Under the pieces are notes generated by a model. The model ran no database searches, was not told the origin of the DNA, and worked only from the letters and a program-made list of their open reading frames with translations. Source: Eubacteriales bacterium (lineage in GTDB: Bacteria > Bacillota > Clostridia > Lachnospirales > Lachnospiraceae). Taken from it: DNA of 64,000 nucleotides. Both the position numbers and the translations under genes were made by a program. The stretch is from contig JAUNSV010000002.1 of the NCBI GenBank assembly GCA_030539055.1, positions 1-64,000 of the forward strand. The letters run 5' to 3'. Of the stretch, positions 1 through 64,000 are shown one piece after another. Within the stretch, counting starts at the first letter, position 1. Every line of letters begins with the position of its first letter.

Positions 1-82
1 GAGGAGAAAAAATGTCTTTAGTAATATATATTAATAAAATACTTAACAATAAAAACGAAAATAACAATAAATTTTGAATCAT
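1..82 (-). CDS. N-terminus of an unidentified secreted or membrane protein, cut by the window edge
   Basis: An ATG at 80-82 on the minus strand lies behind an excellent ribosome binding site (GGAGGGG at about 88-94). The frame stays open for 27 codons to the window edge. The visible residues begin MIQNLLLFSFLLLSILL, an N-terminal hydrophobic stretch typical of a signal peptide or membrane anchor, followed by a short polar segment (ITKDIF). It starts 52 bases after the stop of the upstream permease gene and is probably the last part of the nucleoside importer operon. The product cannot be named from 27 residues. The strong ribosome binding site, the hydrophobic start and the operon position are the only support. 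Confidence 0.6.
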   Translation of the reverse strand, partial: MIQNLLLFSFLLLSILLIYITKDIFSP

Positions 83-134
83 TTATTCCCCTCCAACATA
101 TGCATTTCTTATGTTATATTTTGTCATTAAAAAA

Positions 135-1166
135 TTATCTTTCTTCCCTAAAATATGCACTACCTAGTGATCCTGGTGGTTGCGATTCTTTTTTCTTTCG
201 CATTGATACCATTAATAATACAAATATAGTAACTAAATATGGTGCCATTTTAAATATTTCTTGCGAAGATCTTGTTAATCCTGGTATATAAAAATATGCC
301 CAATATAGCATGCCAAAAAGGTACGCACCCCAAATTGTTCGAACAGTTCTCCATGTAGCAAATATTACTAAAGCTACTGCTAGCCAGCCTAGTGCTTCTA
401 TAGTTCCTTGGTTTTCCCATGTGCCTTTAATATATACCATAATATAATATATACCACCAAGACCAGATATTCCAGCTCCTATACAAGTGGCCAAGTACTT
501 ATATAATGTAACATTAATACCTGTTGCATCTGCTGTTGCTGTATTCTCTCCTACAGCTCTTAAAGATAATCCCATTCTAGTTTTATTTAAATATAACAAA
601 ATTAATATTGCTAAAATAATAGCTACATATGTCAAAAATCCATAAGAAAAAAATAGTGTGCCTAATTTAAAACTTCCTGTTACACTATCCAAAGCCTCTA
701 CCATTTTGTTTGAATACAATCTAAATATTCTTGATGTATTATTTACAGACACCTGCCCTACACCTCCAGCAAGTTTATTTAAACTACCACCAAAAAAATT
801 GCCTATTCCAGATCCTAAAATTGTGAGTGTAAGACCTGTAACATTTTGATTTGCTCTTAGTGTTATTGTTAAAAAGCTAAAAAGTAAGCCACCTAAAGCA
901 CTTGCCAAAAATGTACTACCAAGGCATATTATTACACACAAAAAATCATTAGCTTGTATACCTAAATTTGCACAATATACATTTTCGTACATAAATGTAG
1001 ATGCTAAACCAGCTATAGCTCCCATATACATAATACCAGGAACTCCCAAATTTAAATTACCTGACTTTTCTGTTACTATTTCTCCTATTGCTCCAAGCAT
1101 TATAACTGTACCAAATATTATTGCCGAATGGAGTAAGGTTGAAAATGATGAAATAAAACCAAACAT
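135..1166 (-). CDS. Nucleoside ABC transporter permease, NupQ/BmpC-like
   Basis: This is the second of two membrane permeases of a BMP-type nucleoside importer (BPD_transp_2 family, as in NupQ/YufQ). The 343 residues are almost entirely hydrophobic, with about eight to ten predicted membrane segments. The N-terminal part carries GEIVTEKSGNLNLGVPGIM, matching the conserved GE..ERSGVLNLGVEG motif of this subfamily, and a later loop has RAVGENTATADATGINV, the cytoplasmic ATPase-contact loop. An in-frame ATG at 1181 lies inside the Shine-Dalgarno sequence itself, so the ATG at 1166 (GGAGG then eight bases) is preferred. It begins one base after the partner permease ends, so the two are probably translationally linked. 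Substrate class is inferred from family; the specific nucleoside is unknown. Confidence 0.9.
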   Translation of the reverse strand: MFGFISSFSTLLHSAIIFGTVIMLGAIGEIVTEKSGNLNLGVPGIMYMGAIAGLASTFMYENVYCANLGIQANDFLCVIICLGSTFLASALGGLLFSFLTITLRANQNVTGLTLTILGSGIGNFFGGSLNKLAGGVGQVSVNNTSRIFRLYSNKMVEALDSVTGSFKLGTLFFSYGFLTYVAIILAILILLYLNKTRMGLSLRAVGENTATADATGINVTLYKYLATCIGAGISGLGGIYYIMVYIKGTWENQGTIEALGWLAVALVIFATWRTVRTIWGAYLFGMLYWAYFYIPGLTRSSQEIFKMAPYLVTIFVLLMVSMRKKKESQPPGSLGSAYFREER

Positions 1167-1167
1167 A

Positions 1168-2265
1168 TTATTTACCTCCATCCTTTTTTATTTTTTTGAA
1201 ACTTACTTGATAATTTATAAAAAATTCACTTCCCAAAATAAATAATAATATTATACCTGTAATTATTTTTGATACATATTCATTAAGCCCAAACTCAGAT
1301 GCAATTTGTACAGAACCTTTATCTAAGAATGCAAGTAATAAAGATATTATTATCATAATGAAAGGATTCATTTTAGCGAGCCATGCAACTATGATTGCTG
1401 TAAATCCTCTTCCGTTTGCTGTGTCTGTAGAAATAGTATGTGATACACTTGATACAGCTAAAAATCCAGCTAAGCCACACAATGCACCAGATAAAGCCAT
1501 AGTCCTAATATATACTTTATCTACTCTTATGCCAGCGTATCGTGCTGTGTTCTCAGAATCTCCCACTACAGCTATTTCAAATCCGTGCTTTGTATATTTT
1601 AAATATATATATACAAATATAGCTAAAAATATTGTAATTAGTAAAAGGATTCCATAATCTTTGTTGTATCCCTTAGATAATAAATTGCCTATCCAACCTA
1701 CATATTTATTTGCACCAGTGGCATTTATAGTTCCTACAGAGTTTGAGCCTGGAGGGTTCTCCCACAAAGATACACAAAATGATGTGCATTGAATTGCTAT
1801 ATAATTCATCATAAGAGTGAACAATGTTTCATTTGTATTCCATTTTGCTTTAAAAAATCCTGGTATTAACCCCCATATAGCACCCATAGCCAAAGACCCT
1901 ATAATCATACATATCATTAATATTATAGGATTCATTCTGCCAGAAAAAGTAATCATAAAGTATGCTGCACTAATTGCTCCAACTAGCATTTGACCCTCTG
2001 CTCCTATATTCCAAAACCTCATTTTGAATGCTGGAGCTAAACCAATAGCTATACAAGTTAACATAGACATATCTCTTAATGTTACCCACATACGCTTATT
2101 TGTACCAAAAGCACCATTAAACATTGATATATAAACTTTTATTGGATTCAAGTTTACTATCAAAAATATTACAATTGCACATATGATTAAAGCAACAACT
2201 ATAGCAATAAGGCGGATTAGCATTGCTTTTGATTTACTAATGCCTTCTCTTTTTGATATTTGCAT
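1168..2265 (-). CDS. Nucleoside ABC transporter permease, NupP/BmpB-like
   Basis: First membrane permease of the BMP-type importer, 365 residues. It starts with a basic cytoplasmic tail (KREGISKSKA) followed by a first membrane helix, then the family motif FNIGAEGQ-like sequence (here FWNIGAEGQMLVGA, about residues 85-98). The ATPase-contact loop VVGDSENTARYAGIRV follows near residue 235. The start codon overlaps the stop of the ATPase gene by one base (TAATG) and has GGAGGTGG just upstream. It would pair with the NupQ-like permease encoded next to form the transport channel. The family is clear; the exact substrate is not shown by the sequence. Confidence 0.9.
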   Translation of the reverse strand: MQISKREGISKSKAMLIRLIAIVVALIICAIVIFLIVNLNPIKVYISMFNGAFGTNKRMWVTLRDMSMLTCIAIGLAPAFKMRFWNIGAEGQMLVGAISAAYFMITFSGRMNPIILMICMIIGSLAMGAIWGLIPGFFKAKWNTNETLFTLMMNYIAIQCTSFCVSLWENPPGSNSVGTINATGANKYVGWIGNLLSKGYNKDYGILLLITIFLAIFVYIYLKYTKHGFEIAVVGDSENTARYAGIRVDKVYIRTMALSGALCGLAGFLAVSSVSHTISTDTANGRGFTAIIVAWLAKMNPFIMIIISLLLAFLDKGSVQIASEFGLNEYVSKIITGIILLFILGSEFFINYQVSFKKIKKDGGK

Positions 2266-3794
2266 TACTTACCACCTCCTACCTTAGTCATTAACAAACC
2301 TACTTCTTCTTTTGTGATACTTTTTGCATCTACAATTCCAGACACTTCTCCACCACACAGTACCAAGATTCTATCACATAACTCAAGAAGCACATCTAAG
2401 TCCTCTCCTACATATATTACTGCTACTCCTTTCATTTTTTGAGCTGTAAGTAAATTATAAATTGTATAAGAAGTATTTATATCAAGTCCTCTTACAGCAT
2501 ACGCTGTCATTAATACTCTAGGATTAAACTCTATTTCTCTTCCAACCAAAACTTTTTGTACATTTCCACCAGAAAGTCTTCTTATTGGAGTTTTATCTAT
2601 GTCGGGAGTTACTACTTCCAAATCGTTTACTATTTTTGTAGCTATTTTTTTTGGTTCATTAAAATCTACCATTGGACTTTTCCCTTTATTGTAGCTTCTA
2701 AGCATAATATTTTGTGTGATATTCATGCTTCCTACAAGCCCCATACCAAATCTGTCCTCTGGTACAAATGATAATAAAATACCTTGATTTAAAATTTCTA
2801 AAGGGTCTAAACCTACCAAATTTATCTCTTTTTCATCAACTGGTATATAAGAAATTTTACTTCCATCTTCAAGATGTTGTAATCCTGCTATTGATTCTAA
2901 AAGTTCTTTTTGTCCGCTTCCCGCTATTCCAGCTATTCCAAGTATCTCACCACCATTAGCACTAAAAGTTACACCTGATAACATCTTAACGCCCTCTGCG
3001 TTTTTTACTGTTAGATGTTCAACTTTTATTCTTTCTACTTTATTCTCACTTGTTGGTCTATCAATATTTAGTGAAACAGCTTTTCCCACCATCATATCTG
3101 TTAAACTTTGTTGGCTTGCTTTTTTTGTTTCCATATCGCCAATGTATTCGCCTTTTCTTAGTATGGCAACTCTGTCCGATACTTCCAATACTTCATTCAA
3201 CTTGTGTGTAATAATTATGATAGCTTTGTTGTCCTGTTTCATATTCTTCATTATAGCAAAAAGTTTGCTTGTTTCTTGTGGTGTTAAAACTGCTGTTGGC
3301 TCATCAAGTATAAGTATATCTGCACCTCTATACAATACTTTTACTATTTCAACTGTTTGCTTTTCAGAAATACTCATATCATATATTTTTTTATTTGGAT
3401 CTATATCAAAACCATACTTGCTTGCAATTTCTTTTACATCCTTATTAACTTTTTGCATATTGAGCTTGCCTTTATCGCCCTCTAGCCCAAGAATAATATT
3501 CTCTGCTGCACTAAAAATATCAACTAATTTAAAATGTTGATGAATCATTCCTATTTTTAAATTTATAGCATCCTTTGGTGAATGAATTTCTACTTCCTTG
3601 CCATCAACAAAAATTTGTCCCTCATCTGGTCTATATATACCAGAAACCATATTCATTAATGTAGTTTTACCACTTCCATTTTCACCAAGGAGAGCTACTA
3701 TTTCACCATTTGATAAAGAAAAGCTGATATTAGAATTTGCTACAACCGAACCAAATCTTTTAGTAATATTTTTTACCTCTATAGCAATACTCAT
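2265..3794 (-). CDS. Nucleoside ABC transporter ATP-binding protein with two nucleotide-binding domains, NupO-like
   Basis: A 509-residue double ATPase that would energise the two neighbouring permeases at the inner face of the membrane. The first domain (about 1-235) has Walker A GENGSGKTT, a degenerate signature MSISEKQTVEI and Walker B ILILDEPTAVL. The second (about 255-509) has a degenerate P-loop (GIAGSGQKE), an intact LSGGN signature, and TAYAVRGLD where Walker B acidic residues would be expected, so probably only the first domain hydrolyses ATP normally. This asymmetry is usual for the YufO/RbsA type. The start is chosen at the first ATG, with AGAGG seven bases upstream. It follows the binding-protein gene after an intergenic hairpin. 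Confidence 0.93.
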   Translation of the reverse strand: MSIAIEVKNITKRFGSVVANSNISFSLSNGEIVALLGENGSGKTTLMNMVSGIYRPDEGQIFVDGKEVEIHSPKDAINLKIGMIHQHFKLVDIFSAAENIILGLEGDKGKLNMQKVNKDVKEIASKYGFDIDPNKKIYDMSISEKQTVEIVKVLYRGADILILDEPTAVLTPQETSKLFAIMKNMKQDNKAIIIITHKLNEVLEVSDRVAILRKGEYIGDMETKKASQQSLTDMMVGKAVSLNIDRPTSENKVERIKVEHLTVKNAEGVKMLSGVTFSANGGEILGIAGIAGSGQKELLESIAGLQHLEDGSKISYIPVDEKEINLVGLDPLEILNQGILLSFVPEDRFGMGLVGSMNITQNIMLRSYNKGKSPMVDFNEPKKIATKIVNDLEVVTPDIDKTPIRRLSGGNVQKVLVGREIEFNPRVLMTAYAVRGLDINTSYTIYNLLTAQKMKGVAVIYVGEDLDVLLELCDRILVLCGGEVSGIVDAKSITKEEVGLLMTKVGGGK

Positions 3795-3811
3795 ATAATC
3801 CTCTCAATTCT

Positions 3812-3847
3812 AAAAAAAGCTACATATTGAATACACTATGCAACTTT
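3812..3847 (-). terminator. Putative attenuator hairpin between the BMP lipoprotein and transporter genes
   Basis: On the minus strand an 11-base-pair stem (AAAGTTGCATA with TATGTAGCTTT, two G-U pairs, arms at 3837-3847 and 3816-3826) runs straight into a T-rich tract. It sits in the 84-base gap after the binding-protein gene and before the ATPase gene. Inferred role: partial termination so that the binding protein is made in excess over the membrane parts, a common arrangement in ABC importer operons. Confidence 0.55.
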
Positions 3848-3878
3848 TTAAATAATAAATTTTAATATAACTTTATCA

Positions 3879-5177
3879 TTAATTCAATTCTTTTATTCCA
3901 TCTATTCTTAAGCTAAAAGATGGAGCAGATTGAAAATATGATTCGTGATAATAACCATCAATAATTGCTTCATCTGCATCATTAGTGAAATCGCCATTAG
4001 TATCAGATGCAAAAGCATTTTTTACTTCGGCTCCTCCAACTGTAAAAGTTTTTGTATCAAATACATGCTTTGTACCTGCTTTGATATCTGCTACTGCTTG
4101 ATCTACAGCTTCTTTTGTACCAGCTGCACAAGATGAACCAAGTTCTGTAATCATAACAGAATTTGTTTCATATCCCTCTGCCCAGTTTTGTGCAAATTCT
4201 TGATTATTCATAACTGAACCAATAGCATATTCATAAAATACTTCCCAATTGTTTGTTGGAGATGTTAATGCAGCATCTGGAGCAGCTTTCAACATATCTA
4301 CATTGTATCCTACACAATAAACTGTTTGTCCTGCTTTTAATCTTTCTTCACAAGCAGAAGGTGCTCCTGTAGAATCTGCGTGTTGTCCTATAATTACACA
4401 GCCTCTATCCATAAGTGCTACAGCTGCTTCTGATTCTGCTGTAATATTGAACCAAGAATTTGTATATTGAACATCCATTGCTACATTTTGTACTATAGAA
4501 CGAATGCCTAAGAAAAATGCTGTGTAACCAGATACAACTTCTGCATATGGGTACGCACCAACATAACCTATTTTGATATTTCCATCTGTATCATAATTCT
4601 TCTCAGTCAATTTTTGAGCATCTACTAATTCTTTCAATTTTAAACCAGCTACTATTCCACCTACATATCTTGCTTCATATATTTTTGTAAAAACATTGTG
4701 GAAATTTTTAAGCCCACTCTTTTTTGCTGTATCGCCTGTCATAGATACGAATTGAACATTTGGGTTTTCTGATGCTGCTTGCTCTGCGTAACTTTGATGA
4801 CCATAAGAATTAGTTACTACAAGATTACATCCTTGCTCTACTAAGTCTATACAAGCATCATAACAAGCTTCTGTTTCTCCTATAGAATATTTCCAAATTA
4901 CATTTGTTTTTTCATCTAAGCCTAAAGCTTTAATTGCATTTTGTATTCCATTGATATGAGAATATGTATATCCCTCGTTTTCATCGCCTACTAAAATAAC
5001 ACCTACCTTAACATTTTTTCCTACAATTGTAGGTTGAGTTGTAGTTTCTTCGATTACTTGTGTTTCTGCCACTGTAGTTTCTGGTGCTTTTGTTGTTTCA
5101 TTTTGAGTTCCAGTACCACAAGCTACTAATGACATAACCATAATTGTGCTTAAAACTAAAGCCAAAATCTTTTTCAT
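3879..5177 (-). CDS. BMP-family nucleoside-binding lipoprotein
   Basis: A 432-residue extracellular substrate-binding lipoprotein. The signal peptide (MKKILALVLSTIMVMSLVAC) ends in a lipobox with the lipidated cysteine at residue 20. A Thr/Glu-rich linker follows, then the basic-membrane-protein (PF02608) domain, with VKVGVILVGDENEGYTYSH at its start and the typical GCNLVVTNSYGHQ, KIGYVGAYPYAEVV and GQHADSTGAP stretches. The reading frame is open 31 codons further upstream, but the ATG at 5177 has an ideal GGAGG site eight bases before it and directly begins the signal peptide. It heads the nucleoside importer operon behind its own promoter. Nucleoside uptake is a family inference; some BMP proteins bind other ligands. 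Confidence 0.92.
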   Translation of the reverse strand: MKKILALVLSTIMVMSLVACGTGTQNETTKAPETTVAETQVIEETTTQPTIVGKNVKVGVILVGDENEGYTYSHINGIQNAIKALGLDEKTNVIWKYSIGETEACYDACIDLVEQGCNLVVTNSYGHQSYAEQAASENPNVQFVSMTGDTAKKSGLKNFHNVFTKIYEARYVGGIVAGLKLKELVDAQKLTEKNYDTDGNIKIGYVGAYPYAEVVSGYTAFFLGIRSIVQNVAMDVQYTNSWFNITAESEAAVALMDRGCVIIGQHADSTGAPSACEERLKAGQTVYCVGYNVDMLKAAPDAALTSPTNNWEVFYEYAIGSVMNNQEFAQNWAEGYETNSVMITELGSSCAAGTKEAVDQAVADIKAGTKHVFDTKTFTVGGAEVKNAFASDTNGDFTNDADEAIIDGYYHESYFQSAPSFSLRIDGIKELN

Positions 5178-5212
5178 ATTTTTCCTCCGTGGATTTTTTT
5201 TAATATATGTAT

Positions 5213-5240
5213 ATTTTACCATAAATTTAATTTTATGCAA
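5213..5240 (-). promoter_or_regulatory. Sigma-A-type promoter of the nucleoside importer operon
   Basis: Minus-strand TTGCAT (5235-5240), a 16-base spacer and TAAAAT (5213-5218) lie 36 bases upstream of the BMP lipoprotein start, in the gap after the TrpZ-like gene. Match to consensus is good, but no activity data exist. Confidence 0.5.
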
Positions 5241-5253
5241 TAGTAAAAACAAT

Positions 5254-6027
5254 TTAATTTCCACACTCAATTGATATACTTGTAAATTTATTTAGCACAT
5301 CTTCAATACTTAAATCCTCTTTTTCTTTATTCTCTTTGTCTATTACTACCTTTCCCTCGTGAAGCATTACAAGCCTATTCCCATAATCCACAGCATATCT
5401 CAAGTTATGTGTTACCATAAGTGCTGTTAAGTTGTTCTCTTGAATTATTTTTTTTGTTAAATCCATTACCAAGTCTGCACTGTGTGGGTCAAGTGCTGCT
5501 GTGTGTTCATCCAAAATCAAAAACTTAATTGGTGTCATTGTTGCCATAAGTACAGATAAAGCTTGTCTTTGACCACCAGAGAGTTTACTGACCATATTAT
5601 CGCACTTATCTTCAAGCCCTAACCCTAGAGTTTTTAATTTATCTCTATATCTGTCTCTTTTTTCATTATTTATGCATTTTGTTAAATCAAAAGCTTTGTT
5701 TTTATTTTCTGCAAGAGCCATATTTTCTATTATATTCATACTTCCACAAGTACCCTTCGATGGATTTTGATGCACTCTGCCTATATTTTTCATTCTCTCA
5801 TACTCGGGGCAATTTGTAATATCTTTATCATCTATAATAATTTGACCCTTATCAAGTTGTATAGAACCACATATTATATTTAAAAGTGATGTTTTGCCAG
5901 AACCATTTGATCCTACAATAGAAACAAAAGACTTATCTTTTATACTCAAAGAAAAATCATTGAATACGCAAATTTGAGATACTTCTCCAGGATTAAATAT
6001 TTTTTTAATATTTTTTATTTCTATCAT
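5254..6027 (-). CDS. trpZ: TrpXYZ-type ABC importer, ATP-binding protein
   Basis: A 257-residue ABC ATPase with Walker A GSNGSGKTS (about residue 40), Q-loop HQNPSKGTCG, signature LSGGQRQALS, Walker B FLILDEHTAALDP and the H-loop histidine in THNL. The HTAALDP form (His after Glu instead of Pro) is characteristic of the COG1101 ATPases that pair with COG2984 binding proteins and COG4120 permeases. Its ATG overlaps the permease stop by four bases (ATGA), so the two are translationally coupled. It is the last gene of the operon governed by the T-box leader at 7941-8177, which points to tryptophan as the transported substrate. The TrpZ name is inferred from that context. Confidence 0.88.
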   Translation of the reverse strand: MIEIKNIKKIFNPGEVSQICVFNDFSLSIKDKSFVSIVGSNGSGKTSLLNIICGSIQLDKGQIIIDDKDITNCPEYERMKNIGRVHQNPSKGTCGSMNIIENMALAENKNKAFDLTKCINNEKRDRYRDKLKTLGLGLEDKCDNMVSKLSGGQRQALSVLMATMTPIKFLILDEHTAALDPHSADLVMDLTKKIIQENNLTALMVTHNLRYAVDYGNRLVMLHEGKVVIDKENKEKEDLSIEDVLNKFTSISIECGN

Positions 6028-6899
6028 GATATTACTTTTCCTTTCTTACTTTTATTTACAATTAAAATTATTAAAAGTAACAAAGAAGTTATTAGTTTCA
6101 AATTATTTGATGGAATACCTAATAATAATACAAAACTTATTATGGCTCTATATACTATAGAGCCAATAATCACAGCTGTTGTTGGTTTTATATATTTATT
6201 GTTTTGACATAATTTAGTGCCTATAATTACATTTGCTAAAGCTATTACTACTGTTCCTGTTCCAGAAGATATTTCAAAAAAACCCTTGTGTTGGCAATAT
6301 ATTGCTCCAGCAAGAGCAACAAACCCATTTGCAATAGCTAATCCAATGATTTTAATATTGCCCTTATTTTTTGCAAGTGATGTTACAAGTGAACCATTAT
6401 CTCCTACTGCTCTAAGTAGGTACCCACTTTTTGTAGTAAAATAATAATCTAATATTAATTTACATATTAATACAATAAAAATTAAAATTATTAAAGAAGT
6501 ATAAGGTCTTAAAGTAGGAAATATCCACATAGAAAAGTGATTTCTAAAAATATTTTCCTTATTAAAAATTGGTAAATTTGCTCTTCCAGCAATATTTAAA
6601 TTTATGGAGTAAAGTGCTGTCATTACTATTATACCAGAAAGCAAATCTCTTATTTTAAATTTTATATGAATGATACCTGTTATTGTGCCTATTATCATTC
6701 CAGCAAAAAAACTAATAAATAATACTAAAACTGGATTTACATTATTCAATATCATAATTGCACTAATTGCACTTCCAAAAGGAAACGTTCCATCCACTGT
6801 TAAATCTGGAAAGTCCAATATTTTATATGTTATATATAATCCTAGAGATACTATTGCATATAGTAATCCCTCTTCTAAAATACCTCTTACTATAATCAT
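6024..6899 (-). CDS. trpY: TrpXYZ-type ABC importer, permease
   Basis: A 291-residue membrane permease of the COG4120 / BPD_transp_2 type with about eight hydrophobic segments. Family features include LEEGLLYAIVSLGLYITYKIL at the N-terminus followed by FPDLTVDGTFPFGSA, then the cytoplasmic contact loop LRAVGDNGSLVTSLAKNKG near residue 170 and an ANGFVALAGAI helix. Upstream AAAGGT and a 10-base gap from the binding-protein stop support the ATG at 6899. The ATPase gene overlaps its 3' end by four bases. It presumably forms a homodimeric channel. Substrate is inferred from the Trp-type leader. Confidence 0.88.
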   Translation of the reverse strand: MIIVRGILEEGLLYAIVSLGLYITYKILDFPDLTVDGTFPFGSAISAIMILNNVNPVLVLFISFFAGMIIGTITGIIHIKFKIRDLLSGIIVMTALYSINLNIAGRANLPIFNKENIFRNHFSMWIFPTLRPYTSLIILIFIVLICKLILDYYFTTKSGYLLRAVGDNGSLVTSLAKNKGNIKIIGLAIANGFVALAGAIYCQHKGFFEISSGTGTVVIALANVIIGTKLCQNNKYIKPTTAVIIGSIVYRAIISFVLLLGIPSNNLKLITSLLLLIILIVNKSKKGKVIS

Positions 6900-6909
6900 T
6901 TTTTACCTT

Positions 6910-7911
6910 TTAAAATACTTCTTTTGCTTTTTTAAAATATTCTTCGCTTACTTCTATATTTAATTTCTCAATAGCTCCCTTGTTTAAAAACAAATCACTA
7001 TCAATTATTGTTTCAAAATTCATATTTTGAATATTTTCTCCATTAAGCACTTTTGCAGCCATTTGCCCTGTTTGTATTCCGAGTTTATAATAATCAAGAC
7101 CTACGCTACCAACACAACCTAATTTTACTTGCTCTATTTCTGAACCAAATATTGGAATATTTTTTTCATTTGCTTTATCTAAAATAAGAGGGAGTGATGC
7201 TACTACAGTATTATCTGTAATATTATTTAAACAATCTACTGCTCCCAAAATCCTATCTGTAGCAAGTGGTATTTCATTTGATTGACTTACCCCTACATCT
7301 ATTATCTCGAATCCAAATTTTGGTGCAACTTCCTTGAATAATTTTATGCTTGATTCAGAGTTAACTTCACTTGTAGTATAAAGTATGCCTATTTTTTTTG
7401 CATTTGGTAATATATTTTTTATCATTTCAAGTTGTTTTTCTGCTGGAAGCACATCAGATGTTCCTGTAATATTTCCTAGTGGCTTTTTATCACTTGAAGC
7501 AAGATCTGCTAAAACTGGATCCGTTATTGCTGTGTAAATAATTGGTGTATTATCATCTTTAAAAACACTATAAGCAGCTTGAGCCATAGGTGTAGCAATA
7601 GCAACAGCCATATCCACATTTTGATTTTTATAATTATTATATATTTGATAAGCTGTTGATCCATCTGTTTGAGCATTATCATATAATACTTTTAAATTTT
7701 CATTTTCAATAAAGCCCTCATTTTTTAAACCTGCTATAAATCCCTCTCTACAATTATCTAATGATGAATGTTCAGCAAATTGACCTATGCCTATAACATA
7801 AGTTTTTGTATCAATACTTTTTTTACTTTCATTTGATACTTCTTTAGATGAACAAGCAATCATCGACATAATACTCATAATACTAATAAAAACAATTAAT
7901 AATTTTTTCAT
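6910..7911 (-). CDS. trpX: TrpXYZ-type ABC importer, substrate-binding lipoprotein
   Basis: A 333-residue COG2984-type binding protein. The signal peptide (MKKLLIVFISIMSIMSMIAC) gives a lipidated cysteine at residue 20. The mature part follows the family pattern: YVIGIGQFAEHSSLDNCREG at the N-terminus, then KNQNVDMAVAIATPMAQAAY, the TAITDPVLADL strand, GNITGTSDVLP, and GILYTTSEVNSESS. The ATG at 7911 has AGGAGG ten bases upstream, just past the terminator stem of the T-box leader. As the first gene after the leader it would be switched on when uncharged tRNA accumulates. Tryptophan specificity is inferred from the UGG specifier, not from binding-site residues. Confidence 0.9.
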   Translation of the reverse strand: MKKLLIVFISIMSIMSMIACSSKEVSNESKKSIDTKTYVIGIGQFAEHSSLDNCREGFIAGLKNEGFIENENLKVLYDNAQTDGSTAYQIYNNYKNQNVDMAVAIATPMAQAAYSVFKDDNTPIIYTAITDPVLADLASSDKKPLGNITGTSDVLPAEKQLEMIKNILPNAKKIGILYTTSEVNSESSIKLFKEVAPKFGFEIIDVGVSQSNEIPLATDRILGAVDCLNNITDNTVVASLPLILDKANEKNIPIFGSEIEQVKLGCVGSVGLDYYKLGIQTGQMAAKVLNGENIQNMNFETIIDSDLFLNKGAIEKLNIEVSEEYFKKAKEVF

Positions 7912-7940
7912 AATTTTTATCCTCCTATTTTTATATTATG

Positions 7941-7977
7941 TAAAAAAAAAGTCTCATACATAATATATGTATGAGAC
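7941..7977 (-). terminator. Intrinsic terminator of the T-box leader
   Basis: A perfect inverted repeat, GTCTCATACATA with TATGTATGAGAC around a three-base loop, is followed by nine T's on the minus strand. It lies between the T-box element and the ribosome binding site of the binding-protein gene, so readthrough depends on the antiterminator formed with uncharged tRNA. Confidence 0.9.
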
Positions 7978-8177
7978 GAATAATAATCCGCGGTGCCACT
8001 CATTTTGCTCAAAAAGAGCCTCTTTTTTGTTTCAAAGCTTCAGAAAGCCCATTCACTAAATACTAATGTGTTGCATCCCACCCTCGCAACTCTCTCTTGA
8101 TACAAGGAAATTCTCCTTTTTACATCGTTTCTTTTAGTTACTTTTCTTTCATCATTAGCTAAACTAATATTTTAGTT
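7941..8177 (-). ncRNA. T-box leader (tRNA-sensing riboswitch), probable tRNA-Trp
   Basis: The minus-strand leader holds the conserved T-box element AGTGGCACCGCGG (about 7988-8000), whose TGG-ACC-type core pairs with the uncharged tRNA end. It is followed by a perfect 12-base-pair hairpin (arms 7966-7977 and 7951-7962) and a run of nine T's (7942-7950), the competing terminator. Upstream, a Stem I region is visible (GAGAGAGTTGCGAGGG, GGGATGCAAC). Its 3' side reads AGTGAATGGGCTTTCTG; the specifier there is best read as TGG (8049-8051), that is Trp. Neighbouring readings (GAA, GGG) cannot be excluded without folding. Control of a TrpXYZ-type importer agrees with Trp. Confidence 0.9.
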
Positions 8178-8183
8178 TTGTAG

Positions 8184-8212
8184 ATTATAAAAGAAATTCG
8201 AAAAAAAGTCAA
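8184..8212 (-). promoter_or_regulatory. Promoter of the T-box/TrpXYZ operon
   Basis: Minus-strand TTGACT (8207-8212), a 17-base spacer and a perfect TATAAT (8184-8189). The -35 box begins four bases beyond the stop codon of the giant secreted-protein gene, so the operon starts immediately after it with no terminator between. Confidence 0.85.
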
Positions 8213-8215
8213 CAA

Positions 8216-11200
8216 TTAATTTAGCGAATACACATTAGTAAAAAAAGCATTATCTTGATCATCTCTTTTCTGGATTATACTTATATCTACTATTATATTG
8301 TTGGATCCTAAATATGTAAGTTTGTCCTCTGCGTATATCATAACAATATAATCACCCTCTTCAACAAAGTTTGCCATTCTAATATCAAATCCAAACTTAT
8401 CTGAAATAAATGCTGTGTGCTCCTCTCCATTTTCTTCTACAGTAATATAATCCTCGGTTTTTTCTTTTACTCTTCCTTGAAATGTAATAATATCTGGTGA
8501 TATTGTTTCTTCCTCTTGTCTTTTTATTACAGAAATAGTTTTTGCTTCATATATACTTCCTCCAAAAAGCTCTTTTTTCTCATAAGATATATTTAATACA
8601 TTGCCTACTTTTATATCTTCCTCTGAACCATTCATAATAATAGTTTCTGCTGTAAAAATTATTTCTTTATAATTTCCTGTATTCCCAATTCCTATTACGC
8701 TCTCATTGTACGATATTACTTCATCCTCTATAAATCCCTCTTTATCATCATCCATTTTTGTGATGAATTTTGCTATAAATAATTCATTTAAGAGTCCTAT
8801 TTCTTCTGACTTTTCATATTGAAGAAAGATTGTGTCATTCTCTTTTATTTCATCAAATGATGAATTTAATATTATAGTATTTTGATCCACTATTGCTTCT
8901 ACTTGTTTTGAAGTATCATCTACTATTATTCTGTCTTCACTCTTGTTTGTTATAATACCTTGTATCTCATAAATAGTCTCTTCTTTTTTAATATTTGGAG
9001 AAACACTAACACACATAATATCAGACAAGTAACTGTTGTTATTTGAATCTGTAATAATACAATCATATTTTGCTAATAAAACTTTTTCTTCTTCCTCTTC
9101 ACTTTCTTCATATAAATTTTTTACATTAGCTATATTAAAATCTTCACTTACAGAAGCAGTAGTCTCTTCGTTTGAGAAATCCAAAATTCGTTTTTCGACT
9201 TCCTCTTTTTGCAATTTTACTTCAAATGTATTTGTATTTGTTTTTCCTAATTCTAGAGGTGCTTTGTCATTAAATAGTTGCCTGAAAGTGTAAGTGTAAT
9301 TTCCATCACCATAAAAAGCTTTAGCTTCCAATGTTACTACTTGATCATCTATTTTGTTATCATCTCCTAGTTTGAATAAAATATCATCATCATAAGTATC
9401 ATTTTGAGACAATCTTAATCCACCAACTAAATTTTTAGGAACTTGTAAGAAAATAGAATCGTTGCTTGCATTTGTATCTGCATACATATTATTTTCATCG
9501 AATGGAGCATCTTCAAGTGTTACTTTTATATTTGTTTCTACATTTTCGTTTATCTCTTCTATTTCAAGATCTCTACTCTCATTGTGATAATTCAAAAATG
9601 TATTTTCAGCTAAAGTATTATCAATACCATCATCCACTACAAACTCTAATCTCTCTCCTAAATATTTTCCTATATCATAATATAGTACAGAATCTACTTT
9701 TGTATAGTCGTCTAGTAATCCTGCCATTTTATCAACTTTTATTGTATCTATGACTTCATTATCTTTCTTCACCAAAACATCGCACTCTCTTGCTTCTCCT
9801 TGGTTAGATATTACTATTCTAGCTAAAAGAGGACCTTGCTCATCGTTTATGATTTGTGCATCGATACTCAAGTCATCCTGTCCTATGAAACACACATTGT
9901 CATGATCATCCACTATATGCTCAAAGTCTGCTTCCCCATTATCTAGGAAAGCTCCTGTGTTTGGAGTAAGCACACTCTTCACTTCAAGGTGCAACTTTTG
10001 CTTACCCACTTTTAATCCTATAGGTGCACTAATCAAAAATTGATATGTTTGAGATTTGTCTGGTGATAAATAACCTTTTTTATTAATTTCATCTTTTAAA
10101 TATTTGCTTCCTTGCTTAATATTGCTTGCATCAAATTGTTCATCAAGTGTATTATAATTTAAATCATCACCTGTATAATACTTCCTTGCATCTACTGTTC
10201 CACCATTATTTGAATTAAGTGGTGCATTTGATGAATTAAATATTATTTGACCATCAAATATTGTTATTGGAGATCCACTCTTATCTACTCCCTCGATTTT
10301 TGCTTCGACTCCACTCACTACTACATTTCCAATATTTTTCAATTTGATGAGCATATCATTATCTTTTCCAGCAACTAAATTATCATAATATGTAGTAAAT
10401 GCTTCTACATCAACTGATTTTATTTTTGGGATTGTAGCTTTGCGTACTGAACCCTTGCCTTTTTTTGCATCTTTTCTATCTATATACAATAGCTCAGTTT
10501 TTTCTTCTGGAATTAATTTTATATCCTGTATATCTTTCTTTATTGTTACCATTGTATACTCGCTTGATGAATTATTCTCGTTGTGAAGATCGTATCTTGC
10601 TCCTCTAATTTTTGTAATATATGAAAATGTTTTCCATACATACTCTCTATGTGTCCAATATAAATATCCAGTAGAGCCATTTGAATCAAGTGGTGCTATT
10701 TTTATATCATCTCCATCGGTATATATTCCCAAAGCTGTTTTATTTGGTGCATATGTATCTGGATTCCATGTTAAATTGAACATATTCATTTTTGAATCAT
10801 AAAAGTGAGCATACTCTCCAATAATAAATCCGCCGTTTTCAGATTGCAACATTATACCTGCTTTACCCATATCATGAACTTGTTTGTTGGGACTAATTGG
10901 ACACCAAGTTTTAATATTGCCTGTGTATCCTACGGATCCTGATATCCATGCTATTGTTGGACCATAAGTTCTGTTCTTTCCATTCTTTAAATCATTTGAC
11001 ACACACAAGTGGTGTGCTTTGTCATCTCTTGTTTCTGATGTAGTAACAAATCCCGTTTTTGAGTTAATATACACTGCTCTTATGTATCTTTCACTTTCAC
11101 TTTTACCACTGTATGCACTTGAATAAAATGACACACACATATCACTAATTTGACTAAAACTATCTCTAGATACTATAATTCCAGAATTGATTCTTGTTTT

Positions 11201-13969
11201 ATTTTGATCAAAATAGCTAGTTAATTCTTTTTCTTGTGCCAATTGTATATTATTATCATTGATAGAATTAATTATTGCAAAATAAATTTTTGCATTCTCT
11301 AACATTTTTCTTTGATCGCTTATGTTCTTTGATTGCTTGTATACTATAGCAATATTTTTATTTCCGTCACTACCACCACCTTGAACATCTGAAATGTAAA
11401 ACTCTAGATCCATACTTCCCTTACCAGATTTTTCTTTTTCATCCACTAACCTTGGCTTCGTATATTTGCCATTTATTTCTATAGAATAAACAAGTCTCCT
11501 AGTATAATTTTCATCAACTTTTACTGTAGCAATTCTAAACATTACTTTTCTGCCATTGGCATACGATACCCAAACATTTGTGCCAGCATTAATTTCATCA
11601 AATAATACTACATCCTCGCTTGGTTCTACTCCATCGCTTGATATTATCTTTTCTCCACTTCCTACAAAATCATCATTCACTATATGTGCTTCATATTCAC
11701 TATAAGTGTATTCTCCATTCTTACTATTCCACTCAAGCTCGCAAGTCTCTTTCATTATTTGAAGCATTTCTTGTGTATATGGAATAATATAATCATCATT
11801 ATTTTCTATTTGACTTGAGTCCTTAACAACTTCAGGAATATCGATATTCATCTCTCCTAAGTCTTGAATATCTTCCTCTCCTAAAATGACTTCCTCTCTC
11901 TTTAAAAATCTACTTTGTGTTTCTTCTTCTATAAAACCCTCATTTGGATCTATAGTCATTTCATTGTCTATAAGTCCAATATTATTATTCTCATTATCAT
12001 TATTTATTGTATTATTTATTAAATTATCATTATCTGATTCAATATTTTCATTCTTATTATTAGAAAATAAATTTACAAAAAACTCTCCTATTCTAGTAAA
12101 GAAATTGCCACTATCTTCTTTTACATCTGTATTCTCTTCATTAATACTACCGTTTCTTGTACTATCATATAAATTTTTGCTTATGTTAAGTATAGGTATT
12201 AATATTGCAACTCCTAAAATACATCCTGCAAATACTACATTCACATTATTAATATCTATTTTTATTCGTGGAGAATCCTTTCTGTTTACAAAGTAGTTGA
12301 CTATTTCTCCTATTCTTCCATTGGCATAAATTGCACCTATTGCAATAGGTGGAATTAATGTACCTGCACCTATAGCAGTTACTTTGTATATTCCATCTAT
12401 ACTTGCATTTATTGTGTATTGAAGAGAACTCGCAATATCATTTATTTTCCAAAGAGATGCTTTTGCATTTCCTCTTCCTCCAAATGGAGATGACCCCTCT
12501 AACCACATTTTAGCATATAATGCGAATGGCACATAATATACTCCTAGCATTTTGATACTTGCACTTGCATCTAATGCTATTTTCCCAAAGAGTTCCATTG
12601 AGCCCTCTAGCATCATATTTGAAAGATTATCTATATCTCCAACTATCAAAGCACCAAAAGAAAAATCTAATGCTATATTTGTTTTTGCTTGATTAAGTGT
12701 ATAATATAAAAATTGACCTTTCTCACCATTAAGTGGAGCTATAGACCTTTGCGATAATTTAACATCCGTATGATAAGACATAGATGTAGCATGCTCCCAT
12801 GCTTTCCATTGCTCCTTAGTTGTATAAACCCAGCGGTTAAAATCTATTTTTTTTGTATTTGGATCTCGCAAAGGCTCTAAGTCTAAACCTATGCCTATAT
12901 AAGTTCTGCCATCAAAACCACAATACACAGTCATATTTAAATCTGGTAGCTCAGCATGAATTTGCTTTCCTCCAACAATAGGAACTTTGTCTGGTATTGC
13001 AATATATTTTTTGAAGAAAGTCAATGGAAATTTTAATTTATCTGTATACAAAGGTTCAGAAAACCACGGTTTCTCCAATGTCCAATTTGCTCTATATCTT
13101 CTACTTCCTATATTTGAATGTGATTTTTCTTTTGTACAATCTGCATCAATGTAAAGCCAATCTCGATACCACCCTGTATCATATTTTTCTTGGTATATAG
13201 TTTCTTGAATTGTTATATACTCACCAGCTGCCTCTGTATTAAAACTATAGTTCGATATATTATGCCAATTTCCTTGATAGAAATTTAAAACATAATTTGC
13301 ATGTGCTTTGTTAGGTTTGTATACAACAGTTATTTTATGAGGGAGCGTGTCCTTTTTTGAGTAATATGCTGTGTATTTATTTCCACTCATCATATCTATA
13401 TCATCAAATAGCCAAGATGTAACTGTGCCTATACTATTCTCCTCATCTTTACTTGTTTTCTCTATTGCTACTATACACATACCACCACCATATACAAAAA
13501 ACTTTCCTGCAAGTCTCTCATAATATGGACTTGGTGCTACTACTTTTACATCTGTAATAAGACCGATTCCATTTGAGTCCTTAGCAACTATTTTTTCTAT
13601 TGGAATACCAAAGTTTCCATCTGAATCGGTGATCCCAGACATTTTTCCACTAACTGTAGAAGAAAGTGTAATATTAGCATTTAAAACAGGTTTTTTTGTT
13701 TTTTTATCTTGCACATGAATGATATATTTTGTAGAGTCTGTTACAATAACATCTGACTCTCCTTTGTTGCTTCCAAGCTCATCATCACTATTGATAGAAA
13801 AAAAATCATTTTCTTCACTATCCTCATCATTTATGCTAATATTTTTTTCATTTAAGTTGATATTCTCTTCTAAAACTTGATTGTTAGCAAATGCTATTTG
13901 ATTCATAGGCAATGCCATAATAATAGAAAGTAAAATACTGAGTACTTTCTTTCCTATTGTTTTTTTCAT
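8216..13969 (-). CDS. Giant secreted multidomain protein of unknown function (1917 residues)
   Basis: I do not recognise this protein as a whole. A signal peptide (MKKTIGKKVLSILLSIIMAL, cleavage probably after AFA near residue 28) is followed by an acidic linker. A carboxypeptidase-regulatory-like beta domain lies at about 75-130 (DKKTKKPVLNANITLSS, TDSDGNFGIPI). A long region follows, with a hydrophobic stretch near 575-600 (VVFAGCILGVAILIPIL) and then an Asn/Asp/Glu-rich spacer. A CARDB-like segment sits near 1183-1230 (LIKLKNIGNVVVSGVEAKI). Three roughly 80-residue beta-rich repeats at about 1666, 1756 and 1826 end the protein. No LPxTG, S-layer or dockerin motif is visible at the C-terminus. 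The ATG at 13969 has an AGGAAAGAG ribosome binding site; the frame extends 20 codons upstream. It may share a transcript with the antiporter gene 67 bases upstream. Confidence 0.8.
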   Translation of the reverse strand: MKKTIGKKVLSILLSIIMALPMNQIAFANNQVLEENINLNEKNISINDEDSEENDFFSINSDDELGSNKGESDVIVTDSTKYIIHVQDKKTKKPVLNANITLSSTVSGKMSGITDSDGNFGIPIEKIVAKDSNGIGLITDVKVVAPSPYYERLAGKFFVYGGGMCIVAIEKTSKDEENSIGTVTSWLFDDIDMMSGNKYTAYYSKKDTLPHKITVVYKPNKAHANYVLNFYQGNWHNISNYSFNTEAAGEYITIQETIYQEKYDTGWYRDWLYIDADCTKEKSHSNIGSRRYRANWTLEKPWFSEPLYTDKLKFPLTFFKKYIAIPDKVPIVGGKQIHAELPDLNMTVYCGFDGRTYIGIGLDLEPLRDPNTKKIDFNRWVYTTKEQWKAWEHATSMSYHTDVKLSQRSIAPLNGEKGQFLYYTLNQAKTNIALDFSFGALIVGDIDNLSNMMLEGSMELFGKIALDASASIKMLGVYYVPFALYAKMWLEGSSPFGGRGNAKASLWKINDIASSLQYTINASIDGIYKVTAIGAGTLIPPIAIGAIYANGRIGEIVNYFVNRKDSPRIKIDINNVNVVFAGCILGVAILIPILNISKNLYDSTRNGSINEENTDVKEDSGNFFTRIGEFFVNLFSNNKNENIESDNDNLINNTINNDNENNNIGLIDNEMTIDPNEGFIEEETQSRFLKREEVILGEEDIQDLGEMNIDIPEVVKDSSQIENNDDYIIPYTQEMLQIMKETCELEWNSKNGEYTYSEYEAHIVNDDFVGSGEKIISSDGVEPSEDVVLFDEINAGTNVWVSYANGRKVMFRIATVKVDENYTRRLVYSIEINGKYTKPRLVDEKEKSGKGSMDLEFYISDVQGGGSDGNKNIAIVYKQSKNISDQRKMLENAKIYFAIINSINDNNIQLAQEKELTSYFDQNKTRINSGIIVSRDSFSQISDMCVSFYSSAYSGKSESERYIRAVYINSKTGFVTTSETRDDKAHHLCVSNDLKNGKNRTYGPTIAWISGSVGYTGNIKTWCPISPNKQVHDMGKAGIMLQSENGGFIIGEYAHFYDSKMNMFNLTWNPDTYAPNKTALGIYTDGDDIKIAPLDSNGSTGYLYWTHREYVWKTFSYITKIRGARYDLHNENNSSSEYTMVTIKKDIQDIKLIPEEKTELLYIDRKDAKKGKGSVRKATIPKIKSVDVEAFTTYYDNLVAGKDNDMLIKLKNIGNVVVSGVEAKIEGVDKSGSPITIFDGQIIFNSSNAPLNSNNGGTVDARKYYTGDDLNYNTLDEQFDASNIKQGSKYLKDEINKKGYLSPDKSQTYQFLISAPIGLKVGKQKLHLEVKSVLTPNTGAFLDNGEADFEHIVDDHDNVCFIGQDDLSIDAQIINDEQGPLLARIVISNQGEARECDVLVKKDNEVIDTIKVDKMAGLLDDYTKVDSVLYYDIGKYLGERLEFVVDDGIDNTLAENTFLNYHNESRDLEIEEINENVETNIKVTLEDAPFDENNMYADTNASNDSIFLQVPKNLVGGLRLSQNDTYDDDILFKLGDDNKIDDQVVTLEAKAFYGDGNYTYTFRQLFNDKAPLELGKTNTNTFEVKLQKEEVEKRILDFSNEETTASVSEDFNIANVKNLYEESEEEEEKVLLAKYDCIITDSNNNSYLSDIMCVSVSPNIKKEETIYEIQGIITNKSEDRIIVDDTSKQVEAIVDQNTIILNSSFDEIKENDTIFLQYEKSEEIGLLNELFIAKFITKMDDDKEGFIEDEVISYNESVIGIGNTGNYKEIIFTAETIIMNGSEEDIKVGNVLNISYEKKELFGGSIYEAKTISVIKRQEEETISPDIITFQGRVKEKTEDYITVEENGEEHTAFISDKFGFDIRMANFVEEGDYIVMIYAEDKLTYLGSNNIIVDISIIQKRDDQDNAFFTNVYSLN

Positions 13970-14036
13970 TTTATTCTCTTTCCTTTCGAATATTATATAT
14001 TTATGTATTATTATTTTTTTATAATTCAAATAATAC

Positions 14037-15374
14037 TCATAATATTTTTTTTGTCAATGTGTTTTTATTTCTTTCTATAAATTTTATAATAAAACTTTTT
14101 AACAATACATATAAAGGTATAATATATAAGTAAAAAGCAAATGGAATAGAAAAAGAATTTGCTTTTGTAGCTATAATAATAGGTGATACAGCAACAGAGT
14201 ATGGAACTAATCCAGGAATCAAAATTGCAGAATCTTCTATCATAATTGCTCTTTTAGTTTTGTTTATATCTTCAAAATCTTTCATAATTTCATTTGTAAG
14301 CATTACTGTAAGTGTTTGATTGCAAGAAATTATAGAAGAAATAATTGTTACTACAAGCATAGCAAAAAAGAATGTTGTTCTATTCGCTAATATTTTTATT
14401 TTATTTTTTATACCCATAATCAAATTTGTTTTATTAAAAAAACCTGTATACAATGATGATATTCCTACAACTATAATCATTCTAATCATAGAAATAGCAC
14501 CACCACCATCAACTAGTGTTGATATACTCTTGTTTGGATTAATGTAACCAAATATTAAATCATTAATCAATTTATTTACACTGCTTCCTTGAACAAATAT
14601 GGCAATAACTATTGATGCAATAATACTTATAGTAATAGATACCCTAACATTCATTTTGCATATCGATAATATAATTATTATTATAGCTGGTATTAAACAT
14701 ATAATGTTTATATTAAAGTTTTCTAAGAACATTTTTTTAATATATAAATCACTTTCAATACTACTATATTTATATCCTAAAATATAATATATTATGGAAG
14801 TAATAATAAAAGGTACAAAAGCACTTTTAAACATTAATTTAATATTATCATATTGATTTGTATTTGTTATTGTAGCAACTAATTGTGCTGATGTAGATAC
14901 TGGTGAACATCTATCTCCAAAAAAACAACCAGATATTATAGCTCCTGTGACAATATACTTTGGAATGCCCATACTCTCTGCCATAGTTGCACATATAACT
15001 CCCATAGTAGCTCCTGTGCCAAGAGATGTTCCAATAAGAAAAGACATCAAAGAGCATAAAAAAAATGTAATTATAATAAAAAATTGTGGTTTTATTAAAT
15101 TTAATGAATAAGTTACAATAGTTTGAATTGTACCACTTGCTCTCCAAGCAGATGTCAATATGCCTATTAATATAAAAGTAAATAATAATTTATAAATTAC
15201 TTTAAGCCCACTAATAGACATTTCTATAATTTGTTTATATGAATATTTTTTTATTAGAGCATATAATACAAAAATTATAAAGCCAAATATCAAAGCATAA
15301 ATAATATTTATATTTAATATCAAGCAAAATATTAATCCTAAAATAAAAATAGCTATTGCTAAAAGTTCTATCAT
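14037..15374 (-). CDS. NhaC-type Na+/H+ antiporter family protein
   Basis: A 445-residue polytopic membrane protein (about 10-12 hydrophobic segments). The centre has the NhaC-family signature region: GTSLGTGATMGVICATMAES followed by GAIISGCFFGDRCSPVSTS (about residues 115-165), where the GDRCSPVSTS block is diagnostic. A second half-repeat follows with SCNQTLTVMLTNEIM. Family members exchange Na+ for H+ or malate/lactate; here the substrate is open, and a role in amino-acid or organic-acid exchange is conceivable because the gene closes the threonine-pathway operon. AGGAAG precedes the ATG. The upstream GIY-YIG gene ends 32 bases before it. Confidence 0.85.
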   Translation of the reverse strand: MIELLAIAIFILGLIFCLILNINIIYALIFGFIIFVLYALIKKYSYKQIIEMSISGLKVIYKLLFTFILIGILTSAWRASGTIQTIVTYSLNLIKPQFFIIITFFLCSLMSFLIGTSLGTGATMGVICATMAESMGIPKYIVTGAIISGCFFGDRCSPVSTSAQLVATITNTNQYDNIKLMFKSAFVPFIITSIIYYILGYKYSSIESDLYIKKMFLENFNINIICLIPAIIIIILSICKMNVRVSITISIIASIVIAIFVQGSSVNKLINDLIFGYINPNKSISTLVDGGGAISMIRMIIVVGISSLYTGFFNKTNLIMGIKNKIKILANRTTFFFAMLVVTIISSIISCNQTLTVMLTNEIMKDFEDINKTKRAIMIEDSAILIPGLVPYSVAVSPIIIATKANSFSIPFAFYLYIIPLYVLLKSFIIKFIERNKNTLTKKIL

Positions 15375-15406
15375 TTTTTCTTCCTAAAAAGTTGTTGTTT
15401 TATTTT

Positions 15407-15670
15407 TCATTTCGCATTTTGAATTATTTTTTCTTTTTGATATTTTGATAATTTTTTTACAAAACATTCTAATTTTAATGCACTTGATCTATTTTCACAT
15501 TCCCAAAAGCCTTCCATCTTTTTAGCTTTGTGTGCTAATGTGTATTTTGCACCTTTAGATTTTTTTGTATTGTCTTTTCTTAAATGTTCAATGAATCTTC
15601 TTTTTATATCATTTGTTATTCCAGTATAAATTGTATCATCTACACATCTTAACATATATACATAATACAT
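15407..15670 (-). CDS. Small GIY-YIG nuclease-domain protein (YhbQ/UPF0213-like)
   Basis: An 87-residue single-domain protein. It opens with YYVYMLRCVDDTIYTGIT, the GIY-YIG core (here VYM..YTG), then DIKRRFIEHL with the catalytic-type Arg, and a conserved Glu near FWECENRSSALKLE. Length and organisation match the stand-alone UPF0213 proteins, whose cellular role is poorly defined (DNA repair or nuclease activity is assumed from the fold). An upstream in-frame ATG at 15694 overlaps the preceding gene; the ATG at 15670 is preferred because GGAG stands five bases before it. It is the fifth gene of the hom-lysC-asd run. Confidence 0.85.
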   Translation of the reverse strand: MYYVYMLRCVDDTIYTGITNDIKRRFIEHLRKDNTKKSKGAKYTLAHKAKKMEGFWECENRSSALKLECFVKKLSKYQKEKIIQNAK

Positions 15671-15680
15671 ACTCACTCCA

Positions 15681-17597
15681 TCAATAATCTTCAAACATAA
15701 GTTTTTTTAATTCTTTTTCTTTTAAAAAAGGTGCCATATCTTCAAGTGGACTACTTTCTAAAGTACCATTTGGCATTCTCTTCGATGAAACTTTTGGCAA
15801 AAATCCTTGTTTTTCATCTATTATTACCTCGCAAATAAATGGTGCTTCTTTTGTTATTATTTTATCTATTCCCTTTTTTAAGTCTTTATTTGATTTAATA
15901 ATATAATAATCTATACCATATGCATTTGCTATTTTTTTAATATCTGGAAATGACAAATCGTTTTTTCCACCTAATCCAGAATCTTTTCCTATACCTACTA
16001 GCTCTCTTTTATTAAAAAAAGATTTTTGTGTTTGTCTTATACTATGGTATCCATTATTATTTAAGTAAAAAATTTTTATTTTCATATTGTGATGTACAAT
16101 AGTTTGCAACTCTTGTATGTTCATTTGCATTGAGCCATCTCCAGTTATTAACACAATATCTTTATTACTCGCTTTGTAAGCTCCTATAGCTGCTGGCAAA
16201 TCATAACCCATTGCAGCCATACCAGATTGAGATATAAAGCGTTGATTTTTCTTTATATTATACATTTGAGCACCTATAACGCAAGGTGTACCATTGCCTA
16301 CTGCTGTAATTTGATCATCAGGTAATTTTAGTGATAAATAATCCATAAAAGCATATGGATTTACTTTTTCTTTTTTAATATCATAATGATCTTTTGTTAC
16401 AACAGGAAATCTTTTTCTATAGTATGCACAAGTTTCTATCCAAGAAAGTTTCCTTGTTTTATTATTCTCTTTTATTTTTAAACCCACTCCACCCTCAGAT
16501 AAATGTTTCATTTCATACGCATCTAGTTCAATAAGCAAAGCATCTATCAAGTCTTTACAATTTGCACATATAGGTATATCTATTTTTAATGTTTTCTTTT
16601 GCAATTCTGCTTCATCTATATCATTCACAATTTTAAAAGCCTTAGGTGCCCATTTTTTTGGTTCATAACCAACTTGTCTTATGCTTAATCTAGAGCCTAT
16701 GCTAATAATTATATCTGCATTTTGAACAGCTAAGTTACCTGGTCTATCTCCTCTCATTCCTGGGTGCCCAGCAAAAAGCAGGTTATCACTTTCTATAACA
16801 TCTATACCATTCCATGATACTACTACAGGCATATTCATTTTTTTCACAAGCATTTTAAATTCTTTATGTGCATTTGCTATTCTAATTGCGTTTCCTGTAT
16901 ATACTATAGGTCGTTTTGCATTACGACTTACCTCAATAATCAGCCTAGCTAATCGATGTACTTCTTCATATTGTTCTTCATTTAATTTTTCTTCTGTACT
17001 ACTATATTTTATTTTCTTTTTTCCTTTATAATAATCATTTAATATTTCATCTATTTGTTTTGTATTCAAAATCTCACCTTGAATATCTACCGGAATATCT
17101 ATCCAACAAGGTCCTTTTCTTTTTGAATTGCATATATATAATGCTTCTTCAAGAGCAATTACTATATCTTCTGCTTTTGTAATCATAGTTGCATATTTTG
17201 TAAAAGATTTTACAATTTCTACTATATCTATTTCTTGATCCCCTATAGCACGAGTATTAATTCCAGCATAATATTTTGTATTATCTAATCTTACTTGCCC
17301 AGATAAAACAAGCATTGGTATAGAATCTAAATAAGCACCAGCTACTCCTGTTATAGTATTTGTCCCACCTGGCCCTGATGTTACAGTTACAAGTGCTGGT
17401 CTATTATTAATTCTTGCATAAGCTTCTGCTGCCATAGCTGATGCTTGTTCATGATGATTGTATATTGTATTAATTTCTTTTGTATGTCCAATTGCATCAT
17501 TTAAATGCATTGATCCACCACCAACTACAGAAAAATTTTGTTTAATACCATATTCTACTAATCTTTTTGCAATATAATCTGCTACTCTAATTCGCAT
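15681..17597 (-). CDS. Thiamine-diphosphate-dependent acetolactate synthase-like enzyme
   Basis: A 638-residue TPP enzyme with three domains. The N-terminal pyrimidine-binding domain has NHHEQASAMAAEAYAR with the activating Glu, and SGPGGTNT. The central domain shows ADIIISIGSRLS. The C-terminal domain has the TPP/Mg motif GDGSMQMN followed by LNNNGY (about 480-515). It is some 70 residues longer than typical IlvB. The ending (LESSPLEDMAPFL) resembles the TPP enzymes of nucleotide-sugar clusters more than anabolic IlvB, in my recollection. No ilvN regulatory subunit is near. It lies 24 bases after asd in the threonine operon, so an isoleucine-branch role is possible but unproven. GGGAGA precedes the ATG. 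Confidence 0.85.
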   Translation of the reverse strand: MRIRVADYIAKRLVEYGIKQNFSVVGGGSMHLNDAIGHTKEINTIYNHHEQASAMAAEAYARINNRPALVTVTSGPGGTNTITGVAGAYLDSIPMLVLSGQVRLDNTKYYAGINTRAIGDQEIDIVEIVKSFTKYATMITKAEDIVIALEEALYICNSKRKGPCWIDIPVDIQGEILNTKQIDEILNDYYKGKKKIKYSSTEEKLNEEQYEEVHRLARLIIEVSRNAKRPIVYTGNAIRIANAHKEFKMLVKKMNMPVVVSWNGIDVIESDNLLFAGHPGMRGDRPGNLAVQNADIIISIGSRLSIRQVGYEPKKWAPKAFKIVNDIDEAELQKKTLKIDIPICANCKDLIDALLIELDAYEMKHLSEGGVGLKIKENNKTRKLSWIETCAYYRKRFPVVTKDHYDIKKEKVNPYAFMDYLSLKLPDDQITAVGNGTPCVIGAQMYNIKKNQRFISQSGMAAMGYDLPAAIGAYKASNKDIVLITGDGSMQMNIQELQTIVHHNMKIKIFYLNNNGYHSIRQTQKSFFNKRELVGIGKDSGLGGKNDLSFPDIKKIANAYGIDYYIIKSNKDLKKGIDKIITKEAPFICEVIIDEKQGFLPKVSSKRMPNGTLESSPLEDMAPFLKEKELKKLMFEDY

Positions 17598-17621
17598 AAA
17601 TATCTCCCTAGGTATGTTTTC

Positions 17622-18632
17622 TTATTTTATTTTTTGTTTTATACACTCTTCTAATATTTGAATTGCATTAGTTGCTGCACCTTTTCTAACTTGATCCCCA
17701 CATGCCCAAAGAGAAATTCCATTTTCAAATACTAAATCCTCTCTTATTCTACCTACTTCCACAAAATCTTTATCAGTAGTATCTAGTGGCATAGGATATT
17801 TATTGTTTTGTAAATCATCTACTAAATGTACTCCATCAAATTTTGATATAGCTTCTCTTATTTTATCAATTGAAAGTTTTTCTTTTGTTTCTAATGAAAT
17901 AGATAAACTATGACTTCTAATTACAGGTACTCTAACACAAGTGCAAGTTACTTTTAAGTTTGGAAGATGCATAATTTTTCTTCCCTCATTTTGCATTTTC
18001 ATTTCTTCGCTTGTATATAAATTATCAAGTGGATTTCCAATAGATGGTATTAAATTAGAGGCTATTTGATATGGAAATGTTGCATCATCTTTTTTTTGTA
18101 TCTCTTGTTTTTTTGATATATCATTTATTTCTTCTTCTAATTCTTTTATGCCAAATATTCCTGCTCCACTTACAGCTTGGTAAGTTGATACTATCATTTT
18201 TTCAATTTCACTTATTTTATTTATTGCATATATAGCCATACAAGCAATTATAGTAGAACAATTTGGATTTGCAATTATTCCTTTTTGTAATTTTATATCA
18301 TCTTTATTTATTTCTGGAACTACTAAAGGTACATCTTCATTCATACGGAATGCATTTGAATTATCTATAAATATTGCTTTACTTTCTTTAATATATGGTA
18401 AATATTCTTTTGATAAAGTGCTTGATACAGCACCTAGAACATAATCAATGCCATTAAAACTTTCTTTACTTACTTCTTCAATAATTAATTTTTTATTTTT
18501 AAAATACACTTCTTTTCCTTTACTTTTATTGCTTGCAAGTAAAACTAATTCACAGTCAATATTTCTTTCTTCTATACATTTTAACATTTGCATCCCTACA
18601 ATGCCACTTGCTCCCAAAATTGCTACTTTCAT
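17622..18632 (-). CDS. asd: Aspartate-semialdehyde dehydrogenase
   Basis: A 336-residue enzyme reducing aspartyl phosphate to aspartate semialdehyde, the second step towards threonine, lysine and methionine. It begins with the NADP-binding GASGIVGMQML loop. The active-site cysteine lies in PNCSTII (about residue 128), preceded by the GIIAN strand; STYQAVSGAG and the later RVPVIRSHS (catalytic His region) are family signatures. The frame opens six codons earlier, but the ATG at 18632 has AAGGAG six bases upstream and starts exactly at the Rossmann strand. It lies between the aspartokinase and TPP-enzyme genes with gaps of 24 bases on each side. Confidence 0.96.
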   Translation of the reverse strand: MKVAILGASGIVGMQMLKCIEERNIDCELVLLASNKSKGKEVYFKNKKLIIEEVSKESFNGIDYVLGAVSSTLSKEYLPYIKESKAIFIDNSNAFRMNEDVPLVVPEINKDDIKLQKGIIANPNCSTIIACMAIYAINKISEIEKMIVSTYQAVSGAGIFGIKELEEEINDISKKQEIQKKDDATFPYQIASNLIPSIGNPLDNLYTSEEMKMQNEGRKIMHLPNLKVTCTCVRVPVIRSHSLSISLETKEKLSIDKIREAISKFDGVHLVDDLQNNKYPMPLDTTDKDFVEVGRIREDLVFENGISLWACGDQVRKGAATNAIQILEECIKQKIK

Positions 18633-18656
18633 AATTAACTCCTTTTTCAAAAATTA

Positions 18657-19982
18657 TTATTTTTCCAAAATAAATTTATCATAAATGCAATTAATTGCTC
18701 TCTCAAAATCTTTATTTTCTACTCCCACTATTATACATATTTCATCTGAACTTTGATTTATTACTTTAATATTTATTTTATTATTGCCAAATTCTGCAAA
18801 AATCTTTCCAGATATTCCTACTTTTTCTTTCATACCTCTGCCGACTACGGCAATTAATGATATTTTATTTATTACATTAACTTCATCACATTGCAGTCCA
18901 TTTTTTAATTCTCCTATAATGCCATATAAGTATTCTTCTACACTTTTTGTTTGAACAACTATCCCTAGTGAGTCTACTCCAACAGGAACTGCTTCTATAC
19001 TAATATTATATTTTTCAAAAATCGACAATACTTTTCTTAAGAACCCTACTTCACTAGACATATTTGCTTTTACTAAGGATATTACAGAAAAATCTTTTTT
19101 ACCCGTTATACCAGTTATTGCATATACTTTATTCTTTTTATCATATTCTGTGCAATCATTTATTATCATCGTACCATCATTATTTGGGTCATTTGTATTT
19201 TTTACATTAATTGGTATGTTTTTTTCTTTGATTGGAAATATTGCCTCATCATGCAATACATTTGCTCCCATATAACTCATTTCACGAAGCTCATTATAAT
19301 TTATCATTTTTATTCTTTTTGGATTATCTACTATCCTTGGGTCAGCAATTAAAAAACCAGACACATCTGTCCAATTCTCATATACATCAGCATTTACAAC
19401 ATTAGCAAGTATTGCACCAGTAATATCTGACCCACCCCTCGACATTACTTTTATTATACCATTAGGTAAAGAACCATAAAAACCTGGTAATACTATTTTT
19501 TGTTTTTCTTTTAAATATAGATCTAATCTCTTTTTTATTTCTTCCATATTTAAACTTAAATCATAATTAAAAATAATAACATCTTTTGCATCAATAAATG
19601 TTGCTCCCAAATATTCAGAAAGCATCTTGGCTGTTAAATACTCTCCTCTAGATACTAAATATTCCTCGTCTTTTTCTTCTATTATTTTTTTTATGTCTTC
19701 AAACTCTTTTTCTAAATTAATATCTAATGATAATTCATTTTTTATTGTTATAAATTTTTCTTTTATAATATTAAAAATATTATCGTATGATACATTATAT
19801 TTTACATGTGCATAGCATAAATATAAAAGGTCTGTTATTTTATTATCATCTTTAAATCCCTTTCCTAAAGCACTTGTAACAATAAATTTTCTGTTTATAT
19901 CACTTTCGATTATTTTTTTTACTTTTTTGAATTGTTCACTGTTAGCTACGCTTGAACCACCAAATTTAGATACCTTAATCAT
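18657..19982 (-). CDS. lysC: Aspartokinase with C-terminal ACT domains
   Basis: A 441-residue monofunctional aspartate kinase, catalysing the entry step of the aspartate pathway. The catalytic domain has KFGGSSVAN at residues 6-14, the nucleotide/substrate region MSRGGSDITGA near 180 and NWTDVSGFLIADPRIV. Two ACT domains follow (about 300-441): KANMSSEVGFLRKVLSIF and VGRGMKEKVGISGKIFAEF, which would mediate allosteric feedback. Position between hom and asd suggests dedication to threonine synthesis, so threonine feedback is a reasonable guess. AGGAG precedes the ATG, 11 bases after the hom stop. The gene symbol is generic; the isozyme type cannot be told from sequence alone. Confidence 0.95.
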   Translation of the reverse strand: MIKVSKFGGSSVANSEQFKKVKKIIESDINRKFIVTSALGKGFKDDNKITDLLYLCYAHVKYNVSYDNIFNIIKEKFITIKNELSLDINLEKEFEDIKKIIEEKDEEYLVSRGEYLTAKMLSEYLGATFIDAKDVIIFNYDLSLNMEEIKKRLDLYLKEKQKIVLPGFYGSLPNGIIKVMSRGGSDITGAILANVVNADVYENWTDVSGFLIADPRIVDNPKRIKMINYNELREMSYMGANVLHDEAIFPIKEKNIPINVKNTNDPNNDGTMIINDCTEYDKKNKVYAITGITGKKDFSVISLVKANMSSEVGFLRKVLSIFEKYNISIEAVPVGVDSLGIVVQTKSVEEYLYGIIGELKNGLQCDEVNVINKISLIAVVGRGMKEKVGISGKIFAEFGNNKINIKVINQSSDEICIIVGVENKDFERAINCIYDKFILEK

Positions 19983-19993
19983 TTTATCTCCTC

Positions 19994-21127
19994 TTATACT
20001 TTTGATACAAATATTTTTTCATCTTCACATTTTTTTATTTCTTTATCCATATTTTCAATAGAAATTTCTTTTGTAATTATTGTATCTTCACTTATCTTTT
20101 CTTTTGTTATATTTTTAAGAATATCTACATTCTTTGACCTAATATAAAATGTTTCTTTCTTCAAATCATTATTTATTATGCCTTTTTGTATATTTGTATC
20201 ACTATTATAATTTGATTTTTCAAAATAAAGTAAATCTTGTATAATTGCATTTGCTGTAGGTAATTTGCCTGCTCCTTGACCACCAAAATACAAAGTTCCC
20301 TCGGTATTTGTATTTATCATTATCATATTATAATTCTCTTTTACATTTGATAAAATTGTATTTTCATCAATAAATTCTGGAATTACATATAATGATGCAT
20401 TCTCTCTATCAAAATATCCATTAGATATAATCTTACATATTTTTTTATTATTTTTAGCAAATTGTATATCTCTAATATCTATATTATCTATACCATATGT
20501 AATAATATCATTTAATGAAAATGATTTTTCATTTATAATATTTGCAAGTATTAGTGTTTTATATTTAATATCCTCTCCACTAATATCTTGATAAGGGTTC
20601 AATTCTGCATACCCTTTTTCTTTAGCTTCACTTAAGGCTTCGCTAAATGACATGTTTTGATTGCACATTTTATACAAAATATAATTTGTAGTTCCATTAA
20701 TAATACCTTTGAAACAAATTATTTCCTCTATCTTTTTTATTTGATTAATATTTTTTATAATTGGAATTCCACCTCCAACGCTTGCTTCAAATAAAATTTG
20801 AACATTATTTATTTTTGCTAATTTTTGTAACTCTTCATAGTAAAGAGCAATAAGCATTTTATTGCTTGTTACTACATTTTTTTTGTGAATTAATGCACTT
20901 TTTACATATTCTAAAGATTTTTCGATACCACCTATACACTCAACTACTACATTTATATTTTTGTCCTCTATTATTTCATCAAAATTCAAAGTCATATTGG
21001 GAAGTAATAATTTTTTTTCATCTCTAACTAGTATTTTTTTTATTAATAAATTACTTATATTATTTTCTTTTATTATTGTGTCTATTCCACTTCCTACTGT
21101 ACCAAATCCTAGTATCGCTATATTCAT
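19994..21127 (-). CDS. hom: Homoserine dehydrogenase
   Basis: A 377-residue enzyme reducing aspartate semialdehyde to homoserine. It starts with the Rossmann loop GFGTVGSG, then has NVVVECIGG, the KNVVTSNKMLIA strand, ASVGGGIPII and the substrate motif GIINGTTNYILYKM. A GYAELNPYQDISGEDIKYK segment carries the catalytic Asp/Lys region. The enzyme is shorter than 430-residue Bacillus Hom, with only a degenerate C-terminal extension instead of a recognisable ACT domain, so feedback control probably rests on the aspartokinase. It is first in a minus-strand operon, with AAGGAGG before the ATG and a promoter at 21164-21192. Confidence 0.94.
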   Translation of the reverse strand: MNIAILGFGTVGSGIDTIIKENNISNLLIKKILVRDEKKLLLPNMTLNFDEIIEDKNINVVVECIGGIEKSLEYVKSALIHKKNVVTSNKMLIALYYEELQKLAKINNVQILFEASVGGGIPIIKNINQIKKIEEIICFKGIINGTTNYILYKMCNQNMSFSEALSEAKEKGYAELNPYQDISGEDIKYKTLILANIINEKSFSLNDIITYGIDNIDIRDIQFAKNNKKICKIISNGYFDRENASLYVIPEFIDENTILSNVKENYNMIMINTNTEGTLYFGGQGAGKLPTANAIIQDLLYFEKSNYNSDTNIQKGIINNDLKKETFYIRSKNVDILKNITKEKISEDTIITKEISIENMDKEIKKCEDEKIFVSKV

Positions 21128-21140
21128 AATACCTCCTTTT

Positions 21141-21168
21141 TTGCTTGAATTTACTTAAAAAATATAGT
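21141..21168 (+). promoter_or_regulatory. Putative promoter of thrC-thrB
   Basis: Plus-strand TTGCTT (21141-21146), a 16-base spacer and TATAGT (21163-21168), 34 bases before the thrC start. It overlaps the opposing hom promoter. Confidence 0.5.
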
Positions 21169-21192
21169 ATCATATTTTATAAACTTAAACAA
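21164..21192 (-). promoter_or_regulatory. Putative promoter of the hom-lysC-asd operon
   Basis: Minus-strand TTGTTT (21187-21192), a 17-base spacer and TACTAT (21164-21169), 36 bases before the hom start. Its -10 box shares five base pairs with the -10 box of the divergent thrC promoter, so the two are likely to compete. Confidence 0.5.
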
Positions 21193-21202
21193 GGGAGATT
21201 TT

Positions 21203-22702
21203 ATGATTGACTTCATTAGCACAAGGAATATTAAACAAAAAGTAACAAGTAAAGAAGCTATTATTAAAGGTTTATCTGTTGATGGAGGCTTATACACTCC
21301 TACTAGTTTACCTACTATGAATATTAATGATTTACAAAAAATTTTGGAATATAATTATATTGAATTAGCTAATGAAATTTTATATAAAATATTAAATGAT
21401 TATACTTTTGAAGAACTTTCTTTTTGTACAAAAAATGCTTATTCAAACACATTTGATACAAATGATATTACTCCTTTATCTAAAATTGGAAATGACTATT
21501 TACTTGAATTATACCACGGTCCAACAAGTGCTTTTAAAGATATAGCTCTTTCAATTCTTCCAAACTTATTAAGTGTAGCGTATAAGAGTTTAGATATTAA
21601 TAAAAAAATAATGATTTTAGTTGCAACAAGTGGCGACACAGGCTCAAGTGCACTTAATGGATTTAAAAATGTACCAAACACTTTTGTAAATGTTTTTTAT
21701 CCAAAAGATGGCACTAGCATAATTCAAGAAAAACAAATGACTATAGCTAGTGGTGAAAATGTAAATGTAACTTCAATAAATGGCAATTTTGATGATTGTC
21801 AAAAAATAGTAAAATATATATTTGAAAATAATAATATTAAAAACATATGCAATGAAAAAAATATTACTTTTTCTAGTGCTAATTCAATCAATATAGGAAG
21901 ACTACTTCCTCAAATAGTATATTATTTTAAAGCATATTTTAATCTTTGTAAAAATAATGAAATTAAAATAGGAGAAGAAATCAATTTTTTTGTTCCTAGT
22001 GGAAATTTTGGAAATATTTTAGCGGGTTTTTTTGCAAAAAAAATAGGTCTTCCTATAAATAAATTAATTTGTGCAAGCAATGAAAACAATGTGCTAACAG
22101 ATTTTTTTCGTACAGGCATTTATGATAAAAATAGAAAATTATATAATACTTTATCTCCATCTATGGATATTTTGGTATCTAGCAATTTGGAGCGATTATT
22201 ATTTTTGTTGAGTGATTATGATGATAAAAAAGTATCATCTTATATGAATGATTTAAAAAATAAAGGTATATATAAAATAGATACCAATTTAAAAAATAAT
22301 ATTCAAGATGTTTTTTTGTCTTTTAATGCAAATGATACTATGTGCAAATTAAAAATAAGAGAAATATATGAAGAGTATGGAATAATTTTAGATCCTCACA
22401 CAGCTGTAGCAGTGTGTGCAAATGAGCAATTTAAAAAAGAGAGAATAAATAATAATAAAAATGTCATTCTATCAACTGCATCTTTTTACAAATTTCCGAG
22501 AGCTATTCTTTCATCTTTAAACAAAAAAATTTCAAATGATGATTTTATTAATATGGAAAATTTACAATCTCTTACAAAAATAAAAATCCCACAGAATTTA
22601 TCTTCTTTATTTAATAAAAAAGCAATATTTAATGATGTTATAAATAATGATGAAAGTATTGCCACTACATATATTAAGGAGCTTATATGCAAGAAATTTT
22701 AA
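21203..22702 (+). CDS. thrC: Threonine synthase
   Basis: A 499-residue PLP enzyme converting O-phosphohomoserine to threonine. The N-terminal STRNIKQKVTSKEAIIKGLSVDGGLYTP is the long-form (type 1, E. coli/yeast-like) threonine synthase opening. The PLP lysine lies in HGPTSAFKDIAL (about residue 113), and ATSGDTGSSAL plus FVPSGNFGN contact the cofactor phosphate. The C-terminal DPHTAVAV is also a family signature. AGGGAGA stands before the ATG at 21203. The gene overlaps thrB by 16 bases, indicating coupled translation, and is transcribed divergently from hom. Length matches the long-form class. Confidence 0.97.
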   Translation: MIDFISTRNIKQKVTSKEAIIKGLSVDGGLYTPTSLPTMNINDLQKILEYNYIELANEILYKILNDYTFEELSFCTKNAYSNTFDTNDITPLSKIGNDYLLELYHGPTSAFKDIALSILPNLLSVAYKSLDINKKIMILVATSGDTGSSALNGFKNVPNTFVNVFYPKDGTSIIQEKQMTIASGENVNVTSINGNFDDCQKIVKYIFENNNIKNICNEKNITFSSANSINIGRLLPQIVYYFKAYFNLCKNNEIKIGEEINFFVPSGNFGNILAGFFAKKIGLPINKLICASNENNVLTDFFRTGIYDKNRKLYNTLSPSMDILVSSNLERLLFLLSDYDDKKVSSYMNDLKNKGIYKIDTNLKNNIQDVFLSFNANDTMCKLKIREIYEEYGIILDPHTAVAVCANEQFKKERINNNKNVILSTASFYKFPRAILSSLNKKISNDDFINMENLQSLTKIKIPQNLSSLFNKKAIFNDVINNDESIATTYIKELICKKF

Positions 22703-23529
22703 TTCCTGCTTCTTGTGCTAATCTTGGCCCTGGTTTTGATACTTTGGGTTTAGCAATAAATATATTTAATCATTTTACTTTTGAAAAATCTTCCACTTTG
22801 AAAATTGAAGGAGTGGATAGTTTTTATGCTACAGAAAAAAATCTTTTTTATATTGCTTTTCAAAAAGTTTTGGAAAAGATTAATAAAAAATCTAGTGTCC
22901 ATGTGATTTTTGATTCTCATATTCCTATATCAAGAGGTCTTGGTTCAAGTGCCAGCTTAATTGTTGGTGGTGCTAAAGCAGCAAATATGCTTTTTGGTAA
23001 TAAGCTTAATGATAAAGAAATATTTGATATTTGTACAAAAATTGAAGGGCACCCAGATAATATAGCTCCTGCTCTTTTTCATGGATTTAATGCTTCTCTT
23101 ATGGATAATGGAAAACCTTATCATATTAAAATGAAAATATCAAAAAATTTATTTTTTACTATTTACATTCCTAATTTTAAAACAAGCACAAAAGTTGCTC
23201 GTTCTATACTCCCAAAAATGTATAAAAAAGAAGCTGTCATACATAATATATCCCGCGCTATAATTATGTGTGAAGCTCTTAAAATAGGCGATATTGATTT
23301 AATTAAAAAAGCATCTTCCGATATGATTCATGAACCATACAGAAAAACGCTTATAAAAGACTATAATTATATAAAAAAAGAAGCATTAAATAAAGGAGCT
23401 ATTGCTTTTTTGATTAGTGGATCTGGACCTACTTGCATATCTATTAGCACCAACAAGTACTTTTCTAAAGAGTTAAACATAAGAAATACCATTTCTAATT
23501 GGGATATAATAGATGTAAAAATTATATAA
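22687..23529 (+). CDS. thrB: Homoserine kinase (GHMP family)
   Basis: A 280-residue kinase producing O-phosphohomoserine for ThrC. Motif 1 (IPASCANLGPGFDTLGLAI) is at the N-terminus; the ATP-binding motif 2 (PISRGLGSSASLI, about residue 82) and GHPDNIAPALFHGFN follow; motif 3 is AIAFLISGSGPTCISI near the C-terminus. All are standard GHMP-kinase signatures with the family's usual length. The ATG lies within the end of thrC with AAGGAG upstream, so thrC and thrB are one transcription unit. It ends seven bases before the convergent NTPase gene. Confidence 0.96.
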   Translation: MQEILIPASCANLGPGFDTLGLAINIFNHFTFEKSSTLKIEGVDSFYATEKNLFYIAFQKVLEKINKKSSVHVIFDSHIPISRGLGSSASLIVGGAKAANMLFGNKLNDKEIFDICTKIEGHPDNIAPALFHGFNASLMDNGKPYHIKMKISKNLFFTIYIPNFKTSTKVARSILPKMYKKEAVIHNISRAIIMCEALKIGDIDLIKKASSDMIHEPYRKTLIKDYNYIKKEALNKGAIAFLISGSGPTCISISTNKYFSKELNIRNTISNWDIIDVKII

Positions 23530-23536
23530 TATTATT

Positions 23537-24091
23537 TTATAAAAAATCAAATTGATTTAATAAAAAACTAGTCAAATTTTTAATATTATTACAATCTACT
23601 TTATAAAATATTATATTATTTAATTCTCTTATTGTATTCAAAAATTCTGTATTTTTATCTCTTATAACACCTAGTACATTTTTTTCATTTGTTAAAATTT
23701 TTATTACTTTTTCTTTAAAAATAGTGGATGAACTTTCTAAAAAACCTATTTCATCTAATATTATTAAGTTTTTATTATTTGTATCTTCATCAAAAAAATT
23801 TATTGCAAAATTATCAAAAACATTAGTGTTAATACTATTATAAGATCTTTTTTTTATTATATAATTATCATCAAATATCGGATTTAAATAATTACTTCCT
23901 TTGTCTATATAAATATTATTATTTATTTCTTTATCGTAAGGTAAATCACTCCTTTTTGATAATGTATGAAAACCACCAAATGAAAATTTTGAAGAAGAAT
24001 ATTTGTTTTTTTCATTAATTTTTTCTTCCAAAAATTTTTTAATAGAATATGATTTCCCTATTTGTTGTTCACCACTTAATAAAATTTTCAT
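23537..24091 (-). CDS. THEP1/NTPase-family nucleoside-triphosphatase
   Basis: A 184-residue P-loop NTPase. Walker A is GEQQIGKS at residues 7-14 (family form G..G.GKST), Walker B is NLIILDEIGFLE near residue 110 (the DEIG.ME motif of THEP1 enzymes), and VLGVIRDK follows where the family has GT.H or V.R. Known THEP1 proteins hydrolyse NTPs slowly in vitro; their cellular role is unclear. Its ATG overlaps the binding-protein stop by four bases (ATGA), making it the last gene of a metal-chelate-type importer operon. That tight link suggests a role tied to the transported compound, which is an inference. The sequence is unusually AT-rich and Asn-rich. Confidence 0.8.
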   Translation of the reverse strand: MKILLSGEQQIGKSYSIKKFLEEKINEKNKYSSSKFSFGGFHTLSKRSDLPYDKEINNNIYIDKGSNYLNPIFDDNYIIKKRSYNSINTNVFDNFAINFFDEDTNNKNLIILDEIGFLESSSTIFKEKVIKILTNEKNVLGVIRDKNTEFLNTIRELNNIIFYKVDCNNIKNLTSFLLNQFDFL

Positions 24092-25185
24092 TTATATAAT
24101 ATCTTGTCTAACATTTCATCTGTTAAATTTGCATGATAAAACATTTGATAAAATTTTTTAAATTCATCTCTTATATCAAAATCACAATTCTCTGGATACA
24201 AAGTATACATACACCAAGTAAGCCCTAGCATTCTTTGAACTGATGGTGGAAAACCAAATATATTGTATGGAGATGCTGGCACTTTATAATAATTTTTGTT
24301 TTTTATAGCATTTATGCTGTCCCATATTACATTATCTTCTACTGTATCATATATAGAGTCTGGTGCAAAAAATATATAATCTGGATTCCATTTTAATAAT
24401 TGCTCTGCATCTATTTCATTGCCAGAACCTTTGCTCGATGGATTATCAATTTTTGCTACATTATTACATAACAAATCAAATACTTCAGAAAAATATGAGT
24501 TTTCTGCTATTACATTAAGCCCTGTTTGACCAAGGCAATACAATACATTCTTTTTTTCTACTGTATTTGATAAATTTAATGCTCTATCGTAAGTTTCCTT
24601 ACAATAATCGGATAATACTTTTGCTTCTTCTTTCATATTTAATAATTCACCTAAGATAGTATATGTTTCATCCATTTTTGCAAGTGTAGCATCTATATGT
24701 ACAAAAGGAATACCAATTTGATTTTGTAATTTATCTAAGTCTTCTGTCATTCCCTTTTTTGATTCTCCAACATCTATTATTACATTAGGTGCATACTTCA
24801 ATAAAGTTTCTAAATTCAATTCCCCTTTTCCACCATATAATTGACCAAGAAGAGGTAAGTTATAATATTTTTCTTGAAAGTACTCTTTTGCATTTTTATC
24901 CCACTCATTTGCTATACCAACCAATTTATCAGCACATATTGGAAAACAAACAATTTGAGCAAGTGGCCCTGTAATAGCTACTCTATCAATATTTATTGGT
25001 AGTGTAATCTCTCTACCAAGAGAGTCTACAAAAATTCTAGTGTTTGAAATTATATTTTGTGTCTCTTCATTCTCAACATTTTTTGTGCTTTCATTACTAA
25101 CTGTAGCTTTATTACAAGCTACGCATTGCAATAATAAAATACAAATAAGAAATAGACTTAAAACTCTTTTAATACTTTTTTTCAT
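24088..25185 (-). CDS. FecB/BtuF-type substrate-binding lipoprotein
   Basis: A 365-residue periplasmic-binding-protein-like lipoprotein (PF01497 type). The signal peptide ends VAC, giving a lipidated cysteine at residue 24. The mature domain opens with FVDSLGREITLPINIDRVAI, the hallmark start of iron-siderophore/cobalamin binding proteins, then PLLGQLYGGKGELNLETLLKYAPNVIID and IPFVHIDATLAKMDETYTILGELL. The C-terminal lobe has DAEQLLKWNPDYIFFAP. It presumably delivers a metal chelate to the FecCD-like permease encoded at the head of the operon. The ligand cannot be assigned: siderophore, heme, cobalamin and oxyanions are all handled by relatives. ATGA overlaps link it to genes on both sides. 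Confidence 0.88.
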   Translation of the reverse strand: MKKSIKRVLSLFLICILLLQCVACNKATVSNESTKNVENEETQNIISNTRIFVDSLGREITLPINIDRVAITGPLAQIVCFPICADKLVGIANEWDKNAKEYFQEKYYNLPLLGQLYGGKGELNLETLLKYAPNVIIDVGESKKGMTEDLDKLQNQIGIPFVHIDATLAKMDETYTILGELLNMKEEAKVLSDYCKETYDRALNLSNTVEKKNVLYCLGQTGLNVIAENSYFSEVFDLLCNNVAKIDNPSSKGSGNEIDAEQLLKWNPDYIFFAPDSIYDTVEDNVIWDSINAIKNKNYYKVPASPYNIFGFPPSVQRMLGLTWCMYTLYPENCDFDIRDEFKKFYQMFYHANLTDEMLDKILYK

Positions 25186-25979
25186 TTTATACTTTCTCCT
25201 TGTATAATAATAATTTTTATATCTTTTTTTGATTTATATACATATTCATATTGTTTGTTTTTAATTTTTTTTATTTTTTCTAATACTAACTTTTCACTTT
25301 TCTCTTTTGAATATGAATTTTTTGTTTGAGAATTAATTTTTGTTTCTGTTGTAAGTTTTTTTATACTTTCTTTTGTTTTAATAAATGTATTATTACTATA
25401 AATATTAAAAAATTTATTAGCATCTTGTATGTTCATAAAGGGTATTTTTTGTTTAAATGAATAATCATAAGAATCAAATTTAATTTTTTTCATTTGTAAA
25501 TACTCTATACTTTCTTTTGCGGAATTACATATATATAAAGAGTTTTGTATTGAAAATCTTCTTTGTAAATAATTTTTTTGAAGTACTATTATTCTTCCAT
25601 TAGCATTTAAATATTTTTTGCTTATTTTTATTATATCTTCCATTTTACCAAAATGCGAAAAAATAAGTATGTCATATTTATTTTTAATTTTTGAAGTATT
25701 TTTAATATTTGCTATAAATGCTTTTGTGTTTTTTAATTTTCTCTCTTTTATTTTTTCTTTTACAAAATCTATTGCTTCTTTTGATATATCTACCATATCA
25801 ACATTAAAATTATATTCTTCAAAATTAATTGATAATAAACCTACTCCACATCCTACATCTAGTATTGTTTTTTTTTCTTTAATAAAATGGTACAAGAATA
25901 AGCTTAGTTCTCTATTATAAGAATCATACTTTTCTTCTCTATCATAATACTCTATCATTTCTTTTGTCCAAGTAAACAT
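25182..25979 (-). CDS. Class I SAM-dependent methyltransferase within a metal-chelate importer operon
   Basis: A 265-residue protein with a Rossmann methyltransferase core in its first 150 residues: motif I ILDVGCGVGLL (about 40-50), VDMVDISKEAI with the acidic residue binding the SAM ribose, and YDILIFSHFGKM as motif IV. The C-terminal third is Lys/Ser-rich, low in complexity and unrelated to anything I recognise. AAGGTG precedes the ATG. It sits between the ATPase (18 bases upstream) and the binding protein (ATGA overlap), so it is co-expressed with the importer. Methylation of the imported ligand or of a cofactor derived from it is a guess. Confidence 0.8.
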   Translation of the reverse strand: MFTWTKEMIEYYDREEKYDSYNRELSLFLYHFIKEKKTILDVGCGVGLLSINFEEYNFNVDMVDISKEAIDFVKEKIKERKLKNTKAFIANIKNTSKIKNKYDILIFSHFGKMEDIIKISKKYLNANGRIIVLQKNYLQRRFSIQNSLYICNSAKESIEYLQMKKIKFDSYDYSFKQKIPFMNIQDANKFFNIYSNNTFIKTKESIKKLTTETKINSQTKNSYSKEKSEKLVLEKIKKIKNKQYEYVYKSKKDIKIIIIQGESIK

Positions 25980-25997
25980 TTTGATTTCACCTTGTTT

Positions 25998-26783
25998 TTA
26001 TATGGGAAGTATTACATAGCCTTCATTTTCTTTAATAATTTTTACATCCATGTTGTATAATTTTTTAATAAACTTTTCACTTACAATTTCTTTAGTTAAA
26101 CCTTTTTCTACTATTTTTGATTCTTTAATAGCTATAAGTTCATCTGAGTAATTTAATACCATTTGAGGATTATGACAAGATATTATAATTCCATACCCTT
26201 TTTCTTTAAGCATTCTTACTACTTTCATAACCAAATGTTGATTATAATAATCTAATGCCGATGTAGGCTCATCCATTAATATGATTTTTGCATTTTGTGC
26301 AATAGCTCTTGCAATAAGAACAAGCTGTTTTTCTCCACCAGATAAATAGTTGTATGAGCGATATTTTAATTTTTCTATACCCAGAAGCGATAATGCTTCT
26401 TTAGCTTTATCAATTTCTTTTTCTTTTGGTTTTTCATATATTTTTAAAGAATTAGTAGTGCCCATAAGTATTGTGTCTAAAACAGAATAAGAAAAAGCAA
26501 TCTCCCTTTGCTGTGGAATATAAGAAATAAATTTTGCTAATTCCCTAGCACTTAATGTTTTTATGTCTTTTCCATCAACTTCTATTAGACCCTCGTATGA
26601 TGTAAGCATATTTAGTATACATTTAAATAAAGTGGTTTTTCCTGCACCATTAGAACCTATAAGTGCATAAATTTTTTCTTGATCTAAAGAAAAAGTTATA
26701 TTGTTTAATTCATAAGAACAATTTTTTGTTCTTTTATTTTTTTCTTTTTCATATGAAAAACTTAAATTTTTTACATAGAGCAT
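25998..26783 (-). CDS. FecE/BtuD-type ABC ATPase
   Basis: A 261-residue ATPase energising the FecCD-like permease. It has Walker A GSNGAGKTT (about residue 39), Q-loop YIPQQREIAFSYSVLD (diagnostic for iron/B12 importers), signature YLSGGEKQLVLIARA, Walker B IILMDEPTSALD and the switch histidine in ISCHNP. An insert of basic and polar residues (KEKNKRTKNCSYE) sits between the first strand and the P-loop. The start overlaps the permease by 13 bases. Complete motifs suggest a working ATPase. Confidence 0.92.
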   Translation of the reverse strand: MLYVKNLSFSYEKEKNKRTKNCSYELNNITFSLDQEKIYALIGSNGAGKTTLFKCILNMLTSYEGLIEVDGKDIKTLSARELAKFISYIPQQREIAFSYSVLDTILMGTTNSLKIYEKPKEKEIDKAKEALSLLGIEKLKYRSYNYLSGGEKQLVLIARAIAQNAKIILMDEPTSALDYYNQHLVMKVVRMLKEKGYGIIISCHNPQMVLNYSDELIAIKESKIVEKGLTKEIVSEKFIKKLYNMDVKIIKENEGYVILPI

Positions 26784-27808
26784 TCTCTTCCCTCTTTTCT
26801 AAAAATAAGATACAAAAAGAAAGGTGCACCAATAAGAGAAGTTAAAATACCTATTGGTATTTCTGTTTCCATTAAATTTCTTGAAACATTATCTATTAAA
26901 AGTAAAAATGCCCCTCCCAAAATCATAGAAGTAGGAAGTAAGTGAATATAATTATTGCCTACAATTTTTCTTGCTAAATGTGGAATGACTAAGCCTACAA
27001 AACCAATCATTCCTGACACTGAAACTGAAGCTGCACTAAGTAGAGTAGCAAGAAGAATAGTAACTAGTCTCATTAAATTTACATTTATTCCTAGCGATTT
27101 TGCTTCTTCATCTCCGAGTGACAATAAATTTAACCTATATCTAATTAAAAATAAGATTAATAATGAACTTGCTATAGGTATAATAATAAATTTTACTTCG
27201 TTCATACTTGAAGCTTGTAAAGAGCCCATAAGCCAATATGTAATTGCTGGTAATTCATTGCTTGGATCAAGAACTAATTTTATATATGATGTGAGCGATG
27301 TAAATATTGATCCAATCATAATGCCCGATAAAATCAAATTGACCACTCTTCTTCCAGGAGAACGGTCGCCTATAATATATACAATAATTACAGAAATAAA
27401 ACTCATTACAAATGCTAAAATTGTAATACCAGTATTTGATAAATGAAATAATATTGCTAAAGCTGCTCCAAAAGCGGCTCCGTTCGATGCTCCAAGAATA
27501 TCTGGAGATGCCATAGGATTTTGAAAAATCCCTTGATAAACACATCCAGCAACAGATAAAGAAGTACCAACCATAATTGCTATTATTATTCGTGGCAATC
27601 TTATGTTGAATATTATCTTATCTAAAGTTTGATTAACTATTTCTTTATGTATGAAGTGATTGATAATTGTATTATATAATTCTTTAATTGGAATATAAAA
27701 CCTACCTAAGCAAAATGAAAAAATAAAAATAATTATCAATAGTACAAATAAACTCAAAATAATAATATGATTATATTTTCTGTCATTATTTTTAATTTTA
27801 TAATTCAA
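26771..27808 (-). CDS. FecCD-family metal-chelate ABC permease
   Basis: A 345-residue permease with about ten hydrophobic segments. It shows the FecCD hallmarks IRLPRIIIAIMVGTSLSVAGCVYQGIFQNPMASPDILG near residues 68-105 and GMIGFVGLVIPHLARKIVG near 265, the latter contacting the ATPase. The reading frame starts with TTG at 27808; no ATG lies near the start, and the sequence between promoter and TTG has only a weak GAGA-type binding site. It is the first gene of the five-gene importer operon behind the promoter at 27849-27877. One permease gene implies a homodimer. Confidence 0.92.
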   Translation of the reverse strand: MNYKIKNNDRKYNHIIILSLFVLLIIIFIFSFCLGRFYIPIKELYNTIINHFIHKEIVNQTLDKIIFNIRLPRIIIAIMVGTSLSVAGCVYQGIFQNPMASPDILGASNGAAFGAALAILFHLSNTGITILAFVMSFISVIIVYIIGDRSPGRRVVNLILSGIMIGSIFTSLTSYIKLVLDPSNELPAITYWLMGSLQASSMNEVKFIIIPIASSLLILFLIRYRLNLLSLGDEEAKSLGINVNLMRLVTILLATLLSAASVSVSGMIGFVGLVIPHLARKIVGNNYIHLLPTSMILGGAFLLLIDNVSRNLMETEIPIGILTSLIGAPFFLYLIFRKEGRECSM

Positions 27809-27848
27809 TAGTTTATCTCTTTTCGTTTCTTATGGAAATACATAACCG

Positions 27849-27877
27849 ATTATAATTAAAATATTGATTAATGTCAA
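27849..27877 (-). promoter_or_regulatory. Strong promoter of the metal-chelate importer operon
   Basis: Minus-strand TTGACA (27872-27877), a 17-base spacer and TATAAT (27849-27854), a perfect consensus match in both boxes. The TTG start of the permease is 41 bases downstream of the -10 box. No clear Fur-type palindrome was seen over it. Confidence 0.85.
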
Positions 27878-27894
27878 GTGATATTTTAATTCTA

Positions 27895-27923
27895 TTTACA
27901 AATATAATGTAATGAAGTATAAT
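27895..27923 (+). promoter_or_regulatory. Promoter of the nfeD-SPFH operon
   Basis: Plus-strand TTTACA (27895-27900), a 17-base spacer and a perfect TATAAT (27918-27923), 20 bases before the NfeD-like start. It is back-to-back with the importer promoter. Confidence 0.75.
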
Positions 27924-27943
27924 GAAATATATAAGGAGAAAAA

Positions 27944-28384
27944 ATGCAAAATATATGGTTATTAATATGTGCAATTTCTTTTATTATTGAACTTTTTTCT
28001 TTAGCAATGGTAAGTATTTGGTTTGTATTTGGTAGTATAGCTGCTTACATTGCTTATTTTTTTCATTTAAATTTTTATATTCAAATAATAATATTCTTTA
28101 TTATATCTTTTATTTCATTTTTCATTTGCAAAATCTTTTGGAAAAACAAAATCAAAAACCATTTTATACCAACTAATGCCGATAGATATATTGGTAAAGT
28201 TGCTTTAGTGATAGACACTATTGACAATTTACATTCTACAGGTACAATTAAAATAAATGGTCAAATTTGGAATGCAAGAAATGTTAATGAAAATGAAATA
28301 TTAAATAAGGATGAAAAAGTTATAATAAAAGAAATTCAAGGTTCTAAGATGCTTATAGAAAAATATAAAGGAGAAACTGAATGA
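27944..28384 (+). CDS. NfeD-family membrane protein
   Basis: A 146-residue short-form NfeD protein. The first 70 residues are hydrophobic (about three membrane segments with FIIELFSLAMVSIWFVFGSIAAYIA). The rest is a soluble OB-fold-like beta domain beginning IGKVALVIDTIDN with GTIKINGQIWNAR, the NfeD C-terminal signature. NfeD proteins accompany SPFH proteins and are thought to help organise membrane microdomains. Here the SPFH gene follows with a four-base overlap, as in the classic pair. AAGGAG precedes the ATG. Confidence 0.9.
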   Translation: MQNIWLLICAISFIIELFSLAMVSIWFVFGSIAAYIAYFFHLNFYIQIIIFFIISFISFFICKIFWKNKIKNHFIPTNADRYIGKVALVIDTIDNLHSTGTIKINGQIWNARNVNENEILNKDEKVIIKEIQGSKMLIEKYKGETE

Positions 28385-29292
28385 TGTCATTGATTATGTT
28401 GTTATTTGTTATTGTTATTGTACTATTGGCAAACATTGTTATAGTACCTCAAGCAAAAGCTTATGTTGTTGAAAGACTTGGTGCTTATTATTCAACATGG
28501 AATACAGGGCTACATTTTAAAATTCCTTTTTTAGATAGAATTGCACGAAGAGTCTCTCTAAAGGAACAAGTAATAGATTTTGCACCACAACCAGTTATTA
28601 CTAAAGATAATGTTACTATGCAAATTGATTCTGTAGTTTACTTAACTTACTCTGACCCTAAGCTTCTAACATATGGAGTAGAAAATCCTATGAGTGCTAT
28701 AGAGAATTTAACAGCAACCACATTAAGAAATATTATTGGAGATATGGAACTTGATCAAACTCTTACTAGCCGTGATACAATCAATTCTAAAATGCGAATT
28801 GTTCTTGATGAAGCAACAGACCCTTGGGGTATTAAAATTACAAGAGTCGAATTAAAAAATATTATGCCTCCAAAAGATATTCAAGACTCTATGGAAAAGC
28901 AAATGAGAGCAGAGAGAGAAAGAAGAGAAGCAATTCTTCAAGCAGAGGGTCAAAAACAAAGTCAAATTTTAGTTGCTGAAGGTGTAAAGCAGTCAACCAT
29001 TTTACAAGCAGAAGCAAAAAAAGAAGCTCAAATATTGGAAGCAGAAGCAGATAAAATTTCAAAAATTAAAAGAGCAGAGGGCGAGGCAGATGCCATATTA
29101 AAAATACAAAGTGCCACAGCTTTAGGCTTAGAAAAAATTAAAAATGTACAATTTGATGATGGTTTAATTAGATATAAAAGTTTGGAAACATTAGAAAAAA
29201 TGTCTAATGGACAATCAACCAAAATTATAATACCAAGTGAATTACAAGGTTTAGCAGGAACTTTGGCATCATTAGGCGAAACATTAAAGTAA
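28381..29292 (+). CDS. SPFH/Band 7 membrane-scaffold protein (QmcA/HflK-C type)
   Basis: A 303-residue stomatin-like protein. A single N-terminal membrane segment (LIMLLFVIVIVLLANIVIV) is followed by the Band 7 domain, YVVERLGAYYSTWNTGLHFKIPF, VSLKEQVIDFAPQPVITKDNVTM and the NIIGDMELDQTLTSRD helix. Then comes a long Ala/Glu/Lys/Gln coiled coil (about 175-245, repeated EAEG/QAEAKK units), as in paraslipins. It likely oligomerises at the membrane as the NfeD partner. ATG ATG tandem starts are possible at 28381 or 28384, with GGAG upstream. The serine dehydratase genes begin 28 bases later. Confidence 0.92.
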   Translation: MMSLIMLLFVIVIVLLANIVIVPQAKAYVVERLGAYYSTWNTGLHFKIPFLDRIARRVSLKEQVIDFAPQPVITKDNVTMQIDSVVYLTYSDPKLLTYGVENPMSAIENLTATTLRNIIGDMELDQTLTSRDTINSKMRIVLDEATDPWGIKITRVELKNIMPPKDIQDSMEKQMRAERERREAILQAEGQKQSQILVAEGVKQSTILQAEAKKEAQILEAEADKISKIKRAEGEADAILKIQSATALGLEKIKNVQFDDGLIRYKSLETLEKMSNGQSTKIIIPSELQGLAGTLASLGETLK

Positions 29293-29320
29293 ATTTTTTG
29301 TTACAAATAAGGAATAATTA

Positions 29321-29977
29321 ATGAATGTTTTTGATATTATAGGTCCAATAATGATAGGTCCCTCAAGCTCTCATACAGCTGGAGCAGCAAGGCTTGGTCG
29401 TACAGCACTTAAAATATTAGGGGAAAAAGCAAATTATGCTTTGATTGAATTTAGTGGTTCTTTTGCCAAAACTTATAAGGGTCATGGCACAGACAAAGCA
29501 ATTATTGCTGGAATTTTAGGTTTTCATTCTTATGATGAAAGAATAAAAGACTCTCTTTCTATTGCTAAAAATAATAATTTAAATTATGAAATAAAAACTG
29601 TGCAAATACCTGATACTCACCCCAATACAGCTAGAATGACTCTAAAGGGAGAAAATTCTGAATGTATTGTTACTGGTGCTTCTATTGGTGGTGGCAATAT
29701 TTTAATAACAAATATCAATGGCTTAGATGTTCATTTTTCTGGAGATCACACTACTATTTTAGTTATACATAAAGATAAAGCAGGTGCTATAGCAGAAGTT
29801 ACAAATTATATTGCAAAAGCAAATGTAAATATTTGTGGTTTTAATCTTGGAAGAAATAAAAAAGGAGGTATGGCACTTATGACTATAGAAGTAGACAGCG
29901 AAATCCCAGATAGTATCATACAAGATTTTTATAAAATAGAAAGTGTCATAAAAGTAGTATTAATAAAAAAATTATAA
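29321..29977 (+). CDS. sdaAB: L-serine ammonia-lyase, beta subunit (iron-sulfur type)
   Basis: A 218-residue subunit of L-serine dehydratase, which deaminates serine to pyruvate. The start has the substrate-loop signature GPIMIGPSSSHTAGAARLG, followed by SGSFAKTYKGHGTDKAI. The C-terminal third is an ACT domain (ILVIHKDKAGAIAEVTNYI, about 148-218), which binds serine allosterically in relatives. AAGGA precedes the ATG. The alpha-subunit gene begins four bases after its stop. Split subunits are the usual arrangement in Firmicutes. Confidence 0.95.
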   Translation: MNVFDIIGPIMIGPSSSHTAGAARLGRTALKILGEKANYALIEFSGSFAKTYKGHGTDKAIIAGILGFHSYDERIKDSLSIAKNNNLNYEIKTVQIPDTHPNTARMTLKGENSECIVTGASIGGGNILITNINGLDVHFSGDHTTILVIHKDKAGAIAEVTNYIAKANVNICGFNLGRNKKGGMALMTIEVDSEIPDSIIQDFYKIESVIKVVLIKKL

Positions 29978-29981
29978 AATT

Positions 29982-30854
29982 ATGGATTATAAAAATTTAA
30001 AAGAAATTGCCAATTTATCAATTGAACAAAATAAAAAAATATCAGATATAGTACTAATTGACCAATCAAAAGAAATGTCTATATCTGAAAATGATTTATA
30101 TAAAAAAATGGAAGAATCATTTGATGTAATGCTGAAGTCCATAGAACAAGGATTAGATAAAGACTTGAAGTCTACATCCAAACTCTCTGGTGGCGACAGC
30201 TACAGAATGCTGGAGTATTCAAAAAATAACCCTCTTATGGGTACATTTTTATCTAAAGCTTTAGCAAATTGCTTAGCTGTGTCTGAATACAATTCTTCTA
30301 TGGGTAAAATTGTAGCTGCTCCAACTGCTGGCTCTTGTGGTATTCTACCAGGTGCTATATGCACTTTGTTCCTTGAAAATATGTGCAAAAAAGATGAGGC
30401 TATTATGTCTTTATTTACAGCTAGTGCAATTGGAATGGTTATTGCAAAAAATGCTACTATTGCAGGTGCAGAGGGAGGTTGCCAAGCAGAGTGTGGAGCA
30501 GCATCTGCAATGACTGCTGGTGCCTTAGTTGAAGTATGTAAAGGCAGTGTAGAAAATGTATTAGATGCATGTGCCTTTTCCATAAAAAATACTTTAGGTT
30601 TAGTATGTGATCCTGTTGCTGGCTTAGTTGAAGTTCCTTGCATAAAAAGAAATGTAGGTTGTTTATCTATAGCTTTTTCTAGTGCAAATATGGCTCTTAG
30701 TGGTATTAAATCTAAAATTCCTTTTGATGAATGTGTTTTGGCAATGAAAGAAGTTGGTTCTTCTATGCCTACTTCTTTAAAAGAAACAGCCTGCGGCGGT
30801 CTTGCTACTACTCCAACAGGCTTAAATATTAAAAATATGTTATTCGGTGAATAA
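29982..30854 (+). CDS. sdaAA: L-serine ammonia-lyase, alpha subunit (iron-sulfur type)
   Basis: A 290-residue catalytic subunit. It carries the [4Fe-4S] cluster region: SCGILPGAICT near residue 113, EGGCQAECGAASAMTAGALVE near 165, then CDPVAGLVEVPCIKRN near 205, together supplying the cluster cysteines. The end, CGGLATTPTGLNI, is typical. No good ribosome binding site lies before the ATG, and the gap after sdaAB is four bases, so it probably depends on translational coupling. Its 3' end faces the kdgK gene with three bases between. Serine degradation would feed pyruvate to fermentation. Confidence 0.95.
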   Translation: MDYKNLKEIANLSIEQNKKISDIVLIDQSKEMSISENDLYKKMEESFDVMLKSIEQGLDKDLKSTSKLSGGDSYRMLEYSKNNPLMGTFLSKALANCLAVSEYNSSMGKIVAAPTAGSCGILPGAICTLFLENMCKKDEAIMSLFTASAIGMVIAKNATIAGAEGGCQAECGAASAMTAGALVEVCKGSVENVLDACAFSIKNTLGLVCDPVAGLVEVPCIKRNVGCLSIAFSSANMALSGIKSKIPFDECVLAMKEVGSSMPTSLKETACGGLATTPTGLNIKNMLFGE

Positions 30855-30857
30855 AAA

Positions 30858-31883
30858 TTATCTTTGCACTCTTCCTCTAATATTTCCTTTCACAAGTGAT
30901 TGAACTTCTTCTTTTGATACCAAATTAAAATCACCTTGTATTGAGTGTTTTAAACAAGATGAAGCTGAGGCGAATTCTATTATATCTTGCATATTAAGCT
31001 CATCTAAAAATCCTGATATTAAACCTGCTGCAAAAGCATCTCCACCACCAACTCTATCTACTATATGCATATTATATTTTTTAGATATGTAAAAATTTTT
31101 ATTATCATATAATACAGAAGACCAAGCATTATCATTTGCAGAAAAAGACTCTCTTAATGTAATTGCTACTTTTTCAAAATGATATTTTTCTATTAATTCT
31201 TTTGCAACTTCTTTGTAACCCTCTACATTTATTTTTCCATCATCTATATTAGTATCTTTTGCTTCTATACCAAATACATCTTTTGCATCCTCTTCGTTTG
31301 ATATAAGAATATCAATATATGGGCATAATTTTGTAATGCTTTCTTTCGCTTCGTCTTTACTCCAAAGTTTTTTCCTATAATTTAAATCTAATGAAGTATT
31401 AATATTTTTTTCTTTTGCTTTCTTTAGTGCTTCCATACAAATATTAGGTAAATTTTCACCAAGAGCTGGAGTTATACCTGTTAAATGAAACCAAGAAGCA
31501 TTATCAAATATTTTATCCCAATCAAAATCTTCTAATTTTGCACAAGAAATGCTTGATCCTTTTCTATCATATATTACTTTTGATGGACGCTCACTTGCTC
31601 CTTTTTCACAAAAGTAAATACCTATTCGATTTCCCTTTCTTAAAATATTGTCTGTATTTACATTGAATTTTCGTAAAGTATTAATTGCACATTGAGCAAT
31701 ATCATTGTTTGGCAATATTGAAATAAAAGAAGTATCATAACCATAATTTGATAATGAAACACACACATTAGCCTCGGCTCCACCAAAAGTTGCTTCATAA
31801 TGATCAACTTGATTAAATCTTAAATAATTATCGGGAGCTAAACGAAGCATTATTTCACCAAATGTTACTATTTTTTTTGCCAT
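30858..31883 (-). CDS. kdgK: 2-keto-3-deoxygluconate kinase (PfkB family)
   Basis: A 341-residue ribokinase-family sugar kinase. The N-terminal VTFGEIMLRLAPDNYLRFNQ and the FGGAEANVC motif (about residue 35) match KDG kinases. The C-terminal anion hole and catalytic base lie in DRVGGGDAFAAGLISGF (about residue 275, catalytic Asp in GGGDAF). It phosphorylates 2-keto-3-deoxygluconate to KDPG, the substrate of the aldolase encoded 12 bases upstream, so the pair forms the lower part of hexuronate or modified Entner-Doudoroff catabolism. AGGAGG precedes the ATG. Other PfkB sugars cannot be excluded, but the aldolase partner supports the call. Confidence 0.88.
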   Translation of the reverse strand: MAKKIVTFGEIMLRLAPDNYLRFNQVDHYEATFGGAEANVCVSLSNYGYDTSFISILPNNDIAQCAINTLRKFNVNTDNILRKGNRIGIYFCEKGASERPSKVIYDRKGSSISCAKLEDFDWDKIFDNASWFHLTGITPALGENLPNICMEALKKAKEKNINTSLDLNYRKKLWSKDEAKESITKLCPYIDILISNEEDAKDVFGIEAKDTNIDDGKINVEGYKEVAKELIEKYHFEKVAITLRESFSANDNAWSSVLYDNKNFYISKKYNMHIVDRVGGGDAFAAGLISGFLDELNMQDIIEFASASSCLKHSIQGDFNLVSKEEVQSLVKGNIRGRVQR

Positions 31884-31895
31884 TTTTTCCTCCTA

Positions 31896-32852
31896 TTATA
31901 TTAAATGATAAGCAAATCCTGCGTACTCTTTTTTTAAATAAATTAATCTCAAATTGCCTGATTCATCGAATGTTTTAGAATCTTCATCAAATTCATACCC
32001 TCTTTTTGTTAAATAGTAGTATGCTCTATCTACATTGTTGCAACCAATTGCAATATGACCATTAGTGCCTCTTCCTTTTTCATTCATAAATTCTATCTCA
32101 TTTCTTGCAAAATAAGATTGTGAAGTTTTTCTTTCTTTGAAACCAAAAAGTGCTTCTATTTTTTTTACTTCACTTATACTTTCTTCTTCGTTAGCACAGT
32201 TTATTCCTATATGTTTTAAATTGAATCCTAATAATTTATTGATAGTATCTTTTGTTAAACTAGTGATTTTTTCAAATTCATTATTTTTTATCAAGTCTTT
32301 TTTTACTATAAATGATCCACCTATTGCTATTACTTTTTTTGATTTAAAATAATCATCCACATTATCAAAATTTATACCACCTGTAGGCATAAATTTAACA
32401 TTTGGAAATGCAGCTCCAAGTGCATTAACCATTTTTATACCACCCATTTCTTCAATAGGAAATATTTTTACTATTTGTATTCCATACCCTATTGCTTTGG
32501 TAAGCTCGCTTGCTGTTTGAATTCCAGGATATACTGGTATTTTATTATCTAAGCAATACTTTACTAATTTCTCATCGAATCCAGGGGAAACTATGTATTT
32601 TGCGCCACACTCTATTGCTTCTTTTGCTTGTTCAATATTTAATATAGTACCAGCACCTACTAAAACATCTGGAAAATTTGATGAAATAATATTTATTACT
32701 TCTTTTGCTTTTTTTGTTCTAAATGTTATTTCTATAATATCTAAGCCTCCATTAATTAAAGCATTTGTTAATGGTATAGCTTTATTTTCATCATCTATTA
32801 CTACGACAGGTATTATTCCAGATTGGTATATTTTTTTATCCACATCATTCAT
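31896..32852 (-). CDS. eda: KDPG/KHG aldolase fused to a C-terminal VOC-like domain
   Basis: A 318-residue fusion. Residues 1-205 are a complete class I KDPG aldolase: IIEITFRT with the proton-shuttling Glu, VGAGTIL, YIVSPGFD, the Schiff-base lysine in IQIVKIFPIE (about residue 132) and FMPTGGIN phosphate-binding loop. It cleaves KDPG to pyruvate and glyceraldehyde 3-phosphate. Residues about 210-318 (LKHIGINCANEEES, GHIAIGCNNVDRAYYYLTKRGYEF, YAGFAYHLI) form a vicinal-oxygen-chelate/glyoxalase-like half, an addition of roughly 110 residues over ordinary Eda. It heads a two-gene operon with kdgK behind the promoter at 32926-32954. The role of the VOC half is unknown. Confidence 0.9.
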   Translation of the reverse strand: MNDVDKKIYQSGIIPVVVIDDENKAIPLTNALINGGLDIIEITFRTKKAKEVINIISSNFPDVLVGAGTILNIEQAKEAIECGAKYIVSPGFDEKLVKYCLDNKIPVYPGIQTASELTKAIGYGIQIVKIFPIEEMGGIKMVNALGAAFPNVKFMPTGGINFDNVDDYFKSKKVIAIGGSFIVKKDLIKNNEFEKITSLTKDTINKLLGFNLKHIGINCANEEESISEVKKIEALFGFKERKTSQSYFARNEIEFMNEKGRGTNGHIAIGCNNVDRAYYYLTKRGYEFDEDSKTFDESGNLRLIYLKKEYAGFAYHLI

Positions 32853-32925
32853 AATTATCTCCTTTTTGTTTTTCTTATTATATACTTTCTATGATAAAAA
32901 TTTTTCTTTTTTACATTATAAAAAT

Positions 32926-32954
32926 ATTATACTAATCTTCTATACTAAAGTCAA
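32926..32954 (-). promoter_or_regulatory. Promoter of the eda-kdgK operon
   Basis: Minus-strand TTGACT (32949-32954), a 17-base spacer and TATAAT (32926-32931), 73 bases upstream of the aldolase ATG. The rest of the 229-base divergent region (32853-33081) is A/T-rich with short imperfect inverted repeats but no recognised operator. Confidence 0.75.
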
Positions 32955-33027
32955 AACAAATATTTATTATTTCTTAACTTATTATGAATTATATTATATA
33001 AAAATGCTATTTTCAATTGAAAATATC

Positions 33028-33056
33028 TTCATAATTCAATCATTTTATGATATACT
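33028..33056 (+). promoter_or_regulatory. Putative promoter of the opp operon
   Basis: Plus-strand TTCATA (33028-33033), a 17-base spacer and TATACT (33051-33056), 25 bases before the oppB start. Confidence 0.55.
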
Positions 33057-33081
33057 TAAAAAAAATGAAAGGAAGAAAAAT

Positions 33082-33993
33082 ATGTTGGATTATACTTTAA
33101 AAAGAATAGGACTATGTATTGTTACTCTTTTTGTTATTATTACTATTACTTTTTTCGCTATGAATGCTATTCCTGGCGGTCCCTTTGATAGTGAAAAAGC
33201 ACCATCTGAACAAGTAAAACAAGTTCTACTAGAAAGATATCATTTGGATAAACCACTTGGTGAACAATACATATTATATTTAAAAAATCTTCTTCATGGA
33301 GATTTTGGTGTATCATTAAAAACTGGAAGAAATATAAGTGATACTATTTCACAAACTTTTGGTATATCCTTAAGTATTGGATTTAGAGCGATTTTTCTTT
33401 CACTTATTTTTGGTGTATTCTTTGGCTCTATTGCAGCTTTCAATAAAGATCTATTTTTGGACAGATTTATTATGCTTTTTACAACTCTCTTTGTCTCCAT
33501 ACCCTCCTTTATAGCTGCTAGCCTACTCCTTTATATATTTTGTTTAAAATTAAAATTAATTCCAGTATGGAGTGTAGAAAACAAAAATTATATTCTTCCT
33601 GTAATTTCTCTTATGATTTATCCATTAGCAAATATTAATAGACTAACCAGAACTAGTATGATAGATGCATTATCTCAAGACTATATTAGAACAGCTAAAG
33701 CAAAAGGTGTGAGCACAAAAAATATAATATTTAAGCATGCACTAAGAAATGCTTTGATACCTGTTCTCACTTATATAGGCCCTATGAGTGCTTTTGTAAT
33801 CACAGGCTCCTTTGTGATAGAAACTATTTTTACTATAGGTGGTCTTGGTATGGAATTTGTTACAAGTATTACTACTAGAGATTATTCTATGATTATGGGA
33901 ACTTCTATTTTCCTTGCTAGCTTAGTTGTTATTATTTCATTAATATCTGATTTGTGTTATAAAATTGTAGATCCAAGAATAAAGTTTGATTGA
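33082..33993 (+). CDS. oppB: Oligopeptide ABC transporter permease OppB
   Basis: A 303-residue permease of the DppB/OppB type. The first helix (MLDYTLKRIGLCIVTLFVII) leads to the conserved AMNAIPGGPFDSEKAPSE loop and LDKPLGEQYILYLKNLLHGDFG, family hallmarks. The EAA-type ATPase-contact loop DYIRTAKAKGVSTKNIIFKHALRNALIPV lies near residue 205. The open frame extends almost 500 bases upstream across the divergent eda gene, but the ATG at 33082 has AAAGGAAG just before it and matches family starts, so the longer form is rejected. First gene of oppBCDFA. Confidence 0.95.
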   Translation: MLDYTLKRIGLCIVTLFVIITITFFAMNAIPGGPFDSEKAPSEQVKQVLLERYHLDKPLGEQYILYLKNLLHGDFGVSLKTGRNISDTISQTFGISLSIGFRAIFLSLIFGVFFGSIAAFNKDLFLDRFIMLFTTLFVSIPSFIAASLLLYIFCLKLKLIPVWSVENKNYILPVISLMIYPLANINRLTRTSMIDALSQDYIRTAKAKGVSTKNIIFKHALRNALIPVLTYIGPMSAFVITGSFVIETIFTIGGLGMEFVTSITTRDYSMIMGTSIFLASLVVIISLISDLCYKIVDPRIKFD

Positions 33994-34000
33994 GGTATAT

Positions 34001-35086
34001 ATGAATGATAAAAATTTATTAAGTATGCAAATTGATTTGTCAAAATTTAATGATTTATCAAAAATAGATAAATCGTACTTTGACAAGCTTACAAATGAAG
34101 AAAAACAAAATGTAGAAGAAATCCCAAAACAAATCTCCTTTTATAAAGATGCTTTCATAAAAATAAAAAATAACCCTCTAGCAATATTAAGTATTATTCT
34201 ACTCTCTCTTGTAATCATTTTGATATTAGTAGGCATTTTTATTAATCCATATAAATATAATGAAATAATAACAATAAATGGAATAAGAGATGTAACAGCA
34301 CAAGATTTAAAACCTTTTGAATACTCTTTAAATGAATTGGAAGAAATAAAAAATGGAGCAAAAATTTTTCCACATATATTTGGAACAGATTCAATTTGCC
34401 GTGATTATTTTGCAAGAGTTGCTATAGGTAGTGCTATATCTCTTTTTATAGGAATTTTTGCAAGTATACTAGTTCTCATTATAGGGCTTATTTATGGTTC
34501 TATCTCTGGGTACTTAGGTGGCAAAGTGGATTTGATTATGATGCGAATTTGTGACATAATTTATTCTCTTCCAGATATGCTTATAATTATTTTGTTATCT
34601 GTCATTCTAAACCCACTGCTTTCAAATAATTTAACAGGAATATTTGCTGACTTAGGTGTAAATATTATTAGTTTACTTATAGTGTTTGCTCTCTTGTATT
34701 GGGTTTCCATTGCAAGACTTGTTCGTGGTCAAATATTGTCTATACGAAAAAATGAATATATTGAAGCATGCAAACTTATAGGTACTCCAGTGCCAAGAAT
34801 TATTAAAACACATATTATACCAAATTGTATGAGCATAATTTTTATTGCTACTACTTTACAAATACCATCGGCTATATTTACAGAAAGTTTTTTATCATTC
34901 GTAGGTCTTGGAGTTCAAATTCCTCTTTCTTCTCTTGGTTCTCTTGCAAATGACGCTAGAACAAGTATGAGTTTGTATCCTTACAAAATGATTATTCCTG
35001 CCTTATTAATCGCTATGCTAGTGTTATCATTCAATTTGCTTGGAGATGCATTTAGAGATGCATTCGATCCAAAGCTAAAAAAGTAG
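34001..35086 (+). CDS. oppC: Oligopeptide ABC transporter permease OppC
   Basis: A 361-residue permease. After a polar cytoplasmic N-terminal tail of about 45 residues come FYKDAFIKIKNNPLAI and the first helix. HIFGTDSICRDYFARVAIG (about residue 125) is the OppC GTD..GRD motif with Cys in place of Gly, and EYIEACKLIGTPVPRIIKTHIIPNC near residue 250 is the ATPase-contact loop. A TTG 15 bases earlier is in frame, but the ATG at 34001 has GAGGT at suitable spacing. It starts seven bases after the oppB stop. Confidence 0.95.
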   Translation: MNDKNLLSMQIDLSKFNDLSKIDKSYFDKLTNEEKQNVEEIPKQISFYKDAFIKIKNNPLAILSIILLSLVIILILVGIFINPYKYNEIITINGIRDVTAQDLKPFEYSLNELEEIKNGAKIFPHIFGTDSICRDYFARVAIGSAISLFIGIFASILVLIIGLIYGSISGYLGGKVDLIMMRICDIIYSLPDMLIIILLSVILNPLLSNNLTGIFADLGVNIISLLIVFALLYWVSIARLVRGQILSIRKNEYIEACKLIGTPVPRIIKTHIIPNCMSIIFIATTLQIPSAIFTESFLSFVGLGVQIPLSSLGSLANDARTSMSLYPYKMIIPALLIAMLVLSFNLLGDAFRDAFDPKLKK

Positions 35087-35092
35087 GTGAAT

Positions 35093-36070
35093 ATGAATAA
35101 TATATTGGAAGTAAAAAATTTAGAAACAACATTCATAAACAAAGACAATAAAACTAAAGTCTTAAATGGCATAAGTTTTGATTTGCAAAAAGAGCATATC
35201 CTAGGTATAGTTGGCGAATCGGGTTCTGGTAAATCTGTAACAATGCTTTCTATAATGAAACTCTTAGATAAAAGAAATACAACAATAAACGGAGAAATTC
35301 TATTTTGTGGCACAGATATATCTAAATACAATGAAAAAGAAATGCAAAAAATAAGAGGAAAAAAAATTTCGATGATATTCCAAGATCCTATGACAGCACT
35401 AAATCCTGTTTGGAGCATAGGATATCAATTATTGGAGAGTATACACTTGCATACGAATTTAAGAGGTACTAGTGCTAGTGATAAGATAATAGAATTATTA
35501 ACTCAAGTTGGAATAAGTGATGCAAAAGAAAGATTGTCTGTTTTTCCTCATGAATTATCTGGTGGTATGCGTCAAAGAGTTATGATTGCTATGGCTCTTT
35601 GCTCTAGCCCAGATATATTAATAGCAGATGAACCTACTACAGCACTTGATGTTACAGTTCAAGCAGAAATCCTAGAATTAATTAAATCATTAACAAAAGT
35701 TCATCATATGTCCACAATAATTATAACTCACGACTTAGGGGTAGTAGTTGATTTATGTGATGAAATATGCGTATTATATGCAGGTAGAATTTGTGAAAAG
35801 GGTACTACTTATGATATATTCAAAAATCCAAAACATGAATATACAAAAGGTTTACTCAATTCCGTTCCCACTCTAAAAGGAAATAAAAGAATGAACCCGA
35901 TCGGTGGCAACCCAATCAACATTCAGGCTCTTCCAAGTGGATGCCCTTTTTATCCAAGGTGCAAATCTTCTATGAAAATATGTAAAATTGTAGTTCCACC
36001 ACTTAAAAGTTTTGGCAATAACCATTATGCATCTTGTTTTATGAATGAAATTAATTCGGAGGACAAATAA
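35093..36070 (+). CDS. oppD: Oligopeptide ABC transporter ATPase OppD
   Basis: A 325-residue ATPase. Walker A is GESGSGKS (about residue 41), Q-loop IFQDPMTALNPVW, signature LSGGMRQRVMIAMAL, Walker B LIADEPTTALDV and switch His in ITHDLGVV. The C-terminal oligopeptide-transporter domain has PKHEYTKGLL and the cysteine-bearing GCPFYPRCKSSMKICK, which binds an Fe-S cluster in some relatives. A GTG at 35087 is also in frame; the ATG at 35093 is preferred because AGGTG lies before it, though the spacing is short. It works with OppF as a heterodimer. Confidence 0.94.
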   Translation: MNNILEVKNLETTFINKDNKTKVLNGISFDLQKEHILGIVGESGSGKSVTMLSIMKLLDKRNTTINGEILFCGTDISKYNEKEMQKIRGKKISMIFQDPMTALNPVWSIGYQLLESIHLHTNLRGTSASDKIIELLTQVGISDAKERLSVFPHELSGGMRQRVMIAMALCSSPDILIADEPTTALDVTVQAEILELIKSLTKVHHMSTIIITHDLGVVVDLCDEICVLYAGRICEKGTTYDIFKNPKHEYTKGLLNSVPTLKGNKRMNPIGGNPINIQALPSGCPFYPRCKSSMKICKIVVPPLKSFGNNHYASCFMNEINSEDK

Positions 36071-37048
36071 ATGAATACTCCAAAAACATTAATAGAAGTA
36101 AAAAATTATTCAAAATATTTTGAAATAAAAATTGGTTTTGGTAAAAAACAAACTTTAAAAGCTCTAGACAATGTAAATTTTACAATCAATGAGGGAGAAA
36201 CTCTTAGCGTTGTTGGAGAATCCGGATGCGGAAAAAGCACACTTGGTAAAACTCTCCTTGGCTTACATACAGAAACTACAGGTTCTTTGTATTATAAAAA
36301 TGAATTAGTAGATAATAATAAACGAAACTATTTAAGAGATAAAATGCAAATGATATTTCAAGATCCTTTTTCTTCTCTTAATCCAAGAATGACAATATTC
36401 GATATAATAAAAGAACCTATAGTTGTATTAAAAAAATATAAAAATAAAAATGATTTAGAAAAACAAGTTTATGATTTAATGGACTTAGTGGGTATTAGAA
36501 AAGAATATGCATCAAGATACCCTCACGAATTTTCTGGTGGGCAATTACAGCGTGTAGGCATAGCAAGAGCTTTATCTATTAATCCCGAATTTATAGTGTG
36601 CGATGAACCTGTGTCGGCACTTGATGTATCTATAAAAGCTCAAATAATTAATTTGTTTATGGATATTCAAGAAAAGAAACATATTACTTATCTTTTTATA
36701 ACACATGATTTATTATCTGCAAGATATGTAAGCACTAGAATTATGATAATGTATCTAGGTCAAATAATGGAAATTGGAGATGCAAATGAAATAATAAATA
36801 ACCCTCTTCACCCATATTCCAAAGTACTACTATCTTCTATATATGTACCAGATATAGATGAAAAAACTAAAACAAATCGTATCAAAGCTATAGGTGAAAT
36901 TCCATCCCCACTAAACGCTCCTATTGGTTGTCCATATTTTAATAGGTGCCCTTTTGCAAAAGACATATGTAAAAATGAAAAACCTATTTTAAAAGATGTT
37001 TATTTCAATAATAATTTAAATAGAAAGGTGGCGTGTCATATATGTTAA
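36071..37048 (+). CDS. oppF: Oligopeptide ABC transporter ATPase OppF
   Basis: A 325-residue ATPase. Walker A GESGCGKST (about residue 54), Q-loop IFQDPFSSLNPRM, signature FSGGQLQRVGIARAL, Walker B FIVCDEPVSALDVS and ITHDLLSARYVS identify it as the F-type partner. The C-terminal part has NPLHPYSKVLLSS and GCPYFNRCPFAKDICKNEKP, the conserved four-cysteine tail. The start has GGAGG eight bases upstream. Its end overlaps the ATG of the binding-protein gene by seven bases. Confidence 0.94.
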   Translation: MNTPKTLIEVKNYSKYFEIKIGFGKKQTLKALDNVNFTINEGETLSVVGESGCGKSTLGKTLLGLHTETTGSLYYKNELVDNNKRNYLRDKMQMIFQDPFSSLNPRMTIFDIIKEPIVVLKKYKNKNDLEKQVYDLMDLVGIRKEYASRYPHEFSGGQLQRVGIARALSINPEFIVCDEPVSALDVSIKAQIINLFMDIQEKKHITYLFITHDLLSARYVSTRIMIMYLGQIMEIGDANEIINNPLHPYSKVLLSSIYVPDIDEKTKTNRIKAIGEIPSPLNAPIGCPYFNRCPFAKDICKNEKPILKDVYFNNNLNRKVACHIC

Positions 37049-38778
37049 AAACGAATAAACAATATAAATTAATATTTATTATGATACTTCTATTTTCATC
37101 TTTTTTTCTATACTCTTGCCAAGATGTAAATGGAAATGACAATGTAGGACAGGGTGAAAAAGGAGTCGTAGCAAAAATTGACTGGACTGAATATGATACT
37201 CTAATTTCTAATATTGCAAAAGAAACAGATCCTACTTTGCGTATGCAAATGATGCATAGAGCAGAAGATATTATAATGGAAACTGGTGCACAAATTCCTA
37301 TTTTAAATGTTATAAATAAAACTTTAATAAAACCTGAACTTAGTGGTGTATATATTACATCTACTGGTTTAGTAAATATTAATCAAGCTTATATGCCAAA
37401 TAAAGATATTTTGAGTATGAAAATAATTACTGAACCATCGGGTTTAGCATTTAATCTTCTTTCTACAGAAGATACTACTTTTCTTTGCAATGCTACATCT
37501 GCTTTATTAACAAAAATAGATAAAAACGTAAAAACAACTCCTTCCGCAGCAAAAGATATAGAGATTTCTAGTGATAAACTTACTTATACTTTTACATTAA
37601 GAGATAATTTAAAATGGTCAAATGGAGAACAAATAAAAGCAAGTGATTATGAATACAGTTTTCGCTTTAGTGCTGCAGAAGAGAATGCAGCTGAAGCACG
37701 AGATTTTTTTAAGTATATAGATGGATATCCAAATAATTTAAATATAAAATCAATTGATAATGAAAATAAATTAATAATAAAACTTCAATATCCTTGTGCT
37801 TATTTTTTAGATATAGCAGCATATCCTACTTGTATGCCTCTTTATAAAAATGATATAGAAAATGCAAAAGGATATAAGGATGAAAATGGCAAAGTAATAG
37901 ATCCAAAAGCATGGGGTCAAACAATTGAAAGAGTGTATAGTGGACCTTATATAATAAGTGAATGGAAACACCGTGAATCTATAACATTAAAGAAAAATCC
38001 ATATTATTATGATAAAGATACTGTAAAAACTAATCAAATTGATTTAATGCTCACACAAGATGATGCTGTAATATATGATGCATATAAAAATGATGATATA
38101 TGTTTTATTAAAAAAGTATCATCAAGTATTCTTCGTGATATAAAAGATAGTGATGAGTTGCATAGTTTTCCTCTTCTATCTATAAATTATATGATTTTCA
38201 ATGTGAATTCCAAAATATTTGAGGGACTAACTATGGAAGAAGCATCTACTTTTAGAAAAGCTCTATTTTATGCTATAGATAGAGAATTTATAGTCAATGT
38301 TGCTTTACAAGGTGGTGCTATTCCTGCAAATACTCTTGTTCCAAGTGCTTGCTTAGATGGAAACGGTGAATTATTTAAGAAAAATAGTGAATATTATACT
38401 TATCCAGATAATACTAATGGTGAACTAGGATATTTTCCAATAAAAAGAGATATAGAAAAAACTAGACAAATTCTTAAATCATTAGGATATAAATTTGATA
38501 AAAATAACAAACTTGATACTCCTATTACTATAGAATATTTGTTTAATCCATCACAAATAAATTCCCTAGTTGCAGAGTGTATACAACAAGACTTATTGGA
38601 ACTTGGTATAAGAATTAAACCTACTAGTATGGAAATAGCTCAATTTCTTTCTCAAAGAGCAACAGGGCAGTTTAATTTATCTCGTGGTGGTTGGAATTTG
38701 GATTATGATGATCCAAGTTCATTTCTAGATATAAATGCAAGTAAAAGCCCAAATAATTTTGCACAATATGGAAAATAA
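37042..38778 (+). CDS. OppA-like peptide-binding lipoprotein with apparent circular permutation
   Basis: A 578-residue family 5 extracellular binding protein. The signal peptide ends in a lipobox (FLYSC, lipidated Cys26). Residues about 46-118 (YDTLISNIAKETDPTLRMQ, MMHRAEDIIMETGAQIPI, then LSGVYITSTGLVNINQAYM) look like the segment that normally ends OppA proteins. Residue 124 onwards is the normal mature N-terminus (LTYTFTLRDNLKWSNGEQ, ASDYEYSFRFS). The protein then stops at NNFAQYGK, exactly where that end segment would usually follow. It therefore appears permuted and not truncated. The ATG at 37042 overlaps oppF. AGGTGG lies 10 bases upstream; a GTG at 37033 is possible. A terminator follows. 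Confidence 0.88.
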   Translation: MLKTNKQYKLIFIMILLFSSFFLYSCQDVNGNDNVGQGEKGVVAKIDWTEYDTLISNIAKETDPTLRMQMMHRAEDIIMETGAQIPILNVINKTLIKPELSGVYITSTGLVNINQAYMPNKDILSMKIITEPSGLAFNLLSTEDTTFLCNATSALLTKIDKNVKTTPSAAKDIEISSDKLTYTFTLRDNLKWSNGEQIKASDYEYSFRFSAAEENAAEARDFFKYIDGYPNNLNIKSIDNENKLIIKLQYPCAYFLDIAAYPTCMPLYKNDIENAKGYKDENGKVIDPKAWGQTIERVYSGPYIISEWKHRESITLKKNPYYYDKDTVKTNQIDLMLTQDDAVIYDAYKNDDICFIKKVSSSILRDIKDSDELHSFPLLSINYMIFNVNSKIFEGLTMEEASTFRKALFYAIDREFIVNVALQGGAIPANTLVPSACLDGNGELFKKNSEYYTYPDNTNGELGYFPIKRDIEKTRQILKSLGYKFDKNNKLDTPITIEYLFNPSQINSLVAECIQQDLLELGIRIKPTSMEIAQFLSQRATGQFNLSRGGWNLDYDDPSSFLDINASKSPNNFAQYGK

Positions 38779-38834
38779 AATATATTAAATAATCAATATA
38801 CAAAACTATAATATAGTTTTAGTATTAAAATAAA

Positions 38835-38874
38835 AAGATGTCACGGAGTATGATTTGTGGCATCTTCTTTTTTT
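38835..38874 (+). terminator. Intrinsic terminator of the opp operon
   Basis: A ten-base-pair stem (AAGATGTCAC at 38835-38844 with GTGGCATCTT at 38857-38866, one G-U pair) is followed by CTTTTTTT. It lies 57 bases after the binding-protein stop and ahead of the convergent alcohol dehydrogenase gene. Apart from this hairpin, the gap 38779-38946 holds only AT-rich sequence. Confidence 0.85.
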
Positions 38875-38946
38875 ACTTAATATTTTTTATTGGCTACAAT
38901 ATTAAAATTAATACTACTTGTTTAAAAAATTAAAATTAGTGATTGA

Positions 38947-40164
38947 TTAAAAATCTACTTCTGTATCATAATAACAACATTTAAGTAACTCTTCCATTTC
39001 TTCTTGATTTACTTTTCTAGGGTTAGAACCAGTACAAGCATCTAATATAGCATTTTTTGCTATTTCCTTATATCTCTCTAAGAAAATATTTTCTGGTACG
39101 AATCCTTCTTTTGCTGGTAATCCATCTACTCCATAGTTTTTGATGCAATGAGGAATGTTTAATTTATCATTCATATCTCTTAAATAATTTATTAATAATT
39201 TTACTTTTTCTTTATCTCCACTACCACCAAGTCCCATATAATCTGCTATAACTCCATATCTTTTAATTGCTTCTTCATTTTTTGCGTTAAATGCAATTAC
39301 TTTTGGAAGATACATTGCATTTGCTGCACCATGTATAATATGTGCTCCTAAATCTGCAAATGCTGCACCAGTTTTGTGTGCCATTGAATGAACAATTCCA
39401 AGTAGTGCATTAGAAAAAGCCATACCAGCTAAACATTGTGCATTATGCATTGAATCTCTTTTTGTCATATCATCATTGTATGAATCTACTAAATCTTCTT
39501 GTATCATTTTGATAGCAAACATTGCAAGTGGATCTGTATAATCTGTGTGAGCTGTTGATACATATGCTTCTATAGCATGAGTCATTGCATCCATTCCTGT
39601 ATGAGCAACTAATTTTTTTGGCATTGTTTCTGCAAGATCTGGATCCACTATAGCAACATCTGGAGTAATTTCAAAATCTGCTATAGGATATTTTATTCCT
39701 TTATTATAATCTGTTATTATAGAAAAAGCAGTTACCTCTGTTGCTGTTCCAGATGTAGAAGAAATTGCACAAAAGCGTGCTTTCTTTCTTAATTTTGGTA
39801 AGCCAAAAACTTTGCACATATCTTCAAATGTAGTATTTGGATATTCGTATTTTATCCACATAGCTTTTGCTGCATCTATTGGAGATCCACCGCCCATAGC
39901 TATAATCCAATCTGGTTGGAATTTTTGCATTGCTTCTGCACCTTTCATTACTGTTTCTACAGATGGATCAGCTTCTATCCCCTCGTAAACTTCAACTTCC
40001 ATTCCTGCTTCTTTTAAATAATTTTCAGCTCTTTCTAAAAAACCAAATTTTTTCATACTTCCGCCACCAACCAAAATCATTGCTTTTTTTCCATCAAATG
40101 TTTTTAGAGCTTCCAATGCTCCCTTTCCATGATATAAATCTCTTGGTAATGTAAATCTGTTCAT
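38947..40164 (-). CDS. Iron-containing alcohol dehydrogenase (group III)
   Basis: A 405-residue NAD(P)H-dependent alcohol dehydrogenase of the butanol dehydrogenase (BDH) type. The nucleotide-binding GGGSPIDAAKAMW lies near residue 92 and SSTSGTATEVTAF near 135. Metal-binding residues are in AIVDPDLAETM, THAIEAYVS, SMAHKTGAAF and IIHGAANA (the H..H...H set of family signature 2). Length is usual. An in-frame ATG at 40179 overlaps the GGAGG site, so the ATG at 40164 is chosen. It could reduce fermentative aldehydes; the physiological substrate is not evident. A promoter was not clearly found in the 55-base gap after the phosphatase gene. Confidence 0.92.
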   Translation of the reverse strand: MNRFTLPRDLYHGKGALEALKTFDGKKAMILVGGGSMKKFGFLERAENYLKEAGMEVEVYEGIEADPSVETVMKGAEAMQKFQPDWIIAMGGGSPIDAAKAMWIKYEYPNTTFEDMCKVFGLPKLRKKARFCAISSTSGTATEVTAFSIITDYNKGIKYPIADFEITPDVAIVDPDLAETMPKKLVAHTGMDAMTHAIEAYVSTAHTDYTDPLAMFAIKMIQEDLVDSYNDDMTKRDSMHNAQCLAGMAFSNALLGIVHSMAHKTGAAFADLGAHIIHGAANAMYLPKVIAFNAKNEEAIKRYGVIADYMGLGGSGDKEKVKLLINYLRDMNDKLNIPHCIKNYGVDGLPAKEGFVPENIFLERYKEIAKNAILDACTGSNPRKVNQEEMEELLKCCYYDTEVDF

Positions 40165-40219
40165 TTTATTATCCTCCATTTTTATTTGTAATTTATATTA
40201 ATTTTTATTAATACCTAAT

Positions 40220-41401
40220 TTAAAAATATGATACATTGATATTTTTACCCATTTTTTCTAGAGCTTTTGTTAATTCATCTACTATGCTCATTTTTTTATC
40301 AAAACCTAAATTTGTATCATTTATATATGCTGCATTCGATGCTTTTCCTACAAAAAAATTAATATCTGTTGCTTCTTCAAAAAGCATTTTGGATACAAGA
40401 GATGCACCATCTTTTTTATAGCTCCATTTTTCAAAAGCCTTGTTGTCTAATAAATAATCATTTGCATACTCTAATACTTTTTTTAATGTTATTAATCCCT
40501 CTGTTACAAGATCGCACCCACAAAGGTAAGATATAGGTGGTATTTCAGGATCTAAATTGTTTGAACTAGGCTCTAATTCTTTATTTAAATATTTTGATGC
40601 GATTTTAGATGTTGTGCCACCACATATAATATGTTTACCCTCTTTTGCAAAAAATAAATTTAACATTTTTTCACAATCGCTCTTTATTTCAGGTGGTCCA
40701 AAGCATAAATTTACACTTAGTCTCTTTTTAATTTTAATTGCACAAACACTTGCATCATCTAGTGGCTTGTTTTTATATAATCTATTTGTTTCTTCAAGAA
40801 GTATGGTTGCTAATGTTTTTGCATTAAATCCTACATAATAAAATGTTGTTAAAAAGTCAATTATGTCGCTTCTTTTCCACTTTAAATTATAATTTATACT
40901 CTCTCCTGCATGCTCCACTCCATCTGAAAAAGCTACTAGTATGTCATTTTCTTTTAAATCAATCTCTGTTTTAATTATTTCTTTATTTGAAATATTAATC
41001 TCATAAAATGGTAATTCAAAATTTTTTCCATCTCTAAGTAATATAGTTTTTGGATTATCATATTGTATTACTTCTGCTTTTTCATTGTTTTGAATTCTTA
41101 TAATTGTAAATGTTGAATATGCTACTTTTCTTTCTTTACAAACAGGAAGTGTATCTATTATTGTTTTTACACATTCTTCTAAATTTAAACCCTCACAAAG
41201 CATTGTTGATATAATTTTTGATGTTAAAATTGATAATATATTTGCTTTTACTCCACTTCCTAGTCCATCTGCAAGCACTATTATTTCATAATTATTTTCT
41301 TTATTATTCAATACTTCTATATGATCACCACACAGCTCTTCGTTGTAGTGATTGATACTCACATATCCTATATCAGAAAATAAATTATTCACTGTCTTCA
41401 T
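40220..41401 (-). CDS. PP2C/SpoIIE-type phosphatase linked to a hydrogenase-like sensor
   Basis: A 393-residue protein with an N-terminal SpoIIE-like phosphatase core (about 1-225): VLADGLGSGVKANILS with the metal-binding Asp, DILVAFSDGVEHAG, and PLDDASVCAIKI, all typical PPM-fold metal motifs. The C-terminal 165 residues (LCFGPPEIKSDCEKMLNLFF, ICGGTTSKIASKYL) form a separate alpha/beta domain that I recognise only as the partner domain found in this protein type. It overlaps the hydrogenase-like gene by 17 bases, so the two are co-translated. Inferred role: dephosphorylation output of a redox or H2-sensing module. Target unknown. Confidence 0.85.
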   Translation of the reverse strand: MKTVNNLFSDIGYVSINHYNEELCGDHIEVLNNKENNYEIIVLADGLGSGVKANILSILTSKIISTMLCEGLNLEECVKTIIDTLPVCKERKVAYSTFTIIRIQNNEKAEVIQYDNPKTILLRDGKNFELPFYEINISNKEIIKTEIDLKENDILVAFSDGVEHAGESINYNLKWKRSDIIDFLTTFYYVGFNAKTLATILLEETNRLYKNKPLDDASVCAIKIKKRLSVNLCFGPPEIKSDCEKMLNLFFAKEGKHIICGGTTSKIASKYLNKELEPSSNNLDPEIPPISYLCGCDLVTEGLITLKKVLEYANDYLLDNKAFEKWSYKKDGASLVSKMLFEEATDINFFVGKASNAAYINDTNLGFDKKMSIVDELTKALEKMGKNINVSYF

Positions 41402-43067
41402 TTCTTATTTGATCCTTTAATTTTGTGAGTGCTATTTTAGTTTCTGCTGTAGTTTCTCCAAGGAGTGATGCTATTTCTTGTACTATTCTCATTTGTTTTT
41501 CTACTACTTTATCTGCTACTTCAATAGTTTTTTTACTTATTTCTTTCTTTTTATTATTTTCATTCTCTTCATTGCTTACATCTCTAAAAATCGCTATTAA
41601 ATTTTTTGATACTTTTTCTTCTACTATAGTAAGCTCCAAGAATTTATCAAACTCTGCATAATAATTTCTTTTATTAAAAACTTTTTCTTTTTTTTCTCTT
41701 ACCAAAATAAAATCACTAGGATTTATTATACGAACAAGTGGCTCTCCTAACACATCTTGTTTTTGTTTTATATTTAATAACTTTTGTGCTGCATTGTTGA
41801 TTTCATCTATTTCATAATGTTCATTTACAACCATTATACCGTTTGGTGTATTATCTAAAATATTATTTGTAAAACTTTCAGATTTTTTCATAAGAAAAGG
41901 TAAACACATTGTAATCTCTGCTTTGCCATAATAAATTGCTTTTGCTTTTTCTTTGCAAGTATCATATCCACAACTACCACAATTTAATTCATCCTCTTTC
42001 TTTGTTTTTCCCATTTGTTTGAGAATATTTAATATATCTTCTTCTGATGGTTCTGTTATTTTATTTTGCGTAGTGGTATATTTAAATAACAAATCTTTTG
42101 ATTCTAACTCTTTTATATCAAAATCTTTTTTTTTAGCTGTTTTAATTACATTGTTGTAATTTGTTAATGGAGTATTCCCTTTCTTTTGCATTATGGGACC
42201 ATTTGAGCAACTACCAATGCAAGATGACATCTCTATAAAACAATGATTGATTTCTCCATTTTGTATGTCTTCTAAAACATTTTTACAATTCTCAATACCA
42301 TCTACAGAAATATATGTGTATAGTGGATTTTTATTAAGCATCGATTTTAATATGCCACCATTTGTAGGAAATAATCTTGTAAGCCCTTTTTCTTCATTTT
42401 TTACTGTTTCATTTTTTAATGTTATTTTTGCTTTCTCAAACATAGAATTTAATTCATCAAATGTGAGTGCTGCATCTATTTTATCTCGATATGCTTCATC
42501 CTTTTTTGATAAGCAAGGGCCAATAAATACTATTTTTGCTTTTGGGTATCTTCTTTTTATATCTGTAGCATGTGCATACATTGGTGTTTTTACTGGTGCT
42601 AAGTATTTTACTAGTTTAGGATAATATTTTTCTATAATTAAATTTATTGTATGACAACAAGATGTGATTATGACATTTTGCTTTTCTTCTAATACTATTT
42701 TTTCATACTCTTTTTTTACCATCAAGGCACCTTTTGCTGTTTCTTCTGCATGAGAGAATCCTAATTCTTTTAATGCTCTTTCTAGTGAAGTAAAATTTAG
42801 TTCTTTAAAATATGCAGCAAATGATGGAGCTACACTCGCTATAACTTTGTCTTTTCCATTAAGCAATGCTTCTACTATTTCTCTTTCTTCAGCAATTTGT
42901 TTTGCGTTTTGTGGACATACTACAAAACAATTTCCACAAAGAATACATTCATCTTGTATTACTGTAGCCAAATTACCAGAAAATCTAATCGATTTTACAG
43001 GACAATGTCTTATACATTTATAACAATTTTTACAATTTGATTTTTCAAATTTTAAAAATTCTACCAT
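41385..43067 (-). CDS. [FeFe]-hydrogenase-like PAS sensor protein (HydS-like)
   Basis: A 560-residue protein. Two [4Fe-4S] ferredoxin motifs lie at Cys 12, 15, 18, 22 and Cys 41, 44, 47, 51. A hydrogenase large-subunit domain follows (about 75-320) with altered H-cluster motifs: TSCCHTI (canonical TSCCPxW), GPCLSKKDEA (canonical MPCxxKxxE) and SSCIGSCSNGP (canonical MACxGGCxxGGG); the four cluster cysteines are kept. Then come a CGSCGYDTC Fe-S motif, a PAS domain (NNILDNTPNGIMVVNEHYEIDE) and a C-terminal helix. This order matches group C sensory hydrogenases described in Clostridia. Enzymatic turnover is doubtful because conserved Pro and Met positions differ. AGGAGA precedes the ATG. Confidence 0.88.
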   Translation of the reverse strand: MVEFLKFEKSNCKNCYKCIRHCPVKSIRFSGNLATVIQDECILCGNCFVVCPQNAKQIAEEREIVEALLNGKDKVIASVAPSFAAYFKELNFTSLERALKELGFSHAEETAKGALMVKKEYEKIVLEEKQNVIITSCCHTINLIIEKYYPKLVKYLAPVKTPMYAHATDIKRRYPKAKIVFIGPCLSKKDEAYRDKIDAALTFDELNSMFEKAKITLKNETVKNEEKGLTRLFPTNGGILKSMLNKNPLYTYISVDGIENCKNVLEDIQNGEINHCFIEMSSCIGSCSNGPIMQKKGNTPLTNYNNVIKTAKKKDFDIKELESKDLLFKYTTTQNKITEPSEEDILNILKQMGKTKKEDELNCGSCGYDTCKEKAKAIYYGKAEITMCLPFLMKKSESFTNNILDNTPNGIMVVNEHYEIDEINNAAQKLLNIKQKQDVLGEPLVRIINPSDFILVREKKEKVFNKRNYYAEFDKFLELTIVEEKVSKNLIAIFRDVSNEENENNKKKEISKKTIEVADKVVEKQMRIVQEIASLLGETTAETKIALTKLKDQIRNEDSE

Positions 43068-43102
43068 TTGTTCTCCTGCTTTTTAATACTTTTATACATA
43101 TA

Positions 43103-43131
43103 AATATAACCTATGTTTATTTTTTTGTAAA
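43103..43131 (-). promoter_or_regulatory. Putative promoter of the hydrogenase-like sensor operon
   Basis: Minus-strand TTTACA (43126-43131), a 17-base spacer and TATATT (43103-43108), 35 bases before the sensor ATG. Confidence 0.5.
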
Positions 43132-43174
43132 ATAACAAAAGCCACATATCGATATAACAAAATCGTTATGTGGC
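43130..43174 (-). terminator. Hairpin terminator after the LysR gene
   Basis: A 13-base-pair stem (GCCACATAACGAT with ATCGATATGTGGC on the minus strand, arms 43162-43174 and 43141-43153, one mismatch) is followed by TTTTGTTATTTT. It would end the long minus-strand run before the hydrogenase-like operon. The remainder of the 145-base gap holds that operon's promoter. Confidence 0.7.
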
Positions 43175-43212
43175 TTATTAATCATTATTATATTATTATA
43201 TTATTTTGTTTT

Positions 43213-44148
43213 TTATTTTAAATCATTTTTTAATTCATTTTTAATAATATTTATTTTTTCTAAAAACTGTTTATCAATTTGTGATAATTTATAATCATTT
43301 TTATAAATGAGAACATCTTTATATATTTTATCATTATCTATACATTTCTTTTGGACTAATTTATACCTTTGTAGTAATCTTTTTGGTACGGGAGATACCC
43401 ACATAAATGTATTTGGTGACTCTGATAACAAATCCATTTGACTGCCTCTTTCAAATACATATATATGTTTATCTATATCTTCAGATATTTCATTTTTTCT
43501 TAAAGTGCTAAGAGACATTGATGGTACAAACGGATCTGCATGTGCTATTTCAACATAAGATTTTAAGTCTTTAATAAATATTTTTTCTTTTTTTGCAAGT
43601 TTACTCTTATTAGAAAAAAGCAATAAATAATGAAAATTAAAAATTGTTTCATAATGCATATCTTTTTCTTTCAATAATTCTTTAAACTTTTCATCATATG
43701 TGTCTTGATATCTAATAATTCCTAATTTATAATCTGAATCACAAATATTATTAATTGCTCTAAGAGCATTTGTTTCTTTATAAAATGCTTCTAAGCCACA
43801 ATCAATATTCATTTCTTTTATGTATTCTGTAAATGCTGTAGAAATATAACTTGCTCTTGGTACAGATATAGAAAATTTAATTTGCTTTTTCTTATTTGTA
43901 TTGTACATCTCTTCTATTGCATCTACTTGGCGTAATATGCTTCTTGCATATTGAAGAAATTCTTCACCCTCTAATGTAAGTATTATTCCTTTTGATGTAC
44001 GCTTAAATATATTTATACCCAAAGAGCTCTCAAGCTCTTTTATAGCTCTACTCAAATTGGGTTGTGTTGTATATAATCTGTTTGCTGCTTTTGTCATAGA
44101 CAAAGTTTCAGCTATTTCAATTGCATATTTTAAATGAATAAGATTCAT
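43213..44148 (-). CDS. LysR-family transcriptional regulator
   Basis: A 311-residue LysR protein. The winged helix-turn-helix occupies residues 1-62 (HLKYAIEIAETLSMTKAANRLYTTQPNLSRAIKELE, then SLGINIFKRTSKGIILT), and a co-inducer-binding domain fills residues about 90-300. Downstream of the HTH it lacks motifs that would identify a ligand. It begins 13 bases after the class II aldolase gene with AAGGT before the ATG, so it lies at the end of a long gene run and is not divergent from an obvious target, which is unusual for the family. Targets are unknown. Confidence 0.9.
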   Translation of the reverse strand: MNLIHLKYAIEIAETLSMTKAANRLYTTQPNLSRAIKELESSLGINIFKRTSKGIILTLEGEEFLQYARSILRQVDAIEEMYNTNKKKQIKFSISVPRASYISTAFTEYIKEMNIDCGLEAFYKETNALRAINNICDSDYKLGIIRYQDTYDEKFKELLKEKDMHYETIFNFHYLLLFSNKSKLAKKEKIFIKDLKSYVEIAHADPFVPSMSLSTLRKNEISEDIDKHIYVFERGSQMDLLSESPNTFMWVSPVPKRLLQRYKLVQKKCIDNDKIYKDVLIYKNDYKLSQIDKQFLEKINIIKNELKNDLK

Positions 44149-44161
44149 ATTTTACCTTATG

Positions 44162-45025
44162 TTATGCTTTATTTATAGAACCAAACAAAGTTAATTTTTC
44201 TTTTACTGTCTCTTTTATTGCTTCGTAACCAGGCGCTAAAATTTTTCTTGGGTCATAGCCTTTACCTACAAGGTCTTTTTTTTCTTCAAAATATTTTCTT
44301 GTTGCACTTGCAAATGATAGTTGACATTCTGTATTTACATTTATTTTAGATACTCCCAAATCTATTGCTTTTTTAATCATATCTTCTGGAATACCTGTTC
44401 CACCATGAAGAACTAATGGCATATTGCCTACTTTTTCTTTTACTTTTGCTAGTGTGTCAAAAGAAAGGCCCTCCCAATCATCTGGATATTTGCCATGAAT
44501 GTTACCAATGCCTGCTGCAAGAAAATCTATCCCTAAGTCAGCTATTAATTTACATTCTTCTGGGTTTGCATGCTCGCCTTTTGCTTTTACTCCATCCTCT
44601 TCTCCTCCTATAGCTCCTACTTCTGCTTCTATAGAAACATTCATTTTGTGTGATTCTTCCACTAATTCTTTTGTCAATTTAATATTTTCATCAATGCTAT
44701 AATGAGAACCATCAAACATAATAGAAGAAAAACCAGCTTCTAAACATTTTTTAGCTCCCTCATAAGTGCCATGGTCTAAATGTAAGGCTACTGGCACTTT
44801 AATTCCTAAGCTTTCTATCATAGAAACTACCATTTCTTTTACTACCTTAAAGCCACCCATATACTTTCCTGCACCCTCACTTACTCCTAGTATTATTGGT
44901 GATTTTAATTCTTCACTTGTTAAAAGAACTGCCTTAGTCCACTCAAGATTATTGATATTAATTTGTGCTACAGCATAATGCTCCTTTAGTGCTTCACACA
45001 GCATTTCTTTTGCATTTACATACAT
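44162..45025 (-). CDS. fba: Class II fructose-bisphosphate (ketose-bisphosphate) aldolase
   Basis: A 287-residue zinc aldolase. Zn ligands are in VALHLDHGTYEGAK (about residue 82), EAEVGAIGGEEDGV (Glu), GNIHGKYP (about 178) and LVLHGGTGIPED (about 208). The SKINVNTECQ strand binds the dihydroxyacetone phosphate. It matches fructose-1,6-bisphosphate aldolases of Clostridia; tagatose-bisphosphate use cannot be ruled out. Role: the glycolytic cleavage of FBP. GGAGG lies six bases before the ATG. It follows the ABC-2 permease gene by 11 bases, an odd neighbour for a housekeeping glycolytic gene. Confidence 0.94.
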   Translation of the reverse strand: MYVNAKEMLCEALKEHYAVAQININNLEWTKAVLLTSEELKSPIILGVSEGAGKYMGGFKVVKEMVVSMIESLGIKVPVALHLDHGTYEGAKKCLEAGFSSIMFDGSHYSIDENIKLTKELVEESHKMNVSIEAEVGAIGGEEDGVKAKGEHANPEECKLIADLGIDFLAAGIGNIHGKYPDDWEGLSFDTLAKVKEKVGNMPLVLHGGTGIPEDMIKKAIDLGVSKINVNTECQLSFASATRKYFEEKKDLVGKGYDPRKILAPGYEAIKETVKEKLTLFGSINKA

Positions 45026-45036
45026 AAAAAACCTCC

Positions 45037-45726
45037 TTAAGATTTGAAAATTTTTAAATTTATAGTTAATAAAAACAAAACAACAGTTGCAAATATTTCT
45101 ACTATTACAATCGATAAAAAATTACTAAATAAAAAATTTATAGAATTAATTTGATAAAATAACCACGCACCTATCAAAAAACAAAATAAGTAATGAAAAA
45201 ATATTCCACTTAAATTATCATTAAATAATCCAGATATTAAAATGCCACTAGTAGAAACTACAAAAGATGTAAGAATAAGTATGATGCTTAAGTATAAATA
45301 TTTTACTAGTGAAAAACCACCAAATATAAATGATAAAGAAAAAATAGGCAAAATAGAAATAATAATGAAAATTAAAGAATAAGTAGAATGCAATATTTTT
45401 GCTAAAACCAATTCTCCTTTTGAAATATTAGTAGTCATTATCATATCTAGGTGTCCATTTTGTTTTTCTTGGTTTAAAGAACCAGCTACAAATATTGGTC
45501 CAATAATTAAAACTAAAGCAAATATACCTAGTGTCATTATTTTCATTACATTCAAAATAATTATATAGTTCAATTCTCTTTTTACATAAGCTTCACTCAA
45601 TGTTTCATTGAAAAGAATTAATAAAACAGCTGCAAAAATAATACCAATAATCATACTTAGTATTGGAATGATTTTTCTTCTCTCATATAAATATACTTCT
45701 CTTTTAAAAATCGTAATTATGTTCAT
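45037..45726 (-). CDS. ABC-2-type permease, GldF-like
   Basis: A 229-residue membrane protein with six hydrophobic segments and a short cytoplasmic N-terminus (IITIFKREVYLYERRK). The layout and the MTLGIFALVLIIGPIFVAGSLNQEKQNGHLDMI segment, with the conserved E(K/R)xxGT-like turn, are those of ABC-2 export or ABC-type integrity permeases such as GldF/NatB. It overlaps the ATPase gene by 23 bases. With the ATPase and the 783-residue membrane protein it forms a three-gene ABC system of unknown cargo. Confidence 0.8.
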   Translation of the reverse strand: MNIITIFKREVYLYERRKIIPILSMIIGIIFAAVLLILFNETLSEAYVKRELNYIIILNVMKIMTLGIFALVLIIGPIFVAGSLNQEKQNGHLDMIMTTNISKGELVLAKILHSTYSLIFIIISILPIFSLSFIFGGFSLVKYLYLSIILILTSFVVSTSGILISGLFNDNLSGIFFHYLFCFLIGAWLFYQINSINFLFSNFLSIVIVEIFATVVLFLLTINLKIFKS

Positions 45727-46600
45727 ATTCGCTCACAAATGACCTTATTCCAAATTTATTTTGAACCAATTTATATAATAATTCTTTTTCATCTTCCTCT
45801 TTTCCAGAAAATCCTAAATAAAGTACACTCCCTTGCAAGGTAATGTCTTGTACTAATTCCTCTCTTTTCAAAAAAGAAATAATATTATTATAATCTGAAT
45901 CAATTTCTATAATTAATTTTTTTTGAAAAATTGATGTTTTTATTATATCTTTAATCGCACCATATTCACTTATTTTTGTGTGTTCCAAAATGCCTATATG
46001 AGTACAAAAATTTCTTACTTCTGAAAATTGATGTGATGTAAGTATAATAATTTTACCCTCTTCTCTCAAATCGTGTAATATACTTATAAATTCTTCTTTA
46101 GAAAAAGCATCTAATCCGTCTAGTGGCTCATCTAAAATAAAAATATCTGGATTTGCTATTAGTACTCTTGCCAAAGCTACAATTGCTTTTGTTCCTTTAG
46201 AAAAAGTATCTACTAATTCTTCTTTTCTATTTTCTAAATATAATTTCTTTAGTACCTTATCTACTTTATTTTTTCCTCTTATTCCATAATAAGAATAACA
46301 ATTTGCATAAAAAATTAAATATTCATATAGTGTATAATTTGTTTCGCTTTCAAATCTATCTGAAATATATCCAATTTTTTTTATTTTATTCCTTTTTATA
46401 TCCTTGATTTTTATTCCATCTATTAATATCTCTCCTTCATCCTTTTCGATTAGAGAAAGTAATAATTTAAGCATTGTAGTTTTTCCTGCACCATTTCTTC
46501 CAATAAGTGCAAAAATAGAAGCATCTTCTATTTTAAAAGATACATTTTGCAAAACAATATTATCAAAAAAAGATTTTTTTACATTAATAAATTCAATCAT
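45704..46600 (-). CDS. ABC transporter ATPase (CcmA/GldA-like)
   Basis: A 298-residue ATPase. Walker A is GRNGAGKTT (about residue 34), the Q-loop region is KIGYISDRFESETNYTLYEY, the signature is degenerate (TFSKGTKAIVALARVL, with SKG instead of SGG), Walker B is IFILDEPLDGLD and the switch His is in LTSHQF. The C-terminal 80 residues form an extra beta domain seen in export-type ATPases. Its ATG overlaps the stop of the 783-residue gene (TAATG). Drives the GldF-like permease. Confidence 0.88.
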   Translation of the reverse strand: MIEFINVKKSFFDNIVLQNVSFKIEDASIFALIGRNGAGKTTMLKLLLSLIEKDEGEILIDGIKIKDIKRNKIKKIGYISDRFESETNYTLYEYLIFYANCYSYYGIRGKNKVDKVLKKLYLENRKEELVDTFSKGTKAIVALARVLIANPDIFILDEPLDGLDAFSKEEFISILHDLREEGKIIILTSHQFSEVRNFCTHIGILEHTKISEYGAIKDIIKTSIFQKKLIIEIDSDYNNIISFLKREELVQDITLQGSVLYLGFSGKEEDEKELLYKLVQNKFGIRSFVSEYEHNYDF

Positions 46601-48951
46601 TATGCTTCATCCTTTTTCTCAAGTACTCTAAATGTAGGTAAATAAATTGGTCTATAGAACATATCTTTACTATATTGCTCAAATCTTACTCGTATACTAT
46701 TTGCTGGAGATAAATAATCATTTAATTGTTCTTTTTTTATTTCATTTGTTCCTATCAAATCATAATTTAATGTATTCCTATTATAAAAATAAATTTTACC
46801 ATCAAATGGAACTGTGTAATCTAGAGCATCTTTTGGCATTTCTATATTATCTATAAAAAGTTTTTCTATAGTACGATTTGAATTAAAATAGTATTCGTTC
46901 TCTACAGGAGTATCTCCGCTTATTGTATTATCGACTATATTATAATTACCATTTATTTTTCTTGCTTCCTTTGCTAATGAAAGCGATTCATAATAATTTT
47001 TTGATTCTCTTGATACATTAGCATCTTTTGATAAAAATGTTATTCCCTCTATGTCTTCTAAATCATTATCAATAAGTGTGGATATATCATTATCTTGTAT
47101 AAATCCCATTATTTTTGCATTGCTATAAAAACCTGTAATATGTGTGTCCAAATAATGCTTTATTATTTTATTATTAGGATAATCTCCCAAAGCTTCAGAC
47201 ATTTGATAATTATTCATTATAGGCATATCTATAAAAGTAAAATTATCTATATTTATTGATTCTCCTGCTTTTAAGTCTCCTATTTTTATTATGCCATTAA
47301 AAAATACTAATGATAAATCTGTAATATCATAATTCATATTATTTTTTATATAACCACTTGGCACATTATTGTATATATCAATAGAACTTTCTATATTATA
47401 ATTTTGTTCATTAACTGATTTTTTTGTTGCACTCATAAAAGAAGAAAAGAATGGTTCTTTGCTATGTATTATTACATTATTTTTTTCATTGGTATTAGAA
47501 ATTACAGTCTTATTTATACTTGTATTATTTATATCTTCTTTAGAAATATTTTTATTAATATTGCCAATTAATACATTTATATCTGTTCCTATATCTGTAG
47601 TATATTTATACTCTCCCTCTTCTGGAGTCCTAATATTGAACATTATTTTTTCTTCTGCAGATGTATCTGTCAATTCTATGGTTTTTACAAAAGTAACAAA
47701 ATTATTTTGCTTTCTAGAATTAGAAAAAAATATAATTATGATTATTACAAATATAAATGAAGTAAAAATCATTGTCATAATATAATAATGTCTTCGATAC
47801 TTATGTGTATAAAAAATAATAATAGCTATTAAATTTATAAACAAATATATGCCACATATTATCATTACCATACTCATATTGGGTAGCAAAGATGATTCTA
47901 CTATATTTATAAGCTCAGATATTGTTTCTAAATCATTATTTGATCTTGTACCAGCTGAAAGCTGATAAGAGTATAATCTTGTTTGACCAATTATTTTAGA
48001 TAAAAAATCATTTATTATTTCTGGATGACTATCTACATAATTAGCAATATCTCCAAAAGAAAAAGTTGCATTGGAAAGAATCCCCGCACCAATAGACTTG
48101 TTTCTAAGTAGTTGCACTCCATCTATTTCTTCTATTATTGTATTTCCATCAAAATCATAATTTGTCAAATTTAATTCTATTTCATCTCCATAAGGTACTA
48201 AAAGAGATGAATTGATTGCAAAATTAACTTTCTTAGTATATGTGTTTACTGGTGAAGTTAAATATGTTTCAAAAATATTTGGTATAGCTTCCATTCCATC
48301 GCTTCCTGTCCCTAGTATTACTATGCCTCCACCGTGTATGAAGTTAAAAATATTTCTCTCCAACTCCCCAGCTAAATTTGAGCAATCATAATCTGATATT
48401 AGTAGAATGTCTAAGCTATCAAATATTGAAAGATTTCTTTGCAATTTTCTTTTATCTAAATTAATTACTTTTGTTTTTATAGAGTTATTACTTATATTTA
48501 CTTTGTCAAAATAATCTAACTTCCATGGAGTATCAGACAATATTCCAATAATAATATCTGTATCCAAACTTTGTACATCTATATTTAATTGTTCCTCTGT
48601 TATTAATTCCTTTTTGTCATTTAATATTTGAATTAATAAATTATTAATATTTGATCCAATTGAAAGAGAAATATTTTTATATACTATAGAATCAGCCATC
48701 ATTTCTAGCTCGTATTCATATTGAGCTAATGAATACTCTTTATCATACATATATACTTCTATATATCCTAAAAATGGACTCTTTTCTCTATTTTCTATTA
48801 TTAGCTCTATTGGTAATTTTTTTCCTGCTTTTGCTTGATTATCTACACCATAAGTCAAATCAAAGCGAATATCTGCTGCTTTAGTTGGAATAGTAAATAG
48901 TACAATAATAAAAATTAATACTATTAAATTTTTGATTATATTTTTTTTCAT
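46600..48951 (-). CDS. Membrane-anchored 783-residue partner of an ABC system, GldG-like in position
   Basis: I do not recognise a named family. A signal peptide (KNLIVLIFIIVLFTIPTKA) precedes an extracellular domain of about 330 residues: an Ig-like beta part (KLPIELIIENREKSPFLGYIEVYM) and an alpha/beta part reminiscent of class I amidotransferase-like folds (DILLISDYDCSNL, FNFIHGGGIVILGTGSDG). Two membrane helices lie near 355-410, followed by a second extracellular beta-rich domain to the end. It overlaps the histidine kinase gene by four bases and the ATPase by one. The layout resembles ABC systems with an auxiliary GldG-type protein; it may couple envelope remodelling to the transporter, which is inference only. 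Confidence 0.75.
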   Translation of the reverse strand: MKKNIIKNLIVLIFIIVLFTIPTKAADIRFDLTYGVDNQAKAGKKLPIELIIENREKSPFLGYIEVYMYDKEYSLAQYEYELEMMADSIVYKNISLSIGSNINNLLIQILNDKKELITEEQLNIDVQSLDTDIIIGILSDTPWKLDYFDKVNISNNSIKTKVINLDKRKLQRNLSIFDSLDILLISDYDCSNLAGELERNIFNFIHGGGIVILGTGSDGMEAIPNIFETYLTSPVNTYTKKVNFAINSSLLVPYGDEIELNLTNYDFDGNTIIEEIDGVQLLRNKSIGAGILSNATFSFGDIANYVDSHPEIINDFLSKIIGQTRLYSYQLSAGTRSNNDLETISELINIVESSLLPNMSMVMIICGIYLFINLIAIIIFYTHKYRRHYYIMTMIFTSFIFVIIIIIFFSNSRKQNNFVTFVKTIELTDTSAEEKIMFNIRTPEEGEYKYTTDIGTDINVLIGNINKNISKEDINNTSINKTVISNTNEKNNVIIHSKEPFFSSFMSATKKSVNEQNYNIESSIDIYNNVPSGYIKNNMNYDITDLSLVFFNGIIKIGDLKAGESINIDNFTFIDMPIMNNYQMSEALGDYPNNKIIKHYLDTHITGFYSNAKIMGFIQDNDISTLIDNDLEDIEGITFLSKDANVSRESKNYYESLSLAKEARKINGNYNIVDNTISGDTPVENEYYFNSNRTIEKLFIDNIEMPKDALDYTVPFDGKIYFYNRNTLNYDLIGTNEIKKEQLNDYLSPANSIRVRFEQYSKDMFYRPIYLPTFRVLEKKDEA

Positions 48952-50093
48952 ATTTCTTTTATATTTTCTTCTTTTAAATCCAAATTTAATGGAAGTCTTA
49001 CAATAAATCTAGTTCCTTTTTCATCAGATAAAACATTTATTGATCCATTGTGCATATCTGTAATGCTTTTTGCTATAGCAAGACCTAATCCTGTACCACC
49101 TGTAGTTGTTTGACGAGCTTCATCTACTCTATAAAATTTATCAAATATTTTATTTATATCCTCTTTTTTTATTAATTTTCCAAAATTTATGACTTCTATT
49201 TTTACTATGTCTTGATTTATATCTTTATCTATTTTTACTTCAATTCTTTTTCCATCTGAACCATATTTTATGGCATTTGAAAACAAGTTTTCAAATAGTC
49301 TTGCTATTAAATTGCCATCCACTTGTATAACTATACTTTGTTCGTTTGATACAATTGTGTATTTTAAATTATTTTTTTCAAATAAAGGATATGTTTCATC
49401 TAACAATTGTTGCATTAATTTTACTATATCTACTTCTTGTAAGTGGACATTTTCTTTTCCATAAGTAAGTTTTGTATATGAGAATAATTCTTCAATTAAA
49501 TTTTGTAATCTTTTTGATTTGCTATATACTATATCAATATATTTTTTTTCTTCATCTGTATTATCGTTTGATTTTATTAATTCCAAATATCCTAGAATTG
49601 ATGTAAGTGGAGTACGCAAATCATGTGCAATATTTGTAATTAACTCGTTTTTTGTTTTTTCTGATTCTCTTTCGCTCTCCATTAACTTTCTTGTTCTATC
49701 TATCATCTTATTAATATTGTTTGCAAGATAAGCAAATTCTGAAGAATCATCTATGTTTAGTTTGGTTTGAAAATTACCATTTGATATTTTTTCAATAGAA
49801 TTTATTATTAAATATATTTTATTTATACTATTTCTTTCCAATATTAAAAAAGAAATCATAAAAATGATTATTCCAATAATAAAGTATATTACTATCATAT
49901 AAGCATTTGTTGATAAAAAAATTGCTATAGGATTATCTAAACCATTTATTTTTTCTTGAAGCGTTACAATTTTTGATATATTATAAACTAAAAACAACTC
50001 AAAAATAATTGCTATTATACTTGATATAACAACATTAATTACTAAATTTGTATAATGAGTTTTATAATAATTATTTCTCAATCTTATATCCAA
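48948..50093 (-). CDS. VanS-like sensor histidine kinase
   Basis: A 381-residue kinase. Two membrane helices (about 15-40 and 68-88) enclose a short extracytoplasmic loop. A HAMP-like linker (INSIEKISNGNFQTKL) leads to the HisKA domain with the phosphorylated His in NIAHDLRTPLTSILGYLELI (about residue 162). The HATPase domain has N-box FENLFSNAIKYG, then FDKFYRVDEARQTTTGGTGLGLAIAK (F and G boxes). The frame starts with TTG (50093; a second TTG at 50081 is possible), inside the end of the regulator gene. The domain architecture matches VanS-type kinases sensing envelope stress; the signal is unknown. Confidence 0.88.
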   Translation of the reverse strand: MDIRLRNNYYKTHYTNLVINVVISSIIAIIFELFLVYNISKIVTLQEKINGLDNPIAIFLSTNAYMIVIYFIIGIIIFMISFLILERNSINKIYLIINSIEKISNGNFQTKLNIDDSSEFAYLANNINKMIDRTRKLMESERESEKTKNELITNIAHDLRTPLTSILGYLELIKSNDNTDEEKKYIDIVYSKSKRLQNLIEELFSYTKLTYGKENVHLQEVDIVKLMQQLLDETYPLFEKNNLKYTIVSNEQSIVIQVDGNLIARLFENLFSNAIKYGSDGKRIEVKIDKDINQDIVKIEVINFGKLIKKEDINKIFDKFYRVDEARQTTTGGTGLGLAIAKSITDMHNGSINVLSDEKGTRFIVRLPLNLDLKEENIKEI

Positions 50094-50775
50094 CTCCCCA
50101 AACAGTTGTTATTATTTGATCGAAATTTCCTTCTTCTCTTAATTTATTCCTAAGTCTTCTTATATGCACCATTACAGTATTTGTAGCATCGTATGCTTTT
50201 TCTGTCCATACATTTTCAAAAATTTCATCTGTAGAAAAAACTTTACCTGCATTTGATGCTAGTAAATATATAATATTAAATTCTATAGGTGTTAATTTTA
50301 TATCTATGCCATCAATAACAAATTTGTGTGATGATTTATCTATTACAAAATTTCTCATTTCTATTCTAGTTTCTTTTGGGGCACTCTCTCCCTTTAAAGG
50401 ATTTAATTCGTTGAAGCGTCTCAATTGTGCTTTTACTCTTGCTATTAATTCCAAGGGGTTAATAGGTTTAGTAACATAATCATCTGCTCCTATAGATAAT
50501 CCTGTAATCTTATCTTGTTCTGAAACCTTTGCTGTTACCATAATAATAGGAATATTTGATATTTCTCTTATTTTTTTACAAGTTTCTATTCCTCCCATTT
50601 TGGGCATCATAACATCTAAAAGAACTAAGTCAATTTGTTTTTCTTTTATTATTGTTAATGCTTTAAATCCATCCTCTGCTTTAAATACTCTAAAATCATG
50701 ACTGAGTAAGTGTATTTCTATTAATTCAGCTATTTCTTTTTCATCATCAACTACTAATATATCTTTACCATCCAT
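50071..50775 (-). CDS. OmpR/VanR-like response regulator
   Basis: A 234-residue regulator. The receiver domain has ILVVDDEKEIAELI, the phosphoacceptor Asp in LVLLDVMMPKMGG (about residue 54), IIMVTAK and DDYVTKPINPLELIARV (conserved Lys). The C-terminal winged helix begins near residue 135 and has LTPIEFNIIYLLASNAGKVFS and VMVHIRRLRNKL, the OmpR-type recognition helix. AAAGGAG precedes the ATG; the gene overlaps the kinase by 23 bases, so the two are made together. Probable targets are the surrounding envelope genes. Confidence 0.93.
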   Translation of the reverse strand: MDGKDILVVDDEKEIAELIEIHLLSHDFRVFKAEDGFKALTIIKEKQIDLVLLDVMMPKMGGIETCKKIREISNIPIIMVTAKVSEQDKITGLSIGADDYVTKPINPLELIARVKAQLRRFNELNPLKGESAPKETRIEMRNFVIDKSSHKFVIDGIDIKLTPIEFNIIYLLASNAGKVFSTDEIFENVWTEKAYDATNTVMVHIRRLRNKLREEGNFDQIITTVWGVGYKIEK

Positions 50776-50787
50776 AAAATTCTCCTT

Positions 50788-51531
50788 TCAAGAGTCCATT
50801 TCTTTTAGCTTTTTTAGCATATCTAGTATAATTTCTCTTGTATACTTTCCTATATTTTTTTTATCTTCTATTTTCAATTCATTTATATCTATTGCTTCTC
50901 CAATTTGTACATACACTTTTGCTTTTTTAACTTTTGGAAAATGTTTTTCAAATAAATCATCTGTTTTATACATTGCTACGGGAATGATTTTACATCCTGT
51001 TTTTTTTGCTACCTCGAATGATCCCTCTTTGAATGGAAGCATATCAAGTGGATTTTCATTTTTACACCTTGTTCCCTCTGCGAATATCCAAATTGAAATA
51101 CCTTTTTTTACAGTTTCTATAGCATTTATTATTGTTTTAAACTCTTCTCTAATATTTCCTCTATTTATGAAAAGTCCATGAAGTTGTTTATTCCATGAGT
51201 TTAAAATAGGTACTTTTGATATTTCTTTTTTTGCTATAAAACCTGTTGGTGCTTTTACTATGGTATAAGCAAGTAATGTATCTAGTTCTGATCTATGATT
51301 TGCTATATATAAATATGTTTCATTTGTTTTAATATTTTGTTTACCATCTAAGTATAAATCAATACCTGTAATAAATAAAATAATATGTGATACTATTTTA
51401 ACATATTTTAATAATAATATATCTTTTATTTTAGTATTAAAAAATCCAATTAACAATATTATTAAGTAAAATATTTGACCTATTGTTGCAAATACAATCA
51501 AAAATAGTATTTCTATAATTAATCTAATCAT
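50788..51531 (-). CDS. plsC: 1-acyl-sn-glycerol-3-phosphate acyltransferase (PlsC-like)
   Basis: A 247-residue membrane acyltransferase making phosphatidic acid. Two N-terminal hydrophobic helices precede the catalytic HX4D motif NHRSELD (about residue 79). The substrate-binding FINRGN and FAEGTR motifs and a KIIPVAM strand complete the four PlsC blocks. AGAGGG precedes the ATG. It lies between the ABC-2 permease (eight bases upstream) and the response regulator (12 bases downstream), placing lipid synthesis in the same run as surface-glycan export. Chain length and exact acceptor are unknown. Confidence 0.9.
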   Translation of the reverse strand: MIRLIIEILFLIVFATIGQIFYLIILLIGFFNTKIKDILLLKYVKIVSHIILFITGIDLYLDGKQNIKTNETYLYIANHRSELDTLLAYTIVKAPTGFIAKKEISKVPILNSWNKQLHGLFINRGNIREEFKTIINAIETVKKGISIWIFAEGTRCKNENPLDMLPFKEGSFEVAKKTGCKIIPVAMYKTDDLFEKHFPKVKKAKVYVQIGEAIDINELKIEDKKNIGKYTREIILDMLKKLKEMDS

Positions 51532-51539
51532 TTTCCCTC

Positions 51540-52340
51540 TTATATTACATCAGCAAAATGCGGACGCAATTTTTTAAATGTCTTATAACCCAAAATAAAT
51601 AAAATAATTGTTATAAACCAAAAATAAATTGTAAGCACTAATTCATTATTGAATATATCTCCTATCATTGCTTTTCTATATCCTTTTACTATATAATAAA
51701 AAGGATTAAGTTTTATAAGAAGTACCACTATAGGTACTTTATCTATAAACATTGATTCATCGTACATTATAGGGCAAAGCCATATTCCAAATTGAATACA
51801 TATACCAACTATTTGCATCATATCTCTAAAAAACACAATTATAGAAGAAGTAAAATATCCTAATGCAAGAGAAAACATACCACAACAAAAAGAATAATAT
51901 ATTATCATTAGCATATTTGTAGAAAAATGTTGTTTTGTAATTAAAAAAACTAAAAGCATTATTATAACAAAACAAGTATGCACCAATATTGCAGATAATA
52001 ATTTTATAATTGGCAATAATTCTACTTTAAAAACTACTTTTTTTACTAAGAAATTATATTCAAGTAATGACGATGTTTCATGAACTAGTGCTTCTTGAAA
52101 GAAAAACCAAGGCACAATTCCTGGTATAAGCCAAATAACATATGGTACATTTGATACTGGTGGTGTAGCTCTAAATCCTATTTGAAAAATAAATGTATAT
52201 ATTAAAACTGTTACTGTGGGTTGAATAAACATCCATAATACACCAAAATATGATCCCACAAATCTTTTTTTGAAATCATCTTTTGCAAGAATTATTAACA
52301 TTTTTCTTTCTTTATATATTGTTGATATTAGTTCTATCAT
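51540..52340 (-). CDS. Polysaccharide/teichoic-acid-type ABC exporter permease (Wzm/TagG-like)
   Basis: A 266-residue ABC-2 permease. The cytoplasmic start ends KDDFKKRFVGSYFGVLWMFIQP, the classic glycan-exporter entry motif, and six membrane helices follow, with FFFQEALVHETSSLLEYNFLVKKVVF and NPFYYIVKGYRKAMIGD as further family marks. It should be half of a Wzm/Wzt or TagG/TagH pair, yet no matching ATPase gene is adjacent on either side. Upstream is a glycosyltransferase gene (13 bases) and downstream plsC. Cargo unknown. Confidence 0.88.
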   Translation of the reverse strand: MIELISTIYKERKMLIILAKDDFKKRFVGSYFGVLWMFIQPTVTVLIYTFIFQIGFRATPPVSNVPYVIWLIPGIVPWFFFQEALVHETSSLLEYNFLVKKVVFKVELLPIIKLLSAILVHTCFVIIMLLVFLITKQHFSTNMLMIIYYSFCCGMFSLALGYFTSSIIVFFRDMMQIVGICIQFGIWLCPIMYDESMFIDKVPIVVLLIKLNPFYYIVKGYRKAMIGDIFNNELVLTIYFWFITIILFILGYKTFKKLRPHFADVI

Positions 52341-52353
52341 TTTTTGTCCTTAT

Positions 52354-53250
52354 TTAGTAATTATCAATATTATCAAAAAATAAAGGATTCATACTATATT
52401 TTTTGCATTTTTTAATACTAATACTTTTGTAATTTTTGCCTTTTTTGTATCCTAAATATTTACATAAAGAATAAATAAACAATTTGAAAATATTTATAAT
52501 ATCTAATTTTTTTAAAAAATAACAAAATGAATTTTTTACTAACTTCTTTCCCTCATTTATTGATGGAATTGAATCAAAATCTATTTTTATAGAGTATTTT
52601 CTTTTTTCTTCATTCATCATACTTTGAGATACTCCAATATCAAAATTTCTTTTAAAATACTCTTCTAAAGTATAATTATGAGAATGATACACTTTTGCAC
52701 TTGATTTGTAAAGCACCTTGTATCCACTTTGTATAGCTTTGTAAGCATAAAACATATCTTCATTTAATATTACATTATTTTCAAACCCACCTAAGCTTTC
52801 AAAAATATCTCTTTTATAAATTTGGCACACATTAGAGCAAAAATAATTTTTAATACCATATTTTGTTTCTGTATTTTTGTCTTTTATAATATCTTTATCG
52901 CCATAATTAAATTCTCTTGTATATTTTTCTATTGCATTTGTATTGGGATAAGGGATTTGCCTTGCATATGCACAAGATATATTTTTATCACTATTAAGAC
53001 CATTCAATAAGTTTTCTATCAAATACTCATTGTATGGAATAGCATCTTGCGTCATAAAAATAAAATAAGGGGAGGTTGTATTTTTTACTAATTCATTTCT
53101 TGATGTACCATGATTAAATTCTTTTGGATCAATAGTTTCTTTTTCTACAATATTACATTTTATACTTTGCATTTTTAATGATTCTCTTAATGAAAAGTAT
53201 TTTTCATTTGGTTTATAAAGCATTATGAAAACATCTATATTTGTATTCAC
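52354..53250 (-). CDS. Family 2 glycosyltransferase
   Basis: A 298-residue GT-A glycosyltransferase of the rhamnosyltransferase type. The start VDVFIMLYKPNEKYFSLRESL-like strand gives the nucleotide-binding fold, TTSPYFIFMTQDAIPYNEYLIENLL carries the acidic DxD-equivalent (TQDA), and GGFENNVILNEDMFYAYKAIQSG carries the catalytic acidic residues. The C-terminal 60 residues are basic and include a weakly hydrophobic stretch. It overlaps the flippase gene by four bases. It presumably adds a sugar to a surface glycan; donor and acceptor are unknown. Confidence 0.88.
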   Translation of the reverse strand: MNTNIDVFIMLYKPNEKYFSLRESLKMQSIKCNIVEKETIDPKEFNHGTSRNELVKNTTSPYFIFMTQDAIPYNEYLIENLLNGLNSDKNISCAYARQIPYPNTNAIEKYTREFNYGDKDIIKDKNTETKYGIKNYFCSNVCQIYKRDIFESLGGFENNVILNEDMFYAYKAIQSGYKVLYKSSAKVYHSHNYTLEEYFKRNFDIGVSQSMMNEEKRKYSIKIDFDSIPSINEGKKLVKNSFCYFLKKLDIINIFKLFIYSLCKYLGYKKGKNYKSISIKKCKKYSMNPLFFDNIDNY

Positions 53251-54509
53251 ATTCTCTCCTCTTTAGTAATTGAAGATTCTTTCCAAAATAAAGCCAAAAA
53301 TAATAATATCATAATTGTAATATGTGCTATACTAGCACCTATTATACCATATTCATTCACAAAATATAATGATAAACAAATTGATAAAATAAATATAAAA
53401 ATATAAATATATAATATTGATTTTTGTTTATTTTTTATTACTAAAATATAATATGCTAATGAAGACAATGAATAAAACATTCCTGCTATAGTTGAAAGAA
53501 TAATAATTATTTTAGATGTGTTATGCATATCTTTATATGCATAAGAAGTAAAATAATCTAATATTGGTAATGATATTTTTAAACTTAAACTAATAATTAA
53601 TAAAAGCAAAAGTGAAAGCATAATTATTTGAGTATACACTTTTTTTCTTAAGTTTTTATATTCCTTATTGCTTTTTGAATGATAAAATGATGACAACGCT
53701 CCTATATGTGGTCTAATAATAAAACTTGCAAAAACAAATAATAATGAAGATGGCATAAAATATATTGCATAATATCCATTTTGTATGTCGCCTAAAATGT
53801 ATTCGATTGTATATTTGCTTATAGCGAATATAAAAAAATCTAAAAATATTGTTAAAAATAATGGAAGACTTTCTTTAAATAAATTTTTAATTTTATTTTG
53901 ATTATATTTCAAATCATCAAAAAGAAACTTCTTATTAAAACTTGTAATATATGCTACAAGAATTTTCGCAATTAATGCTAAAATAATAGAAATAAATAAA
54001 TTTTTAAATAAAATAATACTTGTTATTAATACAAAATCATATATTATTATTCTAAAAAAAATAGCTTTTCCTGTTAGGTCTAACCTATTCTTTCTTTGCA
54101 TTTCGCAATCATATACATCCATAAATCCCTCAAAAATATTATTGCTTGATAAAATAAACAATATAAGGATTTTTTTTAAAGAATAGTCATTAAATAAAAA
54201 ACAAGATATTAAAAAAATAAATAAAATTAAAATTGATGCTAGAGATGTACACTCTCTATGTTTTTTATACTCAAAAAAAGAATATTGTTTTTCTATATCT
54301 GCAATATGAAGAGATCTTACACCAAAGTATGACAAAATAAAAAAATGCTGTCCCAAAGTAGAAAATCCATAATTAAAAATACCCCCCTCTTCTTTTCCAA
54401 TAAAACTAACTACTACCATTGTAAGTAGTATAGAAGAAAAAGCATATGTAAAAGAACCTATAGCGTACCAAAATGTGTTCTTGTTTAATTTAATTTTAAT
54501 TTTATTCAC
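53247..54509 (-). CDS. Wzx-type oligosaccharide flippase
   Basis: A 420-residue polytopic protein with about 12 hydrophobic segments and a very AT-rich coding sequence. The start NTFWYAIGSFTYAFSSILLTMVVVSFIGKEEGGIF and the length fit polysaccharide-biosynthesis (MOP/MATE-superfamily) flippases; MYDCEMQRKNRLD-like loop DVYDCEMQRKNRLDLTGKA is also seen in that group. It starts with GTG at 54509 with no strong ribosome binding site. It is the first gene of the eleven-gene minus-strand run and would flip a lipid-linked glycan. Confidence 0.8.
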   Translation of the reverse strand: MNKIKIKLNKNTFWYAIGSFTYAFSSILLTMVVVSFIGKEEGGIFNYGFSTLGQHFFILSYFGVRSLHIADIEKQYSFFEYKKHRECTSLASILILFIFLISCFLFNDYSLKKILILFILSSNNIFEGFMDVYDCEMQRKNRLDLTGKAIFFRIIIYDFVLITSIILFKNLFISIILALIAKILVAYITSFNKKFLFDDLKYNQNKIKNLFKESLPLFLTIFLDFFIFAISKYTIEYILGDIQNGYYAIYFMPSSLLFVFASFIIRPHIGALSSFYHSKSNKEYKNLRKKVYTQIIMLSLLLLLIISLSLKISLPILDYFTSYAYKDMHNTSKIIIILSTIAGMFYSLSSLAYYILVIKNKQKSILYIYIFIFILSICLSLYFVNEYGIIGASIAHITIMILLFLALFWKESSITKEERM

Positions 54510-54533
54510 TTTTTTAATTTTTTATGATATAAT
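54505..54533 (+). promoter_or_regulatory. Promoter of the L,D-transpeptidase gene, probably giving a leaderless mRNA
   Basis: Plus-strand TTCACT (54505-54510), a 17-base spacer and a perfect TATAAT (54528-54533). The ATG of the gene begins nine bases after the -10 box, so transcription should start at or within one or two bases of the start codon. No ribosome binding site is visible. The -35 box overlaps the GTG start of the divergent flippase. Confidence 0.55.
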
Positions 54534-54541
54534 TTTTTTTT

Positions 54542-55480
54542 ATGAGATATGTTGTTTTTCAAAAAATAAATATTTTATTAATAATAATTTTAATAACTAC
54601 TATTTCATATGGTGCAACTGTAAGCGCATCTAATGATTATGATATTCCTGCAAGTGAAGAAGAAATTACATATGAAGAAAATGGTGTCATATATCACTCT
54701 GCAAAAATATATAATCCTATACATTATGTTATCAAATTCGACCAAAATGCAAATTATATTTTTCCTACCACAAAAGATGGTTTAAAATCATTGTATGATG
54801 AAAAATTCACTTTGTCTCATAATGCATTGAGTGGTACACAAATCTTTTCGGAGGGCTGGCATAAGTTAGATGGGTATAATTTTTATTTTAATGAAGATGG
54901 CGAGCTTATTCAAGATGTAAGATATATGTTTGAAGATACCACAAATTACTTAGTTGCTGTAAATAAAAAAGAAAATTGTGTTACTATATTTACTCTTGAT
55001 TATGAGGGTTTTTATACTATTCCACTTGTTTCTTTTATAGTTTCTTGTGGAGACAGAACACCTGTTGGTTTGTTTTCATCAAGGGAACATATGGATTGGA
55101 AACTTATGTATCATGATATATATACAAAATATTCTACTAGAATAGTAAATCATTTTTTATTTCACTCTTGTCTTTATAATGAAATGGATAATTTTGCTTT
55201 TAGACCAGAAAGCTATAATACTTTAGGCACTAAGCAAAGCGGTGGCTGTATTCGTATGCAAGGCAAGGATTGCTATTGGATATATAACAATATTCATACT
55301 GGAACTCCAGTTTTGGTTTATGAAAGTGATGTTCCTGGTCCATTTGATATGCCTCGAATCGAACGGATATTAGAACCTTATGAAACATACGATCCTACAG
55401 ATCCAGATGTTACTTTAGCAAGTATTAGTCAACTTATACACCCTCTTGCTACTACAAATCCAGAATCACTTGGAAAATGA
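54542..55480 (+). CDS. Secreted L,D-transpeptidase (YkuD domain)
   Basis: A 312-residue cell-wall enzyme forming 3-3 cross-links or anchoring proteins. An N-terminal hydrophobic helix (INILLIIILITTISYGATVSA) serves as signal or anchor. A first domain (about 60-150) includes GWHKLDGYNFYFNEDGELI, similar to choline-binding/SH3-like repeat units. The YkuD domain follows, with ISFIVSCGDRTPVGLFS-like substrate loop, HFLFHSCLYN and the catalytic SGGCIRM, nucleophile Cys236. The 3' end overlaps the convergent coaW gene by 52 bases. No ribosome binding site precedes the ATG. Confidence 0.92.
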   Translation: MRYVVFQKINILLIIILITTISYGATVSASNDYDIPASEEEITYEENGVIYHSAKIYNPIHYVIKFDQNANYIFPTTKDGLKSLYDEKFTLSHNALSGTQIFSEGWHKLDGYNFYFNEDGELIQDVRYMFEDTTNYLVAVNKKENCVTIFTLDYEGFYTIPLVSFIVSCGDRTPVGLFSSREHMDWKLMYHDIYTKYSTRIVNHFLFHSCLYNEMDNFAFRPESYNTLGTKQSGGCIRMQGKDCYWIYNNIHTGTPVLVYESDVPGPFDMPRIERILEPYETYDPTDPDVTLASISQLIHPLATTNPESLGK

Positions 55481-56220
55481 GCTATTTTATTATACATATT
55501 GATTACTTTATTAATTATACTTTTTGCTAAGTCATTATCTATAGCATTACCTATAAAAATAATATCTTTTACATCTTCTGTTATTGATGCAAGTGATGCC
55601 ATAACAGCAATGCTTTGATAAACCATATTAAATATTCCAGCTGCTTTATCATTAGAATTTGCTTTATTTATTTTACCAAAGTTTGAGCAAACTAAATCTC
55701 CTGTAAGATTACCAATATTATTTTTACTTATATCTTTAATAAGTAAATCTACATTGTCTGTACTTCCAAGTAAGGCTTTTTCATATATTTTTTCAAATGA
55801 CTCTCCATTATTTAGTCCAATAATAGTGCCACCACCAAGACCTGACCCTCCTATATGCTTGAATAAATTGTCTTTTACAAAAATGAATGTTGTACCAGTA
55901 CCACAATTAACTACAATTGCTTTTTTTAAGCCAGTGGCCTTTTGTGCTCCTATTTTTGCCGCTTCAAATTCTCCAATAAGAACAGGTTTTATATCAAAAA
56001 TTTTTTCTTCTATAAATGACGATTTTGCACCAGTTAATCGTATTTCTTTTATATCTTGCAATTGAATTGAATTCTCTTCCAAAATTATTTTTATACATTT
56101 TTCGATTTCTTTAGAAGAAACTATATCTACTACATTCTTTTTTATTTGTATTATTTCTTCATCTTCTTTTTTTGCAACTAATTTTAATAAAGTTGCACCT
56201 ATATCTATCCCTATTATCAT
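55429..56220 (-). CDS. coaW: Type II pantothenate kinase
   Basis: A 263-residue ASKHA-fold kinase phosphorylating pantothenate, the first step of coenzyme A synthesis. The N-terminal phosphate loop is GIDIGATLLKLV. The later GCGTGTTFIFV-type strand appears as VVNCGTGTTFIFV with GGSGLGGGTIIGL (about 120-145), the type II signature. IFIGNAIDN near the C-terminus completes the fold. Length matches the S. aureus-type enzyme. It starts one base after the PrsA-like gene's stop region and its 3' end overlaps the transpeptidase gene by 52 bases on the other strand. Confidence 0.9.
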   Translation of the reverse strand: MIIGIDIGATLLKLVAKKEDEEIIQIKKNVVDIVSSKEIEKCIKIILEENSIQLQDIKEIRLTGAKSSFIEEKIFDIKPVLIGEFEAAKIGAQKATGLKKAIVVNCGTGTTFIFVKDNLFKHIGGSGLGGGTIIGLNNGESFEKIYEKALLGSTDNVDLLIKDISKNNIGNLTGDLVCSNFGKINKANSNDKAAGIFNMVYQSIAVMASLASITEDVKDIIFIGNAIDNDLAKSIINKVINMYNKIAHFPSDSGFVVARGCIS

Positions 56221-57192
56221 TTAACCTCCAAAATATTTATCAAATAATGATATAAAATTGTTTGCTTTACAATTATTTTCTACAGAAATAGAAATTTCTT
56301 TCCAGTATTGTTCTTTTAAATATATTAAATGATTTTCTTTAAATTTATCATATTGTTCATCAAAAGCAATTTGCCTTATAGCTTTTATTAAATCTTCTCT
56401 TCTTCTTTTTGTTTCTTCCTCTTTGTATCCATTTGTACATTTAAAAATATAATAATACCCTTGGCTAGATAATACATCACTTATTTCTCCTGTATTCAAA
56501 TAGAATACTTCTGGAAAAAGAGTCGACATTTCATCTCCACGTTGTATTTGATATGTTGTTACTATATCCTCTGAATATTGTTTTGCATAATATGAAAAAG
56601 AAACTCCCTTGCTACCTACTTTTTCTCTTATGTCATTTGCTTCTTCCAACGTTTTTAATTTGATTTGCTCTACTTCTATAACTTTTGCTTCTGATACACT
56701 TATATCATCATTTGCTCCTTGAATAAGTATTTCTGATGTTTTGTATGCTTTATAATATTCATTATATAAATTTTGTACATCTTCCTCTGTGCATCCAATA
56801 TATGATAAATCATCCTCTGTTAGCGAGTTATAATATTCTTTTGATACTTCTTCTATCTTTTTTTTGTCATCTGCAGAAGCTGCAATTTGATCTGATGTAA
56901 ATATTAAATTGGTGGTCATTATTTTTACTACGCACTCTTTTATATTTTGAATTATATAATCTTCGTATGTTGTTCCCTCTTCTGTACCACTTAATGACCA
57001 AATATCTTTTCCAAAAGAATTCTCAAAAGCATTTTTTTCTTCTGCAACTAAAATCATAACCATACCTTTTGACCATTCATTTACTTGAATTACTGGATTT
57101 GGTATTTCGACACCTGTACAAGAGGATGCAGTTATAGAAACAATCAAAATATTTATTATGAATAATAATTTTTTTACAAATTTATATTTCAT
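56221..57192 (-). CDS. PrsA/SurA-like peptidyl-prolyl isomerase lipoprotein
   Basis: A 323-residue extracellular foldase candidate. The signal peptide ends TASSC, lipidated Cys25. A SurA_N-like helical region (about 45-155) precedes a parvulin-type rotamase domain (about 165-255): VEQIKLKTLEEANDIREKV, FSYYAKQYSEDI, EMSTLFPEVFYLNTGEISDVLSSQGYYYIFKC. Conserved parvulin His residues are not obvious, so catalytic activity is uncertain. It is linked to the PAP2-related gene by an ATGA overlap. Likely helps fold secreted proteins, possibly including the giant protein at 8216-13969, which is speculation. Confidence 0.85.
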   Translation of the reverse strand: MKYKFVKKLLFIINILIVSITASSCTGVEIPNPVIQVNEWSKGMVMILVAEEKNAFENSFGKDIWSLSGTEEGTTYEDYIIQNIKECVVKIMTTNLIFTSDQIAASADDKKKIEEVSKEYYNSLTEDDLSYIGCTEEDVQNLYNEYYKAYKTSEILIQGANDDISVSEAKVIEVEQIKLKTLEEANDIREKVGSKGVSFSYYAKQYSEDIVTTYQIQRGDEMSTLFPEVFYLNTGEISDVLSSQGYYYIFKCTNGYKEEETKRRREDLIKAIRQIAFDEQYDKFKENHLIYLKEQYWKEISISVENNCKANNFISLFDKYFGG

Positions 57193-57641
57193 TTTATAAC
57201 CATTATCCCTATAATAGAAACTATAAGCCCAACCATTGCACCTACTACGACTTGAAAAGGTGTGTGCCCAACATACTCTTTTAAGCGTCGTTCAAACTCT
57301 TCATCTGAGGTTGCAAAAATTGGATTCTCTAATATTTTATTTATTACTTTTGCTTGCTCTCCAGTTTCATATCTTACTCCCACTGCATCGTGTATTACTA
57401 CTATAGCAAAAATAAATGAAATTGCAAATTCTGCTGAATTCATCCCTTGAATGTACGATGTTGTTACCATAAGAGCAACTACAGTTGCTGTATGTGATGA
57501 TGGCATACCACCTGCACCAATTATTCTTTTCAAATCAAAAGAATGATTTACTCTGATTTCAACTATGACTTTTAATACTCCTGCTACTAACCAAGAAATT
57601 GCAGAAATAATTAGTATTTTATTTTGCATTAATTCTTCCAT
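57189..57641 (-). CDS. Divergent PAP2-family membrane protein (YuiD-like)
   Basis: A 150-residue membrane protein with four hydrophobic segments. The conserved blocks are IGAGGMPSSHTATVVAL (about residue 42), HDAVGVRYETGEQAKVIN (about 84) and VGHTPFQVVVGAMVG (about 130), which together form the acid-phosphatase-like active site of the DUF212/YuiD family. It might dephosphorylate a lipid phosphate; no substrate is established for the family as far as I know. It starts at the stop of recN (single-base contact). Confidence 0.92.
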   Translation of the reverse strand: MEELMQNKILIISAISWLVAGVLKVIVEIRVNHSFDLKRIIGAGGMPSSHTATVVALMVTTSYIQGMNSAEFAISFIFAIVVIHDAVGVRYETGEQAKVINKILENPIFATSDEEFERRLKEYVGHTPFQVVVGAMVGLIVSIIGIMVIK

Positions 57642-59254
57642 TACTCTTTTCTTTCTATCTTGTTTTTCATTTCTTTTGCATTTTTCAATGCACTTTCTGT
57701 TAATTCTCCACTTGACATAAGTCTTGCTATTTCTTTTATTTCTTCTTCATAATTTAATTTTTTAATAATAGTATATGTATGCCCCTCACTTACTTCTTTT
57801 TTTATTTCATAATGAGATTGTGCTTTAGCTGCTATTTGGGGGAGATGAGTTATACAAATTATTTGTCTATTTTGTGCTATTTTATATAATTTATTTGCTA
57901 CTTTTGCTGCTGTGATACCAGAAATTCCTTGATCTATTTCATCAAATATTAATGTATTAGTGTCATCCATATTTGCAAGTATCGTTTTTATAGATAACAT
58001 TATTCTCGATAACTCTCCACCAGATGCTATTTCTGTAAGTGGCTTTAAAGGTTCCCCTACATTTAGAGATATATAAAAATTAATTGTATCAAAACCATTT
58101 TTTGTAATAATATCTTTTTGTTTAAACTCAATTTCAAATTTTACATCTAGGAAACCTAAATCTTTTAATTCTAAAATTAATTCTCTTTCGAAATTTTTTG
58201 ATGTTTTTTTTCTTTCATTTGATAATACCTTTGCTATTTCATATAATTCACTTTTAATTTTTGCTATTTTTTCATTGCATTTTTTTTTAGCATTTTCGTA
58301 ATCTTCCAATTTTTTTAATTTTTCGGATTTTTCATTATATTTTTCTAATGTTTTTTCTACATTTCCACCATTCTTCATTGTGATACTTCTTATTAGATTA
58401 AGTCTATTTTCTATTTGTGTAAACTCTTCTTCATTAATATCATATGATTCCAATATGGAGTCTAGCTCTTTTTCTGTGTCTTCCAATATTTGATTCGCAT
58501 CATTCAAGCTATCATAAATATTTGTAAGTGAAGCATCATATTTTAATACATTATTTATTTCCTTTTGAGCTAAAGAAATATTTTGTTCAGATAAAATGTT
58601 TTTTGCATTATTTATACTGTTTATTATATTTGTTGACTTGGCATATTTTTTATATTTTGCTTCTAGCTCTTCTTCTTCTCCAACTTTCAAATTTGCTTCT
58701 TCTATTTCTTCTATTTCATATTTTAATAAATCCATCTCTCTTATGCGAAGATTTTCATCCATATTAAAAAATTCTAGTTCGCTTAAAACACTTTTATACA
58801 ATTCATATTTTTCAGCTACTTTTGTTTTTAGTGGCTCTATTATATTTTTATTGTATTTATCTATAAAATCTATGTGCTTTGAATCTAAACGCAAATCTTC
58901 AGAGTCGTGTTGGCCATATATATCTATTAATTTTGATGTATACTCTTTTAACTCTGCTAGTGTTACATTCTCTCCATTTATTTTTGCACTTGATTTTTCT
59001 TTGCTTATGGTTCTTTTTATTATTATATTATCTTCGTATTCTTTTTGTGTGAATACTAATTCTACACTTGTTTCTTTGTTTTCATCTTTAATCAATTCTT
59101 TATTTGCTCTTTTTCCCAAACAAAGATTGATTGAACCTAGTAAAATTGATTTACCTGCTCCTGTTTCACCTGTCAAAATATTCAAATTTTTATTAAATTC
59201 CACATTTGCTTCTTCTATAAGAGCTAAATTTTTAACATGGATTTCTTGTAACAT
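57641..59254 (-). CDS. recN: DNA repair protein RecN
   Basis: A 537-residue SMC-like ATPase of double-strand break repair. Walker A is GETGAGKS (about residue 30) in the N-terminal NILTGETGAGKSILLGSI block. A long coiled coil fills about 150-365. The C-terminal half has EIASGGELSRIMLSIK (signature) and LIFDEIDQGISG (Walker B), then CITHLPQIAAKAQSHYEIKKE. Slightly shorter than the usual 550-560 residues. GAGGTAAG precedes the ATG, three bases after argR. In many spore-formers recN is followed by spoIVB and spo0A; here it is followed by a PAP2-related gene. Confidence 0.96.
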   Translation of the reverse strand: MLQEIHVKNLALIEEANVEFNKNLNILTGETGAGKSILLGSINLCLGKRANKELIKDENKETSVELVFTQKEYEDNIIIKRTISKEKSSAKINGENVTLAELKEYTSKLIDIYGQHDSEDLRLDSKHIDFIDKYNKNIIEPLKTKVAEKYELYKSVLSELEFFNMDENLRIREMDLLKYEIEEIEEANLKVGEEEELEAKYKKYAKSTNIINSINNAKNILSEQNISLAQKEINNVLKYDASLTNIYDSLNDANQILEDTEKELDSILESYDINEEEFTQIENRLNLIRSITMKNGGNVEKTLEKYNEKSEKLKKLEDYENAKKKCNEKIAKIKSELYEIAKVLSNERKKTSKNFERELILELKDLGFLDVKFEIEFKQKDIITKNGFDTINFYISLNVGEPLKPLTEIASGGELSRIMLSIKTILANMDDTNTLIFDEIDQGISGITAAKVANKLYKIAQNRQIICITHLPQIAAKAQSHYEIKKEVSEGHTYTIIKKLNYEEEIKEIARLMSSGELTESALKNAKEMKNKIERKE

Positions 59255-59257
59255 TTC

Positions 59258-59704
59258 TTACCTCAACAATAATTGAAATTTGTTTTTTAAAATCATTGTT
59301 TTGTCTTCGTTTTTTGATATACACATTATTGTATCATCTCCAGCAATAGAACCAACTATCTCCTCTAATTCCATTTTGTCTATTGCTGCTGCAGCTGCAT
59401 TTGCCATACCAGAAAGAGTTTTAATAACTAAAATATTCATTGCTATTTCCATATGTAGCACACAATCTTTTAATATGCGTACATATTTTTGATCAAATGT
59501 TTGAGTGTCTTTCAATATTACATACTTTTGAGTTCCTCTTTCTGTAGGTACTTTTGTTAATTTTAATCTATTTATATCTCTTGAAACAGTTGCTTGAGTT
59601 ACTTTGAATCCCTCTTTATGTAGCAAGTCTACCAATTCCTCTTGCGTTTCAATATCTTTTATTCTAACAAGCTCTATTATTTTTTCATGCCTTGAATTTT
59701 TCAT
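59258..59704 (-). CDS. argR: Arginine repressor
   Basis: A 148-residue ArgR/AhrC regulator. The N-terminal winged helix has SRHEKIIELV, IETQEELVDLLHKEGFKVTQATVSRDI (recognition helix) and LKLTKV. The C-terminal trimerisation and arginine-binding domain has VLHMEIAMNILVIKTLSGMANAAAAAID and VGSIAGDDTIMCI with the GDDT ligand motif. GAGGAGGG precedes the ATG. Controls arginine genes elsewhere in the genome; its position before recN is conserved in Firmicutes. Confidence 0.96.
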   Translation of the reverse strand: MKNSRHEKIIELVRIKDIETQEELVDLLHKEGFKVTQATVSRDINRLKLTKVPTERGTQKYVILKDTQTFDQKYVRILKDCVLHMEIAMNILVIKTLSGMANAAAAAIDKMELEEIVGSIAGDDTIMCISKNEDKTMILKNKFQLLLR

Positions 59705-59714
59705 TAATCCCTCC

Positions 59715-60530
59715 TCATATTGATTTCATTTTATTTCGTAAGTTATTAATAAAAATATCGTCTTTTAATTTAATAAAGTTTAATTTGCTTTTTGATTTTT
59801 TAATTATTATTTTATCATCACTTAGTAAAAAAAGTGAATTTTTGCCATCATATACTATTAGATTATCATCTGAATTTGTAATTATAGTTATTATTTTATT
59901 GTCTTCTATAATAAACCCTCTTTGATTAAAAGCAAGTACACATATAGGTGTTAAAGCTATTACTTTTGCATTTGGTTCTATAATTGAACCACCAGCAGAT
60001 AAATTATAAGCAGTTGAACCCGTTGGAGTAGCCACTATCATACCATCAGAAGAATATGTATTAAATAATTTATTGTCTAAATATATAGTATATCTACTAA
60101 TCTTTTTTATGCCCGCTTTTGATAAATATATATCATTTAATGCTACATCTTTTAATAATAACTTACCCTTTCTATAAACGCTAGCTTCAAGCATACTTCT
60201 TTTATCTAATAAAAATTTTGTAGATTTTATTTGTTCTATTGCTTTATCAATATCTTTTATTTTATCTATTTGAGTCAAAAAACCCATATGCCCAGTATTT
60301 ATACCAAGAATAGGTATATTCAAATTAGCTACCTTACTTGCTATATTTATTATTGTACCATCTCCACCAACTGTAATAATAAAATCTATATTAATAAAAT
60401 CTTTTTTAGATACTTCTTTACCATCTACAACAAAAAAATCAATATTATTCTCTTTTAAACTAATTTTTAATTTTGATAAAAATTTATTAGCATTTTCTTT
60501 TTTTGGATTAAATATTATTATACTTTTCAT
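59715..60530 (-). CDS. nadK: NAD kinase
   Basis: A 271-residue enzyme making NADP from NAD. The signature ITVGGDGTIINIA (about residue 56) holds the catalytic Asp, and ILGINTGHMGFLT plus TPTGSTAYNLSAGGSII (about 155-172) complete the family blocks. Its start overlaps the tlyA stop by one base. The ORF is highly AT-rich but complete. Part of the nusB-recN operon. Confidence 0.95.
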   Translation of the reverse strand: MKSIIIFNPKKENANKFLSKLKISLKENNIDFFVVDGKEVSKKDFINIDFIITVGGDGTIINIASKVANLNIPILGINTGHMGFLTQIDKIKDIDKAIEQIKSTKFLLDKRSMLEASVYRKGKLLLKDVALNDIYLSKAGIKKISRYTIYLDNKLFNTYSSDGMIVATPTGSTAYNLSAGGSIIEPNAKVIALTPICVLAFNQRGFIIEDNKIITIITNSDDNLIVYDGKNSLFLLSDDKIIIKKSKSKLNFIKLKDDIFINNLRNKMKSI

Positions 60531-61363
60531 TAATCTAATTCCTTGTGTGCATTATTTATTATTTTTTGAATTAAATTTTGTTCTTCATCTTCTAATTCTT
60601 TATTTTCTTCATTATTATTTAAACTTAAATATAATAAAAATTCTATATTGCCTTTTGGGCCTTTTATGGGAGAATAATCTAAGCCTTTAATAGAAAAATT
60701 TATTGATTTTACATATTTTAATATATTCTCTATTATGTCTTTTTGTATGTTTTTATCTTTTATTACACCCTTTCCTTTGTCTACTATTTCTTTTCCTGCT
60801 TCAAATTGTGGCTTAATTAAAAAAATACACTCTGCTTCATTTTGTATCACATTTTTTATTTTTGGTATTATTTTTAATATAGAAATAAAGCTTACATCCA
60901 TAGATACTATATTTATTTCTTCATTGAATAACTCTATATTTAAATTTTTAGCATTAAATTGTTCTATAGATATTACTTTTTCATTTATTCTTAATTTGTA
61001 ATCCAACTGATTTGTTCCTACATCAATTGCATATACTTTTTTTGCACCATTTTGCAAAAAACAATCTGTAAAACCACCAGTTGATGCTCCTATATCTAAG
61101 CATATTTTATCATTTACATTAATATTAAATACATCCAATGCTTTTTCTAATTTGTATCCACCACGACTAACATATTTTAATTTATCACTTTTTATTTCTA
61201 TTTTTTGATCTGGTTTGATTAAAGTTCCTGCTTTGTCCTCCCTTTGATTATTAACAAAAACCAAACCCTCCATAATCATACTTTTTGCTTTTTCTCTAGA
61301 TGATGCATATCCATTTTCTAATAAAAAAATATCTAAGCGTATTTTTTTTATTTTTTCTTTCAT
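60530..61363 (-). CDS. tlyA: TlyA-family rRNA 2'-O-methyltransferase
   Basis: A 277-residue RNA methyltransferase. An S4 RNA-binding domain (about 8-70: RLDIFLLENGYASSREKAKSMIMEG) precedes a FtsJ-like Rossmann domain with KICLDIGASTGGFTDCFLQNGA (motif I, about 85) and VYAIDVGTNQL. IVSMDVSFISI and FLIKPQFEAGK are motifs IV and K-D-K-E-type catalytic residues. It would methylate 16S/23S rRNA ribose as in mycobacteria. The gene starts with weak ribosome-binding support four bases after ispA. Confidence 0.93.
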   Translation of the reverse strand: MKEKIKKIRLDIFLLENGYASSREKAKSMIMEGLVFVNNQREDKAGTLIKPDQKIEIKSDKLKYVSRGGYKLEKALDVFNINVNDKICLDIGASTGGFTDCFLQNGAKKVYAIDVGTNQLDYKLRINEKVISIEQFNAKNLNIELFNEEINIVSMDVSFISILKIIPKIKNVIQNEAECIFLIKPQFEAGKEIVDKGKGVIKDKNIQKDIIENILKYVKSINFSIKGLDYSPIKGPKGNIEFLLYLSLNNNEENKELEDEEQNLIQKIINNAHKELD

Positions 61364-61367
61364 TTGT

Positions 61368-62348
61368 TTAATTTTCTCTATGTATCAAGAAAGATATTAT
61401 TTCTTTTAATTTTTCAAAATTTGCTTTTGTATCATATTCGAAACTTTTTGTTTCTTCTTCTATTTGTGTTAAATCGTTAATAATATTATTGTATTCATTC
61501 TCTACTATTTTTTTTGATTCTTCTATACCAAATAAAGTAACATATGTTATTTTTTTATTAATTACATCTATACCAATTGGTTTACCTATTTTTTCTTCTG
61601 TAGAAGAAGCATCTAAAATATCATCTTGTATTTGAAATACTTTTCCAAATGTAAGACCTATTTGTCCCATTTTATCACATATATATTTGTCTGCTCCAGC
61701 TATTATGCTTCCTACTTTAAATGCTATACTAAAAAGAGCACCTGTTTTCATTTCATAAGTATAATCTAGATTCTCTCTTGTTAAATTCTCATCATAAAAT
61801 AAGGTATCTCTTGCTTCTCCTAGGACTAAACCGTATATTCCTGCATAAGATGAAAATGTTTCCTTGCATGCTAAATATTTTTCATTCATATTAAGAATAA
61901 ATTCTTCTCTTACACTGTCTTTATAATTTTGCAATAAATGTGTATGCCCAATATCAATCAAGTTTAACGCACAAAATATTAGTGCATCGCCAGATAAGAG
62001 TGCTGTATCTTCACCATATTTTTTCCAAGTACTCTCTTTCCCTCTTCTTGTTTGAGAGTTGTCTATTTGTGGCAAGTCGTCATGTATTAATGAAAAAGTA
62101 TGTATCATTTCTAGAGCTAATTCAAATTTTTCAATATATGTAGTATCTACTTTATCTTTAGTAAAACTCTTATATATTTCATATAATAAAAATGGTCTTA
62201 ATCTTTTTCCTCCTGCCTCTATAGAATAATCTATAGCATCATAAAGAATAGGGCATTCGTTTTTTACTACTTCAAGTGTCTTTTTGTTGTCATTGTAAAT
62301 ATTGTCAAATCTTTTTCTGTATTGTACCATTTCTTCTTTAATATTCAT
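61368..62348 (-). CDS. ispA: Polyprenyl (farnesyl/geranylgeranyl) diphosphate synthase
   Basis: A 326-residue trans-prenyltransferase. GGKRLRPFLL (about residue 47) and the first aspartate-rich motif in IHDDLPQID (about 90) are followed by GDALIFCA, then MKTGALFSIAFKVG, QIQDDILD (second Asp-rich motif, about 245) and GKPIGIDVINKKITYV. It supplies C15/C20 isoprenyl diphosphate. About 30 residues longer than typical IspA (near 297), with a polar C-terminal tail. GGAGGGG precedes the ATG. In many clostridial operons dxs follows here; it does not in this window. Confidence 0.94.
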   Translation of the reverse strand: MNIKEEMVQYRKRFDNIYNDNKKTLEVVKNECPILYDAIDYSIEAGGKRLRPFLLYEIYKSFTKDKVDTTYIEKFELALEMIHTFSLIHDDLPQIDNSQTRRGKESTWKKYGEDTALLSGDALIFCALNLIDIGHTHLLQNYKDSVREEFILNMNEKYLACKETFSSYAGIYGLVLGEARDTLFYDENLTRENLDYTYEMKTGALFSIAFKVGSIIAGADKYICDKMGQIGLTFGKVFQIQDDILDASSTEEKIGKPIGIDVINKKITYVTLFGIEESKKIVENEYNNIINDLTQIEEETKSFEYDTKANFEKLKEIISFLIHREN

Positions 62349-62547
62349 TGTTCCCCTCCAAAATTTTTATTTTTCCCTCTATTTTTTGTATAGAATCTTG
62401 TGCTTCTTTACAAAGGTTTATTCCTTTTTTATACAATTCAAATGATTTTTCTAGTGAACAATTTTCATCTCTCATATCATCAACAATTTTTTCTAGTTTT
62501 TTCATAGTTGTTTCAATATCATTTGATGTTATTTTTTGTTTTGCCAT
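62338..62547 (-). CDS. xseB: Exodeoxyribonuclease VII small subunit
   Basis: A 69-residue coiled-coil subunit. MKKLEKIVDDMRDENCSLEKSFELYKKGINLCKEAQDSI-type heptads match XseB, which stabilises XseA. GGAGGAG precedes the ATG. It overlaps xseA by 19 bases and ispA by 11. Confidence 0.93.
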   Translation of the reverse strand: MAKQKITSNDIETTMKKLEKIVDDMRDENCSLEKSFELYKKGINLCKEAQDSIQKIEGKIKILEGNNEY

Positions 62548-63743
62548 GTTTTCTCCTCCTTTTGTATTATTTTGCTTTCAAATGAGCCGTCTTTAATATA
62601 TGCTTTTATTACCTCTCCCTCTTTTATATCTTTTATAGAAGAAATTTTCTTTGAATATTTATTTTCAACATATGCATATCCACTCTTCAATTTTTGTAAA
62701 GGGGATAGAGCTTCTAGTAAGTCTATAGTGTGATTTATATCTAGTTTTATATTAATAAATTTATTTTTTATTTCATTTTTTAAATTAATTCTTATTTGTT
62801 CTATTTTATTTTTATACTCTTCTATTTTATTCATAGGTGAGCTATCGTATAATAATAGTAATGTTTCTTCTAATTCTATTGTTTTTTCGTTTATTTTTGT
62901 TTCTAATAATTGTTTATACTCTTCTCTTTTTTCATTTAATTTTAAAAAATAATCATCTACATTCCAAGCAACTAGACTCGCTGCTTCTGTAGGAGTTTGT
63001 GCTCTTATATCTGCTACAAAATCTGTTATTGTATAATCTATTTGATGCCCTACAGCAGAAATTATTGGAGTATTTGCATTGAATATTGTATATGCTAATT
63101 CTTTGTCATTAAAACAATTTAAATCTTCAAAACTCCCACCGCCTCTTCCTACAATTATTACATCTAAATTTAATTCATCTAATTTATTTATTCCTTTTAT
63201 TATTGACTGTGGAGCTTTATCTCCTTGAACTAACGATGGATAAAGAGTTATTTCTATATAAGGATTATTTCTAGATATTACATTTCTCATATCCTCTATT
63301 GCTGCTCCATCTTTTGATGTTACTATGCCTACTTTCATAGGATATAAAGGTATTTTCTTTTTGTAAATATAATCAAACATTCCACTCTCTTCTAGAGCTT
63401 TTTTTAATGCTTCATACTCTTCATAAATTTTTCCTATGCCAGATTTTTCCATAGTATTTACTATTATGGAATAGCTGCCTCTTTTTTTATATACTTGCAC
63501 GCTTCCTCTAACATCTACAAATAGACCGTCTTTTATTTCAAAAGTAATATTTTTTAATACACTATCAAAAATATTAATTTTTATTATACTATTATCATCT
63601 TTTAAATCACAATAAAAAACATTTCCCGATTGTTTGCATGAAGATAATTCGCCTTTAACATATACATTCTTCAATACAAAATCATTTTGCATTAATGCTT
63701 GAATATAATTATTTAATTCGCTTACACTAAATGGTTTTTTCAC
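62529..63743 (-). CDS. xseA: Exodeoxyribonuclease VII large subunit
   Basis: A 404-residue nuclease subunit. An OB-fold (about 1-100: FSVSELNNYIQALMQ, NVYVKGELSSC, GDLKDD-type strand) precedes the catalytic region with GIVTSKDGAAIEDM, IIVGRGGGSFEDL (about 188) and ISAVGHQIDYTITDFVADIRAQTPTEAA (catalytic His/Asp). A coiled-coil arm and a C-terminal GYAYVENKYSKKISS strand follow. The start codon is GTG with GGAAAG upstream; it overlaps nusB by 17 bases. With XseB it degrades single-stranded DNA. Confidence 0.96.
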   Translation of the reverse strand: MKKPFSVSELNNYIQALMQNDFVLKNVYVKGELSSCKQSGNVFYCDLKDDNSIIKINIFDSVLKNITFEIKDGLFVDVRGSVQVYKKRGSYSIIVNTMEKSGIGKIYEEYEALKKALEESGMFDYIYKKKIPLYPMKVGIVTSKDGAAIEDMRNVISRNNPYIEITLYPSLVQGDKAPQSIIKGINKLDELNLDVIIVGRGGGSFEDLNCFNDKELAYTIFNANTPIISAVGHQIDYTITDFVADIRAQTPTEAASLVAWNVDDYFLKLNEKREEYKQLLETKINEKTIELEETLLLLYDSSPMNKIEEYKNKIEQIRINLKNEIKNKFINIKLDINHTIDLLEALSPLQKLKSGYAYVENKYSKKISSIKDIKEGEVIKAYIKDGSFESKIIQKEEKTWQNKK

Positions 63744-64000
63744 TATTACTTTCCAATATATTTGATAATATTTTATTTACAAAACCATATGATTTTTCAC
63801 TACCATATTTTTTTGCAATCTCAATTGCTTCATTTACAACTATTGATACATCGATTTTTTTTGAAGAATAATATATTTCAAAAATTGCAAGCCTTAGTAT
63901 CGCCATATCTACTTTTGGCACTCTACTTAGCTTGCGATTTGTTAATGTTTGTTCTATTTTTTGATCTATTTCATTAATATGTAATATTAAATCTTTTACT
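63727..64000 (-). CDS. nusB: Transcription antitermination factor NusB, C-terminal part, cut by the window edge
   Basis: The minus-strand frame is open from the window edge to a stop at 63727, giving about 90 residues. It contains RVPKVDMAILRLAIFEIYY, the NusB signature (KVDRAILRLAVYEL in relatives), then VVNEAIEIAKKYGSEKSYGFVNKIL, the conserved C-terminal helix. The upstream part (DLILHINEIDQKIEQ) matches the helix before it. The true start lies beyond the window. It overlaps xseA by 17 bases, the normal gene order for this operon. NusB binds boxA RNA during rRNA transcription. Confidence 0.92.
   Translation of the reverse strand, partial: VKDLILHINEIDQKIEQTLTNRKLSRVPKVDMAILRLAIFEIYYSSKKIDVSIVVNEAIEIAKKYGSEKSYGFVNKILSNILESNSEKTI

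Follow-up and report, generated by a model that had tools for sequence, protein, structure and literature searches.

A probable natural circular permutant of the oligopeptide-binding protein OppA at the end of an opp operon, and its recurrence in other genomes

The gene at 37042-38778 of the window (the whole analysed stretch of 64,000 nucleotides) very probably encodes a working oligopeptide-binding lipoprotein of an Opp importer, circularly permuted by nature. The order of its parts is the one sequence feature tested in which the protein is not OppA-like; the surprising part is the recurrence of the permuted order in other genomes and the repeated change of order among relatives. We infer the fold, peptide binding and anchoring, and likewise that this particular copy is functional. 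Descriptions of a permuted OppA, oligopeptide-binding protein or solute-binding protein were searched for in open PubMed Central full texts (subscription papers and preprints lie outside this scope) and none was found, in agreement with the original prediction that no such case had been described in this transporter family.

The gene and the order of its parts

The open reading frame lies on the forward strand, starts with ATG at 37042, ends with TAA and encodes 578 amino acids. The features of the locus are as follows.

32593..33993, + strand: oppB-like permease (open frame as listed; BPD_transp_1)
33986..35086, + strand: oppC-like permease (BPD_transp_1 and OppC_N)
35087..36070, + strand: oppD-like ATPase (ABC_tran and oligo_HPY)
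36071..37048, + strand: oppF-like ATPase (ABC_tran and oligo_HPY)
37042..37119, + strand: putative signal peptide and lipobox-like cysteine, residues 1-26, ...FFLYSC (by eye from the translation)
37120..37185, + strand: N-terminal linker, residues 27-48, ending in ..KIDW before the YD that opens the moved segment
37186..37374, + strand: moved segment, corresponding to the canonical C-terminal segment, residues 49-111, profile positions 432-494
37375..37410, + strand: fusion linker from the canonical C-terminus to the canonical N-terminus, residues 112-123 (12 residues by the profile)
37411..38775, + strand: canonical N-terminal and middle part, residues 124-578, profile positions 2-431/433
38776..38778, + strand: stop codon at the cut site, after NNFAQYGK (from the translation)
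38835..38866, + strand: intrinsic terminator-like hairpin (1 found; shuffle mean 0.1)

A phmmer search against solved structures pairs residues 120-572 with positions 18-447 of B. subtilis OppA (8are), and residues 50-118 with positions 456-524, which are the end of OppA. The latter match is weak alone (9.4 bits against one sequence); for this reason a dedicated C-terminal-segment profile was built, its source being 42 canonical C-terminal segments only. Residues 46-118 score 57.2 bits against it, the maximum over 20,000 shuffles of the segment being 15.5, and residues 119-578 have no match to it. Thus the segment following the lipoprotein signal is the usual C-terminal part, as originally predicted, with the homologous part trimmed to 49-111, and the alignment pairs it with the C-terminal and not the N-terminal part of ordinary OppA proteins. 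The mature N-terminus does follow the moved segment; its proposed start at residue 119 has to be shifted and lies nearer to 124.

In a six-frame scan of the whole window, the C-terminal-segment profile has a single above-chance match (37192-37368), and no second C-terminal segment is found above chance downstream of the stop in any frame (the next best scores 4.2 bits); the C-terminus is therefore otherwise incomplete, which was also anticipated. The canonical OppA profile of 503 positions matches above chance at 37042-38778 alone within the window. Its positions 432-494 fall at 37186-37374 and are followed by positions 2-433 at 37411-38781, so that the coverage is near-whole. The N-terminal, middle and C-terminal segments of family 5 are all present by the profile in a non-canonical order, with the C-terminal segment ahead of the rest, and on this ground we class the protein as a permuted variant rather than an ordinary SBP_bac_5/OppA member. 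The cut (type I below) is at profile 431|432; the protein ends where the moved segment would continue, as had been supposed, both parts are homologous to one parent, and nothing is lost at the cut.

Pfam reports one SBP_bac_5 domain (PF00496, residues 166-572, 218.6 bits at a cut-off of 32.4) as the sole family at E up to 0.01; a Type I / Cluster B sugar-binding domain is absent at the same threshold. On P0005 the match of the Pfam family-5 model spans 86-481 and ends just before the type I cut, so the rearrangement leaves no Pfam trace, which is an annotation blind spot. The lipobox-like cysteine is residue 26, and the simple lipobox pattern has no match on its LYSC. A W-x-x-[YF][DN] ending is seen in the majority of the other type I permutants; canonical orthologues from clade I have it in their loop.

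Two permeases and two ATPases upstream, recognised by Pfam, define an oppB-C-D-F-A operon with the permuted gene in the last place. The start of this gene overlaps the oppF-like gene by 7 bases, and the true start of the oppB-like gene is probably near 33076, judged by eye. The hairpin begins 57 bases 3' of the stop, which gives the gene a natural-looking end. The window genome (1.51 Mb, 83 contigs, 99% complete) has one PF00496 match, the protein described here, which is the sole family-5 binding protein found in it. Within its genus, a PF00496 match occurs in 1 of 13 genomes (that of the window), 8 of the 13 being less than 90% complete or more than 5% contaminated.

The original prediction spoke of "one intact fold" with moved termini; this is implied by the near-complete coverage, the short linkers and the purifying selection in relatives. 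Two AlphaFold models have mean pLDDT of 58.6 and 52.8, a low confidence probably due to too few input sequences. The alignment used for the first of them (A2) had the ends of some pieces misplaced, and another (A8) was used for the second; the first model departs from the structures by an rmsd of 12.7-18.2 A over about 124-572, the moved segment being outside the comparison. Scans of viral contigs with the window protein and with alignment A4 gave zero matches; those with alignments A1 and A3 gave 5 and 7 loci of distant canonical proteins, used as structure-prediction input only. Among the solved chains, with the best stretch per chain considered, no best stretch crosses the fusion.

Recurrence of the permuted order and four cut types

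The classified set comprises 126 distinct ORFs, 76 canonical and 50 permuted. The permuted ones fall into four types by the cut in profile coordinates: I at 431|432, II at ~109-120|108, III at ~338-350|338-346 and IV at 260-263|259-262. Every unbroken permuted protein covers nearly the whole profile once. Measured on the profile, the fusion linkers have 3-12 residues in type I (37 rows), 2 in type II, 9-20 in type III and 4-6 in type IV. In Salmonella OppA numbering (1b05), cuts I, III and IV are at ~441, ~350 and ~288; we take these positions to belong to domain III of OppA and the old termini to domain I. The simple lipobox pattern matches 38 of 45 permuted rows. The lipobox cysteine is missing in L091 and in three proteins of type III (L138-L140), the latter three being almost without a linker; by eye, the four look like signal-peptidase-I exports.

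Proteins with the same order and the same cut occur in at least 48 genomes. This type I tally combines 37 ORF rows from the main classification with 11 from a further one, and includes G1430 (cut by a contig end) and G307 (internal TAG). Distinct genomes with types II, III and IV number at least 3, 7 and 3, for a total of at least 61. Genomes listed as a single contig are found among permutants of type I (G221, G719, G307), III (G761, G1283) and IV (G1047).

The sample counts in this paragraph include the window genome. With the window protein as the query, 3 of 61 genomes have colinear (permuted) matches; in the family sample, at least 27 of 398 genomes have permuted proteins, the order being checked in each. 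With a permuted relative as the query, at least 16 of 393 genomes in the sample of the taxonomic order and at least 9 of 391 in that of the class are permuted; a doubled canonical query found the permuted order in at least 5 of 299 genomes of the phylum sample. The samples overlap, and 2-3 candidates per genome were scored in the large ones (17 in the 79-genome genus below), so the counts are lower bounds.

Chain order seems stable within genera. One genus has a permuted match in 14 of 79 genomes, with 14 of 14 matches permuted; in another, 0 of 29 genomes have a permuted protein and 19 have a canonical match (19 of 19, the canonical state being read from match ranges). At 26 of 27 permutant loci examined, opp genes adjoin on the same strand; the exception is the L115 locus, where the sole opp neighbour is an oppF on the opposite strand.

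Several candidates were discarded. L112, L113 and L114 appeared to have a second cut point by match ranges and proved canonical with inserts when the order was checked; L031, at first perhaps permuted, is canonical by the same check. The G1067 candidate starts at a contig edge and was left out of the counts. A 1149-aa open frame in G1102, considered as a fused tandem, is a region of three separate canonical ORFs, and a 1060-aa frame in G637, considered as an intermediate, is a fusion of a kinase and a binding protein.

History of the order and alternative explanations

A tree of 116 sequences in the canonical register needs 12 order changes; like all such counts here, this one is blind to gain versus loss of permutation. 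To arrive at the 116, 9 canonical rows were removed from the classified ORFs because their coverage was short or their score low, and so was the permuted row L037 of G307, which is broken by an internal TAG. In a 58-row tree, whose rows and those of the constraint tests were chosen from the 116, type I needs 7 changes, and at least 5 of them are forced by well-supported branches. A single type I group is seen in 0 of 200 bootstrap trees of these 58 rows; forcing type I into one clade costs 452 log-likelihood units (p 4e-61), and a constraint that unites the 11 canonical members of clade I costs 442 (p 0.002). Within the type I clade, orthologues of the two orders are intermixed.

The neighbouring OppF, as a separate marker, requires 8 changes, at least 4 of them forced (55 loci with adjacent oppF; L069, L070 and L045 were left out). 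A tree of the moved segment only (53 rows, few columns) needs 7 changes, 2 of them forced, and its p value for a single clade is 0.007. In an analysis of 37 of the 116 rows, type III as one clade is rejected (p 0.003), and well-supported branches give two changes for type IV and one for type II; types III and IV occupy two separate tree places each. Long branches are a caveat for the history: the window gene and L033, its closest relative, have them, as does L061 in the OppF tree.

The canonical clade I orthologues L058 (G173), L004 (G013) and L078 (G652) occupy the same place behind oppF as the permutants, but their parts stand in the canonical order, and where the permutants are cut they carry a short insert. 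The identity between canonical L058 and permuted L062 is 82% in the main part and 65% in the moved segment with part of the loop, which argues for the same lineage of both pieces.

The moved segment is under purifying selection in relatives. Its dS is saturated in 6 of 10 type I pairs; in the other four (dS 0.45-2.08, rough) dN/dS is 0.095, 0.228, 0.124 and 0.038, and in the main part of the same pairs 0.061, 0.151, 0.103 and 0.043. The type II pair and one of two type III pairs have dN/dS of 0.035-0.094 in both parts; dS is saturated in the second type III pair. In the canonical-permuted pair L058/L062 the moved segment is saturated and the main part has dN/dS of 0.092; for the window gene and L033, dS is saturated in both parts.

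At the cut site, the loop is tight in most of the outgroup canonical proteins shown (e.g., YSNTEYD), with no or nearly no insert. The sister clade carries ~28 extra residues there, which start with QFGKG or QLGKG and end with GTW-[AS]-ETYD, and the clade I canonicals have a short, mostly S/T/A/P-rich insert before W..YD (e.g., QLGKDSTSSAPDWKEYD). Considering these inserts, the loop probably grew before or together with the first permutation. Among unbroken type I rows, 32 of 36 stop directly at the matching G-[KR], and the remaining four (L043, L069, L070, L091) have a tail of 5-8 residues; many type I permuted proteins begin with ..APxWxxYD. We infer that the linker-like loop is a favoured place of permutation owing to its tolerance and perhaps to recombination with a lipoprotein linker.

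Could the window gene be an artefact, produced from a canonical oppA by a contig join that scrambled it or by a frameshift that cut it? The genome is a draft, but the gene is well inside a 96.5 kb contig, between oppF and the terminator-like hairpin, and the same order with the same cut in at least 48 genomes, some of them single-contig, makes a misassembly or frameshift at 38778 a very poor explanation; we consider this possibility negligible. It is very improbable, if less so, that the C-terminal segment of one paralogue was placed ahead of a truncated other one. The moved segment is just ~65 residues long and has diverged in the window copy, which leaves room for such a chimera; however, the two pieces are similarly identical to the same canonical relative (e.g., 55% and 63% for L057, 54% and 60% for L034), and the segment-only tree, despite its few columns, is interleaved like the main tree. 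We give a shade less credence to a broken or decoy gene, that is, a non-transporting peptide receptor left from the rearrangement. The divergence of the window copy, the saturated dS of its pair and the in-frame TAG in one permutant (G307) agree with it, but the purifying selection on the moved segment in relatives does not, nor does the position of the sole family-5 binding protein found in the genome beside Pfam-matching permease and ATPase genes.

Two further explanations accept the permutation and concern its cause and history. It is conceivable, although we think it unlikely, that the permutation was selected because it shifts the tether to the other lobe: the lipobox pattern is common in permuted rows, and cuts I, III and IV presumably lie in one part of the fold, whereas L138-L140 and L091 have no lipobox cysteine and both orders are found behind oppF among orthologues. 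That clade I was permuted once, long ago and at its base, and that several of its lineages later returned to the canonical order is a much more serious proposal, which we regard as plausible but somewhat short of probable. The deepest clade I lineages are permuted, and the recurrence of the stop at one residue is easier to reconcile with one origin plus reversions than with many independent truncations; on the other side, the tree counts do not tell gain from loss. A single reversion is rejected, since the canonical members of clade I do not hold as one clade; two or more would have been required, and each of these probably took several steps.

Proposed mechanism and relation to known systems

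We presume that the permuted protein would keep the standard family-5 fold, with the old N- and C-termini joined by a short linker and the new termini in a loop ~70 residues before the old C-terminus (Salmonella OppA ~441). It would be exported and anchored by its N-terminal cysteine via a flexible linker, bind peptides in the cleft and pass them to OppBCDF as usual; the membrane anchor would now be on the other lobe. With a flexible linker the position of the termini may be nearly neutral, and hence the change recurs and may revert; proteins without a lipobox cysteine (L138-L140, L091) are not covered by this proposal of a neutral, anchored linker. The most likely origin is an in-frame tandem duplication of the coding region with subsequent loss of the redundant ends, which may have been helped by a previously grown cut-site loop resembling a lipoprotein linker; a C-N-C intermediate may have occurred on the way to the change or reversion. 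One genome (G124) contains three tandem canonical oppA-like genes, which are raw material for permutation by duplication, and neither C-N-C nor fused tandem intermediates are found among the classified ORFs. DNA methyltransferases, whose fold is unrelated, are likewise shaped by circular permutation and hold several permuted classes. A review (PMC3320104) presents the permutation-by-duplication model and names these enzymes as a family with documented intermediates of this kind.

Compared with B. subtilis OppA (8are) and DppE (8ay0), the window protein has by sequence all the parts of the fold and likewise belongs to an opp operon; the difference is that its last ~70 residues come first and the termini are in another loop. 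Canonical family-5 peptide-binding proteins are those we take to constitute cluster C. The closest precedent is Tp0684 (MglB-2) of Treponema pallidum, a circularly permuted glucose-binding protein for which its authors proposed the name "Cluster Bc" (PMC4990184). Like the window protein, for which the tether is predicted here, it is a natural circular permutant and a membrane-tethered binding protein of an ABC transporter, and its relatives of the same topology occur in Gram-positive bacteria; unlike it, Tp0684 is a Type I / Cluster B sugar binder with its own cut (same source). The accessible passages of that paper describe one permuted topology in two main clades, in contrast to the several cuts and order changes among OppA orthologues, and raise a membrane-anchoring advantage of the permutation (PMC4990184).

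The present family offers a test of the idea, derived from Tp0684, that permutation serves membrane anchoring, and natural permutants of a large peptide binder may be useful as biosensor scaffolds. To our knowledge, most studies of natural circular permutations have dealt with single events of long ago. In the present case, permuted and canonical orthologues are available by the dozen within one family of transporter proteins and share their operon surroundings; the four cuts and the repeated change of order make the origin, intermediates and cost of circular permutation directly testable. We believe it likely that the chain order of family 5 in this phylum (probably in Clostridia) can evolve and may even be reversed. 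On this reading, and provided that the canonical order came first, four loops have seen at least six separate permutations (type I at least once, II once, III and IV twice each); the orthologues that follow the same oppF in one clade have switched order five times or more, each time at precisely the same loop, and no loss of constraint is visible.

Permutants cut at other loops

The type II, III and IV family-5 binding proteins are permuted at three loops other than the type I cut, and their hosts belong to other families of the same phylum.

Permuted family-5 binding proteins by type (loci)
Type II: L109, L110, L111
Type III: L115, L117-L119, L138-L140
Type IV: L116, L120, L131

When the genes neighbouring these permutants are considered, opp genes adjoin all of them except L115; the neighbourhood of L131 was read from L137, a longer stretch of the same locus. 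In three of the type III proteins (L138, L139 and L140) the signal looks cleavable, the lipobox cysteine is absent and the linker is almost nil. Our guess is that their hosts may have two membranes and that these proteins may be unanchored in the periplasm.

Canonical relatives and other genes of the window

Three canonical oppA-like genes stand in a row within about 5 kb in genome G124 (L186). In genome G637 (L184:1211-4390), a complete canonical SBP_bac_5 domain is joined by a linker to a protein kinase domain, and the fusion gene adjoins another oppA-like gene; the fusion has the look of a receptor kinase whose sensor part binds peptides.

Window 40220-43067: PAS-containing iron-sulphur protein of the hydrogenase type

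Its gene adjoins that of a SpoIIE-type phosphatase, and the two look like a redox-sensing pair.

The type I cut site

The type I permuted oppA of genome G307 (L037 / L123) is interrupted by a TAG in its reading frame, about two thirds of the way through; either the gene is broken or the TAG is a sequencing error. This genome is listed as one contig.

Pfam annotation cannot reveal the type I permutation, because the family-5 model PF00496 stops just before the type I cut (its match on the protein P0005 covers 86-481). Exactly at the type I cut site, a canonical sister clade has a conserved insert of about 28 residues ending in GTW-[AS]-ETYD.

Canonical sister clade with the cut-site insert (loci)
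L083, L084, L086, L087, L104, L106, L112
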